In this document: positions 1-64,000 of the stretch, one piece after another
Position numbering within the stretch: position 1 is the stretch's first letter
Layout of the letters: the number at the start of each line of letters is the position of its first letter
Source: Microcoleus sp. EPA2
GTDB taxonomy: Bacteria > Cyanobacteriota > Cyanobacteriia > Cyanobacteriales > Microcoleaceae
Direction of reading: 5' to 3'
Assembly (NCBI GenBank): GCA_020882975.1
Contig: JAHRFD010000002.1
Coordinates: 70,039-134,038 of the forward strand
DNA: 64,000 nucleotides
Program-made: the position numbers and the translations under genes
The notes under the pieces: model-generated
Databases searched by the model: none
Seen by the model: only the letters and a program-made list of their open reading frames with translations
What the model was told of the DNA's origin: nothing

Positions 1-583
1 CTTGTGGGTGAATGCGAAAACTTTTGAATGCGAAAGATTGTGGGTAAGTCCGATATTCCGCCAGGGGTTGAAAACCCCTGTCTCATAGCGCAAGTCCTCT
101 GAAAGAGGACTAAGATCGATCGTAATTAAATTCGATTTCCCAGTCGGTTTCAACCGACTTTTGCTATGAGGCAGGGGTTTAAACCCCTGCCGGACTTGTG
201 GGTGAATGCGAAAACTTTTGAATGCGAAAGATTGTGGGTAAGTCCGATATTCCGCCAGGGGTTGAAAACCCCTGTCTCATAGCGCAAGTCCTCTGAAAGA
301 GGACTAAGATCGATCGTAATTAAATTCGATTTCCCAGTCGGTTTCAACCGACTTTTGCTATGAGGCAGGGGTTTAAACCCCTGCCGGACTTGTGGGTGAA
401 TGCGAAAACTTTTGAATGCGAAAGATTGTGGGTAAGTCCGATATTCCGCCAGGGGTTGAAAACCCCTGTCTCATAGCGCAAGTCCTCTGAAAGAGGACTA
501 AGATCGATCGTAATTTAATTGGATTTGTCAGTCGGTTTTAACCGAATTTTGCTCTCTCGACGGGGAATTGATTCCCCGGCGGA
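1..583. repeat. Three tandem copies of a 194-bp palindrome-rich unit
   Basis: The same unit begins at 1, 195 and 389, so the period is 194 bp; the third copy has diverged in its last 60 bases. Each unit holds, in order, a CAGGGGTTGAAAACCCCTG hairpin, a short linker, an AGTCCTCT..AGAGGACT hairpin, about 30 bases with a GATCGATCG core, a GTCGGTTTCAACCGAC hairpin, a linker that is roughly the reverse complement of the first, and a second CAGGGG..CCCCTG hairpin. The block starts at the window edge and may extend further left. It abuts the transposase gene at 613. Short open frames across it are repeat artefacts. Confidence 0.9.
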
Positions 584-612
584 CTTGTGGGTGAATGCGA
601 GAGTTTGATCTG

Positions 613-1065
613 TTAATTCTTTGGCCTCTTTGGATACCACCGGGTTGGGCGATCGTCTCGATCGGTGATTTGTTCTAAATGCGAATTTACAGTGTTTCGC
701 AAATGATGTTGCTTTTGATTGATAACATAAGCGACTGCTTGTTCTATTTGTGTTTGTCCTAAAGAGAATACTCCATATCCTTCTTGCCAGCCAAATCTAT
801 TGGGATTTTGCAAAGTTTGATTGAGATAATGGCTGCTGCTTCCTTTAATATTTTTCACGAATTCAGCGATCGATTGTGTCGGAGGAATGGAAACTATTAA
901 ATGGATGTGATTTTCTGTGCCACCGATAGCGTGGACGATGCAATTGAGGGTATCAGCTTTGCCGATAATATAATTGTAAAGTTCTGTTTCTCTTTGTGGA
1001 TGTATCAGAGGTTGCCTTTCTTTTGTTGCCCAAACTAAATGATAGTACAGCCGCCACATTGCCAT
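613..1065 (-). CDS. Y1 (HUH) transposase of the IS200/REP-associated type
   Basis: This 150-residue protein has the features of the IS200-like Transposase_17 fold. The metal-binding HUH motif is HIH (His53, His55) inside NHIHLIV, and the catalytic tyrosine is probably Tyr113 in AYVINQKQHH. Such enzymes nick and join single-stranded DNA at hairpins. The start is the ATG at 1065; an ATG two codons later is possible. No tnpB-like gene is adjacent. Palindromic repeat clusters flank the gene directly on both sides (1-583 and 1151-1561), the arrangement known for RAYT enzymes that mobilise REP sequences. That it acts on these repeats is inference. It could instead be an ordinary IS200 transposase. 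Confidence 0.85.
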   Translation of the reverse strand: MAMWRLYYHLVWATKERQPLIHPQRETELYNYIIGKADTLNCIVHAIGGTENHIHLIVSIPPTQSIAEFVKNIKGSSSHYLNQTLQNPNRFGWQEGYGVFSLGQTQIEQAVAYVINQKQHHLRNTVNSHLEQITDRDDRPTRWYPKRPKN

Positions 1066-1150
1066 AAATATGTTTCCGATTTTTATGTAATTTTTTTATT
1101 ATTTTGCGGTTTTCTTGCTATGTTAGTTATTTTACCATATCGGTAGCTCG

Positions 1151-1417
1151 TTGGATAATTCAATTGGATTTACCAGTCGGTTTCAACCGACTTTCACTAT
1201 GAGACGGGGAATTAATTCCCCGGCAGACTTGTGGGTGAATGCGAAAATTCTTGAATGCCAAAAAATTTGGGTGAATCCGAGAGTCCGCCAGGGGTTAAAA
1301 ACCCCTGTCGAGAGAGCAAAAGTCCTCTCAAAGAGGACTGGTATCGATCGTAATTAAATTCGATTTCCCAGTCGGTTTCAACCGACTTTTGCTATGAGGC
1401 AGGGGTTTAAACCCCTG
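1151..1417. repeat. Palindromic repeat cluster right of the transposase
   Basis: This stretch carries the same hairpin modules as 1-583: GTCGGTTTCAACCGAC near 1170, CGGGGAATTAATTCCCCG near 1204, a CAGGGG..CCCCTG hairpin near 1289, AGTCCTCTCAAAGAGGACT near 1320, a second GTCGG..CCGAC near 1372 and CAGGGGTTTAAACCCCTG at 1400-1417. The linker with 'gtgggtgaatgcgaaa' seen in the left cluster recurs here. The transposase gene therefore sits between two related clusters. The region from 1066 to 1150 holds the probable transposase promoter and nothing else that I recognise. Confidence 0.85.
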
Positions 1418-1561
1418 CCGGACTGGCGGACTGGCGGACTGCCAGACTGTCGGACTGTCGGACTGTCGGACTGCCGGACTGCCCGACTGGCGGACTGTCG
1501 GACTGCTGGACTGCCGGACTGCCAGACTGTCGGACTGCCGGACTGCCCGACTGGCGGACTG
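1418..1561. repeat. Octamer array, 18 units of consensus TCGGACTG
   Basis: Eighteen consecutive 8-bp units (TCGGACTG, CCGGACTG, GCGGACTG, CCAGACTG, CCCGACTG and similar) start immediately after the last base of the hairpin at 1400-1417. Variants recur in the same order further along, which suggests duplication of multi-unit blocks. Because 8 is not a multiple of 3, the open frames across it are artefacts. A second array of the same octamer lies at 15631-15885. Confidence 0.9.
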
Positions 1562-1576
1562 CGGGTGTTACCTTTA

Positions 1577-2476
1577 TTAAAGTGAATCGCGATATTTCTT
1601 AGGAGTCACACCGACGATTTTGCAGAAAGTCTTGCTAAAATGACTTTGGTCGTGAAACCCGACTTGCTCCGAGATATAGGTTATTGATAAATCTCGCCTT
1701 TTCAACAACTGTTTGGCTTTTTCAATTCGGCACTGCGTGACGTATTGATGGGGCGTCACTCCAATTAATTGTTTGAACAAACGACTGAAATAATAAGGAC
1801 TAATCTGCACTAAATTAGCAAGTTCAGCTAAGTGCAAATCTCGGTTTAGATAGTCATTAATGTAGTTAATAACAATCTGCAATTTTACAGGTTCCAAACC
1901 ATTGTCAAAATCTCGCCGATGGGGTTTTTGTGCCGAATAGCGGTGCAGTATGTGCATTGAAAGCGCGTTTTTTAGTGTATCAACATAAAGAGTACCGTTT
2001 AATCCACCTGATTCTAGTTCAGTTTTCAGGGCCCAGCCAATTCCGTGAATCAACGGATCGCTGATTTTCCAGTGCGGTATAATTTCAATCAGATTGGAAT
2101 TTGTCGATTCGTCTACTGTTTTGTCGAAGTCGGTAGGTTCAAGGGCGATCGCCATAAATTCAGGTTCTTCGACTGCACTTGACTGGAAATCAGTACCAGC
2201 AGCACCGATGAATATCTGTCCACTTTGCCACGGTTCGCTACCGTAGTGTTTTCCGTTCAGTATTCCTGTTACTGTTACTGAATTGAGTATCAGCCCAATG
2301 CTGTGCTGTTGGAAACAGTGTTCAGGACATTGGTGTGGTGGTGGCTGACGGTGATATTCGACGTGAATTCCCTCCCACTTTGCACCGTGACTCGACAGGA
2401 TTGCGGGACGCGGAAGAATCAATTTCGTCGCGTCTGTCTGGGCAAAATCTAGAATTAACGGTTTCTCTGAGGACAT
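1577..2476 (-). CDS. AraC family transcriptional regulator
   Basis: The protein has 299 residues. The last 100 or so (from about 200) form the double helix-turn-helix AraC domain: LHLAELANLVQISPYYFSRL is the first helix pair, and ISEQVGFHDQSHFSKTF with GVTPKKYR the second and closing signature. The first 200 residues contain PPPHQCPEHCF, as in cupin-like sensing domains, but no ligand can be named. The ATG at 2476 starts the alignable protein. It is a single gene with its 3' end 16 bases from the octamer array and the peptidase gene upstream on the same strand. Its targets are unknown. Confidence 0.9.
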   Translation of the reverse strand: MSSEKPLILDFAQTDATKLILPRPAILSSHGAKWEGIHVEYHRQPPPHQCPEHCFQQHSIGLILNSVTVTGILNGKHYGSEPWQSGQIFIGAAGTDFQSSAVEEPEFMAIALEPTDFDKTVDESTNSNLIEIIPHWKISDPLIHGIGWALKTELESGGLNGTLYVDTLKNALSMHILHRYSAQKPHRRDFDNGLEPVKLQIVINYINDYLNRDLHLAELANLVQISPYYFSRLFKQLIGVTPHQYVTQCRIEKAKQLLKRRDLSITYISEQVGFHDQSHFSKTFCKIVGVTPKKYRDSL

Positions 2477-2667
2477 AGCTTACACCTGCTACCGTAGTTG
2501 CCCTATCATATATTTATGAAACAGACAAAACGCATCTCAATACTTTTAGCTTTTAGCCAAGTTTCGATCGCCCTAAATCCTCATTAACAAGGGAGACTTT
2601 GAATACTCTTATCCACCCTTTTGTAGGGGCGGTGCCAAGAGTCCCCGCCCTCTCTCTCTCTGTTAAA

Positions 2668-5322
2668 TTAGCGCGAGATAAAATGCGCCCAAATATTCCC
2701 ATCGGGCCCGGCAACTTGATTCATATAATTGTAGGGATACATCAACTTTCTACCCTCAGTATCCCTATAACCAGTGAGTGCATCTCCCCACGGATCTTGC
2801 ACGATATAACCCTCGGAATTGTAACCAATTAAGGTGATAATATGACCGGAAGCAGTAAAATCTCCGGCTAAAACCACTGGCCGCCGATTCAACAATTCCG
2901 ATCGCAAATCAGCCCATTTCCGAGTCGTACTAAAACTCGTCTTGAACCCATAGGCTTTAATCAGCGCCGAAAGCACGTTATGATCCGTTTGTGAACCCTG
3001 GCCCGCATAATCAAAACACCACTGCAATAACTCATCCTCCAACTGTCCGCCCCACTTAGAACGAACGCCATAGTAATAAAGTACCATCGCGATCGCAGTT
3101 ACATTGCAAGTAGACCAATCAAAACGGGGATTATCGCGCTGAGAAAAATAGGGCACATTCAATTCCACATTATTGGGAATTGGGTCGAAAACTTTATCGC
3201 CCCGCTTAAACTGAATAGAAGTAGGAACAACAAAACCTGTATTGCCAAAATTAGGCAGTTCTTCCGTCAAAGAAATCTTCAGGTGATTTCCTTCCAAACC
3301 GTAGCTTTCCACACCGTAAACTCGACCCAGAGGCAACGTAGTCCTTTCCGTAGCGCTCAATTGGTTAGCATCAACTGGTCGTTTTTTCAACACCGTTGGT
3401 TGCAACATCGTTACGGTCAAAGCATCGGGATCAAAGATAATTTCTTTATTTAATTTTTTAATTTGAACGTGACGCCAATAGATAAATCCTACATTCCCAA
3501 AATCAGGAATAGATTCGGCAAGAGTTACCCGGAAATGACCCAAAATGCAGGCATAGCCAGTAATGGCATAGGTACTGCCTAAAATTAGGTCAGCCACCTG
3601 ATTTGCTGGGAGTTTAAGTGAATCTTCCGGTGCACCTTTAATCTGGGTGGTTTGAGTTACCAAAAGTTGAGCGCTGATGTTAGTATTGGGTACATCAGCT
3701 AGGTCAAATTTCAGAATTTTTGTACCTTTGGCTAGCTGAACGTCTGGTTCATAAAAATAGCCAAAAGTGCCGATCGGTGTAATTGCCGCATCCAAAACTA
3801 CCTTGAGATGGCCATCAATAAATCCGTACTTGTTAACAATCAAAGTTTGACCTGCTTTGACCAGAACTTTTTGCTGATTGTTTAGTCGGGAAGAGTCCAC
3901 TGGAGCTACTTTAAATAAAGTATCAGAAACTATCTTTAAAGTCAAATCTTTGCCGACAGTTAAGGGGTCAGAACTTACGGTAATATAAATGATTTGACTG
4001 CCAGTAACGTTGCCTTTGCTATCAGTGGCTCGCAGTCGCAGCCAACGAGCTCCAGGGGTACTAAATCCTTTGGCTAAATTTACTTGCCAAGTGCCTGCTG
4101 TTTGGTTTAGTGTTACCTTTAGTGGCAGTTTATCCTCGGCTATGACTTCAACTTTGACTGCTTCTTGTTTGTCAAAAGTACCTGAAAGTGCGATCGCCTG
4201 ATTCAGCAACACTTCCGTCGGACCTTGATAAGTTAAATTTGGTGCCGGATTGAAAGATTTGCCACCGCGGGCAAATTGTACAAAATCGGGAAAAATAAAA
4301 CCGGTATTACCAAAGGGCGGTAAATTTTCGGTAAGGGAGACTTTAATGTGGCCTTGTTCGATGGAGAATCCGCTAATTCCGTAAATGATTCCCGCTGGTA
4401 AAGTAATTTTTTCCTGTGGTTGCAGAGTCGCTGCATTCGCTGGTCGCTTTTTAAACACAGTAGTTTTGAGAACAGTCATGGTGACAGCATTTGTGTCAAA
4501 GGGAATACCTCGACCGTTTTGCAAAATTTGGACGTGCTGCGAGTACAGAAAACCGGAAGTTCCCAAGTTTGGTATGGGGCGATCGAAGGTGACTCGAAAA
4601 TGATTTTCCATGCAAGCATAGCCGAGGATATTGAAGGTTTCTCCCTGGCTGAGATCTACTTTTTGATTGGAGGATAAGGTAGCAGAATCGGCGGGGCTGA
4701 GCTTCAATTTGCTTTTTTTGACTACCCAAAGTAACTGCATTCCCGGTGGGGGTGTCGGTAAGTCAGTGCGATCGAATCTGAGAACTTTTGCACCTTTGGT
4801 GAGCAAAACGTGTTCTTCATAGAAATAGCCAGATTTTCCTACCGGAGAAATGGGATTATTTAGTTCTACTCTCAGGTGTCTATCGTCTAATTCATAATCT
4901 GCTAGCAGATAGGTTTGACCCGCGATTGTGTCGGCTTTTTGTTGGTCATTGAGACTGGCTGATGCGACTGTTCCCGCTTTAAATTTGGTATTTTGGAGGA
5001 CAACTAACATCAATAAGGGAAGGGCGGAGTGAGTAGCAGGATTGACTTTGATATTAAATGTTTGTTCGCCGATAACTTTGCCTGTTTTATCAGTTGCTTT
5101 TACTTGCAATGTGCGAATTCCAGGGTTGTCGAAGCCTTTGGCTAAACCAATACTCCAAGTACCTGTAGATAAATTTATTTCTACATTCAGGGCATTTGTG
5201 CCTTCGGTTGCTGAAATCCCAGCCACTCGATTTTTGTCAAAAATACCCACTAGGGCTGCGGCTCGATTCGCCTCAATTTCTTGAGGGCCTAAGTAGGTCA
5301 AAATACTGGTACTGTTTGTCAT
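2668..5322 (-). CDS. Large C39-like cysteine peptidase with repeated beta domains
   Basis: The protein has 884 residues. A C39-type papain-fold peptidase occupies about 723-884, with the likely triad Cys739 (DWSTCNVTAIAM), His827 (SGHIITLIGY) and Asp843 (VQDPWGD). In front of it stand two copies of one cassette: an Ig-like domain (LTYLGPQEI.. and LTYQGPTEV.., both ending in an LAKGF..PG..LRATD-type strand) followed by three repeats of about 85 residues with the pattern QK..L..G..Y.I.GY....HL+V.L...I...G..GF.Y...VQ. No signal peptide or membrane helix is visible, so it may stay in the cytoplasm or use an unrecognised export route. It may cleave or bind cell-surface peptides; the substrate is unknown. 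The ATG at 5322 gives a sensible N-terminus. Confidence 0.8.
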   Translation of the reverse strand: MTNSTSILTYLGPQEIEANRAAALVGIFDKNRVAGISATEGTNALNVEINLSTGTWSIGLAKGFDNPGIRTLQVKATDKTGKVIGEQTFNIKVNPATHSALPLLMLVVLQNTKFKAGTVASASLNDQQKADTIAGQTYLLADYELDDRHLRVELNNPISPVGKSGYFYEEHVLLTKGAKVLRFDRTDLPTPPPGMQLLWVVKKSKLKLSPADSATLSSNQKVDLSQGETFNILGYACMENHFRVTFDRPIPNLGTSGFLYSQHVQILQNGRGIPFDTNAVTMTVLKTTVFKKRPANAATLQPQEKITLPAGIIYGISGFSIEQGHIKVSLTENLPPFGNTGFIFPDFVQFARGGKSFNPAPNLTYQGPTEVLLNQAIALSGTFDKQEAVKVEVIAEDKLPLKVTLNQTAGTWQVNLAKGFSTPGARWLRLRATDSKGNVTGSQIIYITVSSDPLTVGKDLTLKIVSDTLFKVAPVDSSRLNNQQKVLVKAGQTLIVNKYGFIDGHLKVVLDAAITPIGTFGYFYEPDVQLAKGTKILKFDLADVPNTNISAQLLVTQTTQIKGAPEDSLKLPANQVADLILGSTYAITGYACILGHFRVTLAESIPDFGNVGFIYWRHVQIKKLNKEIIFDPDALTVTMLQPTVLKKRPVDANQLSATERTTLPLGRVYGVESYGLEGNHLKISLTEELPNFGNTGFVVPTSIQFKRGDKVFDPIPNNVELNVPYFSQRDNPRFDWSTCNVTAIAMVLYYYGVRSKWGGQLEDELLQWCFDYAGQGSQTDHNVLSALIKAYGFKTSFSTTRKWADLRSELLNRRPVVLAGDFTASGHIITLIGYNSEGYIVQDPWGDALTGYRDTEGRKLMYPYNYMNQVAGPDGNIWAHFISR

Positions 5323-5450
5323 CTCAATCTCTGTTAGCTAGGTTTGCTGTTAAATCTGGCTGTTAATTTAAAATTTGCACAAATTTGGTAATTGTTCAGC
5401 TATCACAATGATAAATTCTGATTTTATCAAACATAACTGCTCGATCGCAA

Positions 5451-5484
5451 ACAAAACCGCCCCTAGATTCAGTCTCAGGGCGGT
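5451..5484 (-). terminator. Probable Rho-independent terminator after the peroxiredoxin gene
   Basis: Read on the minus strand, ACCGCCC (complement of 5478-5484) pairs with GGGCGGT (complement of 5456-5462) across a 15-base loop and is followed by TTTGTTT. It lies about 85 bases past the stop of the peroxiredoxin gene. The loop is long, so the call is moderate. Confidence 0.5.
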
Positions 5485-5568
5485 AAGTGCCTTTAAGTTC
5501 GATCGGCTAAACTATGGTGAGGAGAATATTCACCTGTCGATCGACATGATTAATTTTACTTAACCTAA

Positions 5569-6009
5569 CTACACAATTGTTACCAGAATATCTTGAGCGT
5601 GAGTGTCAACTTTCATGGTTTCTCCTTCAAAAACTTGAATGATTTTGCCCGTACCATCGATGACAAAGGTGACGCGCTTGGCATAATCACCTTTTTCGAC
5701 ATCGTAGGCTTTGGTAATCGCGCCATCCACATCTGCTAATAGCTGGAAAGGCAAACAATATTTTTCTGTGAACTTCTGGTGAGATTCCTCGTTATCGCGA
5801 CTGACACCGAGAACTACAATATCTTTGTCTTTGTATTCTTCATAGGCTGCTTTGAAGCTTTGGGCTTGTCTGGTACAGCCGGGGGTGTCGTCTTTGGGGT
5901 AGAAATACAATATGACGGTTTTACCGGCGAATTCGGAGAGGGATACTGTTTTGCCATTGGTATCTTTGGCGGTAAATTGAGGGGCAGCGCATCCAACTGG
6001 TAAAGTCAT
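5569..6009 (-). CDS. Peroxiredoxin, BCP/PrxQ family
   Basis: This thiol peroxidase of 146 residues reduces hydrogen peroxide and alkyl hydroperoxides. It has the thioredoxin-fold sequence with the peroxidatic cysteine in DDTPGCTRQ (Cys45). The PrxQ resolving cysteine, normally five residues later, is Gln50 here, so this is a one-Cys type or uses another cysteine (one lies in EKYCLPF). The ATG at 6009 (MTLPVGCAAP) is preferred over the in-frame ATG at 6051 because the family starts there. The catalase gene lies upstream on the same strand, so two peroxide-removing enzymes are neighbours, separated by a repeat block. Confidence 0.9.
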   Translation of the reverse strand: MTLPVGCAAPQFTAKDTNGKTVSLSEFAGKTVILYFYPKDDTPGCTRQAQSFKAAYEEYKDKDIVVLGVSRDNEESHQKFTEKYCLPFQLLADVDGAITKAYDVEKGDYAKRVTFVIDGTGKIIQVFEGETMKVDTHAQDILVTIV

Positions 6010-6120
6010 AGTTTTTGTTTGCCTTGTTTGGTTTTTATTGCAGTTCCTCAACTTATTTTAGTTGGTTGTGTGCTTTTGTAATAGGCTTTTGTTGAAAATT
6101 GCGATCGCCTCTAAGATAAA

Positions 6121-6312
6121 TTCCGGTTGCACCGGAATAATATAGAGGATACGGCAGTGCCCATTGGTGTCAAATTAAGGTTCATTCCACAGTCCGACAG
6201 GGGTTTAAACCCCTGCCTCAAAGCTAAAGTCCTCTCAAGAGGACTAATGAGTTCTTCAGTCCTCTTTGAGAGGACTGTCTTCTATTAGACAGGGAATTCA
6301 TTCCCTGGCGGA
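6121..6312. repeat. Nested-palindrome element, truncated copy beside katA
   Basis: The element begins with a TTCCGGTTGCACCGGAA hairpin (6121-6137), then the border 'acggcagtgcccattggtgtcaa', then CAGGGGTTTAAACCCCTG (6198-6215), two inverted AGTCCTCT..AGAGGACT hairpins and CAGGGAATTCATTCCCTG (6290-6307). The left border matches the right end of the full copy at 46141-46455, read in reverse. The right border is missing: the element stops at 'ggcgga', directly against the catalase stop codon at 6313-6315. Confidence 0.8.
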
Positions 6313-7803
6313 CTACACGCCCACCGGTTGAGCCGCAGCGGGCATCATCGATGGATCGAGCTTAATTCCTAAACCTTCTGCCACTTGGCGGCCATAATTC
6401 GGATCGGCGCGGAAGAAATGGCACAGTTGGCGCATCTGAATCTCCGGTTTTGCTCCACCCAAACTTTCCACAATATTAGCGACAAGCCGCTGCTGTGCAT
6501 CGGGTTTCATCAAGCGATAGAGGTCTCCTGCTTGAGTGTAGTCGTCATTGCCTTTACGATGATCGTAGCGATCGACTTTGACATTTCCTAAGTCCCAAGC
6601 TGGGTCAGCATAGACACAGTTTTGCTTGGGCGTATCCTCATGGCTGTTAGGTTCGTAGTTCGGCCCGCTACCACCGTTGTTACCCAATGCCATTGCGCCA
6701 TCCCGCTGGTAGTGCATCACCGGACATTTTGGTTGATTGACCGGCAATTGCTGATAGTTTGCACCGAGACGGTAGCGTTGAGCATCTGCATAGGACATGA
6801 TGCGAGATTGCAGCACTTTATCTGGAGAGAAGCTAATTCCTGGAACCACATTAGAAGGAGAAAACGCCGCCTGTTCTACTTCTGCAAAAAAGTTTTGGGG
6901 ATTGCGATTGAGTTCGAGAATTCCCACATCAATTAAGGGAAACTCTGAGTGCTTCCAAACTTTTGTCAAGTCAAAGGGGTTTTCGCGATATTCTGCCGCC
7001 TGGGCTTCAGTCATTACTTGAATGCAAAAGCGCCACTTGGGATAATTACCTTGCTCGATCGCTTCAAACAAATCGCGAGTGGAATGATCGGGATCTTCGC
7101 CTTTGATCCGCATTGCTTCTTGGGCGGTCAAATTTTCAATACCTTGCATGGTTTTGAAGTGGAATTTGCACCAAACTCGTTCTCCTTGCGCATTAATGAG
7201 GCTGAACGTATGGCTGCCAAAACCGTCCATGTGGCGGTGGTTTTTCGGCGTACCGCGATCGGAAAACAAAATTGTCACCTGATGCAGAGATTCTGGACTT
7301 AAAGACCAGAAATCCCACTTGGCGTTAGGATCTTTGAGATGGGTTTGGGGATGGCGCTTTTGGGTGTGGATAAAATCAGGGAATTTAATTGGATCGCGGA
7401 TGAAGAAAACAGGGGTGTTGTTACCAACTAAATCCCAGTTACCTTCTTCGGTGTAAAATTTGAGCGAAAAGCCTCTGGGGTCACGTTCGGCATCTGCTGA
7501 ACCTTGTTCGCCGCCTACGGTAGAGAAGCGGAGGAGAACCTGAGTTTGTTTACCAATTTCTGAGAATACCTGAGCTTTGCTATAGCGAGTAATGTCATGG
7601 GTGATGGTCAACGTGCCAAATGCAGCGGCTCCTTTAGCATGGACAACGCGCTCTGGAATGCGTTCTCGGTTGAAGTGAGCCAGTTTCTCCATCAGGTGAA
7701 AATCCTGCATGAGGATGGGCCCGCGTTCACCGGCAGTCAGGGAGTTCTGGTTATCTGCAACGGGAATCCCGTCCGCCGTTGTCAATGTTTTGTGTTCTGT
7801 CAT
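6313..7803 (-). CDS. katA: Monofunctional haem catalase
   Basis: The enzyme splits hydrogen peroxide to water and oxygen. Its 496 residues fit small-subunit (clade 3 type) catalases. The distal His is His55 in [12 protein letters not shown], the distal Asn is Asn128 in [12 protein letters not shown], and the haem-ligand Tyr lies near 338 in [17 protein letters not shown]. The ATG at 7803 gives the usual short N-terminal arm ([19 protein letters not shown]). The stop codon TAG lies exactly at the border of a mobile repeat, so the last residues may have been changed by that event. Catalases of this type are patchy in cyanobacteria. Confidence 0.97.
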
Positions 7804-7991
7804 GGTTGGTAAGTCGATTGCTCTATCCTCAGTGTTCCATAGGTTTCTGGGAGGGGGGTCTATCTGCGGAGGTAGTTATCAAATGGGCGATAGTGTGTTA
7901 TATTATGAGTGTGTTTTGAAAATTTGCTGAGTCAATTAAAACTAATAACCTGTCCTAAAATAGAAGAGACATCCTATATTAATTCCCTACC

Positions 7992-8309
7992 ATGTCGATC
8001 GCCGTCATTAAAGAACATATCGAAATCACCCCAGGAATTTGTGGGGGAAAACCCCGTATCGCCGGACATCGCATCCGAGTTCAGGATATAGTTGTTTGGC
8101 ACGAACAAATGGGAATGTCACCAGATGAAATTCTGTATCACTATCCGAGTATTACTTTATCTGATATCTATGCAGCTTTAGCCTATTATCACGATCGTCG
8201 AGATGAAATTCGTTCTGCGATCGAAGCAGATGCAGAATTTGCGCGCCAATTGAAAGCTCAAAACCCATCGCTATTGCAACAAAAATTAAAAAGTCGTCAA
8301 CATGGCTAA
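7992..8309 (+). CDS. DUF433 antitoxin
   Basis: This 105-residue protein carries the DUF433 signature: ITPGICGGKPRIAGHRIRVQDI, then a helical part with GMSPDEILYHYPSITLSDIYAALAYY. In the family these act as DNA-binding antitoxins paired with a DUF5615 PIN-like protein. The next gene is such a protein and starts 8 bases before this stop. The ATG at 7992 begins the conserved region with the usual short lead. The pair probably self-represses. A second DUF433 gene with a broken partner lies at 39893. Confidence 0.9.
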   Translation: MSIAVIKEHIEITPGICGGKPRIAGHRIRVQDIVVWHEQMGMSPDEILYHYPSITLSDIYAALAYYHDRRDEIRSAIEADAEFARQLKAQNPSLLQQKLKSRQHG

Positions 8310-8634
8310 GATAAAATTCCATCTCGACGAAAATATAACTCTTGCCATAGGGAATGGATTGCGAAGACGTGGAATTGATGTCACCACAACTCCAGAACAA
8401 GGAATGATCGGGCAATCCGACGAACAACAATTAGCATTTTCGCTGTCTCAAGAACGGGTAATTTTTACTCAAGATACAGATTTTTTAAGACTGCATCATG
8501 CGGGTTTGTCTCACGCGGGTATTGTTTACTGTCCGCAAACCAGTAAATCGATTGGGGAAATTTTGCAAGGATTAGTATTAATTTGGGAGGTACTGAATGC
8601 TGAAGAAATGAACGGTCGTTGGGAGTATTTGTAA
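8302..8634 (+). CDS. DUF5615 PIN-like toxin
   Basis: This 110-residue protein begins MAKIKFHLDENI, with the acidic residue of a PIN-like nuclease, and has the DUF5615 middle part VIFTQDTDFLRLHH with two further aspartates. It is expected to be an RNase-type toxin, kept inactive by the DUF433 protein whose gene overlaps its start by 8 bases. The ORF is intact to the family's usual length, unlike the relative at 40120-40453. Confidence 0.88.
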   Translation: MAKIKFHLDENITLAIGNGLRRRGIDVTTTPEQGMIGQSDEQQLAFSLSQERVIFTQDTDFLRLHHAGLSHAGIVYCPQTSKSIGEILQGLVLIWEVLNAEEMNGRWEYL

Positions 8635-8650
8635 AAATAGGCGATCGTAA

Positions 8651-10018
8651 TTAATTTTGACAACAAGTTCTCACATATTCTCGAACAACAAGAGATAAAT
8701 CAAACAATACTTTATTTCCTTCTATTCTTTGGAGTAAATAACGTTGACCCAACGATCGCAACCCATTCATCAAGTCCATTGATGACAGAGATAAACTTTG
8801 TCTTAAATCTTCCCTTGACACAGGTAAGTCAAATTTACTTAATTGTAAAAGAATCTCTTGTTCTGTGGGTGATAGCCGTTTGAATAATTCAGTCAACCTA
8901 GATTTCATATCTTTAGTGACAATTAAACTGTCTTCTTGTAAAAAATCAGCAACTTTGCCACCAAAAATACTTTTAATTAAACTGGCAATATCTTTTAAAT
9001 CAACGAAATTTCCTCCGTACATATCGCTAAACTCCGCCCAGGCTTCATCATCTTTTAGTCCCCATTTTTTGAAGATTTCTGTATTGTCTAATCCTTGTAA
9101 ATCTAAGCACTTAATAGGATATAAATCCTCATCCAGACTAATCATTTCTTGACATTGTTCCTGACTTATTAAAATCAAGCTACTTTGATGTTCTAGATTT
9201 GTCATCATTTTCAATAAATTTTGGAAATTTTTAGATTCCGTTTTGAACTCTCCTGCCAATTCTCCCTTAATAAATAATTCTTGGAAATCATCAAGGACGA
9301 TTAAACATCTTTGCTGACGTAAAAGATTGAAAAACTGAGTTAACTTATTATCAGTTTGAAGAGAATCGCGATCGACACCTATGATAATTTCATTAATAAT
9401 GCCATCTAAAGATTGAGATAGTTTGAGGTTTTTCCAGATTACTACCTCAAAATGTGCTAAATTTAGGTCAACAAACTGTTTGACTAGGGTGGTTTTGCCA
9501 ATTCCACTTAATCCTAAAACTGAGACTAGATGAAGATTTTGGTCGATTAACCAGTGGGAGAGGGTTTGAAGTTCGGTTGTGCGATCGTAAAAAATGGTGA
9601 TTTTAGGGGCTAGGCTTAAATCACGATACAGAGATTTAGATTGATTTTCAGTTATATTCTCTTGATTGTCTTTATTTGTATTATATAAAAATTCTCGATT
9701 AAAATTAAAATTGTAATTGCTACCGTTTACATGACAAATATTTTGATTTTGAGATGATTGTATATGCAGTCTTTGGAAGGTAGAGCGAAAATTGTACTTA
9801 TTAATATCTTCACCTAACTGTTCAGATAAAATTTGCCATAGCTGACGCCCAACATTTCTAACACGACTTTCGCTGCGGTTACATTCATCAGCAATTTCAT
9901 CATAGGTTTTTCCCTGATAAACCCCTGTAATTACGGATTTTTGCACATCATCCAAGTGTTTTCCTGTGTTAGTGAAAATCAACCTATCGGCACATTGTAA
10001 AACCTCTGTAACATTCAT
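8651..10018 (-). CDS. STAND ATPase with N-terminal HTH (NB-ARC/NACHT-like)
   Basis: With the ATG at 10018 (MNVTEVLQCADRLIF) the protein has 455 residues. The longer frame to 10114 adds an AT-rich, poorly protein-like leader. Residues 1-75 resemble the HTH found in cyanobacterial vWA/MoxR-associated and NB-ARC proteins (YDEIADECNRSESRVRNVGRQLW). The P-loop is GLSGIGKTTL (about 169-178), and Walker B is CLIVLDDF. The C-terminal quarter looks like a winged helix (LSPTEQEILLQLSKFDLPVSREDL). No TPR, WD40 or effector domain follows, so it is a short STAND protein. Its 5' end faces the operon starting at 10457, with about 440 bases between. It may be a sensor switch for that operon, but this is inference. 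Confidence 0.85.
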   Translation of the reverse strand: MNVTEVLQCADRLIFTNTGKHLDDVQKSVITGVYQGKTYDEIADECNRSESRVRNVGRQLWQILSEQLGEDINKYNFRSTFQRLHIQSSQNQNICHVNGSNYNFNFNREFLYNTNKDNQENITENQSKSLYRDLSLAPKITIFYDRTTELQTLSHWLIDQNLHLVSVLGLSGIGKTTLVKQFVDLNLAHFEVVIWKNLKLSQSLDGIINEIIIGVDRDSLQTDNKLTQFFNLLRQQRCLIVLDDFQELFIKGELAGEFKTESKNFQNLLKMMTNLEHQSSLILISQEQCQEMISLDEDLYPIKCLDLQGLDNTEIFKKWGLKDDEAWAEFSDMYGGNFVDLKDIASLIKSIFGGKVADFLQEDSLIVTKDMKSRLTELFKRLSPTEQEILLQLSKFDLPVSREDLRQSLSLSSMDLMNGLRSLGQRYLLQRIEGNKVLFDLSLVVREYVRTCCQN

Positions 10019-10204
10019 AAAATGTATCCACAGTAAATTTATGACAATTATAGTATATTTTAAGACATTTAATTGATTTTTGTTAATTTTAGTTTGATTT
10101 TTATAAAAAAACACAAGATAAAATAAGACATTTTAAGCTTGTGTTCGTTTATCAAAGTATGTATAGTGATTTTTATGATTTTGTTTTGAACAAGGCACTT
10201 CAGT

Positions 10205-10381
10205 ATGTCAATGCCCCAAGAAATGACTGATGCTAATCTTAGATCGATTCCATCCGGTTTATCTGGCATTTATGCAATATACCATGATTTTGATGGAGAA
10301 ATTGATACTGCTTATGTAGGAAGAGCCAAAGGGACACCCGGAAGTTGTATTAAGACAAGACTGCAAAAACATTTTAAGTGA
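10205..10381 (+). pseudogene. Short GIY-YIG nuclease-like fragment
   Basis: A 58-codon frame (MSMPQEMTDAN...) contains SGLSGIYAIYHD and TAYVGRA followed by IKTRLQKHFK and a stop. This is the start of a GIY-YIG nuclease domain: the two tyrosine motifs and the arginine helix. The rest of the domain, including the metal-binding glutamate, is absent, so the gene is probably truncated. It could be a short functional protein. It lies between the STAND gene and the vWA operon. Confidence 0.45.
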
Positions 10382-10456
10382 ATTAAAAATCTTCTTAAAA
10401 TTCATCTCGATCAGACAGAGTTCAACACAAGTTAGTGACAATAGAGGTAAAAGTTT

Positions 10457-11128
10457 ATGAGTGATGGTCAAAGTGTTAAGTATGCAGTGGACTTGGTGAT
10501 GTGTATTGATGGCACAGGTTCAATGGGTCATTTAATTGAAGAAGTGAAGTCAGCCGCTCTCAAGTTTTACGAGCAGCTAGAAGCTAAGATGAAAGAAAAA
10601 AGTAAAAAAATAGATCAACTGAGAGCTAGGGTAATTGTATTTCGGGATTATTGGGCCGATCCAGCCGATAAAGTGATGCAATGTTCTGAGTTTTTTGACT
10701 TGCGATCGCAGTCCTCCGATTTTGCTAATTTTGTCTCTCCAATTAAAGCTGACGGTGGCGGTGACGAACCGGAAAATGGCTTAGAAGCAGTGGGGTTAGC
10801 ACTTAAGTCAAAGTGGGAAAAAGGAGACTTTAGCAAGCAACGATATGTGGTCGTTGTTTACACCGATGCTAGCGCTCATAGTTTAGACAAAGGCCCTAAA
10901 CCCAGTCACTATCCTAATGATATACCAAAAAGCTTTGATGATTTGACGGATTACTGGCACGATATACCAACATCAGCCAAGCGTTTATTACTGTTTGCAC
11001 CTGATGCTGAACCCTGGACAATGATGAGTAGCTGGGAAAATACGATTCATTATGTTTCGGAAGCAGGTAATGGATTAGAAGAACTAGAAATAGATCAAAT
11101 TTTAGAAGCGATATCGGGGAGCATATAA
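10457..11128 (+). CDS. vWA-domain protein, TerY-like
   Basis: The 223-residue protein is a single von Willebrand factor A domain. The metal site is CIDGTGSMGHLIEEV (DxTxS variant, Asp18), with the later acidic positions in GGGDEPENGLEAVGLAL and VVVVYTDAS. The DGTGSM form and the DEPENGLEA stretch are typical of TerY-type vWA proteins. It is cytoplasmic, as no signal peptide or membrane helix is present. It is the first gene of a plus-strand set with a PP2C phosphatase, a kinase and a zinc-ribbon protein, which matches the TerY-P triad defined by comparative genomics of tellurite and chemical stress systems. Confidence 0.88.
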   Translation: MSDGQSVKYAVDLVMCIDGTGSMGHLIEEVKSAALKFYEQLEAKMKEKSKKIDQLRARVIVFRDYWADPADKVMQCSEFFDLRSQSSDFANFVSPIKADGGGDEPENGLEAVGLALKSKWEKGDFSKQRYVVVVYTDASAHSLDKGPKPSHYPNDIPKSFDDLTDYWHDIPTSAKRLLLFAPDAEPWTMMSSWENTIHYVSEAGNGLEELEIDQILEAISGSI

Positions 11129-11227
11129 GCCGGTTTGTTAATGAGCTATCTAAGTTAACTTAATTACCCACAGATGTATTAAGTTAACTTTTTACATAAC
11201 CTACAATTTTAAATAAAAGATTCAATT

Positions 11228-13012
11228 ATGGCTATGACTAAATTTAATTTAGTAGTAAATATAGAAGTTGCTGAAGGCAAAGGCGAAGATGCCAACCTAG
11301 CTGAAGATTTTGGACAAACTTTCTTGATGGGCGTGTTTGACGGATTAGGAGGCCGATCGGCTGGTTACGGTGGTAAAACAGGGGGACGTATTGCCTCAGA
11401 AGAATCATCTCAAATCAGCAAAACATTCTTCAAACAATGGCACGGTGAAATAAAGCCAGAAAATGTCATTCAATTACAACAAGAAATTTGCCGATCGCTG
11501 AAAATTAAAGCAGATATCGAGATGCAGCCGAAAACTTCATCTCGGCTAAAAGGTTCTTTAGTGGAACATAAACTTTGTACAACGATTGCCCTTGCTAGCA
11601 TTCCCAAGCAAAAAGGGCAAGAAAGGATTTTTGAAGCTAACTTGGCTTGGATGGGAGATTCACGAATTTATTTTCTCAGTCCAACTAAAGGTTTACAACA
11701 ACTGACCAAAGATGACTTAGTAACTCCCAAAGATGCCTTAGAAATGTTGAGACAAGATCCACCCATGTCTCAATATTTAACCGCCCATATAAATCCGACA
11801 TGGCAAATTCATTTTCAGCATTATGATATTAAAGAACCTGGCTGTTTTTTAGCTTGTACTGACGGCTGTTTCCAGTATTTTTCTGCTCCTTGGGAATTTG
11901 AAAAATTGTTGCTAGAGATGCTCTCTAAGTCAGAAGGGGATACAATGGAAAAAAATACTTGGCAACAATTAATTAAACAAAGATACACAGAGATTAAGCA
12001 AGATGATGTTTCTTTAATTCTCTATCCAGTAGGATTTAACGGGATCAAGCACTTAAAGAGTTCTTATCAAGAGCGTTTGCAGTATCTACAAGAAAACTTT
12101 ATTTCTCCTACGGCTAATACTCGCTATGAGGATTTACAAAACCTGTGGGAAAAGTATAAAATTGATTATGAATATTATTTGCCATTCATTCAGGATATTC
12201 AGCCAACCGCTAATTCTCAACCGCCAGTGTCAGAAGCGAAACCCTCCCCAGCCAGTTCAACCAGTTCAAGTTTGAGTACAACTGACCCCTTCAAAAAAAT
12301 TACTAATTTATCTAAACATAAAGCAACAGCTAATGCTGAAAAAATTAAAAGTTTGCTGGATCGGGCTAAGTGTTGTTATGACAACAATCAACTAAAAGAA
12401 GCTCAAGATTGGTGTAATCAAGTTTTGGAGATTGATCCTCATCACAGTGAATGTAAATATATTTTAGGATTGATTTACACTAAATTAGCTTTCTTTGAAA
12501 CAGATTTTGTTCCAAAACAAAACTTATTACAAAAGGCCGCTTTCTGCTTGGAAGAAGTAGTTAGCAAAAATAATGGAGAAGAAATTATAGAATCGTCCCG
12601 AAATCTAGGTTTTATTTACTATCATTTAAACCAATGGGACAATGCCGTTTTCTTTTATCAACAATTTTTTAATAGTCCGGGTGCGGAAAATCGCGACTAC
12701 TGGGAAGAACACTTAGATGCGTTCGTTACCTCCCTGAAATCAATAGGCAATAAAAATAAAGCAGCCAATGCAGCTATTCAGTTTTGTCTGCGTCTAGTTA
12801 ATAGCAATAGCATTTTACCCTACGGAAAAAAGGCTTCGCTTTATTACTTTATGGCAGTTTTGCAAGAAATAGAAGGAGAATTAAACGCCGCATTGAATAG
12901 CCTTAAAACAATATTAACATCGTCTTCAGAAGTTAATATTGAACTTAGAGCAAAAGCTCAAAAAAAGTATCAAGAAATTCAGAATAAATTAAAACATAGG
13001 GGGTTTTATTAA
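11228..13012 (+). CDS. PP2C-type protein phosphatase with TPR domain
   Basis: The protein has 594 residues. Residues 1-270 form a PP2C metal-dependent phosphatase: the first acidic pair near 20, GVFDGLGGRSAG (Asp38), MGDSRIYFL (142-150), ACTDGCFQYF (TDG 211-213) and KQDDVSLIL (Asp259-260). All metal ligands are present, so it should be active. A Ser/Pro-rich linker (about 325-355) leads to TPR-type helices (about 370-590). It is expected to remove phosphates added by the kinase encoded just downstream, whose ATG is 3 bases past this stop. The TPR part may bind the vWA partner or the substrate. Confidence 0.9.
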   Translation: MAMTKFNLVVNIEVAEGKGEDANLAEDFGQTFLMGVFDGLGGRSAGYGGKTGGRIASEESSQISKTFFKQWHGEIKPENVIQLQQEICRSLKIKADIEMQPKTSSRLKGSLVEHKLCTTIALASIPKQKGQERIFEANLAWMGDSRIYFLSPTKGLQQLTKDDLVTPKDALEMLRQDPPMSQYLTAHINPTWQIHFQHYDIKEPGCFLACTDGCFQYFSAPWEFEKLLLEMLSKSEGDTMEKNTWQQLIKQRYTEIKQDDVSLILYPVGFNGIKHLKSSYQERLQYLQENFISPTANTRYEDLQNLWEKYKIDYEYYLPFIQDIQPTANSQPPVSEAKPSPASSTSSSLSTTDPFKKITNLSKHKATANAEKIKSLLDRAKCCYDNNQLKEAQDWCNQVLEIDPHHSECKYILGLIYTKLAFFETDFVPKQNLLQKAAFCLEEVVSKNNGEEIIESSRNLGFIYYHLNQWDNAVFFYQQFFNSPGAENRDYWEEHLDAFVTSLKSIGNKNKAANAAIQFCLRLVNSNSILPYGKKASLYYFMAVLQEIEGELNAALNSLKTILTSSSEVNIELRAKAQKKYQEIQNKLKHRGFY

Positions 13013-13015
13013 ACT

Positions 13016-14020
13016 ATGTCTTACAAAGAAGGTGATGTGATTACTGACAAATATCTAGTAACCCGTGACTTTGATAGTGCTAACGGGGGTCAATGCCAAT
13101 GGGGTTTTGCTCTGAATATACACGATGGAAACGAATATTTTGTTAAAAAATTCCTCAGTCCAGTTTATCCAGGTGAAGATGCACCAGGAAGCGAAAAAGG
13201 AAAACAAAAGCGGCGCGATCAGTGTGAAGAATTTGCGAGAAAACAGCTAGCTATTCAAACAGCACTATCTGCTTGTGGTGCAGGGGGATCGGTAGTAGTG
13301 ATGGTGGACTTTTTTAAGTACGGTGATGATTATGGCGAACATTTCTTCAAAGTCTGCCAAAAAGTCGATACCAGTTCCTTATCAAAGGAAATACATAAAC
13401 TAGAGCAAAAAAAGCGTTTATTTGTGATGCTAACAGCAGCAGGTGCGCTGAAAATTTTACACTCCAATGGCATTGTCCATCTTGACTTGAAACCAGATAA
13501 TGTGCTGATTCAAGAATGGGAAGGAAGGCAAGTTGCTAAAATTATTGATTTTGATAGTAGTATTCTTGAAGGAGAATTGATCGCGGCGGAATTTTTAGTC
13601 GGCGATCCAGTATATTATTCCCCAGAATTTGCCAAACATATCGCCACAGCAGGAAAGACACCCGCACCCACTAAAAAATCTGATATTTTTTCCCTGGGTT
13701 TAATTTTCAGTCAATATTGGACAGGTGATCGTCCGATGTTATCAGAAAAGTATACTTATGCTCACGAAGCTATTCTGGATCGAAAAAAACTGGAATTACC
13801 GTCGATTAAAAATACAACTAAATTGCGCGGTACTCTCATTCGAGAAGATCCACTAGATACCGAAGTGCGTAAACTAATAGGAGAGATGTTAGCTTTAAAC
13901 CATGAAGAAAGACCTGATATTAATCAAGTTCATCAAAGAATAAAGTATTATTATAATAATGGTGTTCCACCCAAAGATGGTAGAAATAAGCTAAGCATCA
14001 ATCTGAAGCCCAAATTATGA
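13016..14020 (+). CDS. Ser/Thr protein kinase
   Basis: The protein has 334 residues. It has a kinase fold with a loose glycine loop (DSANGGQCQWGFAL), an ATP-binding Lys in YFVKKFL (about 44-45), the catalytic HLDLKPDN (155-162, Asp157) and DFD at 178-180 in place of DFG. The activation segment ends YYSPEF, and IFSLGLIFSQYWTG is the helix-F region. The metal-binding Asp is kept, so activity is likely despite the DFD change. No membrane helix or sensor domain follows. It is tightly linked to the PP2C gene (3 bases) and 13 bases from the zinc-ribbon gene, so one transcript is likely. Confidence 0.92.
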   Translation: MSYKEGDVITDKYLVTRDFDSANGGQCQWGFALNIHDGNEYFVKKFLSPVYPGEDAPGSEKGKQKRRDQCEEFARKQLAIQTALSACGAGGSVVVMVDFFKYGDDYGEHFFKVCQKVDTSSLSKEIHKLEQKKRLFVMLTAAGALKILHSNGIVHLDLKPDNVLIQEWEGRQVAKIIDFDSSILEGELIAAEFLVGDPVYYSPEFAKHIATAGKTPAPTKKSDIFSLGLIFSQYWTGDRPMLSEKYTYAHEAILDRKKLELPSIKNTTKLRGTLIREDPLDTEVRKLIGEMLALNHEERPDINQVHQRIKYYYNNGVPPKDGRNKLSINLKPKL

Positions 14021-14033
14021 AATTTTTGATTTT

Positions 14034-14612
14034 ATGAAAAAAACTTACCAGTGTAAAGGTTGTGGGAATGAAGTTGTTTCACTGATGAAGCCTTCAGAGT
14101 GTCAGGTTTGTACAGGACGAGAATGGACGAGATTAGCTACGAGTAAACCGATTGATTCAGGAGATGAAACTATGGCTATTGATAAAGATTTATTTTCTTC
14201 CTTTAAATTTAGATCTACAATCGAGGGTTATTGCCGAGATATTGGCTGGAAGATTTCTAGTATTGATAATCAAATAGCTGTAATTAAGTTTGATATGGAA
14301 TCGGGAAGTACACAAACTTTATTTATTGTCAAGTACGATTCAACTCTTGAGTTTTCTTGTCCGAGTGGCTTGAAATTTGACGACATCGATGACATACCAC
14401 ATAATCTGTCTACGTTTCTTCTTGGCAAAAATGCTGAATATAAACTCGGTTTTTGGGCTTTGCAAAAAATAGGAGAAAAACAGACATTCTCAATTATTCA
14501 TAATGCAGAGATGAGCTTAATAGATGTTAATTATTTCAGGAAGATACTAATTATTTTGGTAGAAAAATGTGATGAGTTTGAACAAAACATTGAAACATTA
14601 ATCAATAGTTAA
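14034..14612 (+). CDS. Zinc-ribbon protein of unknown function
   Basis: This 192-residue protein has a zinc ribbon at the N-terminus (Cys7, Cys10, Cys23, Cys26). After a linker from about residue 55 comes a mixed alpha/beta domain (IEGYCRDIGWKISSIDNQIAVIKFDMESGSTQ) that recalls the CesT/YbjN-like chaperone fold, but I cannot name a family with confidence. The gene follows the kinase by 13 bases and is almost certainly in the same operon. It may be a scaffold or target of the phosphorylation triad (inference). Confidence 0.75.
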   Translation: MKKTYQCKGCGNEVVSLMKPSECQVCTGREWTRLATSKPIDSGDETMAIDKDLFSSFKFRSTIEGYCRDIGWKISSIDNQIAVIKFDMESGSTQTLFIVKYDSTLEFSCPSGLKFDDIDDIPHNLSTFLLGKNAEYKLGFWALQKIGEKQTFSIIHNAEMSLIDVNYFRKILIILVEKCDEFEQNIETLINS

Positions 14613-14731
14613 TAGTTAGAGTTTATGGAAATGACTTGCTTTTTTGGATGTGGGTGTTGAATGTAGAACGATCGCCCCTGCCCAACACCCACCACTTCAA
14701 CGGCTCTTTTGTGGATGTATTTTTCAGAACC

Positions 14732-14830
14732 AGGACTTACGCATGGGGGCCAAAAACCCGGTTTCCCCGTCAATATTTATCGAAAAAGCGACGATTTTTG
14801 GAAGAAACCGGGTTTTTTGTGTAAGCCCTA
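14732..14830. repeat. MITE-like inverted repeat, 'ggacttacgca' family
   Basis: The ends AGGACTTACGCA and TGTGTAAGCCCT are imperfect terminal inverted repeats. Inside lies a perfect 13-bp inverted pair, AAAAACCCGGTTT (14752-14764) and AAACCGGGTTTTT (14805-14817). The element is 99 bp. A related one with the same 'aaacccggtttc...gtgcgtaagtc' sequence lies at 32758-32846. Open frames across it are not genes. Confidence 0.7.
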
Positions 14831-14896
14831 AGAACTATACCCTCCTGACTCTAAATAGGTGATGATAAGAATAGTACCTATTCAAAAGTTCTCTCA

Positions 14897-15307
14897 ATGA
14901 CTTTTATCCCATCCGAAGCGTTTAAATCTATTAGTTATCCCGATCGCACTGTAGAAAGGGCCGATCGCGCGATCCGGTGCAGCCCATTTCAATTACACTT
15001 CTTCCAGACCATCCGCGATAACAGCGTTTTCCTAACTGCGATCGCCTCAAATTCCGGTGTCGAACGCGGCTACACCCGATCGCCCGTAGCCGAACTCACA
15101 GCCGAAAACTCCCTGCTGTGGCTGATCCAAGTCGGCGTACTGCGGCGAGAAGTAGATGGACAAGGGATTACCGACAGTTTTCGCCTCACGCCCCTAGGCC
15201 GCCAACTCGTGGAAAAATGGGAACAGGAAGGAAATAAAGTGCCGGATGCTTCATTGTGCGATCGTATTGGAAATACCTTTAGCCGCGGGTTGGGACTATT
15301 TCTATGA
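14897..15307 (+). CDS. Conserved cyanobacterial hypothetical protein
   Basis: The 136-residue protein has a patterned sequence (SPFQLHFFQTIRDNSVFLTAIAS, then ENSLLWLIQVGVLRREVDGQGITDSFRLTPLGRQLVEKW) that looks like a winged-helix fold, with the last part as the wing. I have the impression of a family confined to cyanobacteria (possibly Npun_F0494-like), from memory only. No catalytic motif is present. The ATG at 14897 is chosen because the region upstream is non-coding. It is a single gene between repeat elements. Confidence 0.7.
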   Translation: MTFIPSEAFKSISYPDRTVERADRAIRCSPFQLHFFQTIRDNSVFLTAIASNSGVERGYTRSPVAELTAENSLLWLIQVGVLRREVDGQGITDSFRLTPLGRQLVEKWEQEGNKVPDASLCDRIGNTFSRGLGLFL

Positions 15308-15338
15308 GCTTTTCTTGCTTGCCACAGTCTGACAGATA

Positions 15339-15630
15339 GTCCGACAGTCCGACAATCCGACAATCCGACAGTCCGACAGTCCGACAGGGAATGAATTCCC
15401 TGTCTCATAGCGAAAGTCGGTTAAAACCGACTGCAAGTCTAAATTCAACTTGATATTGAGTTTCGCATAAAACCGACTGCAAGTCTAAATTCAACTTGAT
15501 ATTGAGTTTCGCATAAAATCGACTGCAAGTCTAAATTCAACTTGATGTTGAGTTTGCCATTTCACGTAAATCAACCTCCTCAGTCCTCTTTCAGAGGACT
15601 TGCGCTATGAGACAGGGATTTCAATCCCTG
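15339..15630. repeat. Symmetric composite palindrome block
   Basis: Reading left to right: six reversed octamers GTCCGACA (15339-15386), hairpin CAGGGAATGAATTCCCTG (15385-15402), GTCGGTTAAAACCGAC (15416-15431), three copies of a 46-bp unit, AGTCCTCTTTCAGAGGACT (15582-15600) and CAGGGATTTCAATCCCTG (15613-15630). A forward octamer array follows. Linkers TCTCATAGCG and CGCTATGAGA between hairpins are inverted copies, so the whole block is one large interrupted palindrome. It uses the same modules as 1-583 and 1151-1417. Confidence 0.85.
15431..15555. repeat. 46-bp tandem repeat, about 2.7 copies
   Basis: The unit starts CTGCAAGTCTAAATTCAACT and recurs at 15431, 15477 and 15523, each 46 bases apart. 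Copies one and two are nearly identical; the third changes 'gatattgag' to 'gatgttgag' and then fades. It sits at the centre of the composite palindrome. Confidence 0.85.
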
Positions 15631-15885
15631 TCGGACTGTCGGACTGTCGGACTGTCGGACTGTCGGACTGTCGGACTGTCGGACTGTTGGACTGTCGGAC
15701 TGTTGGACTGTCGGACTGTCGGACTGTCGGACTGTTGGACTCTGGGACTGTTGGACTGTCGGACTGTCGGACTGTCGGACTGTTGGACTCTGGGACTGTT
15801 GGACTGTCGGACTGTTGGACTCTGGGACTGTCGGACTGTCGGACTGTTGGACTGTCGGACTGTCGGATTGTCGGACTGTCGGACT
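15631..15885. repeat. Octamer array, about 32 units of TCGGACTG
   Basis: The array is 255 bases of an 8-bp repeat (TCGGACTG with variants TTGGACTG, TTGGACTC and TGGGACTG), beginning at the base after the hairpin 15613-15630. Period 8 leaves all frames open, which yields false proteins rich in SDCRTVGL or SPTVRQSD. Blocks such as TTGGACTC-TGGGACTG recur together, so larger units have been copied. Confidence 0.92.
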
Positions 15886-16012
15886 CGCCGTCAAACGAGT
15901 TCTACCCCTTAAAACCGTCAAGGGAAGGACGGGGTTTGAGACCCATTTTCTTGATCAATTAAATGCACGATCGCTTAACTAATACAAATTAAACTTAAAT
16001 CAAATTAAAACA

Positions 16013-16576
16013 ATGGTTCAAACCCCGACTAAACCTTTGACTCTCGATGAATTTCTCCAACTACCGGAAACCAAACCCGCCAGCGAATTCATCGACGGTC
16101 AAATTATCCAAAAACCTATGCCCCAAGGAAAACACAGCACAATTCAAAGCGATTTGGGTACTGACATTAACCGGGTACTCAAACCCCAACGCATCGCCCG
16201 CGCCTATCCAGAATTACGGTGCACCTTTGGCGGTCGATCGACTGTGCCCGATGTTACAGTGTTTACTTGGGAACGGATTCCCCGCGACGACAACGGCGAA
16301 GTCGCCAACACCTTCGCCATCCCCCCAGACTGGACGATCGAAATTCTTTCCCCAGACCAAAGCCAAACCAAAGTTGTCCGCAATATCCTGCACTGTCTAG
16401 CCCACGGAACCCAGATGGGCTGGTTGATTGACCCGGAAGAGAAATTAGTCTTTGTCTATTTTGCCGATCGCACCATAGCATTTTTTGAAGCACCGGGCGA
16501 TCGCCTCCCCGTTCCACCTTTCGCCGAATCCTTGAATCTGACTGTTGGTGAAATGTTCAGTTGGTTGAGTCGGTAG
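16013..16576 (+). CDS. Uma2 family (DUF820) putative endonuclease
   Basis: The protein has 187 residues and a PD-(D/E)XK-like fold as known for Uma2 proteins. It has the lead TLDEFLQLPETKPASEFIDGQII, the acidic motif VPDVTVF near 85, and IEILSPDQS near 110 in the region that normally supplies the catalytic E-x-K or E-x-S. The family is strongly expanded in cyanobacteria and its role is unsettled. This copy is diverged from the three paralogues at 36848, 37594 and 39243. No partner gene is visible. Confidence 0.85.
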   Translation: MVQTPTKPLTLDEFLQLPETKPASEFIDGQIIQKPMPQGKHSTIQSDLGTDINRVLKPQRIARAYPELRCTFGGRSTVPDVTVFTWERIPRDDNGEVANTFAIPPDWTIEILSPDQSQTKVVRNILHCLAHGTQMGWLIDPEEKLVFVYFADRTIAFFEAPGDRLPVPPFAESLNLTVGEMFSWLSR

Positions 16577-17038
16577 CGTAACCTCAATTTATGAATGATT
16601 TTTTTTTAACCACAGAGGGCGCAGAGGGCGCAGAGGTAGAGAAGAGAGAGCTCTCTACGGATTTGCTTTGAGCGAATGTGCGGTCGATCGCCTATACTGG
16701 AATATCTAACTGTCAGCTCTTCAAGCACGAGAGAGGACTAAAGTCCTGACTACAAACTAATTATGATTATTTAACCGGACTTGATAAGTAAGTCCATTTA
16801 ACTAAAATTAAAATATCGATGGCTAAAAAACTTACTGTATAAGCACTGTTCCTTCTTCCTTCTTCCTGAATTTCCCCCCTTAGGGGGGGTTCTTCCTTCT
16901 TTCTTATTTCCCCCCTTGGGGGGGGCAGGGGGGGGTGACTTCTTCCTTCTTCCTGAATTTCCCCCCTTGGGGGGGGCAGGGGGGGGTTCTTCCTTCTTCC
17001 TTCTACTAACAACTAACTACAGAAAACGTTTCTCAAAA
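16577..17038. other. Low-complexity leader upstream of ileS
   Basis: This stretch of about 460 bases contains a 'gagggcgca' duplication near 16615 and, from about 16851 to 17005, three copies of a motif pairing C6TTG7-8 blocks with 'ttcttccttcttcc' pyrimidine tracts. The C6/G8 blocks can form strong hairpins or G-quadruplexes 35-170 bases before the ileS start. No gene is seen. An open frame running in from 16916 is not a real N-terminus. Confidence 0.6.
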
Positions 17039-20000
17039 ATGGAAGCTAAATCTTACAAAGACACAGTAAACCTGCCCCAAACCAAGTTTGAAATGCGCGC
17101 CAACGCCGTCAAACGGGAACCGGAATTGCAACAATTTTGGGCAGATGAACACATCTACGATCGCCTTTCCCAGGATAATCCGGGCGATTTGTTCATCCTC
17201 CACGACGGCCCACCCTACGCTAACGGCCAACTCCACATCGGCCACGCCCTCAATAAAATCCTCAAAGACTTTATCAACCGCTACCAAATGCTGTGCGGCA
17301 AAAAAGTCCGCTATGTTCCCGGTTGGGATTGTCACGGATTGCCGATCGAACTTAAAGTCTTGCAAGATAAGAAAATGACATCGGAGGAAAGGCTGAATCT
17401 GACTCCGATCGAACTCCGCCGCAAAGCCGCCGCCTTCGCCCAACAAACAATGGAACAGCAGCGCGCTTCCTTCAAAACCTACGGCGTTTGGGGCGACTGG
17501 GAACACCCCTATTTAACCCTGAAACCAGAATACGAAGCCGCCCAAATCGGCGTATTCGGTGAAATGGTACTCAAAGGCTACATCTATCGTGGCTTCAAGC
17601 CCGTGCACTGGAGTCCGAGTTCCAAAACCGCCCTCGCCGAAGCTGAATTGGAATATCCCGAAGGCCACACGTCGCGCAGCATCTACGTTGGCTTTCATGT
17701 GAGAAAATTGTCGAAAACTTTGCAAGGGAAGAAGGCGGGCACGGGGGCACCGCCCCTACAGCGCTATATGCCGAGCCTCTGGGCTGCGATTTGGACGACT
17801 ACTCCCTGGACGATTCCGGCTAACTTGGCGATCGCCGTCAATCCAGAATTGGATTACGCGGTGGTGGAACCGCCGGCAGATTCCCACATCGCCCAACAAT
17901 TCATGTTAGTCGCTCTGGATGCGGTCGATCGACTATCGGCAACTTTTAATACAGAATTAAAAATACTGGCGACTTTCAAAGGTAAAGAATTAGAAGGCTG
18001 TACTTACAAACATCCTTTGTTCGATCGCGAAAGCCCGATTGTAGCTGGTGGCGATTACATTACCGCTGATTCTGGGACGGGATTGGTGCACACCGCACCG
18101 GGCCACGGACAAGAAGATTTTATCGTCGGAAAACGCTGCGGTTTACCAGTTTTAACTCCCGTAGATGAAAACGGAAATTTCACCGCGGAAGCCGGAGTAT
18201 TCGCAGGTCTAAATGTCCTCGGAAATGGCAATAGTGCAGTGATTGATGCTCTTTCCGAAGCAAATGCTTTGATTAAAGAGGAAAGTTACGCTCACTCCTA
18301 TCCTTACGATTGGCGCACTAAGAAGCCAACTATTTTTAGGGCGACGGAACAATGGTTTGCTTCGGTGGAAGGGTTCCGTGATGAAGCGTTAAAAGCCATT
18401 TCTAATGTGAATTGGATTCCCGCCCAAGGTGAAAATCGGATTACTGCAATGGTAGGCGATCGATCGGATTGGTGCATCTCCCGCCAGCGGACTTGGGGCG
18501 TTCCGATTCCGGTATTCTACGATGAAGAAACTAACGAACCGCTGTTAAACGAAGAAACTATCGCCCACGTCCAAGCAATTATTGCTGACAAGGGTTCTGA
18601 TGTTTGGTGGGAAATGTCGATCGCCGAATTACTGCCGGAATCTTACCGCAATAATGGTCGCACTTATCGTAAGGGAACCGACACGATGGATGTCTGGTTT
18701 GACTCTGGTTCTTCCTGGGCCGCAGTCGCAAAAGGGCGATCGGAATTGAACTATCCTGCTGATATGTATTTGGAAGGTTCAGACCAACATCGCGGTTGGT
18801 TTCAATCCAGTTTACTCACCAGCGTAGCAACCAACGGTGTTGCTCCTTACAAAACAGTTTTGACTCACGGTTTTGTGCTGGATGAAAAAGGCCGCAAGAT
18901 GAGCAAATCTGAAGGAAATGTTGTCGATCCAGCCTTGGTAATTAAGGAATATGGCGCTGATGTTTTGCGGTTGTGGGTGTCTTCGGTAGACTACTCGGCC
19001 GATGTGCCTTTGGGCAAAAACATTCTCAAACAGCAGTCGGATGTTTACCGCAAAATTCGCAATACAGCTAAGTTTTTGCTGGGGAATTTGCATGACTTCG
19101 ACCCCGCAAAAGATGCTGTGGCTTACGGGGAATTGCCGGAACTAGATCGCTATATGTTGCACAGAATGTGCGAAGTATTTGCGGAGGTAAAGGATGCTTT
19201 TGATAGTTTCCAATTTTCTCGGTTTTTCCAAACAGTGCAGAATTTCTGTACCGTAGACTTGTCGAGTTTTTATCTGGATATTGCCAAGGATCGACTTTAC
19301 ATCAGCGCTACAGATGCTCACCGCCGCCGGAGTTGTCAGACGGTGATTGCGATCGCTGTGGAGAATTTGGCAAAGGCGATCGCACCTGTGTTGTGTCACA
19401 TGGCTGAGGATATTTGGCAATACATTCCCTATCCCACATCGCACAAATCAGTGTTTGAATCGGGTTGGGTAAAATTGGATGCTTCATGGCACAATCCAGA
19501 ATTGGCAACTCGTTGGCAATATTTGCGGCAAGTGCGTGGCGAAGTTAACAAGGTTTTGGAAAAAGCTCGGATGGAGAAGGCGATCGGTTCTTCTTTGGAA
19601 GCTAAGGTTTTATTGTATGTTCCTGATGTTGAAAAAAGAGAGCAGTTACAAGCTTTGAATCCTAGTAGTGAGGGATTGCTGGAGTTTGTGCGATCGCAAA
19701 ATTCAATTATCGAGTTAGCAGCCGCGGAAAAAGCTAAAGCAGCACAAGATCTACAGGAAGCACAAGCAGCAAATGTTGCCAAGGTCTTGACAGAAACGAC
19801 AATTCATGTAGAGGAGGAAACCATCGCAGAGGGCGATCGACCTTCAGAAATCATCGAATATTCTGCCGTTGAACCCTCGGTTCCCGATCCACAGCCAATC
19901 TTCGAGCGAGTTGCTCAGTTTGTAGCAGATTTACCTACCTACCTGGGCAATTTCTTCACAGAATACCAAAAGGTTTTGGTAACAGTTGGCTTGTTGGCCT

Positions 20001-20659
20001 CACTCTTGGTAACTGGTAAAGTAACCCTGGGAATCTTGGATACAATGAATCAAATTCCCATGCTGGGAGGACTGTTGGAAATCATCGGCATCCTATTCAC
20101 CATTTGGTTTGCTTTCCGTCATTTGTTGTTCGCAGCTAGCCGTCAAGAACTGGCAGAAAATATTGAGTTGCTGACAGCAGATGTGCTGGGCAAGACCAGC
20201 GCCATTGTGCTTGCAGAAACCCAGGCGATCGTACTCACAGCCCCAGTAGAAACAGCGATTGTAGCAGTACCTGAAATCCCGCAAATGGTACTGGCGAGTT
20301 CAGTCGAACCACTGATGGTAGAAGTACCTGAAATCCAGACAAATGAATTAATTCCAGTCGAACCAAAATTAGAAACACCGGCCCAAATACCTGTAGCTTC
20401 TAATTTAGTAATGACCGGGAACGGTGTAGACGAATTGCGCTATTTGTTCATTACTTCGGAAGTGGAACTAATAGAATCGAATCAAGTGCTGCAAGAGTTA
20501 CCTTACAACTTCCAGTCTCCTGATTTGGCGATTGGTGTAGTCAAAGCAGATGGCGAAAAGTGCGATCGTTGCTGGAATTATTCTACTCACGTCGGGGAGT
20601 CGATCGAACATCCGCTAATTTGCGAACGCTGTGTCTGTGCAGTAGCTGGAGAATTCTAA
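17039..20659 (+). CDS. ileS: Isoleucine-tRNA ligase with inserted CAAD membrane domain
   Basis: The enzyme charges tRNA-Ile. It has 1206 residues against roughly 940-960 in the usual family. The class I motifs are HIGH (66-69) and KMSKS (about 620). The C-terminal zinc site is CDRCW (near 1176) with a later CERC. Between the anticodon-binding region and the zinc site are about 230 extra residues: a Glu/Ala-rich linker, then a CAAD domain (about 950-1035: YLGNFFTEYQKVLVTVGLLA, a second hydrophobic helix, WFAFRHLLFAASRQEL), then a Pro/Val-rich linker. CAAD is the known cyanobacterial appended domain that anchors some synthetases to thylakoids. The start MEAKSYKDTVNLPQTKF at 17039 replaces a longer frame through G-runs. 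Confidence 0.97.
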   Translation: MEAKSYKDTVNLPQTKFEMRANAVKREPELQQFWADEHIYDRLSQDNPGDLFILHDGPPYANGQLHIGHALNKILKDFINRYQMLCGKKVRYVPGWDCHGLPIELKVLQDKKMTSEERLNLTPIELRRKAAAFAQQTMEQQRASFKTYGVWGDWEHPYLTLKPEYEAAQIGVFGEMVLKGYIYRGFKPVHWSPSSKTALAEAELEYPEGHTSRSIYVGFHVRKLSKTLQGKKAGTGAPPLQRYMPSLWAAIWTTTPWTIPANLAIAVNPELDYAVVEPPADSHIAQQFMLVALDAVDRLSATFNTELKILATFKGKELEGCTYKHPLFDRESPIVAGGDYITADSGTGLVHTAPGHGQEDFIVGKRCGLPVLTPVDENGNFTAEAGVFAGLNVLGNGNSAVIDALSEANALIKEESYAHSYPYDWRTKKPTIFRATEQWFASVEGFRDEALKAISNVNWIPAQGENRITAMVGDRSDWCISRQRTWGVPIPVFYDEETNEPLLNEETIAHVQAIIADKGSDVWWEMSIAELLPESYRNNGRTYRKGTDTMDVWFDSGSSWAAVAKGRSELNYPADMYLEGSDQHRGWFQSSLLTSVATNGVAPYKTVLTHGFVLDEKGRKMSKSEGNVVDPALVIKEYGADVLRLWVSSVDYSADVPLGKNILKQQSDVYRKIRNTAKFLLGNLHDFDPAKDAVAYGELPELDRYMLHRMCEVFAEVKDAFDSFQFSRFFQTVQNFCTVDLSSFYLDIAKDRLYISATDAHRRRSCQTVIAIAVENLAKAIAPVLCHMAEDIWQYIPYPTSHKSVFESGWVKLDASWHNPELATRWQYLRQVRGEVNKVLEKARMEKAIGSSLEAKVLLYVPDVEKREQLQALNPSSEGLLEFVRSQNSIIELAAAEKAKAAQDLQEAQAANVAKVLTETTIHVEEETIAEGDRPSEIIEYSAVEPSVPDPQPIFERVAQFVADLPTYLGNFFTEYQKVLVTVGLLASLLVTGKVTLGILDTMNQIPMLGGLLEIIGILFTIWFAFRHLLFAASRQELAENIELLTADVLGKTSAIVLAETQAIVLTAPVETAIVAVPEIPQMVLASSVEPLMVEVPEIQTNELIPVEPKLETPAQIPVASNLVMTGNGVDELRYLFITSEVELIESNQVLQELPYNFQSPDLAIGVVKADGEKCDRCWNYSTHVGESIEHPLICERCVCAVAGEF

Positions 20660-21540
20660 GTACAAGAATCAATCTCTAAGATTTGTCTGCCAATCCATTC
20701 GGCAATTCCTGGGACAACGGCATTACCAAGGAGTCTCCCTCGGCGACTGTCCATCCTGGAGGAAATCCCATCAGCCTTTCCCATTCTGTCCAAGTCAAGT
20801 TTCTCGCCACAGAGTATTGGTCTGTCAGAATGGCCTCCTTGATGTCCTCCAGTTTGGGCGCGTAACGTGGGGCAGACGCTTTTTGCCAAGGTATACCCGA
20901 AGCCACCGCGACGTTGTACCACAAGCGGAGTGTCTCCGATAATGCTTTCACAAACACTCGATCGAGTTTCCTTCTCCCTCGATTTTCGCGCCGCAGAATC
21001 CCCAGACAATTCGCCGCTGTCAGTAAAGATTCTACAGGCACGTTTCGATCTAAAACTGGCAATAAAGAACACTCTGTCTCTGTCGTGAGGTAAGCCCGTA
21101 TGTCGAGCGTTACACGATAGCCATCCCCCCAAATACCCGTGCGCTTCCAGCGTGTCGATAACGACCTCAAGAGCGGTTCCTTGCTGTGCCGAGAGTAGCC
21201 CCGGCACATTTTCCAAGACCAACCACGCTGGCTGAACTTCTGCAACAAGTTCCATAAATTTGTAGAAAAGTCCGCTTCTTTCTCCTGCAAGTCCTTTTCT
21301 TTCTGTGTTGGCATTGCTGAGGTCTTGGCAGGGCCATCCTGCACACCATAAATCAGCGGCAGGGATAGTTGAATGTGTGAGGGTTCTGATGTCTTCATAA
21401 ATCGGTACTTTGGGCCAGTGACGTTTTAATATTTGTTGACAATACTTATCTATTTCGCATTGAAATACAACTTTCATTCCAGCTCTTTCAAACCCTAAAT
21501 CGAAACCACCAATCCCTGTGAAAAATGACGCAATTCGCAT
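20656..21540 (-). CDS. C5-cytosine DNA methyltransferase
   Basis: This is the modification subunit of a type II restriction-modification system, 294 residues. The motifs are FTGIGGFDLGFERAG (motif I), AGWPCQDLSNAN (motif IV, catalytic Cys71), LVLENVPG (motif VI, 110-112), GLPHDRDRVFFIA (motif VIII) and RRGRLLGNAVVPGIAEWIG (motif X). The target recognition region (about 165-240) is short. The gene is divergent from the controller and nuclease genes at 21666-22608. Its stop shares bases with the ileS stop, tail to tail, so the module lies exactly at the ileS end. The DNA target cannot be read from sequence. Confidence 0.95.
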   Translation of the reverse strand: MRIASFFTGIGGFDLGFERAGMKVVFQCEIDKYCQQILKRHWPKVPIYEDIRTLTHSTIPAADLWCAGWPCQDLSNANTERKGLAGERSGLFYKFMELVAEVQPAWLVLENVPGLLSAQQGTALEVVIDTLEAHGYLGGWLSCNARHTGLPHDRDRVFFIASFRSKRACRIFTDSGELSGDSAARKSREKETRSSVCESIIGDTPLVVQRRGGFGYTLAKSVCPTLRAQTGGHQGGHSDRPILCGEKLDLDRMGKADGISSRMDSRRGRLLGNAVVPGIAEWIGRQILEIDSCT

Positions 21541-21570
21541 CTTAATGATAGTTCTTTATTTACACAGCTT

Positions 21571-21607
21571 GTAGACTTAATTGGCTTTATAGACGAAAAT
21601 CGTCTAC
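21571..21607. promoter_or_regulatory. Candidate controller-protein operator in the divergent R-M promoter
   Basis: The 125-base gap between the methylase and controller genes contains TAGACGAAAATCGTCTA (21590-21606), a perfect 6-bp inverted repeat with 5-base centre, and a related half-site GTAGACT at 21571-21577. Paired inverted sites at such a position are typical of C-box operators. The assignment is by position and symmetry only. Confidence 0.5.
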
Positions 21608-21665
21608 TGCACTGCTACACCACACGATATCATCCTCAATCGTAGTTTAAAAACATCTTTATCAG

Positions 21666-21911
21666 ATGGGCGAAGCTAATATTAGTGGCTCACGAATCAA
21701 GCAGGCTCGTGAAAAACTCGGATGGGGGCAGAGCGATCTAGCCGCCGCAATCGATGTAGACTTTCACATTAAGCTGGATCAGTCAGACATTTCAGAGATA
21801 GAGCGCCAGAAGCGTGGGGTCAAAGATTTTGAGCTAGATGCGATCGCGCGTGTGCTGCAAGTAAGTCCAGAGTGGCTTTTGCGCGGAGATGAGGCAAACT
21901 CCCATGAGTGA
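21666..21911 (+). CDS. XRE-type controller (C) protein of the R-M system
   Basis: This 81-residue helix-turn-helix protein (ISGSRIKQAREKLGWGQSDL, VDFHIKLDQSDISEIERQKR, FELDAIARVLQVSPEWLL) has the size and fold of restriction-modification controller proteins. It overlaps the nuclease gene by 8 bases and is divergent from the methylase, the usual C-R / M layout. It probably binds the inverted repeat at 21590-21606, activating its own operon and repressing the methylase (inference from C-protein systems). Confidence 0.85.
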   Translation: MGEANISGSRIKQAREKLGWGQSDLAAAIDVDFHIKLDQSDISEIERQKRGVKDFELDAIARVLQVSPEWLLRGDEANSHE

Positions 21912-22608
21912 TATGGGAGCAAACCGCGAACAGTGGATCGGAGAAGCTTGCGCTGGCTTTGCAAGCACCAAGCCAGCCAATATAAATTATTATTATAGAT
22001 TAATTTTAGAGACGCTTTGGCCTCCCGGTGACAGCATTCCAGGGCCAGTAGTTCCCCTATCGCATTTACGTCAAGTTATTAACAATTTTAGAGGAGAACC
22101 TTATGCAGATACGCCTAGACGCATACGAGAGTTGCAAGGGGAAGAAGGATTTTTGGGAATAGTTAGATTCGGTAGTGGTAGCAAAACAAGATATCAGCTA
22201 ATCAGCATAGAAATCAGTCCCAAACGCGAACAGAGAATCAAAATCAGCGATGCTTTTTGGCAGAAAATTTTGATTAATTATCAATATCGCTGTGCAGTGT
22301 GTGGCAGACAACCGCCTCTTGTCAGATTAGATCGAGATCATAAAATTCCGCGTTTGAGAGGAGGGGGAAATGAAGAGGATAATTGGCAACCGCTATGTGC
22401 AGAATGCAATAACTTTAAAAGCACAGCCTGTAGAGGATGCCAACTTGAGTGCACACAGTGTGCCTGGGCATTTCCTGAAACTTTTGCCCCAATTAAAATA
22501 TCGGCTTCTGACATCCAAAGAATTAAGGCACTTGCTATTCAACAAGGAATTAGCTCAGAGGCTTTATTAAGGCAAATAATTGAAAGCTACTTGAACAGCC
22601 AAACTTAA
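21904..22608 (+). CDS. HNH endonuclease, probable type II restriction enzyme
   Basis: With the start at 21904 (MSDMGANREQW, overlapping the controller stop) the protein has 234 residues. The HNH domain spans about 112-160: CAVCGRQPPLVRLDRDHKIP, GGGNEEDNWQPLCAECNN. The zinc-binding cysteine pairs, the DH motif and the Asn are all present. A second cysteine cluster follows (CRGCQLECTQCAW). Residues 1-105 (SHLRQVINNF..YADTPRRIRELQ) probably recognise DNA. It is the expected R subunit for the methylase at 20656. Two longer in-frame starts exist at 21889 and nearby but lack spacing for a ribosome site. Confidence 0.88.
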   Translation: MSDMGANREQWIGEACAGFASTKPANINYYYRLILETLWPPGDSIPGPVVPLSHLRQVINNFRGEPYADTPRRIRELQGEEGFLGIVRFGSGSKTRYQLISIEISPKREQRIKISDAFWQKILINYQYRCAVCGRQPPLVRLDRDHKIPRLRGGGNEEDNWQPLCAECNNFKSTACRGCQLECTQCAWAFPETFAPIKISASDIQRIKALAIQQGISSEALLRQIIESYLNSQT

Positions 22609-22649
22609 CTACCACTTCCTTCCCCAAAATTCGATCGCCCCCTTCGCCC

Positions 22650-22796
22650 CAGGGCGGTTTCATTCTCCAAAAAACGAGGGGTTTGTAGGGGTAGTGGATG
22701 GTGCGTGCCTACCCCCCCACCGACCATTTTCCGTCATTTCAGAGATTGGGGCAACCGGGCGTGGGATTGCCCCTACAAGAGAATGAAACCGCCCTG
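22650..22796. repeat. MITE-like element with perfect 18-bp inverted ends
   Basis: CAGGGCGGTTTCATTCTC (22650-22667) and its exact reverse complement (22779-22796) bound a 147-bp element. Inside lies a GTAGGGG...CCCCTAC type inner pair and a 'gattggggcaacc..gggattgcccc' stretch. It fills most of the gap between the HNH gene and the UbiB gene. No coding sequence is seen from 22609 to 22910. Confidence 0.75.
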
Positions 22797-22910
22797 CCCT
22801 TCGCCCCTTCGCCCCCTCACCCCAAGTTATTCCCCTAGATACTGGTCAGCCCACTCAACAGCGCTATCCTAGTAGTTATAGTCCTTAAACCCGATCGACC
22901 CGGAGGCCCC

Positions 22911-24563
22911 GTGTTCAGTCTAGTTCAAACCACTTCTCGCCAAGGAGAAATCCTAGAAGTCGTCTTCCGCAACGGTTGGGACTACATGAAAAGCCTCCTC
23001 ACCGGCCGCAAAACCGACGAACCCAGTCTGCCACCCCCAGCAGTCCTCCGCAACATCCTGATCGAATTAGGTCCAGTGTTTGTGAAATTGGGACAATTGC
23101 TGAGTACCCGTCCCGACCTTTTACCCACCGCCTACCTCGACACTCTCTCCTCCCTGCAAGCCGATGTTCCCCCCGTACCCTGGTCGGAAGTAGAAGTGAT
23201 TATCCGCCAGGAACTCAAAGTGTCGATCGAAGAAACCTTCTCCAAATTTAACACTCAAGCCGTCGCCGCCGGTTCGATCGCCCAAACCCACAAAGCCACA
23301 TTAAAAGACGGCCGCGAAGTCGCCCTCAAAGTTCAGCGTCCCGGCATTGATATCATCATAGAACGAGATATTGCCGTCCTCAAAGCCTTAGCAGAACTTG
23401 TTTCCCTCACAGACTACGGTCAACAATACGATATCGTCGCCCTAGCCGAAGAATTTGCCACAGCCCTGCGCGCAGAACTTGATTTTATTCAAGAAGCCAG
23501 CTACACAGACGAACTCAAACGCAACCTTTCTAAAAGCCGCTGGTTTGACCCCAAACAAATAGTCGTCCCAGAAATTCAGTGGAAATTAACCACCAAAAAA
23601 CTATTAGTAATGGAGTGGCTAGACGGCGTACCAATTTTGTTAGGTGATTTGCAAGGACTTCGCCACAACGGCGATGCAGATGCAGAACGCGAAGAAATTA
23701 CCACCCTGCTTTGCCGCGCTTTCTTTCAACAGTTATATATCGACGGATTTTTTCACGCCGATCCACATCCGGGCAACTTATTTTACCTCAAAGATGGACG
23801 CATAGCACTCCTAGACTGCGGCATGGTTGGTCGATTAGATCCGCGCACTCAACAAAGTTTGACAGAACTGTTACTGGCAATTGTGGATTTAGACTCTCAA
23901 CGCTGCACTCAATTAACATTACAAATGGCAGAATTTGCTCAGCCTACTAGCTTAGCCAATCTAGAGAATGATTTGGCTAGGATGCTGCGTAAGTATTACA
24001 ATGTCAGCCTGTCGCAAATGAACTTGTCGGAAATATTTTATGAAATGCTGGCCATCACCCGCAAAAATAAAATTAGGCTACCTAGCAACCTCGGTTTATA
24101 TGCCAAAACTCTCGCTAATTTAGAAGGTCTAGCGCGCGCTTTCAATCCCAGATTCAACATTGTAGAACAGGTGAAGCCGCTGATGACCGATCTATTTCGG
24201 CGTCAGTTATTCGGAGAAGATCCGGTGCAAGCTTTGCTCAGAACAGCCCTGGATCTGAAAAGTTTGTCTCTGCAATCTCCGCGTCAATTAGAAGTGCTTT
24301 TAGACCGAGTTACTTCGGAAAGTTTGAAGTGGAATTTGACTGTGAAAGAAATCGATCCTCTGCGCCGCACTTTGGGGGATTCTGCGAATCGACTTTCTTT
24401 TAGTATTGTTGTGGGTTCGCTGATTGTAGGAGCGGCAATTATTTCATCTAATTCTCAAACTGCTCAACTATCTTTTTTGAGCAATGGTTTGTTTGCAGCG
24501 GCGAGTTTTTTGGGTTTGTGGTTAATTATTAGTATTCTCAGATCTGGTCGTTTGCGGGGGTAA
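22911..24563 (+). CDS. UbiB/ABC1 (AarF) family atypical kinase
   Basis: The protein has 550 residues. The family motifs are LGPVFVKLGQLLSTRPDLLP (KxGQ region), AAGSIAQTHKATL (Ala-rich nucleotide loop), VALKVQRPG (invariant Lys), LDFIQEA, GFFHADPHPGNLF (catalytic loop) and LLDCGMVG (metal loop, DCG for DFG). A C-terminal hydrophobic pair (SFSIVVGSLIVGAAIISS, FAAASFLGLWLIISIL) anchors it in a membrane. In cyanobacteria such proteins are linked to quinone or tocopherol lipid metabolism. The start is a GTG at 22911, decided by the CGGAGG site six bases before it. Transcribed alone. Confidence 0.93.
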   Translation: MFSLVQTTSRQGEILEVVFRNGWDYMKSLLTGRKTDEPSLPPPAVLRNILIELGPVFVKLGQLLSTRPDLLPTAYLDTLSSLQADVPPVPWSEVEVIIRQELKVSIEETFSKFNTQAVAAGSIAQTHKATLKDGREVALKVQRPGIDIIIERDIAVLKALAELVSLTDYGQQYDIVALAEEFATALRAELDFIQEASYTDELKRNLSKSRWFDPKQIVVPEIQWKLTTKKLLVMEWLDGVPILLGDLQGLRHNGDADAEREEITTLLCRAFFQQLYIDGFFHADPHPGNLFYLKDGRIALLDCGMVGRLDPRTQQSLTELLLAIVDLDSQRCTQLTLQMAEFAQPTSLANLENDLARMLRKYYNVSLSQMNLSEIFYEMLAITRKNKIRLPSNLGLYAKTLANLEGLARAFNPRFNIVEQVKPLMTDLFRRQLFGEDPVQALLRTALDLKSLSLQSPRQLEVLLDRVTSESLKWNLTVKEIDPLRRTLGDSANRLSFSIVVGSLIVGAAIISSNSQTAQLSFLSNGLFAAASFLGLWLIISILRSGRLRG

Positions 24564-24600
24564 AAACAGTTCACAAAAATTTACATCTCACGATTTAGTG

Positions 24601-24735
24601 GCCTAGGAGGATATAGGGCATTGCCACAACTCGCTTGACTGACGCTGAGATACGGTAAAACTGCCAAAGGTAGCAGAATGTCGATGAAGCGTCAAGAATC
24701 ACCGGACCTGAAAGGGCGGTGTGTATGTCAATGAC
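24601..24735 (+). mobile_element. Possible solo right end of an IS200/IS605 element (omegaRNA-like relic)
   Basis: The stretch 'gacgctgagatacggtaaaactgcc...tgtcgatgaagcgtcaagaatcaccgg' followed by a CACCG/CGGTG stem (24700-24704 with 24717-24721) and a terminal TCAA resembles the 3' end of cyanobacterial tnpB elements, where the guide RNA and transposition hairpin lie. No tnpB or tnpA frame is near. The likeness is from memory, so the call is tentative. Apart from this, 24564-24887 shows only the presumed promoter region of the next gene. Confidence 0.4.
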
Positions 24736-24887
24736 GTACCCTAACCAAGTTGTTTTCTGGTGCTGTTTTTAATATGGAACTACCGATCGCAGCTTGTGTA
24801 TCGGTAGGGTATACTCAGATGTGCCGATAGGTATTGACAGGGAAGCATAAGTAACCATATACAACTCATTACCCTTAGAAACACGAC

Positions 24888-25634
24888 ATGAAAAAACTAA
24901 TTTTACTGACTGGGATGCTACTGATGATGATGGTAAAAACAGCCTTTGCCAGCCCCGTAGTTCCAAAGCTTGAAACAATCGATCCGATAGCAACCTCGGA
25001 AATTCGAGAAACCATTGAGAAACCGAGCAACGATGTCGCACCCCCACAAATTGAACCCATCAAGCCGATGTCAACATCGGAAATCCGAGAGACCATCAAA
25101 GAATCGACCACCTATATTTTTGAAGGCATCAAAGGACGAGAACTCACACTTTCCCTATGGGCTGGAGAACTGAGCGCCGAACTCTACACTCCCAGTGGCG
25201 AAAATTTGGGAACCCTTGACAAAAGAGATAATCAATGGGTAGGGAAGTTACCGGAGTCGGGCATCTACCGCGTCCGAGCCATCCCTAAAGGCGAAACCAG
25301 TAGTTTTGTATTGGAACGTGACTTTAGTGCCAAGTGGACTTATCGCCCCGATCGCGTAATTCCCATAGCATTCGGAGAAAAAGAAGGTAAAATTAAACTC
25401 AAAATGTCCGGCTACCAAATCCAGCCCCTGACAATTCAAGGGAAACGCGGACAGACAATGAGAGTCACTGCGAGCAACAAAAATCTAGATGTGGCGATCG
25501 AATCTCCGTCAGGAACACTCCTCGATCAAGGGGAAGGTCAAACTTTCGCTCAACTGCCAGAATCGGGAATTTACCGAGTCCTCGTAGTTGCCAACAGACC
25601 AATCAAGCCTGCAATCAAAGTTTCTCTGCAATAG
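24888..25634 (+). CDS. Secreted protein with two beta-sandwich repeats
   Basis: The protein has 248 residues. A signal peptide is clear (MKKLILLTGMLLMMMVKTAFA, cut near residue 21-22). Residues 30-75 hold a duplicated TSEIRETI(E/K) segment. Two similar domains follow, with shared pattern GR/GQ...L....L.A.L.SPSG..L......W....LPESGIYRV+ (about 80-140 and 175-245), like bacterial pre-peptidase C-terminal domains that fold as jelly rolls outside the cell. The function is unknown. A strong terminator follows at 25707. Confidence 0.8.
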   Translation: MKKLILLTGMLLMMMVKTAFASPVVPKLETIDPIATSEIRETIEKPSNDVAPPQIEPIKPMSTSEIRETIKESTTYIFEGIKGRELTLSLWAGELSAELYTPSGENLGTLDKRDNQWVGKLPESGIYRVRAIPKGETSSFVLERDFSAKWTYRPDRVIPIAFGEKEGKIKLKMSGYQIQPLTIQGKRGQTMRVTASNKNLDVAIESPSGTLLDQGEGQTFAQLPESGIYRVLVVANRPIKPAIKVSLQ

Positions 25635-25706
25635 TCTCAATTGCCAGAGAAAAAATTGCCAAAATACTATTTTATTTCTCGCATTTGCCACCAAAAAATA
25701 CCAAAG

Positions 25707-25729
25707 CTCGCCTAGGGGCGAGTTTTTTT
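25707..25729 (+). terminator. Rho-independent terminator
   Basis: CTCGCC (25707-25712) pairs with GGCGAG (25717-25722) across the loop TAGG, followed by seven T residues. It ends the transcript of the secreted-protein gene and insulates deoC. Confidence 0.88.
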
Positions 25730-25808
25730 ATCTCATAATATAAATTAATACTTAACCCTGGTTTCTTAATAATTAAATAGATTTAGATACATAATAAAGA
25801 AGTAGTGA

Positions 25809-26510
25809 ATGCGGATAAAAACCACCATGCCTGTAAACCAGTCAGACATAGATATTGCCCCCTCGATCGACTACGGCCTAATCGACCCGACAGCCACGCC
25901 AGACCAAGTAGAAAACTGTTGCCAACAAGCAGAGAGATTTGGCTTTGTCACAGTGTGCGTATATCCATGCTACGTCCGCAAAGCTGTTGAGCTACTGCAC
26001 GGAAAACGTCCAAAAGTTTGTACTGTGATAGGTTTTCCTACCGGTGCTTCGACTTCCAGGGTGAAGCTTTACGAAGCCCTAGAAGCCGCTGACAATGGAG
26101 CCGTAGAGTTAGATGTTTCCGTGAACTTAGGATTATTGAAAGCTGGAAAAATTGACGAATTCCATCGGGAATTAGCGGAGATTTGCGAAGAAACTAATCT
26201 TACTATCAAAGCAATTATCGAAAGTTCTCTCCTTTTGGATGCGGAAAAACAATTAGCGGCGGAGATTTGTATGGAGGCTGGGGCAGCTTACATTAAAACC
26301 AACACCGGCTTTTTTGGGGCGGCGACAGTTAGCGATGTACGGCTGTTGAAGGAAGTTACGAAGGGGCGGATTGGGATTAAAGCGGCCGGGGGCATTCGCA
26401 CTCATGAACAAGCTCTAGATTTGATAATGGCTGGTGCAACTCGTTTGGGGACTTCTCGCGGTCCTGAATTAATCCGCCAGCGGGATAATTTGAACAAACA
26501 ACAGAAATAA
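25809..26510 (+). CDS. deoC: Deoxyribose-phosphate aldolase
   Basis: The enzyme splits 2-deoxyribose 5-phosphate into glyceraldehyde 3-phosphate and acetaldehyde in nucleoside breakdown. It has 233 residues. The aldolase motifs are [52 protein letters not shown] (Schiff-base Lys) and [14 protein letters not shown] (second catalytic Lys). The start may be 25809 or the ATG at 25827 (MPVNQSD); neither has a strong ribosome site. recO starts 29 bases after the stop, so the two are probably co-transcribed. Confidence 0.96.
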
Positions 26511-26539
26511 ATAGTTAATGGTTAATTGTTATTGGTTAG

Positions 26540-27418
26540 ATGATTAGAAATTACAAAGCAACTGGCATTAATCTCAAGAGTTCGCCCCTAGGAGAATCCG
26601 ATCGCGTTTTGACAGTTTTAACGCGGGAGTTCGGCTTAATTAGAGCCGTAGCACCCGGTGTTCGCAAACAACGATCGACCATCGGCGGTAGAAGCGAATT
26701 ATTTGTTGTCAACGAATTGCTCCTGGCCAAAGGTCGATCGCTCGACAAAATTACCCAAGCCGAAACTGTAGAGTCCCATCCGGGCTTGAGTCGCAACCTG
26801 GGAAAACTCGCATCCGCCCAATATTTGGCGGAATTGGCGATCGCCAGCGCCCTTTCCGATCAACCCCAAGAAGAACTATTTTGCTTGCTGAGCGAACACT
26901 TGAAGCGTTTGGAGCGTTTGTCCGATCGCACCGATACAGACTCCCTAGCCTTACTTGTCGCCCACCTGGATCAGGCAATTTTTCACCTGCTAGCCCTCGC
27001 CGGCGTTGCACCCCAAGTCCAAGTCTGCTGCGCCACCAGACTCCCCTTGATGCCAAATTTCACCGATCCGAAGTGGCAAATTGGATTTAGCATACCTTCG
27101 GGGGGAACCTTTAGCTTGTCCGAGTTAGCTAACTTAGAGACAGAAAGATTGGCAGCAACGGGTTCGGCTTACATTGGGGCTTCCCGTTCCCCTAAAACTT
27201 CTACCAGCAAACACTTGACAGATTTTTGCATTAATGCTATGGAACTAGACGCACTGCAACAGTTGGGTAGCCCAGAACTAAAAATAGGAGCGATTGGCGA
27301 TGGCGGAGCTTGGGTATCAGTAGAAAATATTTTGCGGCAGTATGCCCAGTATCATTTAGGTTGTGCGATTCGATCGGGAAGTTCGATCGATGCTTATTTA
27401 GAAAGTTTTGAGTTTTGA
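26540..27418 (+). CDS. recO: DNA repair protein RecO
   Basis: RecO loads RecA on single-stranded DNA in the RecFOR pathway. It has 292 residues. The N-terminal OB fold is clear (YKATGINLKSSPLGESDRVL, TREFGLIRAVAPGVRKQRS), then the helical middle (ASAQYLAELAIASAL). The zinc-finger part is weak: only a CC pair near 159 is seen in place of the usual four cysteines, as in other cyanobacterial RecO. The ATG at 26540 follows deoC closely. Confidence 0.94.
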   Translation: MIRNYKATGINLKSSPLGESDRVLTVLTREFGLIRAVAPGVRKQRSTIGGRSELFVVNELLLAKGRSLDKITQAETVESHPGLSRNLGKLASAQYLAELAIASALSDQPQEELFCLLSEHLKRLERLSDRTDTDSLALLVAHLDQAIFHLLALAGVAPQVQVCCATRLPLMPNFTDPKWQIGFSIPSGGTFSLSELANLETERLAATGSAYIGASRSPKTSTSKHLTDFCINAMELDALQQLGSPELKIGAIGDGGAWVSVENILRQYAQYHLGCAIRSGSSIDAYLESFEF

Positions 27419-27625
27419 GCAGAGGAAAAAGAGCGATCGGCACGCTCCGAACCCCAATCAGCGAGAAACCCGAACCAGCAAGTAATTGCAGGTAAAGTCC
27501 AAAGATTCTGAGAACATTGGATAATAAAAAAGTTACAAATTATTAAACTTGGCTGTTCCAGCCCTAATTTGAATTTCACATCCCGCCGAATCTCGATCGT
27601 CAAGAGCGATTTTGCCCCAAACCCC

Positions 27626-29191
27626 ATGATGCGACTTTCCGATTCTGATTTGACAAGATCTGTTTTAAGCGTGACTCATCACCAGATGGAAGAACGAGAA
27701 AATTTGCCCAACTTCGACTCTCATCCAGTTTCCGATGTATGGAGCAAGGCCCAAGACTCAGAAATGGATAAATATCCCACCACTCCCGAACCAAACAGGG
27801 GAAATGGCCGCGTCAAGCAACCGGAACAAAAATTCCCCCAGCAAACCACCCCCGAATCAGCCCCCACCAACTCAGCAGCAATTGTCGAAAATCCCGAACC
27901 AGAAACAGGATTTCTGCCAATTCTGAAAAACCGTAATTTTTTAGCATTGTGGAGCGGCCAAATTTTCTCCCAGCTAGCAGATAAAGTGTATCTGGTACTG
28001 ACCATCGCCCTGGTAGCCAGCAACTTCCAAGCAGCGGATCAAACCATCAGCAGGTGGGTGTCCGCAATCATGATTGCCTTTACAATTCCCGCAGTGCTGT
28101 TCGGAGCCGCCGCCGGTGTCTATGTTGATAGATGGCCAAAAAAAGCAGTGCTCGTAGCCACAAACCTGCTGCGGGGAAGTTTAGTTTTAAGCCTGCCCAT
28201 AGTGCTGTGGCTCTCTAAAGGCATAGAAATAGGTCAATTACCCCTCGGATTCTGTTTGCTGCTGCTGGTGACATTCCTAGTTTCCACCCTAACTCAATTT
28301 TTTGCCCCAGCAGAACAGTCAGCCATTCCTCTGATGGTAGAACGTCGCCACTTGCTCACCGCCAACTCCCTCTACACTACAACCATGATGGGTTCGGTGA
28401 TTATTGGTTTTGCAGTGGGAGAACCCCTACTAGCTTTAGCCGATACTCTCTTTACTAACCTTGGTGGCGGCATCGGCATTGGCAAAGAATTAATAGTAGG
28501 AGGAAGTTACGCAGTCGCCGGAGTCTTGTTGCTTTCCCTGAAAACTGGCGAAAAAACCGAGGTGGAACACGAACCGCCACATCCCCTAGCTGACTTGAAA
28601 GATGGGCTACGTTACATCAACGATCAACCAAAAGTCCGTAATGCTTTAATCCAACTAATTATTCTGTTTTCGATTTTTGCAGCCTTAGCAGTTTTAGCAG
28701 TGCGGTTGGCCGAAATACTTCCAGGTATGAGGGCTTCTCAATTTGGCTTTTTGCTGGCGGCGGTGGGTGTGGGTATGGCAGCAGGAGCCACAACAGTTGG
28801 TTATCTTGGTAACAAATTTTCTCACTCCCAATTCAGTTTAATTGGCTCCATCGGCATGGCAGTTGCTCTGATTGGTCTGTCTCTATTTACACACAATTTG
28901 TGGATATCCGTACTATTCATTACCCTGTTGGGTGTATTTGCGGCGATCGTCGGAGTGCCAATGCAGACTACAATTCAAGCAGAAACTCCAGAAGAAATGC
29001 GGGGAAAAGTTTTCGGGCTGCAAAATAATGCCACTAATATCGCCTTGAGTTTACCCTTGGCCTTGGCAGGAGTTGCTGAAACATTTCTGGGTTTGCCAAA
29101 AGTATTTTTGGCTTTGGCTGGGTTAGCGATCGCAGGTGGTGTCTTAACCTGGTATATTTCCCGTAATACCACAGTCGATCGACTCCCATAA
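27626..29191 (+). CDS. MFS transporter, enterobactin-exporter-like (MFS_3)
   Basis: The product has about 521 residues from the ATG at 27626; a TTG at 27569 and an ATG near 27686 are alternatives. Residues to about 95 are polar, Pro/Glu/Asn-rich and unusually long for the family. Then come about twelve membrane helices. FLALWSGQIFSQLADKVYLV is the typical MFS_3 opening, VDRWPKKAVLVATNLLRG is the loop 2-3 motif, and PMQTTIQAETPEEMRGKVFGL is a family hallmark. It probably exports a small molecule by proton exchange; the substrate is unknown. A glycosyltransferase gene follows after 24 bases. Confidence 0.9.
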   Translation: MMRLSDSDLTRSVLSVTHHQMEERENLPNFDSHPVSDVWSKAQDSEMDKYPTTPEPNRGNGRVKQPEQKFPQQTTPESAPTNSAAIVENPEPETGFLPILKNRNFLALWSGQIFSQLADKVYLVLTIALVASNFQAADQTISRWVSAIMIAFTIPAVLFGAAAGVYVDRWPKKAVLVATNLLRGSLVLSLPIVLWLSKGIEIGQLPLGFCLLLLVTFLVSTLTQFFAPAEQSAIPLMVERRHLLTANSLYTTTMMGSVIIGFAVGEPLLALADTLFTNLGGGIGIGKELIVGGSYAVAGVLLLSLKTGEKTEVEHEPPHPLADLKDGLRYINDQPKVRNALIQLIILFSIFAALAVLAVRLAEILPGMRASQFGFLLAAVGVGMAAGATTVGYLGNKFSHSQFSLIGSIGMAVALIGLSLFTHNLWISVLFITLLGVFAAIVGVPMQTTIQAETPEEMRGKVFGLQNNATNIALSLPLALAGVAETFLGLPKVFLALAGLAIAGGVLTWYISRNTTVDRLP

Positions 29192-29215
29192 AATAACAAA
29201 CTCAAATTTACTTGA

Positions 29216-30439
29216 ATGCACATTGCTTGGCTGGGAAAAAAATCACCTTTTTGCGGTAACGTCACTTATTCTAGGGAAGTCACCAACGCACTTTTAGACC
29301 GGGGCTACCAAGTCAGTTTTCTGCACTTTGCCCAAGAAGCAGAACTAGAAAGGAATAAGGCAGCGTGGAGTATGGCTAATGGGAAATGGGGGGCAGAAAT
29401 TGCTCCCACCTCATTTGCTGCATCGCTCCCACCCGTGAGTTGCAACGAAGTCTCCTTACCCTGTCTTTACAAGTCGCAAATTTATACAATTCCCACTTTC
29501 AAATCCAGTAAAGTGCTGATGAAATCTCTGCGGCGGCTGCAACCGGATGTCGTTCACGCTTCGCTCACCCTTTCGCCTCTAGACTTTTTGCTACCAGAAA
29601 TCTGCCAAGAATTGAATATACCCCTGGTAGCAACTTTTCACCCGCCCTTCGATCGCAAATTGCGGAATTTGACATCGGGAACCCAACACCTGATGTATCA
29701 ACTGTACGCTCCGTTTTTAGCTCACTACGACTCCACGATCGTATTTTCTCAGATTCAGCGGGATATATTGGTGAAGTTGGGAGTACCCGAAGAGCGGGTG
29801 GCTGTGATTCCCAACGGAGTAGACGCAGTTAAGTATTCTCCAGGGCCTTCTGGGTTGAAGTCGGAACTAAAGGCCGATCGCATTTTTGTCTATCAAGGCC
29901 GCATTGCCCCAGAGAAAAATGTCGAGTCCCTGCTAAAGGCCTGGAAACAATGTAATTTTGGTCCTGGAAACCTATTGGCGATCGTCGGCGACGGGCCCCT
30001 AGCCGCCTCGCTGCAACTATTCTACGGCGAAGATGAGGGCATTGTCTGGCTCGGATTTGTCGCCGACGAGGAACGGCGGATCGAAATTCTGCGGGGTGCA
30101 GATGTGTTTATTTTGCCTTCTTTGGTAGAGGGATTGTCGCTGTCACTGCTGGAAGCGATGGCCTGTGGCTTAGCCTGTTTGGCCACCGATGCCGGCGCTG
30201 ACGGCGAAGCCTTGGAGGAAGGGGCTGGGATAGTTTTAAATACTCAGCGGGTGCGGAGTCAGTTGCAAACCTTGCTACCGTTGTTTTGCGATCACCCGGA
30301 AATGTCACAGATGCTTGGCCAAAAAGCTCGCCAACGGGCGATCGATCGGTATACTCTCAGTCAGAATATTACTGAGTTGGAAAAGCTCTATGCACAGGTT
30401 TTGCAAGGCCAGCGCCTACCAGTTCGGGGCTTAGCCTAA
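29216..30439 (+). CDS. Glycosyltransferase family 4 (GT-B)
   Basis: The protein has 407 residues. The start MHIAWLGKKSPFCGNVTYSRE is typical of GT4, with the glycine loop and Rossmann strand. The C-terminal domain has IPNGVDAVKYSP, VYQGRIAPEKNVESLL, LAIVGDGPL, and the sugar-nucleotide EX7E motif in LPSLVEGLSLSLLEAMACG. It transfers a sugar from a nucleotide donor to lipid or polysaccharide; the acceptor is unknown. It lies 24 bases after the MFS gene and may be co-transcribed. Confidence 0.93.
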   Translation: MHIAWLGKKSPFCGNVTYSREVTNALLDRGYQVSFLHFAQEAELERNKAAWSMANGKWGAEIAPTSFAASLPPVSCNEVSLPCLYKSQIYTIPTFKSSKVLMKSLRRLQPDVVHASLTLSPLDFLLPEICQELNIPLVATFHPPFDRKLRNLTSGTQHLMYQLYAPFLAHYDSTIVFSQIQRDILVKLGVPEERVAVIPNGVDAVKYSPGPSGLKSELKADRIFVYQGRIAPEKNVESLLKAWKQCNFGPGNLLAIVGDGPLAASLQLFYGEDEGIVWLGFVADEERRIEILRGADVFILPSLVEGLSLSLLEAMACGLACLATDAGADGEALEEGAGIVLNTQRVRSQLQTLLPLFCDHPEMSQMLGQKARQRAIDRYTLSQNITELEKLYAQVLQGQRLPVRGLA

Positions 30440-30536
30440 CAGATATAACTCGTCCCCTGGCTCTGGCCTGGGGATGCAGATGCGGAGGCTCTGCCTCTAT
30501 ATAAGATCGCCCTGATGGATGGCGATCGCACCCTTA

Positions 30537-30814
30537 TTGGAGTTTAGACTAAGCACAAATTGACTCAGCATGAGCTGAGTGGAAAGAATGGTTAATCAGC
30601 GAGAGGTTCTCAAGGTTAACTTACGAATTTTGTTGATTTTTGGAACCGACCTTTGCCCTTTTTTACCACAGGATAGCGACATCTTTGAGTACGACTGGCA
30701 TTTATATTATGGTTGAGTCTGATAGCTTGTCGCCAGCGACCATTGCCGTTCTTGAGAACTGTGAGCTAGTCTCACAGCGATCGCACTTTTTGACCTGCTT
30801 AGTCTAAACTCCAA
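30537..30814. repeat. 278-bp element with perfect 18-bp inverted ends overlapping the permease stop
   Basis: TTGGAGTTTAGACTAAGC (30537-30554) and its exact reverse complement (30797-30814) bound the element. Inside is a CTGTGAG..CTCACAG hairpin (30759-30777) and a CTCAGC..GCTGAG-like hairpin near 30563. The right end covers the last codons and stop of the ABC permease gene (stop at 30804-30806). The stretch 30440-30536 holds nothing recognised. Confidence 0.8.
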
Positions 30815-31460
30815 TTGAATTGATAGTTTTCATCTCACTTTTCGACAGCCGTTGTTCAATCAAACCCAACCCAAAATCAGCAGCTAGCGCCATCAAAGCC
30901 GCCGGAATTGCCCCTGCAAAAAGTAACTGATTATTCACTGTCGCCACACCCCGAAAAATAAACACTCCCAAACCGCCGGCACCGATCGCAGCCGCAATTG
31001 TAGCGAGCCCGATCGCAATTACCGCAGCAACTCGCACCCCCGCCAAAATCACCCCCATTGACAACGGAATTTCGACTTGAAATAACAGTTGCCAATCCGT
31101 CATACCCATGCCTTTCCCAGCTTCCCGAATCGCAGGATCGACACCAATAATACCAGTATAAGTATTGCGGATAATCGGCAACAAAGAATACAGAGTCAGC
31201 GCAATGATTGCTGTGCGATCGCCTATGCCGCCTATAATGGGTACTGGAATTAGCAAGCCAAATAATGCTAAACTGGGAATAGTTTGCATGATATTGGCAA
31301 AACCCAAAATAGTCTTTTTTAACTGCGGTTTTCTACTGATTAAAATACCGAGGGGAATACCCAAAGCAATCGCGACCCCAATGGCAATTGTTACTAAATA
31401 TAAGTGTTCCAGAGCACGATGAATAATTTCTGAGCCATAACGATTTATAAATTGTATCAT
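30804..31460 (-). CDS. ABC transporter permease, osmoprotectant (OpuBB/ProW-like) type
   Basis: The protein has 218 residues from the ATG at 31460 (MIQFINRYGSEIIHRALEHL). The longer frame to 31670 runs through a repeat element and is rejected. About five or six membrane helices are visible. The EAA loop is IREAGKGMGMTDWQLLFQVEIPLSMGVILAGVR, the contact site for the ATPase. The family takes up glycine betaine, choline or similar solutes. The cognate ATPase gene lies upstream on the same strand (31784-32569), now 323 bases away because of the inserted repeat at 31483-31769. No substrate-binding gene is nearby. The C-terminal GV and stop come from another repeat end. Confidence 0.88.
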   Translation of the reverse strand: MIQFINRYGSEIIHRALEHLYLVTIAIGVAIALGIPLGILISRKPQLKKTILGFANIMQTIPSLALFGLLIPVPIIGGIGDRTAIIALTLYSLLPIIRNTYTGIIGVDPAIREAGKGMGMTDWQLLFQVEIPLSMGVILAGVRVAAVIAIGLATIAAAIGAGGLGVFIFRGVATVNNQLLFAGAIPAALMALAADFGLGLIEQRLSKSEMKTINSIGV

Positions 31461-31482
31461 TGGTATTTGGTAATTGGAATTG

Positions 31483-31769
31483 TGTAGGGACACGGCAATG
31501 CCCATAGGTGTCAACTTAAGGTAGAACCAATAGTCCGGCAGGGGTTGAAACCCCTGCCTCAAAGCGCAAGTCCTCTCAAAGAGGACTGAAGAACTCTTTA
31601 GTCCTCTTTGAGAGGACTGTCTTCTATTAGACAGGGGTTTCAACCCCTGTCGGACTCGCGGGATGACCAATGAACTTGGCGGGCTGACAGCTTAAGTTGA
31701 CACGCTTTGGGCTCTTGGAGTGTCCTAATCGACGATCTTTGCCGGACACGGCACTGCCGTGTCCCTACA
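31483..31769. repeat. 287-bp nested-palindrome MITE between permease and ATPase genes
   Basis: TGTAGGGACACGGCAATGCC (31483-31502) matches the reverse complement of 31750-31769 with one mismatch. Inside are 'ggtgtcaacttaagg', a CAGGGG..CCCCTG hairpin, two inverted AGTCCTCT..AGAGGACT hairpins and a second CAGGGG hairpin. The inner 170 bases match the element at 46141-46455 in opposite orientation almost base for base. Confidence 0.85.
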
Positions 31770-31783
31770 GCCGTTATTATTAA

Positions 31784-32569
31784 TTATCCAGTTCCAGGTA
31801 ATTGCAAACATTCCAAAAAGGCGATCGCCTCTGGTTGCTGAGATTTCATAAAATCATCAGGAGAAGCCAACTCAACCAACTGTCCATTTTGCATCAAACC
31901 AATTCTAGAAGCTAACAAAAAAGCTTCTTGAATACTATGAGTCACGAAAATCACAGTTTTGCCCAGTTGCTGCTGCAATTTATAGAATTCCCGCTGCAAT
32001 TCCAGGCGAGTAATCGGGTCTAAAGCACCAAACGGTTCATCCATTAATAGCACGGGAGGGTCCGCCGCTAGCGCCCTAGCAACCCCCACTCGCTGTCGCT
32101 GTCCGCCGGATAATTGGCTGGGATAGCGTTTGGCGAAGTGCTGGGGGTCGAGGTTGACTAATTCTAGCAGTTGGTGGACGCGAGATTGAATGCGATCGCC
32201 CTCCCAGCCTTCTAATTTTGGCACTAAACCGATATTTTGCTCCACTGTAAAATGAGGAAACAAACCGATTTCTTGAATGACGTAGCCAATTTTTCGCCGC
32301 AGTTGAATGGAGTTCCACTGAGTTGTCGGTTTTCCCATGACAGTAATTTCGCCACTGCTTGGTGTCAGCAGATTGTTAATCAATTTCATGGTAGTAGTTT
32401 TACCGCTACCACTGCGTCCCAGCAAGACCAAAACTTCTCCTTGCAGCACTTTGAAATTGAGGTTTTCTACTAAATTGCGGCGGTTGAGGCGATAGGTGAC
32501 ATCGAAGCATTGGACAGCAACTTCATTCTGGGAAGGCATGGGTAATTTCAGTGATATTGGTTTGTACAA
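31784..32569 (-). CDS. ABC transporter ATP-binding protein, osmoprotectant (OpuBA/ProV-like) type
   Basis: The protein has 261 residues (or 251 from the ATG at 32539). Walker A is LLGRSGSGKTTTMK, the Q-loop is VIQEIGLFPHFTV, the signature is QLSGGQRQRVGVARAL, Walker B is PVLLMDEPFGALDP, and the switch is TVIFVTHSIQEAF. The IGLFPHFTVEQNI pattern and DPITRLELQ are typical of quaternary-amine importers. No CBS domains follow. It powers the permease encoded downstream at 30804-31460. The original two-gene operon has been separated by a mobile repeat. Confidence 0.93.
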   Translation of the reverse strand: MYKPISLKLPMPSQNEVAVQCFDVTYRLNRRNLVENLNFKVLQGEVLVLLGRSGSGKTTTMKLINNLLTPSSGEITVMGKPTTQWNSIQLRRKIGYVIQEIGLFPHFTVEQNIGLVPKLEGWEGDRIQSRVHQLLELVNLDPQHFAKRYPSQLSGGQRQRVGVARALAADPPVLLMDEPFGALDPITRLELQREFYKLQQQLGKTVIFVTHSIQEAFLLASRIGLMQNGQLVELASPDDFMKSQQPEAIAFLECLQLPGTG

Positions 32570-32649
32570 TCAGTTAATAACAGGGTTTACGCCCTGTTCT
32601 ACAAAGAGTTAATTGGGTGCATCTGTGTTTGGCAAATATATTCGTAGGG

Positions 32650-32712
32650 GCGAAGCATGACCGCTGTAAATCTCTCGTTATTACTAATAAATTGTCTGCG
32701 GTCATGCTTCGC
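32650..32712. repeat. Small inverted-repeat element
   Basis: GCGAAGCATGACCGC (32650-32664) and its exact reverse complement (32698-32712) enclose 33 bases, preceded by the GTAGGG border seen in other small elements of the window. It lies in the gap upstream of the ATPase gene. Confidence 0.65.
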
Positions 32713-32757
32713 CTATGCAGAATCGGGATGCTCCCAGTTAATTTGATTGTGGGTGGC

Positions 32758-32846
32758 AGAAACCTGGTTTTTTACGAAAATACACAGGTTGAAGCCCGAA
32801 GATTAGGTAAAAACCCGGTTTCTTCGATCGAAGTGCGTAAGTCTTA
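32758..32846. repeat. Second copy of the 'aaacccggttt / gtgcgtaagtc' element
   Basis: GAAACCTGGTTTTTT and AAAAACCCGGTTTC form an imperfect inverted pair, and the right border 'gtgcgtaagtctta' matches the inverted end of the element at 14732-14830. It abuts the stop of the Nudix-like gene at 32849. Confidence 0.55.
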
Positions 32847-32848
32847 AT

Positions 32849-33409
32849 CTAAAATCTAAAATTTAACGATTGCTGTTGCCATTCTAATAATAATGCTCGA
32901 CATTGGAGACAAGTTAAATATTTTAGTAAATCCCTAATTCCTGCTGGTGTGATTGAATATGCAGCACCGATATTTGCGGAGTTTACTGTTGCTTGAGGGT
33001 GCAATTCTGCTACAAAACCGTAGAGTTTTTGATTGGAGAATGAACTGTTAATTGCCCATCCCATGGCATTAATTGGTTGTAGCTTGGCGATCGCACTTTC
33101 TGACACTCCTAATTCCCTCTTGATTATAGCTGGAACTGCGTCTGCTGCTGTTACTCCAGCAGGTACGCGACCACCGGGAAAATCCAGGGTTGCTTCTCCC
33201 ACACCGGGGCGATACATTGGTACTGGAAACAGCAATGTGTCATTTTGAACTGTCAAAATTACCACTGAATCTGCCCTTTCTACCCGCCAATATTCGAGGG
33301 TTTTCCCTTCGGATGTTTCCAGATGTTCGCCGATTAGTTTTACCCAATCGGAGTTGATTTCTATAAACCGGTCTAGGGTTTTCCAGTGGGGTTTGGTCTC
33401 TGAATTCAT
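32849..33409 (-). CDS. Nudix-like hydrolase with degenerate box
   Basis: The protein has 186 residues. The layout is that of ADP-ribose pyrophosphatase-like Nudix proteins (YWRVERADSVVILTVQNDTLLFPVPMYRPGVGEATLDFPGGRVPAG). However, the box reads GGRVPAGVTAADAVPAIIKRELGV, lacking the usual first Glu and the EE pair of REXXEEXG. Metal binding is therefore doubtful and activity may be lost or changed. No partner gene is close. The ATG at 33409 gives a normal start. Confidence 0.75.
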   Translation of the reverse strand: MNSETKPHWKTLDRFIEINSDWVKLIGEHLETSEGKTLEYWRVERADSVVILTVQNDTLLFPVPMYRPGVGEATLDFPGGRVPAGVTAADAVPAIIKRELGVSESAIAKLQPINAMGWAINSSFSNQKLYGFVAELHPQATVNSANIGAAYSITPAGIRDLLKYLTCLQCRALLLEWQQQSLNFRF

Positions 33410-33656
33410 GTTGTAATTTTTGGTCAGAAGATTAGAGGTTTTTGTGATGGTAATCGATTCTTGGCGATCGTACCAAAGCCACAGGATTTTTGCAGCTTCG
33501 AGCCGATTTTTACTCCAGACTGTTAAGTTTTACTACAAAAAAGCACAATTTACGAGAGAAATCTGTATCATAAAATACATATAAGTAGGTTCTGCGCTGT
33601 CGTTTTGCTCTGTGGCAAGCCCTAGTGCAGACTCTTCCCTCGACAGGAGGTTTGAG

Positions 33657-33929
33657 ATGAAACTAGAAACCGATATTTGTACTGGGCTACCTCAATCAAC
33701 CCAAGCAAGGGTCGCGAGTGGGCGGGAGTGGGAAAAATTTGGTTCGCGCCCCTCAACACCACCACCCAAATTTGCCGCTTCTACCTGGGTGAGATTATTC
33801 AATCCGCCAACAGCATTCAGTTTTGACGAAGCATGGCTTTTGTGTGAGTGTTCCGAACAAAAATGGCTGGCTTGGATTCCTGATTATGGCGAAATTTTGC
33901 TCAGTACCAATGAATTTTGCGCTACTTGA
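33657..33929 (+). CDS. Small conserved hypothetical protein
   Basis: The protein has 90 residues from the ATG at 33657, fixed by the AGGAGG site at 33645-33650 six bases upstream; an earlier ATG at 33612 lacks one. The C-terminal half AFSFDEAWLLCECSEQKWLAWIPDYGEILL is the conserved part. I recall similar small proteins in cyanobacteria, without a known role. A bidirectional terminator follows. Confidence 0.7.
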   Translation: MKLETDICTGLPQSTQARVASGREWEKFGSRPSTPPPKFAASTWVRLFNPPTAFSFDEAWLLCECSEQKWLAWIPDYGEILLSTNEFCAT

Positions 33930-33989
33930 TGATGAGGTACTGGTGCCGATTTCAACCGCCTGCTCGCTATTTATTTAAGGAAATTTAGC

Positions 33990-34030
33990 AAACAAAAAGA
34001 GCCATAGCTTTTCTACTGCTCTTTTTGTTT
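33990..34030. terminator. Bidirectional Rho-independent terminator
   Basis: AAACAAAAAGAGC (33990-34002) and GCTCTTTTTGTTT (34018-34030) form a perfect 13-bp stem with a 15-base loop. The outer A and T runs give a U-tract on both strands. It separates the convergent genes ending at 33929 and 34077. Confidence 0.85.
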
Positions 34031-34076
34031 AAAAATGCCCTTGATTTGTAGTTGCTAAGTAGCAGAGTCTACTAGC

Positions 34077-34505
34077 TTATTTGCAAACAGCACGGTTATT
34101 TGCGTTTCTGACAATCGTGCCTACTTTGCCGTTAATTTGAACTGGGTTTTTGGTACTGGCTCGGATCAATCGAGGCTGCTTGCGAAGACATTCTTTCACT
34201 GCTTCTGACCAGGTGTTGAGAGCCGAAGTATATTCTGAGCGAGTCGCTGGAGCGCGAAACTGATCGGTAATTAAATAATCGGTGGTGATGCTAGTATCCG
34301 TAGCAACATTGGTAATAATTGGAAAATCAAAGGCTTTGGGCAAGCTTCTGTCAGGGATTGCGCCCGGTAGCATTTGATATTTCATCGGGCCAGCTTTGTA
34401 GTCAAAACCTGCTTTAGGGCTGGTTTGAGCGAAGCTGGGCATCGGCAAGCTGGCTACCAAAACGGTGCAGCAAGTCCAAAATAATTTCGATTTCATTAGA
34501 TTCAT
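34077..34505 (-). CDS. Secreted hypothetical protein
   Basis: The protein has 142 residues. A signal peptide is visible (MNLMKSKLFWTCCTVLVASLPMPSFA, cut after about 26). The mature part has no motif I recognise; it ends in a basic stretch with a Cys pair (KECLRKQPRL.. and NRAVCK) that could form a disulfide. It is single and convergent with the preceding gene. Confidence 0.7.
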   Translation of the reverse strand: MNLMKSKLFWTCCTVLVASLPMPSFAQTSPKAGFDYKAGPMKYQMLPGAIPDRSLPKAFDFPIITNVATDTSITTDYLITDQFRAPATRSEYTSALNTWSEAVKECLRKQPRLIRASTKNPVQINGKVGTIVRNANNRAVCK

Positions 34506-34994
34506 CTCCTCAACTTTATAGGAACACTAACTAGGTGGACTCCACAAACCTAAGTTTCTCATTAAAAACAAGCTGTTAATCATGAGTTTTTGGTGTTAGT
34601 TTCAGCCGCCTAATTGATTACCACACATCCCCAAAAATTTTCCAACTGCCTTCCCAGACCAACTGTAAAATGGTTTCAGTTCAGTTAAATTTTTACTGGT
34701 CTGAATTTTTGACAGGTTGGGGAACTGGGTTGGAGCATAATTATTGATTTTTGAGCGATGCCTGTGGGAACTTTATCAAATTTTGTCTCAGATATCAAGC
34801 TTTGGGATGAGGAGATGGCGAGATGGTGAGATGGCGAGATGGTGTGGATGTCAAGAAAATCTTTGCTCTTGCTGTTTCCTTCTCGATCGAATTGTCGTTT
34901 TACCATTTTCAGGGGAGAATGGGTGGAGAAGGGGCTTGATTGAATATTGGTGATTTTAGTGGAAGATAGCAAGATTATAGACTTATCAGAAGTT
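34506..34994. other. Non-coding gap before era
   Basis: About 490 bases lie between the divergent genes. The only notable sequence is a 'gagatggcgagatggt' short tandem repeat near 34811-34843. 'tgttagtttcagccgcctaattgatt' near 34595 resembles 'tgccgatttcaaccgcctg' near 33943. No gene or RNA is recognised; it presumably holds both promoters. Confidence 0.5.
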
Positions 34995-35906
34995 ATGAGT
35001 GTTCCCGCGGCTCCTGCGGGTTACAAATCGGGGTTTGTGGCGATTGTCGGGCGCCCGAATGTGGGGAAGTCAACCCTGATGAATCTGTTGGTGGGGCAGA
35101 AAATTGCGATTACTTCGCCGGTTTCTCAGACGACTCGCAATCGACTGCGGGGTATTTTGACTACGGATGAGGCACAAATAATTTTTGTGGATACTCCGGG
35201 AATTCACAAGCCTCATCACCAATTGGGTAAGGTTTTGGTCCAAAATGCTCGAACGGCGATTCGATCGGTCGATTTAGTGCTATTTGTGGTGGATGGCTCG
35301 GTGGAGTCTGGTGGGGGCGATCGATATATTGTGGAAATCCTCAGCAATACGGAAGTGCCGGTGATTTTGGGGCTCAATAAGTTGGACGAACAGCCTCCTG
35401 ATTCCGTGTTAATCGATCGCACTTACGAGCAAATTGTCAATCCTCAGTGGCCTGTGGTCAAGTTTTCGGCTCTAACTGGCGAGGGTGTTGAGTCGCTGCA
35501 AAAATTGTTAGTCGAACATTTGGACGTTGGGCCTTATTATTATCCGCCGGATTTGGTGACTGACCAGCCGGAACGCTTTATCATGGGTGAGTTGATTCGC
35601 GAACAGATTTTGTTGCAAACGCGGGAGGAAGTGCCACATTCTGTAGCCATCGCGATCGAAGTTGTGGAAGAAGAACCGAAAATTACTCGCATTCTCGCTT
35701 CAATTCACGTTGAACGGGACTCCCAAAAAGGGATTTTAATCGGTAAGAGCGGCACTATGCTAAAGGCGATCGGCAGTGCGGCCCGCGAACAGATTCAAAA
35801 GTTAATCGAGGGTAAAGTATATTTGGAGCTATTTGTCAAGGTGCAACCGAAATGGCGGCAGTCTCGGACTCGTTTGGCGGAATTGGGCTATCGGGTGGAA
35901 GACTGA
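34995..35906 (+). CDS. era: GTPase Era
   Basis: Era binds 16S rRNA and helps 30S ribosome assembly. The GTPase motifs are GRPNVGKSTLMN (G1), TTRNRLRG (G2), FVDTPGIH (G3), LNKLD (G4) and FSALTGEG (G5). The C-terminal KH domain has GILIGKSGTMLKAIGSAAREQIQKL. The ATG at 34995 (MSVPAAPAGYKSGFVAIVG) is preferred; the frame is open to a TTG at 34947 and the extra 16 residues are not conserved in style. About 303 residues, normal for the family. Transcribed alone. Confidence 0.95.
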   Translation: MSVPAAPAGYKSGFVAIVGRPNVGKSTLMNLLVGQKIAITSPVSQTTRNRLRGILTTDEAQIIFVDTPGIHKPHHQLGKVLVQNARTAIRSVDLVLFVVDGSVESGGGDRYIVEILSNTEVPVILGLNKLDEQPPDSVLIDRTYEQIVNPQWPVVKFSALTGEGVESLQKLLVEHLDVGPYYYPPDLVTDQPERFIMGELIREQILLQTREEVPHSVAIAIEVVEEEPKITRILASIHVERDSQKGILIGKSGTMLKAIGSAAREQIQKLIEGKVYLELFVKVQPKWRQSRTRLAELGYRVED

Positions 35907-35960
35907 GATTCTTGATTCATAGATCTGAAGTGGATAAGATTGTGGCGACTTATCGCGATA

Positions 35961-35995
35961 CAATTCAAAAAAGGCTTGCTGCAAAAAATGTTTGT
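35961..35995. repeat. 35-bp direct repeat, left flank of the MazF-like cassette
   Basis: This 35-base sequence (CAATTCAAAAAAGGCTTGCT followed by GCAAAAAATGTTTGT) recurs at 36746-36780 with one difference. The two copies enclose the toxin-antitoxin pair at 36025-36605. Confidence 0.85.
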
Positions 35996-36024
35996 CTAGT
36001 GCCTGTAATTGCTGCTGTTGATCG

Positions 36025-36381
36025 TTAACTAAAGCCAAACACTTGCTTAATCGCCCAATCAACCCTAGCCAAATCCTCCCCACTCAACTCCCCACGTACT
36101 CTTACCAGCCGTTGGCGATGGTCGATCGGACGAGTCTGTAAACAATCCGCGATCGATCGTTTCGCCAGTCTATTCATCGCCGATGGCTCCAAATCAATAT
36201 TCGTCGAGATACGCGCCTTTTTCTCATTCCATTCCGTAATCGGCACAACCTGAATCACAGGCACACGGGCATTGTAAACATCATTCGTCACAATGATACA
36301 AGGTCGAACCTTTCCCGTTTCAGAACCTCTCGTCGGTTCCAAATTAACATCAATAATCTGCCCGCGCCGCAAACTATTCAT
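36025..36381 (-). CDS. MazF/PemK-family toxin
   Basis: The protein has 118 residues from the ATG at 36381. It has the MazF fold: LRRGQIIDVNLEPTRGSETG, KVRPCIIVTNDVYN, VPVIQVVPITEW. It is expected to be a sequence-specific mRNA interferase. The start overlaps the antitoxin stop by ATGA, so translation is coupled. An upstream in-frame ATG at 36390 is less likely. The pair lies between two 35-bp direct repeats. Confidence 0.92.
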   Translation of the reverse strand: MNSLRRGQIIDVNLEPTRGSETGKVRPCIIVTNDVYNARVPVIQVVPITEWNEKKARISTNIDLEPSAMNRLAKRSIADCLQTRPIDHRQRLVRVRGELSGEDLARVDWAIKQVFGFS

Positions 36382-36605
36382 TCTGGCCAACCCGCGATCG
36401 CGTTATTCGTCAAAGCCTGCAAATCGGCATCCTCCCCATAAACTTCCGTATATAAATCCGCCGACATCTCCAACGAATCTAACTCCTGCTGCAACTTCCC
36501 CAGCGCCACCCGAATCAATTCATCCTGATTCTGAAAACCATACTGCCGCGATCGTTGGACAAATGCCCACAACGACTCATCCAAATTAAACTGCGCTTGC
36601 ACCAT
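36378..36605 (-). CDS. Antitoxin partner of the MazF-like toxin
   Basis: This 75-residue protein begins MVQAQFNLDESLWAFVQRSRQYG, with a short helical pattern typical of ribbon-helix-helix antitoxins, and an acidic C-terminal half (DSLEMSADLYTEVYGEDADLQ) that would wrap the toxin. It is first in a two-gene operon with ATGA overlap. The family name is not certain; the role rests on position and size. Confidence 0.82.
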   Translation of the reverse strand: MVQAQFNLDESLWAFVQRSRQYGFQNQDELIRVALGKLQQELDSLEMSADLYTEVYGEDADLQALTNNAIAGWPE

Positions 36606-36745
36606 AAAACAGCTCTCCCAAACACAATAATTCCTAGTTTAGCACCCTGCACAATCCACTTGTTGCCATCTCTGAGAAGTCCCGTACTGAGGGCATAAAA
36701 TTTCTGTCAATTGTGACGATCTATCAACAAATCAATTTAACCAAA

Positions 36746-36780
36746 CAATTCAAAAAAGACTTGCTGCAAAAAATGTTTGT
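36746..36780. repeat. 35-bp direct repeat, right flank of the MazF-like cassette
   Basis: This matches 35961-35995 at 34 of 35 positions. A shorter piece, AAAAAAAATGTTTGTGT, recurs near 45419 just before the PIN toxin-antitoxin pair. Confidence 0.85.
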
Positions 36781-36847
36781 GTGAGACTAAAATAGGGAAT
36801 AGAAATAAGCTCCATTACCCATTACCTACTACCCATTACCTAAAAAA

Positions 36848-37432
36848 ATGGTCGCTGCAAAAAAAAACTTTCCCCAACTTACCCCAGAAGACTACTTTGC
36901 TTGGGAAGAAAAGCAGCTAGAAAAGCATGAGTATATCGACGGTCAAGTCTACGCCATGAGCGGTGGCAGCGTAAACCATAGCCGCATTGCCGTCAGACTC
37001 ACAACTCTCTTCTCCAATCATCTAGAAAACAGCAGTTGCGAAACCGGAAACTCCGATCTGAGAGTCAACATCGCCGGAACCAAAAACTACACCCATCCTG
37101 ATGTCAGCGTCACCTGCGACGATCGCGATAAAACCACAACTCAATACATTACCTACCCCTGCTTAATCGTTGAAGTTCTCTCTCCCAGCACTGAGGCATA
37201 CGATCGCGGTAGCAAATTTAGAATGTACCGCCACAACCCTGTCTTACAAGATTACCTATTGGTTAGTTCCACCAGTATCGAAATGGATTTGTATCATAAA
37301 AAAGATACAGGTGAATGGCTCATCATTAACTACAAAGAAGATGATACCATAGAACTAAAAAGCATCAATCTCAGTTTTGCGATCGAACAAGTCTATCGCA
37401 ACCTCGACCTCACCCCAGAAACAACAGCTTAA
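36848..37432 (+). CDS. Uma2 family putative endonuclease
   Basis: The protein has 194 residues: LTPEDYFAWEEKQLEKHEYIDGQVYAMSGGSVNHSRIA, then DLRVNIAGTKNYTHPDVSVTCDDRD (acidic residue before the strand), then PCLIVEVLSPSTEAYDRGSKF with the Glu and the following Ser/Lys region of the PD-(D/E)XK-like core. It is the first of three related genes on the plus strand (37594 and 39243 are the others) and differs most from them. The function is unknown. Confidence 0.88.
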   Translation: MVAAKKNFPQLTPEDYFAWEEKQLEKHEYIDGQVYAMSGGSVNHSRIAVRLTTLFSNHLENSSCETGNSDLRVNIAGTKNYTHPDVSVTCDDRDKTTTQYITYPCLIVEVLSPSTEAYDRGSKFRMYRHNPVLQDYLLVSSTSIEMDLYHKKDTGEWLIINYKEDDTIELKSINLSFAIEQVYRNLDLTPETTA

Positions 37433-37441
37433 AATTGATAG

Positions 37442-37566
37442 AGCAATCCTAAATCATTCATACAGATATGTAGGGGCGGTGCCAAGAGTGCCCGCCCTCC
37501 GAGGGATTGGGCAACCACGGGGCAAGCGAGCCCCTACAAGAATTATGCAAATGATTTAGGATCGCT
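37442..37566. repeat. 125-bp inverted-repeat element, GTAGGGGC family
   Basis: AGCAATCCTAAATCAT (37442-37457) matches the reverse complement of 37551-37566 with one mismatch. Inside are GTAGGGGCGGTGCCAAGAGT and 'gcccctac' borders. A shorter piece 'tgtaggggcggtgccaagagt' stands at 2622-2645, just past the C39 peptidase gene, and a relative at 50207-50309. Confidence 0.75.
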
Positions 37567-37593
37567 ATAGAGCAATTAAATTAGGAGATTGTT

Positions 37594-38172
37594 ATGATTG
37601 CAGCTAAAGAGCAGGAGCGGTACTTTACGCCTGAAGAGTATTTTGCTTGGGAGGAGCAACAATTAGAAAAGCACGAGCTAATTGATGGTAGCGTATATGC
37701 GATGACTGGCGGGACTAGAAATCACAGTGATATCGCGGGAAACTTTTTACTGAGAATCAAGCCCCACCTGCGGGGTAGTGGTTGTAAAACATACAATTCT
37801 GACTGCCGCGTAAATATCCTCAATACTAGCAACTATACCTATCCCGATCTGAGTGTCACTTGCGATCGGCGAGATAATTCTAGCCCTCAATATATTACCT
37901 ATCCCTGCTTAATCGTTGAGGTTTTATCGGATAGTACCGAGGCTTACGATCGCGGCAAGAAGTTTGACAAATATCGCCGCAATCCGAATTTAATTGATTA
38001 TGTGTTGGTGAGTTCTGATGAAATGGCGATCGATATGTATCATAAAAATGACGCGGGGGATTGGTTGATTCTGAGCTATCGAGCGGGCGATCGCGTCGAG
38101 CTTAAAAGTATTGGATTGAGTTTGGCGATCGAGCAATTCTATGAAGAAATTGTTTTTGAGCAGCAATCTTGA
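37594..38172 (+). CDS. Uma2 family putative endonuclease, paralogue 2
   Basis: The protein has 192 residues, nearly the same as the one at 39243: both begin MIAA(K/R)EQERYFTPEEYF and end EQFYEEIVFEQ(Q/K)S, and even the leader 'aaattaggagattgtt' with its AGGAG site is shared. Core motifs YPDLSVTCD and CLIVEVLSDSTEAYDRGKKF are kept. The copy arose by recent duplication. The next frame starts 53 bases on and looks truncated at its 5' end. Confidence 0.88.
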   Translation: MIAAKEQERYFTPEEYFAWEEQQLEKHELIDGSVYAMTGGTRNHSDIAGNFLLRIKPHLRGSGCKTYNSDCRVNILNTSNYTYPDLSVTCDRRDNSSPQYITYPCLIVEVLSDSTEAYDRGKKFDKYRRNPNLIDYVLVSSDEMAIDMYHKNDAGDWLILSYRAGDRVELKSIGLSLAIEQFYEEIVFEQQS

Positions 38173-38224
38173 ATTTATTATTAAGAGGGCGACATAATAA
38201 TATTGATGTAGAGTTCTAAGAAAA

Positions 38225-38572
38225 TTGAATATCAATATCGAACTGGCTTCCCCACAGGATTTCTTACCCACAATTCCGGGGTGGCGCGACAGGAGTATCT
38301 TCATTGGCAAATACGGTGAAATCTCGTTTTATCACTATGACTTTATAGCCCAAGCACTCTCCAAAATATCCAGGGGATTCGATCGGGACATTAAAGATGT
38401 TCAAGCCATGTACGAACAGAAATTATTTTCCTTAGAAGAACTGCGTAATAGTTTTGAGAGTATTGCACCCGAATTAATCCGATTTCCCTCTCTTAATCCT
38501 GATGCGCTCAGAAGCAGAGTTGAGAACTTCATCAAACGTTTTGAAAGTAACATAGAGGATGGACAGTTATGA
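38225..38572 (+). pseudogene. Probable 5'-truncated nucleotidyltransferase-like (DUF6036-type) gene
   Basis: This frame of 115 codons opens with TTG. ASPQDFLPTIPGWRDRSIFI, EISFYHYDFIAQALSKISRGFDRDIKDV and the tail resemble the C-terminal half of DUF6036-like proteins, where a nucleotidyltransferase core precedes. That first half is absent: only 53 bases separate this from the Uma2 stop. It may be a remnant cut by arrival of the Uma2 copy, or a short protein. Its stop overlaps the next start (ATGA), so the two were an operon. Confidence 0.55.
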
Positions 38573-38850
38573 GCTTGAATGAGTTACCGGGAGCAGAGCT
38601 AATTCTACCTGGACTGGACGATCTTCATCATGGTAAAACTAATACAGTTGGGTCATTGTTAGTCGCGATCGCGGCAACGCGCCTAGCTGAAGCGGGCTTA
38701 GATGTTCCTCTCGATCGTCTGGCCGCAGAGCCAGAACTGACTCTTTATGCCCGCCTTCAAGATGAACGAGATGATGCTTATCCCTACTACAATGCTTTGC
38801 TGAATCGCTTGAATAGCTTTTGCAATGCACTTGAACTTCGTTATATGTGA
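38569..38850 (+). CDS. Small conserved hypothetical protein
   Basis: The protein has 93 residues: MSLNELPGAELILPGLDDLHHGKTNTVGSLL, then helical, ending FCNALELRYM. I recognise no domain. It overlaps the preceding truncated frame by ATGA, so it is the second gene of a pair, possibly a toxin-antitoxin or defence pair that has lost its partner's first half. Confidence 0.65.
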   Translation: MSLNELPGAELILPGLDDLHHGKTNTVGSLLVAIAATRLAEAGLDVPLDRLAAEPELTLYARLQDERDDAYPYYNALLNRLNSFCNALELRYM

Positions 38851-38975
38851 GAATATGCGATCGATCGGCAGGAACAAAAGGATTTAATTAAAAAAAAGAT
38901 GTCGATCGCTGCCGGTGGGCGATCGCTTATAATTGGATGAAAGCGCGATCGATAAGACTCACCCCAAAAATACCT

Positions 38976-39176
38976 ATGAAAACCACGATCGAAATCGATA
39001 ACTCCCTCATCACTAATGCGCTCCAGGCGACTCGACTCACAGCACAACAAGAAGTTGTCGAACTGGCTCTGAACCTGTTGATCCAAATGAAAAACCAACA
39101 GAACCTCCGGGCGCTACGGGGTAAACTCGCCTGGGATGGCGACCTCGATCGCATGAGAACCAATACGGAACAATAG
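38976..39176 (+). CDS. VapB-type antitoxin
   Basis: With the ATG at 38976 the protein has 66 residues: MKTTIEIDNSLITNALQATRLTAQQEVVELALNLLI is a ribbon-helix-helix start and DNA-binding strand of the VapB (DUF2191-like) family, and GKLAWDGDLDRMR the toxin-binding tail. A longer frame from 38937 adds no conserved residues. The partner vapC begins 8 bases after the stop but is cut short at 14 codons. Confidence 0.85.
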   Translation: MKTTIEIDNSLITNALQATRLTAQQEVVELALNLLIQMKNQQNLRALRGKLAWDGDLDRMRTNTEQ

Positions 39177-39183
39177 TAAGCCC

Positions 39184-39228
39184 ATGATTATTGTTGATTC
39201 CAGCGTCTGGATTGACTACTTTTTTTAA
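39184..39228 (+). pseudogene. Truncated vapC (PIN toxin), 14 codons remain
   Basis: The frame reads MIIVDSSVWIDYFF then stop. MIIVDSSVWIDYF is the typical start of VapC PIN-domain toxins (first catalytic Asp). The stop lies at the point where sequence shared with the Uma2 leader (TTAAATTAGGAGATTG) begins, so insertion or duplication of the Uma2 gene replaced the rest. The antitoxin remains without a working partner here. Confidence 0.85.
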
Positions 39229-39242
39229 ATTAGGAGATTGTT

Positions 39243-39821
39243 ATGATTGCAGCTAGAGAGCAGGAGCGATACTTTACGCCTGAAGAGTATTTTGCTTGGG
39301 AGGAGCAACAATTAGAAAGGCATGAGCTAATCGATGGTCGCGTATATGCGATGAGTGGGGGCACGCAAAATCATAGTGCGATTAAATTAAATATCGGGAG
39401 TTCGATCTCAGCACATTTGCGGGGCAATAAGTGCCGTGTTTTTAATTCAGATTTAAAGGTTAACATTCTCAATACTCCTAACTATACTTATCCCGATTTA
39501 AGCGTGACTTGTGATGACCGCGATCGAGAGAATGTTTTTTATATTACCTATCCCTGTTTGATTGTCGAGGTTTTATCCGATAGCACCGAGGCTTATGACA
39601 GAGGCAAGAAGTTTGAAAAATATCGCCGCAACCCAAATTTGGTCGATTATGTTTTAGTGAGTTCTGATGAAATCGCGATCGATATGTATCACAGAAATGA
39701 TGCGGGGGATTGGTTGATTCTGAGCTATCGAGCGGGCGATCGCGTCGAGCTTAGAAGTATTGGGTTGAGTTTGGCGATCGAGCAATTCTATGAAGAAATT
39801 GTTTTCGAGCAGAAATCTTGA
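39243..39821 (+). CDS. Uma2 family putative endonuclease, paralogue 3
   Basis: The protein has 192 residues, close to the 37594 paralogue at both ends and in YPDLSVTCDDRD and CLIVEVLSDSTEAYDRGKKF, but with a changed middle (SAIKLNIGSSISAHLRGNKCRVFNSDLKV). Its AGGAG ribosome site and leader equal those of paralogue 2. It displaced the vapC gene. The function is unknown. Confidence 0.88.
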   Translation: MIAAREQERYFTPEEYFAWEEQQLERHELIDGRVYAMSGGTQNHSAIKLNIGSSISAHLRGNKCRVFNSDLKVNILNTPNYTYPDLSVTCDDRDRENVFYITYPCLIVEVLSDSTEAYDRGKKFEKYRRNPNLVDYVLVSSDEIAIDMYHRNDAGDWLILSYRAGDRVELRSIGLSLAIEQFYEEIVFEQKS

Positions 39822-39892
39822 ATTTATAAATGGATTTATGAGGATACATTCTATGTAGCTTCACAGAAAAATGATATTACCGAGTGTTTCTT

Positions 39893-40123
39893 ATGAACTA
39901 CCGAAACCACATCACGATCGAAGCAAATAAACGCGGTGGTAAGCCTTGTGTACGCGGCTTGCGAATTACGGTTTATGAAGTGCTTGAGTACCTGGCTTCC
40001 GAGATGACTGAAGCAGAAATTCTAGACGATTTTCCCGATTTGACACGAGAAGATTTAAAAGCTTGTATAGCTTATGCTGCTGACCGTGAGCGTCGGTTTA
40101 TGACCGCGACCTTATCGGCATGA
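39893..40123 (+). CDS. DUF433 antitoxin, second copy
   Basis: The protein has 76 residues from the ATG at 39893; an in-frame ATG at 39884 is possible. ITIEANKRGGKPCVRGLRITVYEVLEYL is the DUF433 signature, with EAEILDDFPDLTREDLKACIAYA behind. The stop overlaps the next start by ATGA. The toxin partner that follows is frameshifted, so the antitoxin is alone unless it also serves the pair at 7992-8634. Confidence 0.88.
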   Translation: MNYRNHITIEANKRGGKPCVRGLRITVYEVLEYLASEMTEAEILDDFPDLTREDLKACIAYAADRERRFMTATLSA

Positions 40124-40453
40124 AATTACTTTTTGATGAAAACTTGTCGCCCAAGTTGCCGAATCGTTTGAGCGATATTTTCCCAAATTCGCTTCACGTC
40201 CTTTGATGTGGGCATGAAAGCAACGATCGACCCAATAGTTTGGGATTATGCAAAAGACAATGATTTGATGATTGTCTCGAAAGACGCGGATATGCACGAT
40301 CTGAGTTTGGTATTTGGGAATCCACCGAAAGTTATTTGGCTTCGGCTTGGAAACTGTTCGACATCACAAGTTGAAAATTTGCTGCGTCGGGATTTTAAGG
40401 CGATCGAATTATTTTATGAAGACGAGACTTTATCGCTGCTTGCTTTATCATAA
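40120..40453 (+). pseudogene. DUF5615 PIN-like toxin, frameshifted
   Basis: The frame from 40120 reads MKLLFDENLSPKLPNRLSDI..HVL then stops at about 40207. The continuation VGMKATIDPIVWDYAKDNDLMIVSKDADMHDLS with PKVIWLRLGNCST is found from about 40200 to 40453 in another frame. Joined, they make a whole DUF5615 protein of about 110 residues. A small indel near 40200 ('cgtcctttgatgtg') explains this. The toxin is probably dead, unless the shift is a sequencing error or programmed. Confidence 0.82.
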
Positions 40454-40949
40454 TGCACCGATCGCCGAGGGTGTGCGATCGACTCTCATCTCAAATCTAA
40501 TATAGATAAATTTTTTCAGTGCGACGGCTGAAGTGTTTGAATCGAATCGTGCGGCGAACTCGATCGAGGAAAGAAGATTTCGATGGGGAGTAATAACGGG
40601 TTGACATACATCATTAAGCTGCGGTATTATTCGACTATATTCAGTATTGTACCGCAACTGCGATACGATTATAAGATTTATCGGTAGCAAGTTAACCTGT
40701 CGGCAAAAATTACATTTTTCCGCGCGAGTGCTTCGATAAATCTTATCGTTCCAGCCGACCGTATTAAGATCCAGGGGTTTGCTCGAAAGAACATCTACGA
40801 AGGCTGAACTCCATCCTTCTGTCGATGCACACAACTTGTACAGGACTTGATATCTCCTTGTATAATTCTAGCACTGCTACTCAGCCTGAGAATTGGGTAA
40901 CTTGTTTTCGTATTTTCAGAATATAGGTTTGGAGCGGTTGACAGACACT
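40454..40949. other. Long non-coding leader of the AAA-TOPRIM gene
   Basis: About 500 bases without a supported gene. There is an inverted pair ATAAGATTTATCG (40671-40683) and CGATAAATCTTAT (40734-40746) that could fold in RNA downstream of the promoter-like sequence at 40601. It may be a long 5' untranslated region. Base composition is AT-richer than the flanks. Confidence 0.5.
40601..40630 (+). promoter_or_regulatory. Sigma70-like promoter candidate
   Basis: TTGACA (40601-40606), an 18-base spacer, then TATTAT (40625-40630). It is the best match in the region and points at the AAA-TOPRIM gene, which would have a leader of about 310 bases. A TATAAT at 40861-40866 is a nearer alternative but lacks a good -35. 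Confidence 0.45.
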
Positions 40950-42911
40950 ATGAGATTATCATTTCTCAAGATTCACAAATCAATAACTTCTTTTCCAGAT
41001 ACAGAACTACCCAATTTTGTGGTTCTCACAGGGGTAAATGGTGCAGGAAAAAGTCATCTGCTGGAAGCAATTGAAAATGGCTCAATGCAAATTGACGATA
41101 TAGTAGTAAATAATCAGACACGTCCTATTCGTCGCTTCGATTGGATGAATCTCATTCCACAAGATACAGGCGCATTTGCGCCTTATCAAATCACTCAAGA
41201 AAGATATGGATTTTGGAATGAATTTTCTCAACACATAAAAGAATTCCGTCCCCAGATTTCTCAAGCTCTTCATCAATTGAATCGAGTTGATTTAGACAAG
41301 CTTAAGACTCGCGAAATAATAGATCTCACACCAGAAAAATTAATTGCAGCAGGTAGCACTAGGGAGCAGGCAAATCAGCTTGTTGAGGCGATTCAGAATG
41401 CTGCTTCTACTGCAACTCAAAATGTAACTACTAGATTCATACAAATTGATCCAATCAATAGACAACGATTAGTAAGTCTCTTTCAGAGTAATACCAGTAT
41501 CCCCTTAATTGCTTTGGAGGAAGATGACTTTTATCATTACTTTCCCAGAAGTTGGCAACCTGTTGACATGTTTCAGCAGTCATTTGGCAGACTATTCGCA
41601 GACTATCAACGCCACTGGCTCAACAATCGCCTTAGAGCCGTGGCAAATTCTGAAGGTGAATCCGTTAGCTTCTTAACTGATGAGGAATTCTTGGACAAGT
41701 ATGGAGAGCCACCTTGGAAATTTGTAAATAGTGTTCTTGAAACGGCAAATCTCGATTTTAGAATTAACCAACCACCGAAATATGAAGATAGACCTTACGA
41801 GCCGATTCTCACGGATAGAATAAGGAACTCACAAGTAAAGTTCAATGATCTGTCTTCAGGTGAAAGAGTTTTGATGTCTTTTGCGTTGTGTCTCTACTAT
41901 GCAGGCGATCGTCGTCAAATGGTAGATTATCCAAAAATTTTATTGTTCGATGAAATTGATGCTCCTTTGCACCCCTCAATGACTCAATCTCTTCTACGAA
42001 CCATTCAAGATGTGTTGGTAAATCGCCACGGAATTAAAGTGGTTATGACCACACATTCACCTTCAACAGTAGCTCTATCACCAGAAGAATCTCTGTATGC
42101 GATGTATAAAACAGATCAAAAGCGGATACAAAAGAGTACAAAAGATAAAGCCCTATCTATACTGACTACTGGAGTTCCAACCTTAAGTATAGATTATGAA
42201 AATCGCCGTCAAGTATTTGTTGAGAGCCATTATGATGTTCAGTTTTATGAAAGATTATACGAAAAGCTAACGGAGCATTTGATTCCTGAAGTATCACTCA
42301 ACTTCATCGCATCTGGAGTTAGAGGGAACGGTAATTGTGACCAAGTAAAAGAGGTTGTTAATCAACTAGTTAAGGGAGGTAGCAGAACAGTTTATGGAAT
42401 CATCGACTGGGATTTAACTAATTCTGGTAACGAGCGCATAAAAGTTCTTGGGAGGGAAAACCGTTACAGTATTGAAAATTATATTCTTGATCCAGTTCTT
42501 ATAGCAGCTTTACTTTTGCGAGAAAAGTGGATAGAACGAAGTGAAATTGGGCTTAGTGAGTGTGAAACCTATATTAATTTTGCCACTTTCGATAGCACTC
42601 GGCTTCAGGATATCGCTGATTTCGTAGTAAATAAGGTACAGCTTCACATATCGCCAGCAGTGGGAAACGACAAGCTGCTATGCCAATACCTTGGTGGACA
42701 AACCATAAACTTACCAAAATGGTTTCTTCATAGACAAGGACATGATTTAGAGACGACTCTGAAAGATGTCTTTCATAAGTTGAAGCGGTTTACAAAAGAA
42801 CCTGACTTAAAATGGGAGATCATCACAAAGGTAATTGATGATGTGCCTTCCCTTATTCCATGCGATTTTTTACACTTGCTGAAAGATATTCAAGGCATTA
42901 ATATAGGTTAA
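40950..42911 (+). CDS. AAA/ABC-type ATPase fused to a TOPRIM-like (DUF4435) nuclease domain
   Basis: The protein has 653 residues from the ATG at 40950; a TTG at 40893 adds 19. Walker A is LTGVNGAGKSHLL (about 28-35), the signature is DLSSGERVLMSFALCLYY, and Walker B is KILLFDEIDAPLHPSM (about 330), then VVMTTHSPSTVAL: a RecF/OLD-type ABC ATPase with a long helical insert. From about 415 comes a TOPRIM-like part: VFVESHYDVQFY (Glu), YGIIDWDLTNSG (DxD), RENRYSIENYILDP. This is the domain pair of OLD nucleases and of the PARIS pair AriA/AriB, here in one chain. It is probably an anti-phage or stress nuclease. No GajB-like helicase is adjacent. Confidence 0.85.
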   Translation: MRLSFLKIHKSITSFPDTELPNFVVLTGVNGAGKSHLLEAIENGSMQIDDIVVNNQTRPIRRFDWMNLIPQDTGAFAPYQITQERYGFWNEFSQHIKEFRPQISQALHQLNRVDLDKLKTREIIDLTPEKLIAAGSTREQANQLVEAIQNAASTATQNVTTRFIQIDPINRQRLVSLFQSNTSIPLIALEEDDFYHYFPRSWQPVDMFQQSFGRLFADYQRHWLNNRLRAVANSEGESVSFLTDEEFLDKYGEPPWKFVNSVLETANLDFRINQPPKYEDRPYEPILTDRIRNSQVKFNDLSSGERVLMSFALCLYYAGDRRQMVDYPKILLFDEIDAPLHPSMTQSLLRTIQDVLVNRHGIKVVMTTHSPSTVALSPEESLYAMYKTDQKRIQKSTKDKALSILTTGVPTLSIDYENRRQVFVESHYDVQFYERLYEKLTEHLIPEVSLNFIASGVRGNGNCDQVKEVVNQLVKGGSRTVYGIIDWDLTNSGNERIKVLGRENRYSIENYILDPVLIAALLLREKWIERSEIGLSECETYINFATFDSTRLQDIADFVVNKVQLHISPAVGNDKLLCQYLGGQTINLPKWFLHRQGHDLETTLKDVFHKLKRFTKEPDLKWEIITKVIDDVPSLIPCDFLHLLKDIQGINIG

Positions 42912-43031
42912 TGGTCATGCAAAATCTACGCTTTAGCTACATTCAAGCAAAATCGGCAGAACAACGCTGTTGCAGCGGACTGCCAAAGGTCGTTGGTGTG
43001 TTTGCAAAGGTTATTTTCAGCCACTGAACAG

Positions 43032-43105
43032 CAACGTTATCTCGTAAACGCTGCCTGACTTTGGAGATGATTCGGAAGCTCGATTTGGTAGAATAAACAA
43101 ATGCT
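43032..43105. repeat. Inter-cassette repeat, copy 1
   Basis: 'caacgttatctcgtaaacgctgcctgactttggagatgattcggaagctcgat' with the following 'ttggtagaataaacaaatgc' matches 44105-44205 and 45281-45390. It lies upstream of the small gene at 43177. The rest of 42912-43176 shows no gene. Confidence 0.75.
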
Positions 43106-43176
43106 AGCGATCGCTCCCATGCGACAAGCCATCATCTCCAACTTTTTCACCTAACCTCAGACGAGGAGAGTCTCAA

Positions 43177-43431
43177 ATGCCATTGACTGAACTTATGTCA
43201 CAGGTGCAGGAGCTTTCAAAAATTGACAAGCTGCGGTTGATGCAGTTTCTGGCAACAGAACTGGTCAAAGAAGAAGATGCAACAAACTTTTTTGTTGCCG
43301 ATCGAGAGTATCCGGTCTGGTCGCCTTACAATTGCTCTGAGGCTGCCAATGTTTTAATGAATCTTCTGGCAACAAAACAACAAGAACAGAAGGGACAGGC
43401 TTTTTATCAGGAGATTACTGAGAGCTTGTAA
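43177..43431 (+). CDS. Small antitoxin-like protein
   Basis: The protein has 84 residues: MPLTELMSQVQELSKIDKLRLMQFLATELVKEED is the helical start common to small cyanobacterial antitoxin-like proteins, then PVWSPYNCSEAANVLMNLL. The tail KGQAFYQEITESL is shared, also in DNA, with the C-terminus of the Fic protein at 45174-45205. No toxin directly follows; the next pair starts 57 bases on. The role is inferred from context. Confidence 0.65.
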   Translation: MPLTELMSQVQELSKIDKLRLMQFLATELVKEEDATNFFVADREYPVWSPYNCSEAANVLMNLLATKQQEQKGQAFYQEITESL

Positions 43432-43488
43432 CTGAGCTAAACTGGTATGAATAACTAAATCAATTCTAAATAATTGGGTAGATAGAAA

Positions 43489-43806
43489 TTGGCTGATAAC
43501 ATCTTAGAGCAGGTACGAGAAGCGGCAAGTAAGCGCTTATTGTTTCTACCTCATACGATCCGGCAAATGTCCCGCCCAGATCGAATGATTGCAACTACTG
43601 AGGTTGAAGCGGTGGTTAGGACAGGCGAAGCGATCGAAGATTACCCAGAGGATGCAAGGGGGCATAGTTGTCTCATGTTAGGGCTTGGGCGAGATGACCG
43701 AGCAATTCATGTGGTGTGTGCCCCGAAAGACGAATATTTAGCTATCATTACGGCATATCTGCCCGATCCCAGCCAATGGACACCGGATTTTAGAGGGAGA
43801 CTGTAA
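43489..43806 (+). CDS. DUF4258 protein, probable RelE-like toxin
   Basis: The protein has 105 residues: LFLPHTIRQMSRPDRMIATTEVEAVV, GEAIEDYPEDARGHSCLMLGLGRDDRAIHVVCAPKDEYLAIITAYLPDP. This is the DUF4258 pattern, related to RelE/ParE folds. The start is a TTG at 43489 (MADNILEQV), as no ATG lies before the conserved part. A YgiT-type zinc-finger gene follows 2 bases after the stop, the known partner arrangement. Confidence 0.85.
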   Translation: MADNILEQVREAASKRLLFLPHTIRQMSRPDRMIATTEVEAVVRTGEAIEDYPEDARGHSCLMLGLGRDDRAIHVVCAPKDEYLAIITAYLPDPSQWTPDFRGRL

Positions 43807-43808
43807 GA

Positions 43809-44024
43809 ATGGAATGCTTGTGCTGTAGAAATAAAATGCGACGCGGAACCGCCCCATTCACGATCGATCGAAATGGTTATCGTGTGTCATGGGACAACAT
43901 TCCAGCGTGGGTTTGCGATCAATGTGGCGAGGTTTTATTTGAAGCCCGCGAAGTTGATTTGATCCAGGAAGCATTAGTCGGTTTAGATCGAGAGACTGCG
44001 ACGTTAGTTGGTCAGTTATCGTAG
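43809..44024 (+). CDS. YgiT-type zinc-finger antitoxin
   Basis: The protein has 71 residues with two CxxC pairs: MECLCCRNKM (Cys3, Cys5/6) and AWVCDQCGEVLFEAREVDLI, the N-terminal zinc domain of MqsA/YgiT proteins. No helix-turn-helix follows, so DNA binding would be weak or absent. It is paired with the DUF4258 gene just upstream. Confidence 0.87.
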   Translation: MECLCCRNKMRRGTAPFTIDRNGYRVSWDNIPAWVCDQCGEVLFEAREVDLIQEALVGLDRETATLVGQLS

Positions 44025-44104
44025 TAGCTATATAACAATCGCGCTGCACTGGAACGTTCTAATCTGGTCGGTTAATGGCAAAGGTTATCTACGTCCGGTG
44101 AGCA

Positions 44105-44205
44105 CCAACGCTATCTCACAAACGCTGCCTGACCTTGGAGATGGTTCGGAAGCTCGATCGCGAGTTTGACAAATCAGAAAATTGGTAGAATCAATAGATA
44201 CGCGA
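44105..44205. repeat. Inter-cassette repeat, copy 2
   Basis: 'caacgctatctcacaaacgctgcctgaccttggagatggttcggaagctcgatcg' followed by 'gagtttgacaaatcagaaaattggtagaatcaatagatacg' is the second copy. It lies between the YgiT gene and the Fic gene. Confidence 0.8.
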
Positions 44206-44301
44206 TCGCACAAGGTCGGAGAACGATCGCCTGATTCGGCGATTTTGTGAGGAGTTGGGGATTGAGGTGCCGTTTTAGGGAATGGGGGAGTATTTTCAAA
44301 G

Positions 44302-45243
44302 ATGTCTACTCAACTATACGAGAAATTCATTCAAAAGGTAATTATTTTAGGTAAACAAAAGGACTTTTCATTAACTTCTTCGATCGACAACTATTTAATC
44401 ATGAATTATCGGCTTAAATTAGAACGAATCGATAAACTAAAAGCTTGGCTAGATGGGTTTAGACCGTTCGATTCCCCCCTCGTCGCCGAACTCAAAAAGC
44501 TCTATGATGTTCGCTTTACTTATAACTCAAATGCCATTGAAGGTAATACTTTAACCCAAAGTGAAACGGAATTAGTTTTAACGAAGGGCATTACTGTGGG
44601 GGGCAAAACCCTTGACGAACATTTAGAAGTTATTGGACATAAGGAGGCGATCGATTATATTGAAAATTTAGCCCAAAGGGATACGGAGATTAATGAATGG
44701 GAAATTAAGCAAATTCACAATCTTATTCTCCGCAAAATTAACCCGGAGGAAGCGGGTAGTTATCGCACTCTGGATGTGATGGCGGCAGGAACTAATTATC
44801 GTTATCCTCCCCATTATTTATTGTCTCAATTAATGAGAGATTTTGCGAGCTGGCTGAATTCGGAATCTGCCTTAAATCTCCATCCAGTCGAATATGCGAC
44901 TATGGCTCATTATCGTTTTGTTTCTATCCATCCTTTTCGGGATGGGAATGGTCGAACGGCTAGATTATTAATGAATTTACTCTTAATCCGTGCAGGCTAT
45001 CCGATTGTGGTGATTGACAACCAAATCCGCAATGATTATATTAATGCTTTAGCCTACGGGCAACAAAACCAAGATGATTTAAGCCAGTTGTTTGCATTAA
45101 TTTTTGATGCTACGATTAGTTCGCTTGTGGAAGTTTTAAGATTGTTGGTGACAGCCAGTAGCAGCAGGGGAAAGGGACAGGCTTTTTATCAGGAGATTAC
45201 TGATTTTCTCGATCGCAGCGGTGGTTTAGGGGATGGGGAATAG
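44302..45243 (+). CDS. Fic family AMP-transferase-like protein
   Basis: The protein has 313 residues. The Fic motif HPFRDGNGRTAR is complete (about 210-221), so AMP transfer to a protein target is expected. The inhibitory helix has the class II form SNAIEGN (S-x-x-x-E-G) near 75, ahead of the core, so activity is self-restrained. The ATG at 44302 gives an extra 34-residue arm; MNYRLKLERID at about 44401 is another start. The last 30 residues (GKGQAFYQEITDFLDRSGGLGDGE) do not look like Fic and share DNA with the end of the 43177 gene. Confidence 0.9.
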   Translation: MSTQLYEKFIQKVIILGKQKDFSLTSSIDNYLIMNYRLKLERIDKLKAWLDGFRPFDSPLVAELKKLYDVRFTYNSNAIEGNTLTQSETELVLTKGITVGGKTLDEHLEVIGHKEAIDYIENLAQRDTEINEWEIKQIHNLILRKINPEEAGSYRTLDVMAAGTNYRYPPHYLLSQLMRDFASWLNSESALNLHPVEYATMAHYRFVSIHPFRDGNGRTARLLMNLLLIRAGYPIVVIDNQIRNDYINALAYGQQNQDDLSQLFALIFDATISSLVEVLRLLVTASSSRGKGQAFYQEITDFLDRSGGLGDGE

Positions 45244-45280
45244 GTAATGGGTAGGATGTTAAACACAAATGTTCCTGCGT

Positions 45281-45390
45281 ACCAACGCTATCTCGCAAAC
45301 GCTACCTGACTTTGGAGATGATTCGGAATCTCGATCGAGAGTTTGACAAATCAGAAAATTGGTATAATAAATAGATACGCTGCGATCGCG
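45281..45390. repeat. Inter-cassette repeat, copy 3
   Basis: 'accaacgctatctcgcaaacgctacctgactttggagatgattcggaatctcgatcg' then 'gagtttgacaaatcagaaaattggtataataaatagatacg'. It lies upstream of the PIN pair. 'ttgacaaatcagaaaattggtataat' includes TTGACA-N14-TATAAT-like boxes in this copy. Confidence 0.8.
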
Positions 45391-45475
45391 CACCATGCAA
45401 TAAGCTAGTAGATCCCCAAAAAAAATGTTTGTGTAAATCGTTAAAAGAGTACCAAAAACAACCAAGGAGAAACCC

Positions 45476-45718
45476 ATGTTAACCCTAGAAATGGCAATCG
45501 AAAAAATCCAACATTTTCCCCCAAATCAACTCGAAAAGATTTTTGAATATATCGAATTTCTTGAGTTTCAAGCCAATAAAAAAACCTTTGAGCCGATTGA
45601 TACAAAGTCACAGAAAATATCTTTTACACAAGCAGCCCAAGAGTTTGTTGGTTGTTTAGATAGCGATCTCGAAGATCTTTCCCACAATTCCCAATACCTA
45701 AAAGGCTTCGGAGAATGA
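45476..45718 (+). CDS. Antitoxin of the PIN pair
   Basis: The protein has 80 residues: MLTLEMAIEKIQHFPPNQLEKIFEYIEFLEFQ is the helical start typical of the small cyanobacterial antitoxin group (DUF2281-like), with an acidic tail (DSDLEDLSHNSQYLKG). It overlaps the PIN toxin gene by ATGA and has an AAGGAG site before its ATG. Confidence 0.85.
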   Translation: MLTLEMAIEKIQHFPPNQLEKIFEYIEFLEFQANKKTFEPIDTKSQKISFTQAAQEFVGCLDSDLEDLSHNSQYLKGFGE

Positions 45719-46137
45719 TGAGTAACCCCATTATTTTAGATACTGGAGTTTTAATTGCCTTTCTGATGCCCAAAGATAAATTTCACTCTTGGGCAGTCTC
45801 CCAACTTTCCCAAGTTACAGATCCCGTCATTACCTGCGAACCTGTAATCACAGAAGCCTGTTTTCTCGCCCAGAGAATCCATCATGGACAAGCAACAATC
45901 TTAAAACTAATCAAACAGGGACATATTCAAACTCCTTTTATTCTCAATCAAGAAATAGAAGCAATTGAAAATCTAATGGAGCGTTATGCATCCGTGCCAA
46001 TGTCCCTAGCCGATGCCTGCTTAGTCAAAATGAGCGAGATCTATGAAGATAGTTCCGTGCTTACCCTAGATAGCGACTTTCAAATCTATCGCAAACACCG
46101 CAACCAAAATATTTTGGTAATCATGCCAAATTTATGA
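45715..46137 (+). CDS. PIN-domain toxin (VapC-like)
   Basis: The protein has 140 residues: PIILDTGVLIAFLMPKDKFH (first Asp), ITCEPVITEACFLAQ (Glu), MSLADACLVKMSE (Asp) and VLTLDSDFQIYRKH (last Asp), so all four acidic residues of an active PIN RNase are present. The start overlaps the antitoxin stop. It is the only clearly complete PIN toxin in the island. Confidence 0.92.
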   Translation: MMSNPIILDTGVLIAFLMPKDKFHSWAVSQLSQVTDPVITCEPVITEACFLAQRIHHGQATILKLIKQGHIQTPFILNQEIEAIENLMERYASVPMSLADACLVKMSEIYEDSSVLTLDSDFQIYRKHRNQNILVIMPNL

Positions 46138-46140
46138 GTC

Positions 46141-46455
46141 ATATCAATTCCGGTTGCACCGGAATTATTAGTAGACCAAATTAGGAGACGGCAGTGCCCA
46201 TTGGTGTCAACTTAAGCCTGAAAGCCCGCCAAGTCTGTCTGTGATCCCGCGAATCCGCCAGGGGTTGAAACCCCTGTCTAATAGAAGACAGTCCTCTCAA
46301 AGAGGACTAATGAGTTCTTCAGTCCTCTTTGAGAGGACTTGCGCTTTGAGGCAGGGGTTTCAACCCCTGCCGGACTATTGGTTCTACCTTAAGTTGACAC
46401 CAATGGGCACTGCCGTCTCCTCTATATTATTCCGGTGTTACCGGAATTAATATCA
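46141..46455. repeat. Full nested-palindrome MITE with 34-bp perfect inverted ends
   Basis: Outer arms each hold an AATTCCGGT..ACCGGAATT hairpin. Inside, 46183-46216 and 46388-46421 are perfect reverse complements over 34 bases (AGGAGACGGCAGTGCCCATT at the left end). The core is CAGGGG..CCCCTG, AGTCCTCTCAAAGAGGACT, its inverted copy, and a second CAGGGG hairpin. The 70-codon frame from 46241 through the core is an artefact. Confidence 0.9.
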
Positions 46456-46503
46456 CTAAAAAACCCGTGCATTCGCGCCGGGGGGGAGTGTCAACAACAA
46501 CTA

Positions 46504-47421
46504 TCATGGCAACTCAACGGAACTGGGTTTAGCAATATGAGGTAATCCCCAGCCCAATTTTTCCCGCAAAACATGGAAAAATTCAGGAGGTTGCACCCTC
46601 ACGAAGCGCGCCTGATAGGGAGCACGCTCTACTTGCACCCAATCCTCTGGTAGAACATAACATCCGCCGTTCCCGTCTACCACCATAACCAGACGGTTAG
46701 GACTTGCTGGCAAAATCTTCACCGGTTCTGTGTTGGAAAACACCAAAGCCCGCGACGCCATGGAATGCGGGCAAATAGGTAGCAATTGCAACACGGGTAC
46801 TCCCGGAATAATCACTGGGCCGCCAGCAGATAGGGCGTAGGCTGTCGATCCTGTCGGAGTCGAGATGATTACTCCATCGGCGGCAATGTCCACAGAAGCG
46901 TGATTCCCGATCGCCACTTCAAAATGACACATACAAGTCAGCGGTTCCCGGTGCAGCACCATTTCATTCAAACACAGTGCTTCCCAGAGGCAGTCATTGT
47001 CGCGAAACAACCGTACTGCTAGCATTGACCTTTCTTCGATTTCGTATTCTCCAGCCAGCACCTTCTCTAAGGCTTGTGGCAGCAAGTTAAGGTAAGTTTC
47101 GGTCAAAAAGCCCATGTGACCGGTATTGACAGTCAGCAGTGGCACTCCAATGGGAGCGACTTGGCGAAACGCAGACAGCACAGTACCGTCGCCTCCCAAC
47201 ACCACGGCAAATTCCATGTCGCTGTCAAAACCGGGGGGGACAATTTTGTCGATCGGAGTGTGGCACATGGGGCGATCGGGACTAGAATACCCCAAAATTC
47301 CCCCGGAACCGGAAACAGCACAGACATCCCAGCCGATCGCCGTCAGTTGTGCTTTCAACTCTTGGGCGATGCGACAAGATACAGGTTTAACGTCGTTATA
47401 TATAATCCCAGCTTTCGGCAC
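46504..47421 (-). CDS. nadK: NAD kinase, paralogue 1
   Basis: The enzyme makes NADP from NAD with ATP. It has 305 residues. The motifs are [16 protein letters not shown] (GGDGT, ATP site), [47 protein letters not shown] and MVVDGNGG. The sequence runs with the cyanobacterial type I form. The ATG at 47421 ([10 protein letters not shown]) is clear. A second NAD kinase with different loops lies 7 kb on at 54507. Confidence 0.95.
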
Positions 47422-47665
47422 GATCGACTACCCCGCCCTACTATCATCGAGGATAGAAACTACGTCATCTTTATCTTTATATAATAAATTGGAGAGTTCC
47501 AAAGTTCTGGTGGGAAACAGTTTCAATGTGGCGCGTCTTATTACCGTCATGAAATTTTTAATCACGTAGATTTTGCAGTTTGTGGCGGCATCAAACCGCC
47601 ACAAATTACCGAAATTTAATCCCAGAACTCAGCAATTTGAGTCCTAGAAATGGAGTATAAGCTGA

Positions 47666-48643
47666 TTAAAACGTAAAAGGCATTTTTTGTTTACCCCGTT
47701 TTTTAGTTTTAAGCTGCTCGTACTCTATTTCCTTGAGCTTCTTGGTAATCAGACTAAAGTATTCTTCCAGATAAGATTCCAAAGTAGTAGTTTCTTTGGG
47801 GTCTATTCCGAAGACACTGTAAACTTCATCCATCGGAGCTTTCAAGGGTTTTCCGGCGGCCAAAACTTCGGAAAAAGCCAATCTGTCAGCTATGTTCCAA
47901 CTCCACTGAAAGAACTCAGCAAATTGACGAGTAGCCTTCAACAAAGCATCTGGGGTGCGAGTGATTTTGGCTTGTTTTCCAGATAAGCGTTCGCATAGGC
48001 GCACAATTTCTTCTGCATCCCAAGCGCGAGGACCCACCACGGGAAAGCTTTTTTTCTCAGTTTCGGGAACGGAAAGGGCTCGGACTGCAAATTTCGCCAC
48101 ATCCTGAGTGTTCATGTAGGCGAGGGCTGAGGGCTTGTTGGGCAACCAAACGGCCTGACCATCCAAAATCGGCATGGCGTATAGGCTTAGCAGTCCTTGC
48201 AAAAATCCACAAGGCCTCAAGATGGTGTAATCCAAACCGGATTCTGCTAAAAATAGCTCGGTACAGCGCTTAATTTCCAATAACGGGACTTGGGGATATT
48301 TCTCGGCGTCCAGAAACGAAAAGAAGATGTAACGCTTGACTCCTGCTGCAACTGCTGCTTGAATCAACGATACTTTCCCGTCCCAGTCTACTCTTTTGAT
48401 GCTTACAGAATCGGCAGCGCTAGCTGTGGCTGCATCGATGATAGCTGTTACCCCGGATAGCGCTGAAGTCAGACTATCTGGCTGGCAAAGGTTTCCGGGT
48501 ACGAGTTCGGCACCCCATTCTTTCAAAAATGCAGCTTTTCTGTAATTTCTTACTAGGCAACGCACCTGGTAGCCCTCGTCTAGGGCACGGCGGGCTATTT
48601 GGCGGCCGAGTGTGCCGGTGGCACCTAAAATCAATAAAGTCAT
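47666..48643 (-). CDS. ycf39: Ycf39 photosystem II assembly factor (atypical SDR)
   Basis: The protein has 325 residues. The N-terminal Rossmann motif is LLILGATGTLGRQIARRALDEGY. YIFFSFLDAEKYPQVPLLEIKRCTELFL carries the Tyr-to-Phe type change of this atypical reductase family, and SGLDYTILRPCGFLQGLL follows. The C-terminal extension is as in Ycf39/HCF244, which with small Hlip proteins helps place chlorophyll in new D1. It is thylakoid-associated by family knowledge. petM lies 190 bases upstream on the same strand. Confidence 0.93.
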   Translation of the reverse strand: MTLLILGATGTLGRQIARRALDEGYQVRCLVRNYRKAAFLKEWGAELVPGNLCQPDSLTSALSGVTAIIDAATASAADSVSIKRVDWDGKVSLIQAAVAAGVKRYIFFSFLDAEKYPQVPLLEIKRCTELFLAESGLDYTILRPCGFLQGLLSLYAMPILDGQAVWLPNKPSALAYMNTQDVAKFAVRALSVPETEKKSFPVVGPRAWDAEEIVRLCERLSGKQAKITRTPDALLKATRQFAEFFQWSWNIADRLAFSEVLAAGKPLKAPMDEVYSVFGIDPKETTTLESYLEEYFSLITKKLKEIEYEQLKTKKRGKQKMPFTF

Positions 48644-48685
48644 CTAGGGATTAATTATGAATCTTAAACTTTCTATAGGATTGTA

Positions 48686-48730
48686 TCAGGTTTTTGTTAA
48701 GTTTGTATAACAAACTTAACAAAAACCTGA
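48686..48730. terminator. Perfect 21-bp inverted repeat between petM and ycf39
   Basis: 48686-48706 (TCAGGTTTTTGTTAAGTTTG then T) and 48710-48730 are exact reverse complements around a 3-base loop. Placed after petM and before ycf39 on the minus strand, it probably ends or processes the petM transcript. There is no T-run outside the stem, only inside it, so an element end or RNA processing site is also possible. Confidence 0.5.
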
Positions 48731-48833
48731 AAATTTCTCATTTTGGCGTTGAGACCTACTGCGGAGGGCTGGCTTTCGGGTGCGTACAAACTGGGTAGAT
48801 GAGTCCCCTGGCAACAGTCCTAAGTGCAAAAAC

Positions 48834-48938
48834 TTATTCTTCGCCGCCCTGGAGTTTGAGCAGGAGGAAGCCTCCGCCAATACCCACAAAAATTAGGGAA
48901 AATGACAACAAGGCTGCATTTAAAATTTCAGGATTCAT
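48834..48938 (-). CDS. petM: Cytochrome b6f complex subunit PetM
   Basis: This 34-residue protein, [20 protein letters not shown] then [14 protein letters not shown], is one membrane helix with the family's LNAA.LSF.LIFVG and LLKLQG patterns and usual length. It is the small VII subunit of the cytochrome b6f complex in the thylakoid. The stop TAA is at 48834-48836. The gene is divergent from pdxA, whose start is about 70 bases away. Confidence 0.93.
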
Positions 48939-49007
48939 GGTTTATATCTCTAATTAGGCGATCGCATTCAATAAAGATAGTATAAATTGGGGCAACGAGC
49001 TACAGGA

Positions 49008-50120
49008 ATGCTAAAATTTCAGTGCGGAAAAAGTTCTAGATTTCTGGAGAAAAATGCCTTGAGTCTCGATCGAGGATTGAAACTAGCTGTAACTCTGGGA
49101 GATCCGGCAGGAATTGGGCCGGAAGTGATTCTCAAGGCTTTGGCCGATCCCGTAGAGGCTTCTGGGGTGTGGACGATCGGCTCTCGGACAATTTTGCAGC
49201 AAACTTATGATAAATTGCGATCGCTAGATCCGTCCCTAGCCCTAGCCAATCCCGACACATTAAATATTATTGACATCGCATCCGACAGCAAATGGGGCGA
49301 AATTATCCCTGGTGTTGGTAATGCAGCCAGCGGCGCTGCTAGCTTTGTCTATCTCGAAACTGCCATCGCCCGTACCCTCAGTGGTGAATTCTCGGCGATT
49401 GTCACAGGACCAATTTCCAAAACTTGTTGGCAGGCTGCAAATTACAATTATCCAGGACAAACAGAACTTCTGGCCGAAAAAGCGCGATCGAAACGCTTCG
49501 GAATGCTGTTTGCAGCCAAATCTCCCCACAGCAACTGGATGCTGATTACTTTACTGGCTACCACACATATTTCCCTACGTCAAGTCCCCGATGCTTTAAC
49601 TCCAGAGTTGTTGAGCGAAAAACTGGAATTGCTCATCGAGTGTTTGCGGGCAGATTTTGGGATCGAAACACCCAGAATAGCGGTTTCTGGCTTGAATCCT
49701 CACAGTGGCGAAAATGGGAAACTGGGAAATGAAGAGCAAGACTGGATGATACCCTGGTTGGAAACTCAGCGCGATCGGTTTGAGCAAGTACAGTTAGACG
49801 GGCCCATCCCACCGGATACCCTCTGGGTAAAGCCCGGTAAAGCTTGGTACGGTTTAGCAGCACCTACTCACGATGCTTATTTGGCAATGTACCACGACCA
49901 AGGTTTGATTCCGGTAAAATTAATGGCTTTTGATAAAGCAGTTAACACTACAATTGGCTTGCCCTTTGTCCGCACATCCCCCGATCATGGCACTGCTTTT
50001 GATATTGTAGGTAGAGGGATTGCGGATGCTTCCAGCATGAAATCTGCCTTAGAGCTTGGGAGGGAGTTGGCCACCAGAAGATCGCTGGCAAAATGGGGCG
50101 ATCCGCGAGATACTAAATAA
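49008..50120 (+). CDS. pdxA: 4-hydroxythreonine-4-phosphate dehydrogenase
   Basis: The enzyme acts in pyridoxal phosphate synthesis. It has about 370 residues from the ATG at 49008; a TTG at 48987 is possible. The motifs are [53 protein letters not shown], and [16 protein letters not shown] with [14 protein letters not shown], which carry the metal-binding histidines. The 25-residue lead before the first motif is not conserved. Single gene, divergent from petM. Confidence 0.95.
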
Positions 50121-50206
50121 AACGGATCGCCCTCTCTCTCCCAGTAGAGAGAGAACCCGCTGAGTGTCTAAAAAGATGAAGTTAATTAACTAAGGTTAGT
50201 CAAGTA

Positions 50207-50309
50207 TATAGCAATCCTTGCAGGAGTCGCAAGTTTTTTACCCCACCCCAACCCGGACCTTATTAAGGTCCGGGAGCAAGAAATTCACAAATGATTTAGA
50301 ATTGCTATA
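50207..50309. repeat. Inverted-repeat element with internal hairpin
   Basis: TATAGCAAT (50207-50215) and ATTGCTATA (50301-50309) are the ends. Inside, CCCGGACCTT and AAGGTCCGGG (50252-50261 with 50265-50274) form a 10-bp hairpin. 'aaatgatttaga' near the right end links it to the element at 37442-37566. The rest of 50121-50421 holds no gene. Confidence 0.6.
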
Positions 50310-50421
50310 GATAGGTTAGTTAGCTTGATTCTGTTGAAATTTGCTATTGATTTTCCCTTATATGGGGTTGCCAACGGGTGATTTCCTTTCATTAGTCAAA
50401 GTCAAATCATGGTAAAAAAAT

Positions 50422-53400
50422 ATGACAGAATTTAATCTCAATTCAGAGGAAAGGGAGCCATTAGAAAATACTGACACCGATGCTACAAATCAGATAGGTA
50501 GTAAAGCGGGCGAGCAACTTCAAGAATTAATGAAAATGCTGGCGGAGTTGCAATTATTAAAATTAAAAAATGAATCTAACGAAATTAATTTAAGGTGTAC
50601 AAAAATGTCTAACAATAATAATGAGGAGAAAAATGAACCAAATCAGCAATGGTCTTTTTTGATAGAATCACCAGCAATTATCCCCGAAGTTGTGACAACA
50701 GAGCCAGAAAATCCCAGTCCGAAAAAAATAAAAAAAGAACGATTAGGAACGCGAAAATCCCAGCCCCAAAACGAAGAAGTGCCTTCGGAAGAAACCTTAG
50801 AAGAGGCTAGAGAAAAGTTAAAGCGGTTACAGCAATTACTATTTGAACGGGATTTACCAGAGTTTTATGATAATGTTTTGAGCGTAGAACAGAGGTTGGC
50901 AAACTTTGAAAGGCTGATTTCCGATCCCGATGAGTTGCTAAAATTATTAACACCATTAATTCCTGAGTTGCTGAGCGGCCAAGTCAGGGAATTGAAGTCT
51001 GAGTTGCGAGAGGCGATCGCACCGGATGGTAGTCCCAGAATTAATCAGAGTAACATAGAAGCAAAAGTAGTAGAACTACAAAATCAAATCGCGATTCTAT
51101 CTCAGCAAAAAATCCCCAATTCAGAACAGTTAATCAAAGGGTTAACTCCCATAATCAGCGATTTGCTCAACCGCAAACTAGAGGAGTCTAAGTTAGGGGT
51201 AGATTCAAAAATTGCACCGGCTGTCAAGGAAGTAATTAACCACCAAAACGGCCTCGAAGAAAAAGTATTAAATATTGAACATCAAGTTGCTCACGTTCAA
51301 CAACGTTTTCAGCAGCAGCCGGAAGATTTAGTCAAACAACTACTGCCCATAATTAACGAGTCGCTGAATCGGAAAATCAGTGAGTTAAAATCTGAGCTAA
51401 TCCAGACTGTGACACCCTCAGCCCAGGTGAGAATAGCTTGGGCAGAAATCGAAGAAAAAGTATTAAATATCATCGAAGGGCGACTGCTAGATCAACAACC
51501 ACAAATTCAGCAGCCGGAAGAAATAATTGGGCGGGTAATGCCAATCATCACGGAGTTACTTAACCGTAAAATAGATGAATCTAAATTAGATTTAGCCGCC
51601 CTCATCGAACCTTTGATGGCTAGCCAAAGTCATCAAGAAGTAATTAAAGGGCAACTGTTGAATGTAGAAAATAAAGTTAATCTGATTCAGAAAAAGCAGA
51701 ATTCTCAACCGGAAGAAATAATGGCCAGGCTGATGCCGTTAATGATTGAGTCGCTGAATCGGAAGATAGATGAGACAAAGTTAGAGGTGAGAGAGGCGAT
51801 CGCCCCCGGTATCAATGAAGCTTTTCAAAACAGTGGCATAGAAGCAAAAATCTTAAGAAATGAGCATCAAATTATCGAAGTTCAGCACGAAACAGTCGCC
51901 CAGTTAGAAGGGTTGATGGCAAGGATTATGCCCCGGATATCTCAGGTGCTGTTGGAAAAAATCAGCGAAGCAAGAGTAGAGATAGAAAGTGCGATCGGTC
52001 CCGCGGTGGATGCCATTATTCAAAATAAAAGAATTGAAGAAAGACTGGGGAAAATCGAACAAAAAATTGTCGCGATCGAACACCGAATTTATGAATCTAC
52101 TGACTTGTTTACCGATTTATTGAAACCTTTAATTGACGAGCTTATGGTCGGTCATCACAAGCAACTAGAACAATCTGTGATAGAGTCAATTTTGCCTTTA
52201 TTAGATGAGGTTGTTAATTATAATTATCAACTCAATGATAAAGTAGAAAATCTGGAACGTAAACTAAAGGATGCTCAATGGGGTGGCAATGAGGAAGCAT
52301 TAGTTGCCAAAATTAAAGCCATTTTCCTGGAAATGATGCTAGACACAATTAACGAATCCCAGGAAGCATTTACTGAAACAATTGCCCCCATAATCGATCA
52401 AGTAATTAATAACAAAACCAGGGAAAATAGGCAATCGATGGGAATCGCAATATCTCCAGCGATACCAGTGGGAATCAGCCACCGCATCAATGAATCGCCA
52501 GAGGAGATTGCACAGGCGATCGCACCCGAAATTGCCTCTGCTGTGAGAAGACAAATTAATCTTAATACAGAAGCGATGTCGGATGCACTCTACCCGATTA
52601 TCGGTAGTACGATTTTGAAGTACATGGCCGAGACGATACAGGAGATTAATGAAAAACTCGAAAAAGCGGTGAGCTTTGAGGGAATTACCCGCAAATTTAA
52701 AGCTAAGTTACAAGGGATTTCTGAAGCAGAATTGCTGATGAAAGAGACCACACCATCAACTGTTAAGGCAGTATTTTTAATTCAAAAAGACTCTGGGTTA
52801 GTAATTACAGCAGTGCAACAGTCACAAAGTGAGCAGCTAGAATCGGAAATGGTGGCGGGGATGTTAACTGCGATTCGTTCTTTTGTTAACGACTGTATCT
52901 CTCAGTCTGGCAATATTGCAGAAATTGATGCCATAGAATACGGGACATCTACGATTTTATTGGAAGTAGCGGGTTCCTGTTATCTAGCGGTAGTGGTGGA
53001 AGGAGAAACCCGCCAATGGTTTAAGTATAAAATGCGAGCAATTTTCAAAAATATTGTTCAAGAATACGGCAGTAAAATCCAGTCATTTAATGGAGATCCA
53101 GCCAGTATCCCCGTGGAAGTCAATTCGGAGTTGCGGAAATTAATTGATACAAATGTCAAACCTAAATCCACTCAACCTAAAGCGTTATTAATGGTGGGAT
53201 TTGGACTTTTAGGTTTAATTATAGTACCTTGGGGGATTTATCAATACCGTAGTGGAATTGAACGCAGATTAGAAGCTGAGACAAATTTAGCTTTACAGTC
53301 TGCTCCCGAATTATCAGTTTATCGACTCACGGCAGATGTGAAAGGTAAAGTAGCAGAGCTTTCGGGACGAGTACCGAATCAGAAATTGCGTTCAAGAGCC

Positions 53401-54024
53401 CTACAAATCGCTCAAGGAGTTGTGCCACAATTAACCTTAGACAATAAAATTATAGCTGTGGAAGTACCTCCAGACCCAGTGTTAGTGGAGGCTGATGTCA
53501 AGCGGACAGTGGCTCTGTTGAACAAAGTAGAAAGCATTGACATTTCGGCTCGTTATGCGGCAGAGAAAGTTACCGTAGAAGGTAGCGTACTCCAGGCAAA
53601 AGATGCTCAGAAAATAACAGAAGCTTTTGCTAAAATTCCGGGGGTGAAGTCGGTCACAAATACAGTGGTAATAGGAAGTAAACCGCTGTCTAAGGCCATG
53701 GGAATTCGGATTTATTTTGGTGTGGGGGCTGCTACTTTGCCGGCGAATGACATCACCCAAAAAATGAAAGAAATCAAGGTATTTATGGCAGAAAATAAAG
53801 GCAAGAATTTGAGAGTAATTGGACATAGCGATTTTAAAAGCAATCCTGCCGAAAATCAAAGATTGGCACTGGAAAGGGCGAAGAATGTGAAAGTAGCTTT
53901 AGTGAATAAAGGAATAGATAGTGACAGAATACAAGTTGCTTCTAGCAAAAGTCGTCCTGCAGGCGTGGCGGAAAATCAACCATTGTGGCTGAGTAGAACA
54001 GTAACTTTTGAAGTGGTAAATTAA
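50422..54024 (+). CDS. 1200-residue coiled-coil, BON and OmpA-like membrane protein
   Basis: Residues 1-140 are polar and charged. About 140-720 hold some seven repeats of roughly 75 residues with the pattern PEE(I/L)(M/V)..L(M/L)PI(I/M).E.LNRKI.E.K.E....I.P, likely helical bundles or coiled coils. About 770-880 is a Roadblock/LC7-like domain (AVFLIQKDSGLVITAVQQSQ). A membrane helix lies near 922-940 (ALLMVGFGLLGLIIVPWGIY). Two BON-like domains follow (about 970-1012 and 1020-1087), then an OmpA/MotB domain (RVIGHSD, RAKNVKVALVNKGI) that binds peptidoglycan. The repeats are cytoplasmic and the OmpA end periplasmic. A role in surface or motility machinery is a guess. Confidence 0.8.
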   Translation: MTEFNLNSEEREPLENTDTDATNQIGSKAGEQLQELMKMLAELQLLKLKNESNEINLRCTKMSNNNNEEKNEPNQQWSFLIESPAIIPEVVTTEPENPSPKKIKKERLGTRKSQPQNEEVPSEETLEEAREKLKRLQQLLFERDLPEFYDNVLSVEQRLANFERLISDPDELLKLLTPLIPELLSGQVRELKSELREAIAPDGSPRINQSNIEAKVVELQNQIAILSQQKIPNSEQLIKGLTPIISDLLNRKLEESKLGVDSKIAPAVKEVINHQNGLEEKVLNIEHQVAHVQQRFQQQPEDLVKQLLPIINESLNRKISELKSELIQTVTPSAQVRIAWAEIEEKVLNIIEGRLLDQQPQIQQPEEIIGRVMPIITELLNRKIDESKLDLAALIEPLMASQSHQEVIKGQLLNVENKVNLIQKKQNSQPEEIMARLMPLMIESLNRKIDETKLEVREAIAPGINEAFQNSGIEAKILRNEHQIIEVQHETVAQLEGLMARIMPRISQVLLEKISEARVEIESAIGPAVDAIIQNKRIEERLGKIEQKIVAIEHRIYESTDLFTDLLKPLIDELMVGHHKQLEQSVIESILPLLDEVVNYNYQLNDKVENLERKLKDAQWGGNEEALVAKIKAIFLEMMLDTINESQEAFTETIAPIIDQVINNKTRENRQSMGIAISPAIPVGISHRINESPEEIAQAIAPEIASAVRRQINLNTEAMSDALYPIIGSTILKYMAETIQEINEKLEKAVSFEGITRKFKAKLQGISEAELLMKETTPSTVKAVFLIQKDSGLVITAVQQSQSEQLESEMVAGMLTAIRSFVNDCISQSGNIAEIDAIEYGTSTILLEVAGSCYLAVVVEGETRQWFKYKMRAIFKNIVQEYGSKIQSFNGDPASIPVEVNSELRKLIDTNVKPKSTQPKALLMVGFGLLGLIIVPWGIYQYRSGIERRLEAETNLALQSAPELSVYRLTADVKGKVAELSGRVPNQKLRSRALQIAQGVVPQLTLDNKIIAVEVPPDPVLVEADVKRTVALLNKVESIDISARYAAEKVTVEGSVLQAKDAQKITEAFAKIPGVKSVTNTVVIGSKPLSKAMGIRIYFGVGAATLPANDITQKMKEIKVFMAENKGKNLRVIGHSDFKSNPAENQRLALERAKNVKVALVNKGIDSDRIQVASSKSRPAGVAENQPLWLSRTVTFEVVN

Positions 54025-54146
54025 AAGTTGCCATGGCTTTTTAAATACATAAAATATAGCAACTGCCAAGGCTGTTAAGGTAAATGCTATAAAAAGCGAT
54101 CGCGCTTCAGGTAAACTAGAAGGCGATCGGTAATTTATTGTCAAAA

Positions 54147-54479
54147 TTAATTTGTTAGATCGAGATACTTCACACCCCATTCGTGCATGGCGTCGATGAT
54201 AGGTTTGAGGCTTTCTCCCAAAGGTGTTACCGAATATTCGACTTTAGGAGGAACCTGCAAGTAAATTTCACGATGGACAATCCCGTGTAACTCCATCTCG
54301 CGCAGTTGTTGTGTCAGCATTTTTTGAGTAATGCCTTTTAAGGCCCTTTGCAACTGATTAAAACGCTTCACACCTTGAAATAGCTCGCGCAGGATTAATA
54401 CTTTCCAACGTCCGCCAATGACATCTAAAGTTCTTTCTACAACACAACTGGCTCTCTCCGTATCTGTTTTGACTTCCAT
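54147..54479 (-). CDS. HxlR family transcriptional regulator
   Basis: This 110-residue winged-helix protein, CVVERTLDVIGGRWKVLILRELFQGVKRFNQLQRAL, ITQKMLTQQLREMELHGIVHRE, VEYSVTPLGESLKPII, matches HxlR proteins throughout. The single Cys near residue 12 is at the redox- or aldehyde-sensing position known in some members. The gene is on the minus strand 28 bases after nadK paralogue 2 and could share its transcript. The target is unknown. Confidence 0.93.
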   Translation of the reverse strand: MEVKTDTERASCVVERTLDVIGGRWKVLILRELFQGVKRFNQLQRALKGITQKMLTQQLREMELHGIVHREIYLQVPPKVEYSVTPLGESLKPIIDAMHEWGVKYLDLTN

Positions 54480-54506
54480 AGTATCTTTTAAGGATTTAAT
54501 TGCCTT

Positions 54507-55427
54507 TTAATTGCGGTGATTGTTGTTATACCGAATGCGGGCTCCGGCCCACTGAAGTTTTTCTCTCAAAGTGCCGTAATAAGAATAGTTTTCTCGCAAA
54601 ATGATAAATTTAGCCTCGCAGTCCGCCATCCGCACGTCTACGCGCTGTCCTGGCCAAATGGCAGTACCTAAAATCCCATCTGTCCAGAGTTTGGTACTGA
54701 GTTCGTAATCTGCTAAGGGCCAAATGCTGACTACAGAACCGGGTGGCAAAACTACGGGGCGACTGGATAAACTTAAAGGGCAAATGGGGGTAACGGCGAT
54801 CGCGTCCATGCCAGGGTGTATAATCGGGCCGTTGGCAGATGCGGTGTAGCAAGTAGAACCTGTGGGAGTTGCGACAATTAAGCCGTCGCCCTGATATTGA
54901 TCCACTACTTCGCCGTCAACTTCCATTTCCAGAATACAACTGGGCATTCGATCGGCGCAAGCAGGTTTGATGCACATTTCATTGAGGGCCAAAAAGCGAT
55001 CGCTTTCCGGTTCCAGATTAGTTCTATTTCCCTGAAAAATCGCCGCCTGCAACATCATCCGCTTCTGCACGGCGTATCTATCTTCAGTAAGTCTGTCCCA
55101 AATCTCTTCAGTATTTTGGAAATCGTCAAAAGATTCAGTTAAAAAACCTAAGTGTCCCCCCACATTGGCAGCCAAAATCGGGATACCATCAGCAGCTAAA
55201 TTTCGGGCCGCAGCCAGGGCAGTGCCGTCACCACCAAGCACCACAGCTAAATCAATGGGGCTGGTACTAGAAGCCAAAAACACTGGGTAGGGGTTGTCTT
55301 TTGGGCCACTGGGCCCCATCAAAACATGACAACCGCGACTTTCTAACTGCCGAGCACATTGTTCTGCCCACCGCTGGCTGAAGGGATCTCTGGCTTTGTG
55401 GGCAATAATTACTTGTTTTAGTTGCAC
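54507..55427 (-). CDS. nadK: NAD kinase, paralogue 2
   Basis: The protein has 306 residues. The motifs are [71 protein letters not shown]. The GGHLGFL loop and acidic insert differ from paralogue 1 (GHMGFL), as for the two NAD kinase classes of cyanobacteria. The ATG at 55427 is clear. The HxlR gene lies downstream on the same strand. Confidence 0.95.
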   Translation of the reverse strand: MQLKQVIIAHKARDPFSQRWAEQCARQLESRGCHVLMGPSGPKDNPYPVFLASSTSPIDLAVVLGGDGTALAAARNLAADGIPILAANVGGHLGFLTESFDDFQNTEEIWDRLTEDRYAVQKRMMLQAAIFQGNRTNLEPESDRFLALNEMCIKPACADRMPSCILEMEVDGEVVDQYQGDGLIVATPTGSTCYTASANGPIIHPGMDAIAVTPICPLSLSSRPVVLPPGSVVSIWPLADYELSTKLWTDGILGTAIWPGQRVDVRMADCEAKFIILRENYSYYGTLREKLQWAGARIRYNNNHRN

Positions 55428-55796
55428 AAACTGTCGATTTTAGATTGGGGATTTGGGATTGTGAGATCGATCGATCGGGGATTGGAGATTGTTAGATTTT
55501 ATGCAAACTGCAAAATCCACCGATTTGAGATTTTATGGTAGCTGCAAAATCCTAACAGGTGCGATCGCACAAATTGGTTTTGGAGATCATTTTTAGATTC
55601 TAAACTATTTTCGAGAATTGCGAGGCAGAGAATCGGAATATGTGTTATCGGGCCGAGCCCATAAATTCGATCGCACATCCCTTAAAAAAAACCAAAACCC
55701 CAAACCTCAGTCTCCAAACAGACCCTTTCTGTGGCAATCTAAAAAACAGCGGAGACAATTTTATAAACTTTTGGTAACAAAACCCAGCAATCAATT
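55428..55796. other. Non-coding gap upstream of ispG
   Basis: The gap between divergent genes holds short direct repeats ('ttttatg..a(a/g)ctgcaaaatcc' near 55497 and 55531, and 'gatcgatcgatcggggattggagatt'), and a HIP1 site. A weak 90-codon frame over 55618-55890 runs into ispG and is not protein-like. It presumably holds both promoters. Confidence 0.5.
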
Positions 55797-57017
55797 ATGC
55801 AAACTCTACCAAATCCAACTAAAACCCCCAACCCTCAACCAGCCTTCGACACCACCATCAAACGGCGCAAAACCAGACCCGTCAAAGTAGGTAGCGTCAC
55901 CATCGGTGGCGGCAACCCAGTGGTTGTACAATCGATGATTAACGAAGACACCCTCGACATTGACGGTTCAGTAGCCGGAATTAGGCGATTGCACGAGATT
56001 GGCTGCGAAATCGTCCGCGTCACCGTGCCCAGCATGGCCCACGCCAAAGCCTTAGCCGAAATCAAGCAAAAACTGATCGCCACCTACCAACCAGTACCCC
56101 TCGTTGCCGATGTCCACCACAATGGCATGAAAATCGCCCTAGAAGTGGCCAAACACGTAGACAAAGTAAGAATCAATCCGGGTTTGTACGTGTTCGAGAA
56201 ACCGAAAGCTGACAGAACCGAATATACCGATGCCGAATTCGCCGAAATTGGCGAAAAAATCAGGGAAACCCTGGAACCCCTAGTGATATCTCTCCGAGAT
56301 CAGGGCAAAGCTTTGCGAATCGGAGTCAATCACGGTTCCCTCGCCGAAAGGATGCTGTTCACCTACGGCGACACCCCAGAAGGCATGGTAGAATCCGCCC
56401 TGGAATTCATCAAAATTTGCGAATCCCTGGACTTCCGCAACATCGTCATTTCCCTGAAAGCCTCCCGTGCTCCGGTGATGGTGGCGGCTTACCGCTTGAT
56501 GGCACACCGGATGGACGAACTGGGCATGGATTACCCCCTGCATTTGGGTGTCACGGAAGCTGGCGACGGGGAATATGGCCGTATCAAGTCCACCGCGGGG
56601 CTCGCACCGCTATTGGCTGATGGTATCGGCGACACCATCCGCGTCTCCCTGACAGAGGCCCCAGAAAAGGAAATTCCTGTCTGCTACAGCATTCTGCAAG
56701 CCTTGGGATTGCGGAAAACGATGGTTGAGTATGTGGCTTGTCCTTCCTGTGGTCGTACTTTGTTTAATTTAGAGGAAGTGCTGCACAAAGTGAGGGCGGC
56801 GACGCAGCATCTGACGGGTTTGGACATAGCAGTAATGGGTTGTATTGTCAATGGGCCTGGAGAAATGGCTGATGCTGACTATGGTTATGTGGGGAAGCAG
56901 GCTGGTTATATTTCGCTGTACCGGGGCCGGGAAGAAATTAAGAAGGTGCCGGAGGACAGAGGTGTGGAAGAATTGATTAATTTGATTAAGTCGGACGATC
57001 GCTGGGTGGAACCTTAA
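55797..57017 (+). CDS. ispG: 4-hydroxy-3-methylbut-2-en-1-yl diphosphate synthase
   Basis: IspG (GcpE) catalyses the sixth step of the MEP isoprenoid pathway and takes electrons from ferredoxin. It has 406 residues. The [4Fe-4S] ligands are in [16 protein letters not shown] (two Cys) and [13 protein letters not shown] (third Cys) with the following Glu. The N-terminal barrel has [15 protein letters not shown] and [14 protein letters not shown]. The 17-residue lead before [16 protein letters not shown] is typical. Transcribed alone. Confidence 0.97.
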
Positions 57018-57247
57018 GTAAGCGGATGCCGGATGATTAATTTTAAATCCGGTAGTTACCCAAAGTAAGGGGCGGGTTGATTTAGATGGTTTGTATTCAT
57101 CTATTATTCGTAAAACCCGCCCCTACAAGCCATTTTAGGCGCAAAATTTTATTTATATAGATAAATAAGTTCTACCTATGGGGCATATAACCCCGATCGC
57201 ACACCTGCTTTAAGAGCAGCGGGAAAAGATGTAAGGATTAAGTTAAA

Positions 57248-57321
57248 TCGGGATGACAGGATTTGAACCTGCGACATCCTGCTCCCAAAGCAGGCGCGCT
57301 ACCAAACTGCGCTACATCCCG
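57248..57321 (-). tRNA. tRNA-Pro (anticodon TGG)
   Basis: On the minus strand CGGGATG (from 57321) pairs with CATCCCG, with discriminator A at 57248. The D arm holds GCGCAGTTTGGTAGCGC, the anticodon arm is CTGCT-TTGGGAG-CAG with TGG as anticodon, and the T arm has GGTTCAAATCC. Length 74, no encoded CCA. Confidence 0.95.
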
Positions 57322-57474
57322 GTGTGGTAGTTATCCACCCCATGACCATTAACACATAAAACCAGGAACTTGTCAAGCTATTTTTTCATTTGAGCTCGAA
57401 ATGTACTTCCAAGGGTGATGCCAGCGTCAATCGGGCAAGGCCGCCAAAAATCAACGCTGACATAGACCGATCGA

Positions 57475-58029
57475 CTAATCTGGATACCAGAACATACCTT
57501 TAATCCCCTCTGGATCTGACATAAAGCCCAAATTTCGGTAAAAATCCACAACTTGAGGGTCAGCAAATAAGGTAATGTTGCTGATGTCTTCACTACGGAG
57601 TTTTTTAATGATGTATTTCATCAGTGCCTTGCCCATACCCTTACCTTGGTAATCAGGATGAACTACCACATCCCATAGCGTGGCATTAAAAGCATGGTCT
57701 GAAGTCGCTCTGGCGAAACCTACCAGCCGTCGCTGGGTGCCCCGGATCTCCCACATAGAGACGACTAAGAAGCTGTGTACAATAGCTTTTTTGACTTTTC
57801 GCAGGGGACGGCGGGACCAACCAACTGCATTACAAAGTTCTTCGAGTTCGTAGAGGTCAATATCCCGATCGCAACTAAAAAAGATGCGAGCGTTGCCGAG
57901 GGAGTTGGGCTTGCGAAAAGTTGGGGACAGCGGATCGCCAGACCCAACAGTCACATCTTCCTCAAATTCTGCTGTTTGGGGTACAGAGGCAGACTCAGAA
58001 CTACTAAATAAGTTTTTCCAAAAACCCAT
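57475..58029 (-). CDS. GNAT acetyltransferase, Ycf52/plastid NSI type
   Basis: The protein has 184 residues from the ATG at 58029 ([13 protein letters not shown]); the longer frame to 58149 adds a non-conserved lead. The acetyl-CoA loop is [75 protein letters not shown] and [12 protein letters not shown] are the marks of the cyanobacterial and plastid GNAT group that acetylates lysines and N-termini. The substrate here is unknown. Confidence 0.9.
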
Positions 58030-58316
58030 GCAGGCGCGGTTAAGGTAGTAGAAGTTGGACGACGTTACAGAGAGCCCGAAAGATAGACCCACTCCGATCG
58101 GGATGGGATGAATTGCGGGTAATCTTTTCAGCAACAGTTTACGGTACACTCATCTTACGCCGAAAAGACGGATTTGTCGTCCCACATTGAGTCTCCACTA
58201 TTCTGATGCTGATCAAGTTGGGTACAAATTCATCCGTGGAGACTTTAAACCTCTTCGCATCGTTCCTGTGCATGGCGATCGGAACCTAGTATATCTCCCG
58301 CACCTTCCCCTCAATT

Positions 58317-59042
58317 ATGGCTTCGGGTTTAAAACCATCTACACTAGAACTGCTCAAGCGCTTTAACCGAGCGTTTCCGCAGTTTTACGAGCAATTTGTC
58401 AGCAGTGAAATTCAACTGCAAAACCTCAAATTAGCTTATCAACTGTATAAAACTAGACAAGCAGTCATCGAAGTCAGACCGGAAGGTAACAAAAGTGCCC
58501 TGCATTTTGCTTATCGCAACCAGTCTTTTTTGTTGAGTGATATTTTTGGAGTCCTGGCCGCCTATGGACTAACGATTCACAGTCTGAGTCTATACGGTCA
58601 AATTTACCCGCCGATGTTGGTATTTATCAAATTGGTAGTATCTCGCGGAGGCAAGGTACTGGCAGATAAAACCGCAGAAAACGTCTGTAGGGCGGTTAGA
58701 GAGGCCTTGGCTGGACATTTTGAAGTAGAAGAGATGTTGGCGGTGGAATTTAATCTAGACGCGGGTTTAGAGGACGTGGCAACGGAATTCTACGTCGATC
58801 CAGTGTTCCACTTGCCAGCTTTGCTGATTGAAGCAGACAACCAGCCTGGACTTTTTTACAAAGTTATGTATGCCATTTGGCAAGAGGATTTGTTGGTGGT
58901 GAATGCTAATTTACTGGTTTGGCGGGGGCGGACTCGCTTAATTCTCTATTTGTTGGGCCCTAATGAAAGTTTAATTCCTGAGTATTTGGGGCAGAAAATT
59001 GCTGAGGGGGTGCGCCAAAGGTTGCTCGGCGATCGATTTTAG
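58317..59042 (+). CDS. ACT-domain-like cyanobacterial protein
   Basis: The protein has 241 residues. About 45-140 (AVIEVRPEGNKSALHFAYRN, DIFGVLAAYGLTIHSLSLYG) and about 160-235 (LPALLIEADNQPGLFYKVMYAIWQEDLLVVNANLLVWRGRTRLILYL) look like two ACT-type modules, the second with the D-NQPGL turn. No catalytic domain is present. It may sense an amino acid or regulate another protein. I recall it as cyanobacterial only. It is 63 bases ahead of the hydrolase gene on the same strand. Confidence 0.75.
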   Translation: MASGLKPSTLELLKRFNRAFPQFYEQFVSSEIQLQNLKLAYQLYKTRQAVIEVRPEGNKSALHFAYRNQSFLLSDIFGVLAAYGLTIHSLSLYGQIYPPMLVFIKLVVSRGGKVLADKTAENVCRAVREALAGHFEVEEMLAVEFNLDAGLEDVATEFYVDPVFHLPALLIEADNQPGLFYKVMYAIWQEDLLVVNANLLVWRGRTRLILYLLGPNESLIPEYLGQKIAEGVRQRLLGDRF

Positions 59043-59105
59043 ACAGGTGTGGGTGGTTGACAAAAATCCGCTGTCTCCGAACCCTTCTTGAATTAGGATA
59101 GGACT

Positions 59106-59972
59106 ATGGCAATCATTGACATCCTAGGGGTTCGGCACGCCTACGATTTGACGGCACCGAGAACAACTCCCCACGTTTTAGTTTTTGTCCACGGCTGGCT
59201 GTTGAGCCGTCACTACTGGCAAGCGACGATCGCACGTTTGGCAGACAATTATCAATGTCTAACTTACGATTTGCGCGGGTTTGGCGATTCCATTGCCTAC
59301 GATGACACTCACGGGATTTCCCAACCTGGGAATTCCTCCTACACTCCTGCTGCTTATGCTCGTGATTTGGAAATTTTATTAGAAAAACTCAATATTTCCA
59401 GTGCTTGGCTGGTGGGACATTCTCTGGGGGGTACCATCGCCCTGTGGGGAGCTAGCCAATTGTCCGATCGAGTTAAAGGTGTCCTATGCGTTAATGCCGG
59501 TGGCGGCATCTATCTTAAGGAAGAATTCGAGCGGTTTCGAGCCGTGGGCAAGCAGCTAGTCAAACTGCGCCCCCTCTGGTTGTCTTACTTGCCCTTACTA
59601 GATTTCGTGTTTGCCCGTGATTCTGTGGCCCACTCCATCGGTTGTGCCTGGGGAAGGCAGCGGTTGATAGATTTTGTGGCGGCTCGCCCAGAAGCGGCTA
59701 CTGGGGCTTTGCTGGATTCCACAACCGAGGCGGAAATTCACCGCTTGCCAAAAATTGTGTCCCAACTCAAACAGCCTGTTTATTTTATTGCCGGCACTAA
59801 AGACAAAATTATGGAACCAAAATACGTGCTGCATTTGGCCAGCTTTCACTGGCTGTTCCAAGGTTGTGGCGAAAATGTGCTTCAGATTCCAGATTGTGGT
59901 CATTTGGCAATGCTGGAACAGCCGGATGCAGTGGCTAATTACCTGACCCAAATCCTCCACGAGCACGATTAA
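59106..59972 (+). CDS. Alpha/beta hydrolase
   Basis: The protein has 288 residues. The oxyanion-site motif is VFVHGWLLSRHYW, the nucleophile elbow is VGHSLGGTIAL (Ser near 102), an acid lies in FIAGTKDKIMEPKY, and the His in IPDCGHLAMLEQP. The fold is complete, so an esterase or related activity is expected; the substrate is unknown. Possibly co-transcribed with the ACT-like gene. Confidence 0.92.
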   Translation: MAIIDILGVRHAYDLTAPRTTPHVLVFVHGWLLSRHYWQATIARLADNYQCLTYDLRGFGDSIAYDDTHGISQPGNSSYTPAAYARDLEILLEKLNISSAWLVGHSLGGTIALWGASQLSDRVKGVLCVNAGGGIYLKEEFERFRAVGKQLVKLRPLWLSYLPLLDFVFARDSVAHSIGCAWGRQRLIDFVAARPEAATGALLDSTTEAEIHRLPKIVSQLKQPVYFIAGTKDKIMEPKYVLHLASFHWLFQGCGENVLQIPDCGHLAMLEQPDAVANYLTQILHEHD

Positions 59973-60115
59973 AGGGCAATGGGCATCGGGCCTTGCTACG
60001 ATCGCCAAGGAATCACAAATAACCAATCACCCATAACAAATCACAACTCACTGGTTTCTTCTGCTATAACTGAATAGTGGCAAATTGTTTGAATTCAAAT
60101 TCAGCTTAAATATCT

Positions 60116-61255
60116 GTGCGCGTCAACCTCACCGATCGGCAACAACACATCCTGTGGGCAACGGTTCGCCACTATATTGCTACAGCCGAACCCGTTGGCT
60201 CAAAAGCTTTGGTTGATGAGTACAAACTCACTGTCAGCCCAGCTACAATTCGCAATGCGATGGGAACTCTCGAAAAAGCAGGACTCCTCTATCAACCTCA
60301 CACTTCTGCAGGACGTGTCCCCTCTGACTCTGGCTACAGACTTTATGTCGATCGACTGATTCAGCCTTCAGAGAAACTCGCCGGTAAGGTGGAACAGGTA
60401 CTCGACCAGCTCAATTGGTCTGATGGTCGTCGCTCGGCGGTACTTCGAGGTGCCGCTCAAATTCTGGCGACTATTAGCGGTTACATTGCCCTGATCACCA
60501 TACCCCAAACCAATATCGCTTGCTTGCGACACTTGCAACTGGTGCAGCTAGAACCCGGAAAGGTGATGCTGATAGTGGTGACAGATGCCTACGAAACCCA
60601 GTCAGTGTTGGTGCAGTTACCTCAAGATACAGAAGATAAAAAGCAGGATGTAGAAATAGTCGATCGCGAATTACAGATTTTATCCAATTTTTTGAACTCT
60701 AAATTGCGCGGGCGCTCGTTCTCGGAACTCAGTACGATCGCGCTTAGCGAATTAAACCAGGACTTTGAACTGTACGCTGAGTTGATGGGAACTATGCTCG
60801 CGGCCTTGAGCCGTCGGGCCGAGACTCCCACCTACACGCGGATTTTGATCGGCGGTTTGGCAGAAGCATTACGTTTGCCGGAGTTCTCCCAGTTGCAGCA
60901 AGTTCAAACCCTCGTTCAACTCCTCGAACAAGAACAGGAACTGCTTTGGCCCTTGATATTTGAATCTCCAGCGGAATTGGAAACCCCCGGTAGACGGGTG
61001 ACAGTCAGAATTGGCTCGGAAAACTCCCTAGAACCAATTCGCGGTTGTACTCTGATTTCTTCCACTTATCGGCGGGGTTCTTTACCTGTGGGCAGTGTTG
61101 GGGTTTTGGGACCGACGCGGATGGTTTACGAAAATGCGATCGCAGTTGTTGAAGCAGCCGCAGATTATTTGTCGGAAGCCATTGGCGGAAATCGAGCTAA
61201 TTTTCCTGAAGCCAATCCAGAGATGCCGCATAGTAGATTCATAGATGCACCCTGA
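60116..61255 (+). CDS. hrcA: Heat-inducible transcription repressor HrcA
   Basis: HrcA represses chaperone genes by binding CIRCE. It has 379 residues. The winged helix is [28 protein letters not shown].. with [19 protein letters not shown] and [20 protein letters not shown], and the GAF-like C-terminal part ends [31 protein letters not shown]. The start is a GTG at 60116; no ATG lies near. No CIRCE copy was found in this window, so its targets lie elsewhere. A terminator follows. Confidence 0.96.
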
Positions 61256-61262
61256 TTTGATA

Positions 61263-61294
61263 CCCCCAAGTTTAACTAGCTTGGGGTTTTTTTT
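61263..61294 (+). terminator. Rho-independent terminator after hrcA
   Basis: CCCCAAG (61264-61270) pairs with CTTGGGG (61280-61286) across nine bases, followed by eight T residues. It is 8 bases past the hrcA stop. Confidence 0.92.
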
Positions 61295-61665
61295 GCGTAG
61301 ATTATAGCATATTTTGGATTCAGATTTGGAAGTTCAGCGGCGGATGTCATCAAACTAAAGTCAGTAGTCATTAGTCATCTGGCACTCTGCGGGTCTGCCA
61401 CTATTCCTCTGTGCCACTGCCCCACTTTCAGGGCCTAGGCTATTTTCAAAAGAAAAGTCAAAATATTAAGACATTTTTTAGAGTTGGTCAAAAATATGTA
61501 AAAAAGATTAATGTGGTTATTAAACCCCTTTGTCTGTTGGGAATAACCACGGTTGGCAAATTGCAAATAGCTTCCAGCAAATTTAGCAAAATTGCCACTC
61601 CAGCTAAGGTTCAACTCTTAAGTTAAGATCGAAGGCGAGATAATGGTAATTTTTTTTAGGATTAA
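61295..61665. other. Non-coding gap upstream of metG
   Basis: About 370 bases with no clear gene. A 71-codon frame at 61411-61626 is lysine-rich without a recognisable pattern and lacks a ribosome site. 'gtcagtagtcattagtcat' near 61361 is a short direct repeat. The gap presumably holds the metG promoter. Confidence 0.5.
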
Positions 61666-63273
61666 ATGAAATCGATCGATAAAAGTAAAAATACCTTTGC
61701 GATAACAACCCCTCTGTACTATGTAAACGATTTACCTCACCTTGGCAGCGCTTATACGACTATGGCTGCTGATGCTGTAGCCAGATTTGAGCGGCTGCGG
61801 GGTAAATCTGTTTTGCTAGTGACAGGGACAGACGAGCACGGGCAGAAAATTCAACGCACAGCCGAGAGTTTGGGGCGATCGCCCCAGGCTCACTGCGATC
61901 TAGTTGTTCCGGGCTTTGAGGGGCTTTGGGAAAAATTCAACATCCAGTACGATCGCTTTATCCGCACTACAGCCAGGCGGCACGAGTATATTGTCAAAGA
62001 ATTTTTCCAGCGGGTTTGGAACTCCGGCGACATCTACTTGAATCAGCAACAAGGCTGGTACTGCGTTTCCTGCGAAGAATTTAAAGAGGAAAGGGACTTG
62101 TTACCGGGGCACCGGTGTTCTGTCCACACCAGCAAAGAAGTTGAGTGGCGCGATGAGGAAAACTACTTTTTCCGCCTGTCGCGCTATCAAGATCAACTTT
62201 TAGCCCTCTATGTTGAACGTCCCGATTTTATCGCGCCGGAAAGTCGGCGCAACGAAGTTCTAAGCTTTGTCAACTCTGGACTGCAAGACTTTTCAATTTC
62301 TAGAGTGAATGTGGCATGGGGTTTGCCGGTGCCAGTTGACCCTAGTCACACCATCTATGTCTGGTTTGATGCTTTGGTAGGATATATCACCGCCCTGGTG
62401 GATGCTGACAGCGACCCTACTTTAGAGAATGCTTTATCTAAATGGTGGCCAGTTGACCTCCACTTAATCGGCAAAGATATTCTCCGTTTCCACGCAGTTT
62501 ATTGGCCGGCAATGCTGATGTCTGCTGGTTTGCCGATGCCAGGCCGTGTTTTTGCCCACGGCTTTTTGACCAAAGACGGCAAAAAAATGGGTAAAACTGA
62601 GGGTAATACTTTAGACCCTGTGGAATTGGTCAATAAATACGGTGCTGATGCGGCTCGCTACTATTTCTTAAAAGAAATTGAGTTCGGACAGGACGGCGAT
62701 TTTAATGAAACTCGGTTTATCAATACATTAAATGCTGAGTTAGCAAATGATTTGGGAAATTTGCTTAACCGTACTTTAAACATGGCCCGTAAATATTGCG
62801 GTGGTTGTGTTCCTAATGTATTGGGCGAAAACATTTCCAGTGACAACCTTCTCAAGGGTATGAGCCTGAATTTGGGCGAAGAAGTCGCTGGTTTTTACGA
62901 AGACTTAGCTTTTAGCAAAGCTTGCGAAGCCGTACTGGCTTTGGTTAGAGCTGGAAATAAGTTTATTGACGTACAAGCACCTTGGAGTTTGTATAAACAA
63001 GGACATTTAGAATCTCTCCAACAAGTGCTATATTCGGTTCTGGAATCTGTTAGACTGGCATCTTACCTTTTATCCCCGATAATACCCAACATCAGCAGTG
63101 CGATTTATCAGCAGCTCGGTTTTTCAATTGACTTTAACGATAAGGTAGCAGTTAACAGTTTAGCAACATTTGCAACTCACTCGGTATGGGGTGCTTTACC
63201 AGCAAACCAAGCTCTCGGAGAAGCTCAGCCTGTTTTTAAGCGACTAGAACTGCTGGAAAAAGTACCTTCTTAG
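61666..63273 (+). CDS. metG: Methionine-tRNA ligase
   Basis: The enzyme charges tRNA-Met. It has 535 residues, the short form without the C-terminal tRNA-binding domain. The class I HIGH variant is LPHLGSAYTTMAADAVARF and the KMSKS variant is KDGKKMGKTEGNTLDPVEL. A single zinc-knuckle pair is seen as WYCVSCEEF with a later Cys (GHRCSVH). TGTDEHGQKIQR is typical. The ATG at 61666 opens on MKSIDKSKNTFAITTPLYYV. Confidence 0.96.
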   Translation: MKSIDKSKNTFAITTPLYYVNDLPHLGSAYTTMAADAVARFERLRGKSVLLVTGTDEHGQKIQRTAESLGRSPQAHCDLVVPGFEGLWEKFNIQYDRFIRTTARRHEYIVKEFFQRVWNSGDIYLNQQQGWYCVSCEEFKEERDLLPGHRCSVHTSKEVEWRDEENYFFRLSRYQDQLLALYVERPDFIAPESRRNEVLSFVNSGLQDFSISRVNVAWGLPVPVDPSHTIYVWFDALVGYITALVDADSDPTLENALSKWWPVDLHLIGKDILRFHAVYWPAMLMSAGLPMPGRVFAHGFLTKDGKKMGKTEGNTLDPVELVNKYGADAARYYFLKEIEFGQDGDFNETRFINTLNAELANDLGNLLNRTLNMARKYCGGCVPNVLGENISSDNLLKGMSLNLGEEVAGFYEDLAFSKACEAVLALVRAGNKFIDVQAPWSLYKQGHLESLQQVLYSVLESVRLASYLLSPIIPNISSAIYQQLGFSIDFNDKVAVNSLATFATHSVWGALPANQALGEAQPVFKRLELLEKVPS

Positions 63274-63365
63274 TTGACATTAGGCGATCGGGGTGCGATG
63301 ACCGATCGCAAATTAGCACTTATTTCATTACCTAATCTTTCATAAAAAATTGAGGCATAACAATC

Positions 63366-63971
63366 ATGTTGAATAGAATAGAAAGCAACGATCTTTTTAC
63401 GCCAGAACAAGTTTTAGAAAATCGGGGACGAGTGGCAATCTTTATTGATGGCTCTAACCTGTTTTATGCTGCTTTACAATTAGGGATTGAGATTGATTAT
63501 ACCAAGCTCCTGTGCCGTTTAACGGCGGGTTCCAGGCTGCTGCGGTCTTTTTTCTACACTGGTGTCGATCGCACTAACGAGAAACAACAGGGGTTTTTGC
63601 TGTGGATGCGCCGCAACGGATACCGGGTAATTTCTAAGGATTTGGTGCAGTTACCCGATGGTTCTAAGAAAGCGAACTTAGATGTAGAAATTGCTGTGGA
63701 TATGATGGCTTTGGTTGGTTCCTATGACACGGCGGTTTTGGTCAGTGGCGATGGCGACTTGGCCTATGCTGTGGATGCTGTCAGCTATCGTGGCGTGCGG
63801 GTTGAGGTGGTGAGTTTGCGATCGATGACCAGCGACAGTTTAATTAATGTAGCCGATCGCTACATCGATTTGGAAATGATTAAGGACGATATCCAAAAAA
63901 CATCGCGCCCTAACTACGCTTATCGCCCCTTGTCTGGCTTGAGCTTGATGGACGAACATGACGATAGATAG
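63366..63971 (+). CDS. NYN-domain (LabA-like/DUF88) protein
   Basis: The protein has 201 residues and a PIN-like NYN nuclease fold: RVAIFIDGSNLFYAAL (first Asp), ANLDVEIAVDMMAL, TAVLVSGDGDLAYAVDAVSYRG (acidic cluster), VEVVSLRSMTSDSLINVADRYIDLE. In cyanobacteria LabA proteins of this family act in circadian output, with unclear biochemistry. Residues 175-201 are a polar tail. The gene starts 92 bases after metG; linkage is uncertain. Confidence 0.93.
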   Translation: MLNRIESNDLFTPEQVLENRGRVAIFIDGSNLFYAALQLGIEIDYTKLLCRLTAGSRLLRSFFYTGVDRTNEKQQGFLLWMRRNGYRVISKDLVQLPDGSKKANLDVEIAVDMMALVGSYDTAVLVSGDGDLAYAVDAVSYRGVRVEVVSLRSMTSDSLINVADRYIDLEMIKDDIQKTSRPNYAYRPLSGLSLMDEHDDR

Positions 63972-64000
63972 GAAGTTGGAAATGGGTAATAGGGAATGGG

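Follow-up and report, generated by a model that had tools for sequence, protein, structure and literature searches.

A phosphorylation-signalling gene set beside an NLR-like regulator gene in a soil cyanobacterium: relatives retain the STAND gene and promoter and exchange the gene set, in what resembles a plug-in switch serving defence-type modules

MalT/LAL-type STAND activators combine an NB-ARC-like ATPase with an HTH and have direct repeats near their target promoters; MalT itself is a STAND transcription activator acting at its boxes. The STAND family described here would resemble them in its NB-ARC ATPase, its HTH (matched below the Pfam cut-off) and its direct repeats. However, the member studied has a sigma-region-4-like HTH at its N-terminus, neither a TPR nor any other sensor domain was found in it, and the divergent operons to which the family is linked are very varied. 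In TerY-P, the vWA, PP2C and Ser/Thr kinase genes lie together, as in our locus; such triads occur in CoCoNuT systems and in a phage-defence system from Gao et al. 2020, with either a zinc ribbon or an OB fold as the kinase adaptor (PMC11090510). By contrast, the vWA of our locus was non-TerY by the tests made, its ribbon sits on a protein of its own, together with a further domain, and a divergent STAND regulator is added. The WYL-domain regulators BrxR/CapW are thought to repress defence systems (PMC9122601). They are comparable in that one regulator family stands beside many defence systems, with binding sites (putative in our case) in the adjoining promoter; however, they are HTH-WYL repressors with inverted repeats, whereas the present family consists of divergent HTH-STAND ATPases with direct repeats 10 bp apart. 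Cyanobacterial NB-ARC proteins with sigma-70 region 4 are already in print, classed as sigma factors (PMC11119718). They likewise carry a sigma-70-type domain together with an NB-ARC domain, but neighbouring operons, promoters and exchange are absent from the available part of that account. Conflict systems of multicellular bacteria contain kinase/PP2C/vWA sets, GTPases, STAND ATPases, trypsins and exchangeable effectors, and a kinase/PP2C/vWA set beside GAP1-N2 genes has been reported (PMC7159879, PMC8195603). Their cores are MoxR-vWA, VMAP, iSTAND or GAP1, and a divergent HTH-STAND regulator is undescribed in the available parts of those two papers. The locus in the window (the whole 64,000-nucleotide stretch of DNA analysed) differs from the VMAP/iSTAND ternary systems in a STAND with Walker motifs and in having no MoxR-vWA pair: Pfam was run on 9 proteins from 7992 to 15307 and detected no MoxR ATPase. 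No description of divergent HTH-STAND genes with exchangeable operons was found among the matches listed from the open-access literature.

In this soil cyanobacterium, a phosphorylation-signalling gene set adjoined the gene of an NLR-like regulator (Table 1). The operon ran from vWA through PP2C-TPR and kinase to the ribbon protein on the forward strand, and the HTH-NB-ARC STAND gene was on the reverse strand. All five genes named in the preliminary description were recovered as open frames, with intergenic gaps of 99, 3 and 13 bases; the Pfam matches and the DGTGSM, HLDLKPDN and DFD motifs were all present, and that reading of the sequence held as a whole. One correction concerns the orientation of the STAND gene, which had been said to face the operon and is in fact transcribed divergently from it. 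A truncated GIY-YIG-like frame had been overlooked earlier; four orthologous loci have counterparts of 118-128 aa, and a longer relative in L052 matched GIY_YIG_2 below the Pfam cut-off.

Table 1. Features of the locus, in window coordinates.
Feature	Position	Strand	Remark
Minimal HTH-NB-ARC STAND regulator, 455 aa from likely start	8651..10018	-	ORF open to 10114
Divergent promoter/operator region	10019..10204		Candidate operator
-10-like TATAAT of STAND gene	10047..10052	-	Predicted
First copy of TTTAAGACATTT word	10059..10070	+	Not significant in window alone
Second copy of TTTAAGACATTT word, TAAG half-sites 10 bp apart	10124..10137	+	4/5 clade loci keep TAAG half-sites
Likely operon promoter TTGTGT-17-TATAGT	10139..10167	+	By eye, inferred
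Truncated GIY-YIG-like ORF	10205..10381	+	58 aa
vWA protein, DGTGS	10457..11128	+	VWA_4 match
PP2C-TPR phosphatase	11228..13012	+	PP2C_2 + TPR_2 matches
Ser/Thr protein kinase, HLDLKPDN + DFD	13016..14020	+	Pkinase match
Four-cysteine ribbon protein with a STAND-linked C-terminal domain	14034..14612	+	Locus comparison

Matches over the Pfam cut-offs were obtained for the vWA (VWA_4, 3.1e-10), the PP2C protein (PP2C_2, 8.2e-6; TPR_2, 2.5e-10) and the kinase (Pkinase, 4.9e-26). The DFD of the kinase, earlier called odd, is a family trait: of 14 family kinases 13 could be assessed, and all 13 had it, the one in L037 being a 71-aa fragment that was left out. The TerY-P identity first proposed stood in part: the vWA/PP2C/kinase architecture in one operon was TerY-P-like, but the vWA fell outside the TerY family by the tests made. 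BLAST showed no similarity between it and the TerY of L100, the one TerY reference used, whose triad matched TerY_C (1.3e-10), PP2C_2 and Pkinase. TerY_C was not found in the genome of the window and occurred in 1 of 146 cyanobacterial genomes, and an association with Ter systems was dropped on these counts. No zinc ribbon or OB fold was fused after the kinase domain of the window, and this kinase was absent from the 29 places in its genome that matched the PADLOC STK_OB model; the L040 kinase, 53% identical to it, carried an S1 domain (2e-18). PADLOC gave no match for the vWA, PP2C or ribbon protein, which was uninformative because the TerY and PP2C of the L100 triad were also unmatched. Relatives of the vWA and ribbon protein were not found in viral contigs.

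The STAND protein matched NB-ARC over the Pfam cut-off (3.6e-10), and its motifs GLSGIGKT and LIVLDDF correspond to Walker A and B; judged by its sequence, it is an NB-ARC-type P-loop protein. Its likely start, MNVTEVLQ at 10018 in the reverse-strand ORF 8651-10114, is the point where homologues begin. The N-terminal HTH resembled sigma-70 region 4 below the cut-off (6e-5), and the Pfam matches of the 455-aa protein included neither a repeat family that could serve as a sensor nor a WYL domain; a STAND without a sensor is a counterpoint to a switch role. The structure model was weak (pLDDT 58). Its best Foldseek matches were plant NLR resistosomes (E 4.8e-9), which on such a model would suggest NB-ARC kinship only, and a winged helix after the NTPase is possible, being visible only in the same weak model.

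The family to which this protein belongs has about 450 residues, no sensor repeats and a Walker A in 39 of 39 members. A divergent ORF lay 100-400 bp away from 25 of 30 STAND copies in five genomes, compared with 83 of 343 control ORFs. The payloads of the family differ and included GTPases, a DNA methylase, ThiF, radical SAM and trypsin. At a site near ileS in Microcoleus, the STAND was constant and the operon was replaced between relatives. In other cases this site was occupied by an AAA_21 ATPase set or by MmeI-type methylases, or was empty. The junctions of the swap were sharp, one after the promoter and one inside the STAND gene. L058 and L059 have the same switch and different payloads; in 60-bp bins their identity was 85-100% between -600 and +180, and 30-50% beyond +180. 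L016 and the window have the same payload and different switches; their identity was 58-61% up to +180, counted from 0, and 80-96% over the following stretch to +660, where the comparison ended. The STAND genes of the window and L058 were 88-100% identical from codon 150 to the end, and 50-70% over the HTH and linker. At the level of aligned sequence, both the payload and the HTH-plus-operator have been exchanged with sharp junctions. Relatives retain the STAND and promoter, and the gene sets that they exchange are quite unlike one another; the arrangement resembles a plug-in switch serving defence-type modules. Among 12 loci, namely L016 and 11 from the ileS site, operator similarity followed HTH similarity (partial r 0.67, reached in 3 of 2000 permutations) and was not predicted by the NTPase half (partial r 0.04); because the HTH coding DNA adjoins the operator, linkage alone could explain their joint travel. 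Across 37 loci from the wider family, operator similarity tracked the NTPase half (partial r 0.60) over the HTH (0.24), and operator-HTH coupling at that breadth was unsupported.

Direct repeats 10 bp apart occurred in 22 of 37 non-redundant promoter regions of the STAND family, compared with 0.76 ± 0.81 regions in shuffles and 9 of 354 control intergenic regions. The promoter of the window was not among the 22, and its own repeat was not significant (p 0.115; 3 matches vs 2.7 expected). Of 37 homologous regions, 36 had the -10 of the STAND gene at the same place, matching in no fewer than 5 of its 6 bases. The family thus shares a conserved promoter layout and non-random repeats. The best explanation, which we hold to be probable, is a two-part conflict cassette of an NB-ARC-gated transcription switch and an exchangeable payload. 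The first part would be portable, a minimal NB-ARC STAND with an N-terminal sigma-region-4-like HTH and its own divergent promoter, whose helically phased direct repeats would overlap the STAND promoter and sit just before the operon promoter. A trigger would lead to nucleotide exchange at the NB-ARC and oligomerisation, and the HTHs of the oligomer would then fill the tandem repeats and turn the operon on, in the manner of MalT at its boxes. In the present locus the payload would be a phosphorylation switch of kinase, PP2C and vWA, in which the ribbon protein serves as adaptor. We infer that the STAND binds DNA, that it activates and does not repress, that it responds to a trigger, and that the cassette protects the cell from phage or other invaders. 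By analogy with BrxR/CapW, the STAND might instead be a repressor silencing a toxic payload until an invader removes it; regulators of such logic accompany diverse defence systems (PMC9122601), and the repeats overlap the STAND promoter. However, tandem direct repeats beside the operon promoter suit an activator equally or better. The STAND transcription factor MalT is likewise an activator, and repression appears rather unlikely.

The ribbon protein bears on a different alternative. It reached no Pfam family cut-off; E-values were weak in all members of its family, none being over cut-off in the member shown, and SycN was matched in 1 of 15 (0.086). The AF2 model had a pLDDT of 49, and a PDB profile search gave chance-level matches (best E 0.24); the protein may have a fold like that of YbjN or of secretion chaperones. 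No relatives were found on plasmids. In related loci the kinase adaptor was one of two kinds of ribbon protein, or else a kinase-fused S1/OB domain. The four-cysteine ribbon was associated mostly with the triad (exception, L048), and the remainder of the protein mostly with a STAND, triad or not; its C-terminal domain stood beside a STAND without a triad in L041, L042, L046, L050, L052 and L053. This last pattern would fit a STAND acting as a signalling partner, in a complex that passes activation to the payload proteins via the ribbon protein, with the divergent layout securing joint expression and inheritance only; STANDs with N-terminal adaptor domains are direct sensors elsewhere (PMC7159879, PMC8195603). 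Such a role is unlikely, since the STAND N-terminus is an HTH, the promoters have phased repeats, and most payloads compared have no ribbon-protein relative.

A gene-order search in relatives recovered the vWA-PP2C-kinase-ribbon protein order, showing that it does not arise by chance. Fourteen triad loci were compared, 12 with visible upstream DNA; L039 and L047 end at or near the vWA, and both had the window-type ribbon protein. An adjacent divergent STAND and a window-type ribbon protein were present in 8 of the 12 (the STAND is broken in L037), and the other four (L019, L040, L056 and L057) had neither, giving a Fisher value of 0.002 for STAND/ribbon-protein co-occurrence without kinship correction. 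The four genes and the STAND were thus kept together in relatives, in line with the preliminary description. Triads without a nearby STAND are a counterpoint to the switch model. Triad-linked STANDs did not form one clade (AU p 3e-6), and a triad-specific role of the STAND was ruled out because orthologues at the same site head other gene sets. That a TerY-P-like stress module merely lies beside the STAND in a defence hotspot, with no functional tie, would agree with the STAND-free triads and the varied contents of the ileS site but is quite unlikely given that 25 of 30 STAND copies have the same divergent layout and spacing, and given the conserved promoter layout and exchanges that keep STAND and promoter together.

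Returning to the NB-ARC-gated switch with an exchangeable payload, whether it extends to multicellular cyanobacteria in general is an even call: these may possess minimal NLR-like STAND transcription switches, each with its own phased-repeat promoter, into which different conflict effectors are plugged through recombination at two junctions that recur, one within the STAND gene and the other immediately behind the promoter. If true, bacterial NLR-like ATPases would be gene switches with interchangeable outputs, beyond direct death or defence proteins, and the system would offer a clean test of how a STAND free of sensor repeats is triggered. The family would also become a search tool, in which the genes lying divergently at some 200 bp from such a STAND are candidate conflict modules, many of them without a known domain.

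The window held a STAND gene, encoding a minimal HTH-NB-ARC ATPase, divergent from a four-gene operon made up of a triad (vWA, PP2C-TPR and Ser/Thr kinase) and a ribbon protein with a four-cysteine ribbon plus a C-terminal domain. A remnant of a GIY-YIG-like ORF (58 aa; 118-128 aa in four orthologous loci) lay between the STAND start and the vWA gene. The nearest named relatives were found in Microcoleus.

Features of the window at and around the ileS site
Feature	Position	Strand	Remark
DUF433/DUF5615 pair	7992-8634		presumably toxin-antitoxin-like; adjoins the site, also retained at several empty sites
STAND gene	8651-10018	-	start (10018) judged from homologues
Four-gene operon	10457-14612	+	
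Flanking gene	14897-15307		adjoins ileS
Repeat arrays	15338-15885		between flanking gene and ileS; 8-bp unit CTGTCGGA/AGTCCGAC, up to 32 copies; 46-bp unit, 2.9 copies

Payload (the gene set divergent from the STAND) and proposed switch (STAND and promoter) were exchanged between loci. Two STAND loci, L058 and L059, had the STAND and promoter in common (85-100% per 60-bp bin from -600 to +180) and differed in payload. Conversely, L016 shared its payload with the window (80-96% from +180 to +660, the end of the compared stretch), and the promoter, at 58-61%, was not common. The window and L058 agreed over the STAND from roughly codon 150 onwards (88-100%) and differed in HTH, linker, promoter and payload. 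On a tree built from 38 STANDs, three changes were required for the triad label, at least two of them forced by starred branches, and the GTPase label was likewise scattered. A single clade of triad-linked STANDs, a group defined after the loci had been seen, was rejected in this tree (p 3e-6).

Of 29 Microcoleus genomes, 27 had the flanking gene, and site contents were compared in 25 of these 27 (G009 and G023 were left out).

Contents of the ileS site in Microcoleus (G000, the window's own genome)
Content	Count	Genomes
STAND and triad	5/25	G000, G001, G011, G017, G028
STAND and other payload	6/25	G003, G004, G006, G007, G008, G016
GTPase set as payload behind STAND		G004, G007, G016
116-aa ORF as payload behind STAND		G006
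464-aa ORF as payload behind STAND		G008
411-aa, 187-aa and DUF4407 genes as payload; STAND cut by contig end		G003
AAA_21 ATPase and DUF4276-type partner, without STAND	4/25	G012, G014, G018, G027
MmeI-type methylase	2/25	G013, G021
Empty	5/25	G005, G015, G019, G020, G022
Could not be classed	3/25	G002, G024, G026

G006 also had an AAA_21/DUF4276-type set outside the STAND slot. Pfam supported the GTPase (3/3), AAA_21 (4/4) and MmeI (2/2) calls; of two loci scanned for DUF4276, L066 was over the cut-off and L065 below it. In PADLOC, the L066 ATPase matched AbiLi (1.3e-20) and the GTPase of L061 matched LeoA (5.7e-11).

STAND relatives (E 1e-20) were present in 40/40 genomes asked, at 1 to 21 per genome with longer relatives counted. 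A five-genome sample gave 30 STAND copies from 32 of 53 matches; the sample comprised near-full-query matches together with two copies that were split and one (L120) that contained stops, and excluded partial matches and those embedded in far longer frames. In 28/30 copies the closest ORF of at least 100 aa was divergent, and in 25/30 it lay at 100-400 bp, the window, with 438 bp from STAND to vWA, being scored as a miss. Control ORFs of the same loci fitted this arrangement in 83/343 cases, a strict control because payload genes neighbouring the STAND are among them. Payload domains included DO-GTPase with a WD40 neighbour, N6_N4 methylase with Mrr, dynamin-like, Trypsin_2, radical SAM and ThiF; JAB matched below the Pfam cut-off, and many of the 26 payload-candidate proteins scanned had no Pfam match. 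Contig C8 of the window's own genome carried a STAND copy with a ubiquitin-like conjugation operon in divergent orientation, consisting of a JAB-like gene whose match was below cut-off, a 148-aa, perhaps E2-like gene with no Pfam match, and ThiF (1.1e-33). Plasmid records with distant relatives numbered 46; in three of them, read with their surroundings, the relatives are annotated as NB-ARC proteins of 1193-1231 aa, and the window-type STAND is therefore a short form.

Promoters were compared in 37 non-redundant regions, six degenerate or distant copies (L037 twice, L039, L103, L119, L120) having been excluded beforehand. Nine-base repeats at lag 10, allowing up to one mismatch, were present in 22/37 regions, compared with 0.76 ± 0.81 in shuffles and 9/354 control regions; lags 20, 29, 39, 53, 64 and 74 were likewise raised. 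Exact 5-mers at lag 10 occurred in 23/37 regions (0-9 at other lags from 6 to 29), and a stricter 12-mer statistic gave p below 0.05 in only 10/42. The window promoter was not among the regions with lag-10 repeats; TAAG half-sites 10 bp apart were seen in 4/5 loci of its clade, and these align with TCAG half-sites of L016. In 36/37 regions, outward positions 22-36 contained a -10-like box for the STAND gene (other 15-bp bins, 4-15/37).

The vWA gene was rare and patchy in cyanobacteria, with homologues (E 1e-8 or better) in 7/292 genomes, counting its own and G255, which matched at 2.4e-9 over part of its length only. Ribbon protein homologues (E 0.001) occurred in 10/292. Triads beyond the window clade were found in Iningainema (L019), in L040 and on Herpetosiphon (L056) and Calothrix (L057) plasmids; both plasmid vWAs were 45% identical to that of the window, and PP2C was the last gene in L057. 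Three triads (L038, L039, L051) had tandem vWA genes, the first in L039 cut by a contig end. The kinase frame of L036 (G001) was broken near residue 288, either genuinely or by assembly error, and L037 (G286) was a decayed copy with a broken STAND and kinase fragments.

Among 15 aligned ribbon-protein relatives, own included, the ribbon was present in six and absent in eight; the remaining one, L041, was aligned from an internal start. L048 was an exception to the ribbon-with-triad pattern, having a ribbon and no adjoining triad. A STAND gene was nearby in six triad-less relatives (L041, L042, L046, L050, L052, L053), and L043 had a distantly related STAND some 2.8 kb away; none was found within the stretch read in L044, L045 and L048, and in L055 the contig ended after nothing more than a GIY-YIG match. 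A second Microcoleus cassette (L046, L052, L053, L055) comprised a STAND (cut short in L053 and not reached in L055), a GIY-YIG-like ORF of 114 aa (partial match in L055), a ribbonless relative of the ribbon protein and a small gene of 79-83 aa.

The preliminary description had called the operon TerY-P-like. In the tests made, its vWA did not fall within the TerY family. Judged by architecture, the operon would work like a TerY-P switch, yet two of the three hallmark traits examined were missing, and it is not classed as TerY-P. The kinase adaptor differed among triads, being a window-type ribbon protein in some, in L019 a ribbon (read from sequence) combined with a coiled-coil and PPC domain, and in L040 an S1 domain carried on the kinase itself. 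TerY-P kinases are reported to vary in a similar way, between a zinc ribbon and an OB fold (PMC11090510).

vWA/PP2C/kinase triads are already published, as are sigma-70-type domains together with NB-ARC (PMC11119718) and one regulator common to diverse defence systems, BrxR (PMC9122601). Short HTH-STAND genes coupled to exchangeable divergent operons were not found in the literature searched. The steps established, at the level of sequence, are the divergent pairing, the promoter layout and the exchange of parts. The STAND would bind the promoter repeats under control of its nucleotide state, with the operon as its probable target. The trigger would be an invader. No sensor domain was found in the STAND, and sensing may fall to the variable linker that follows the HTH or to a product of the payload.
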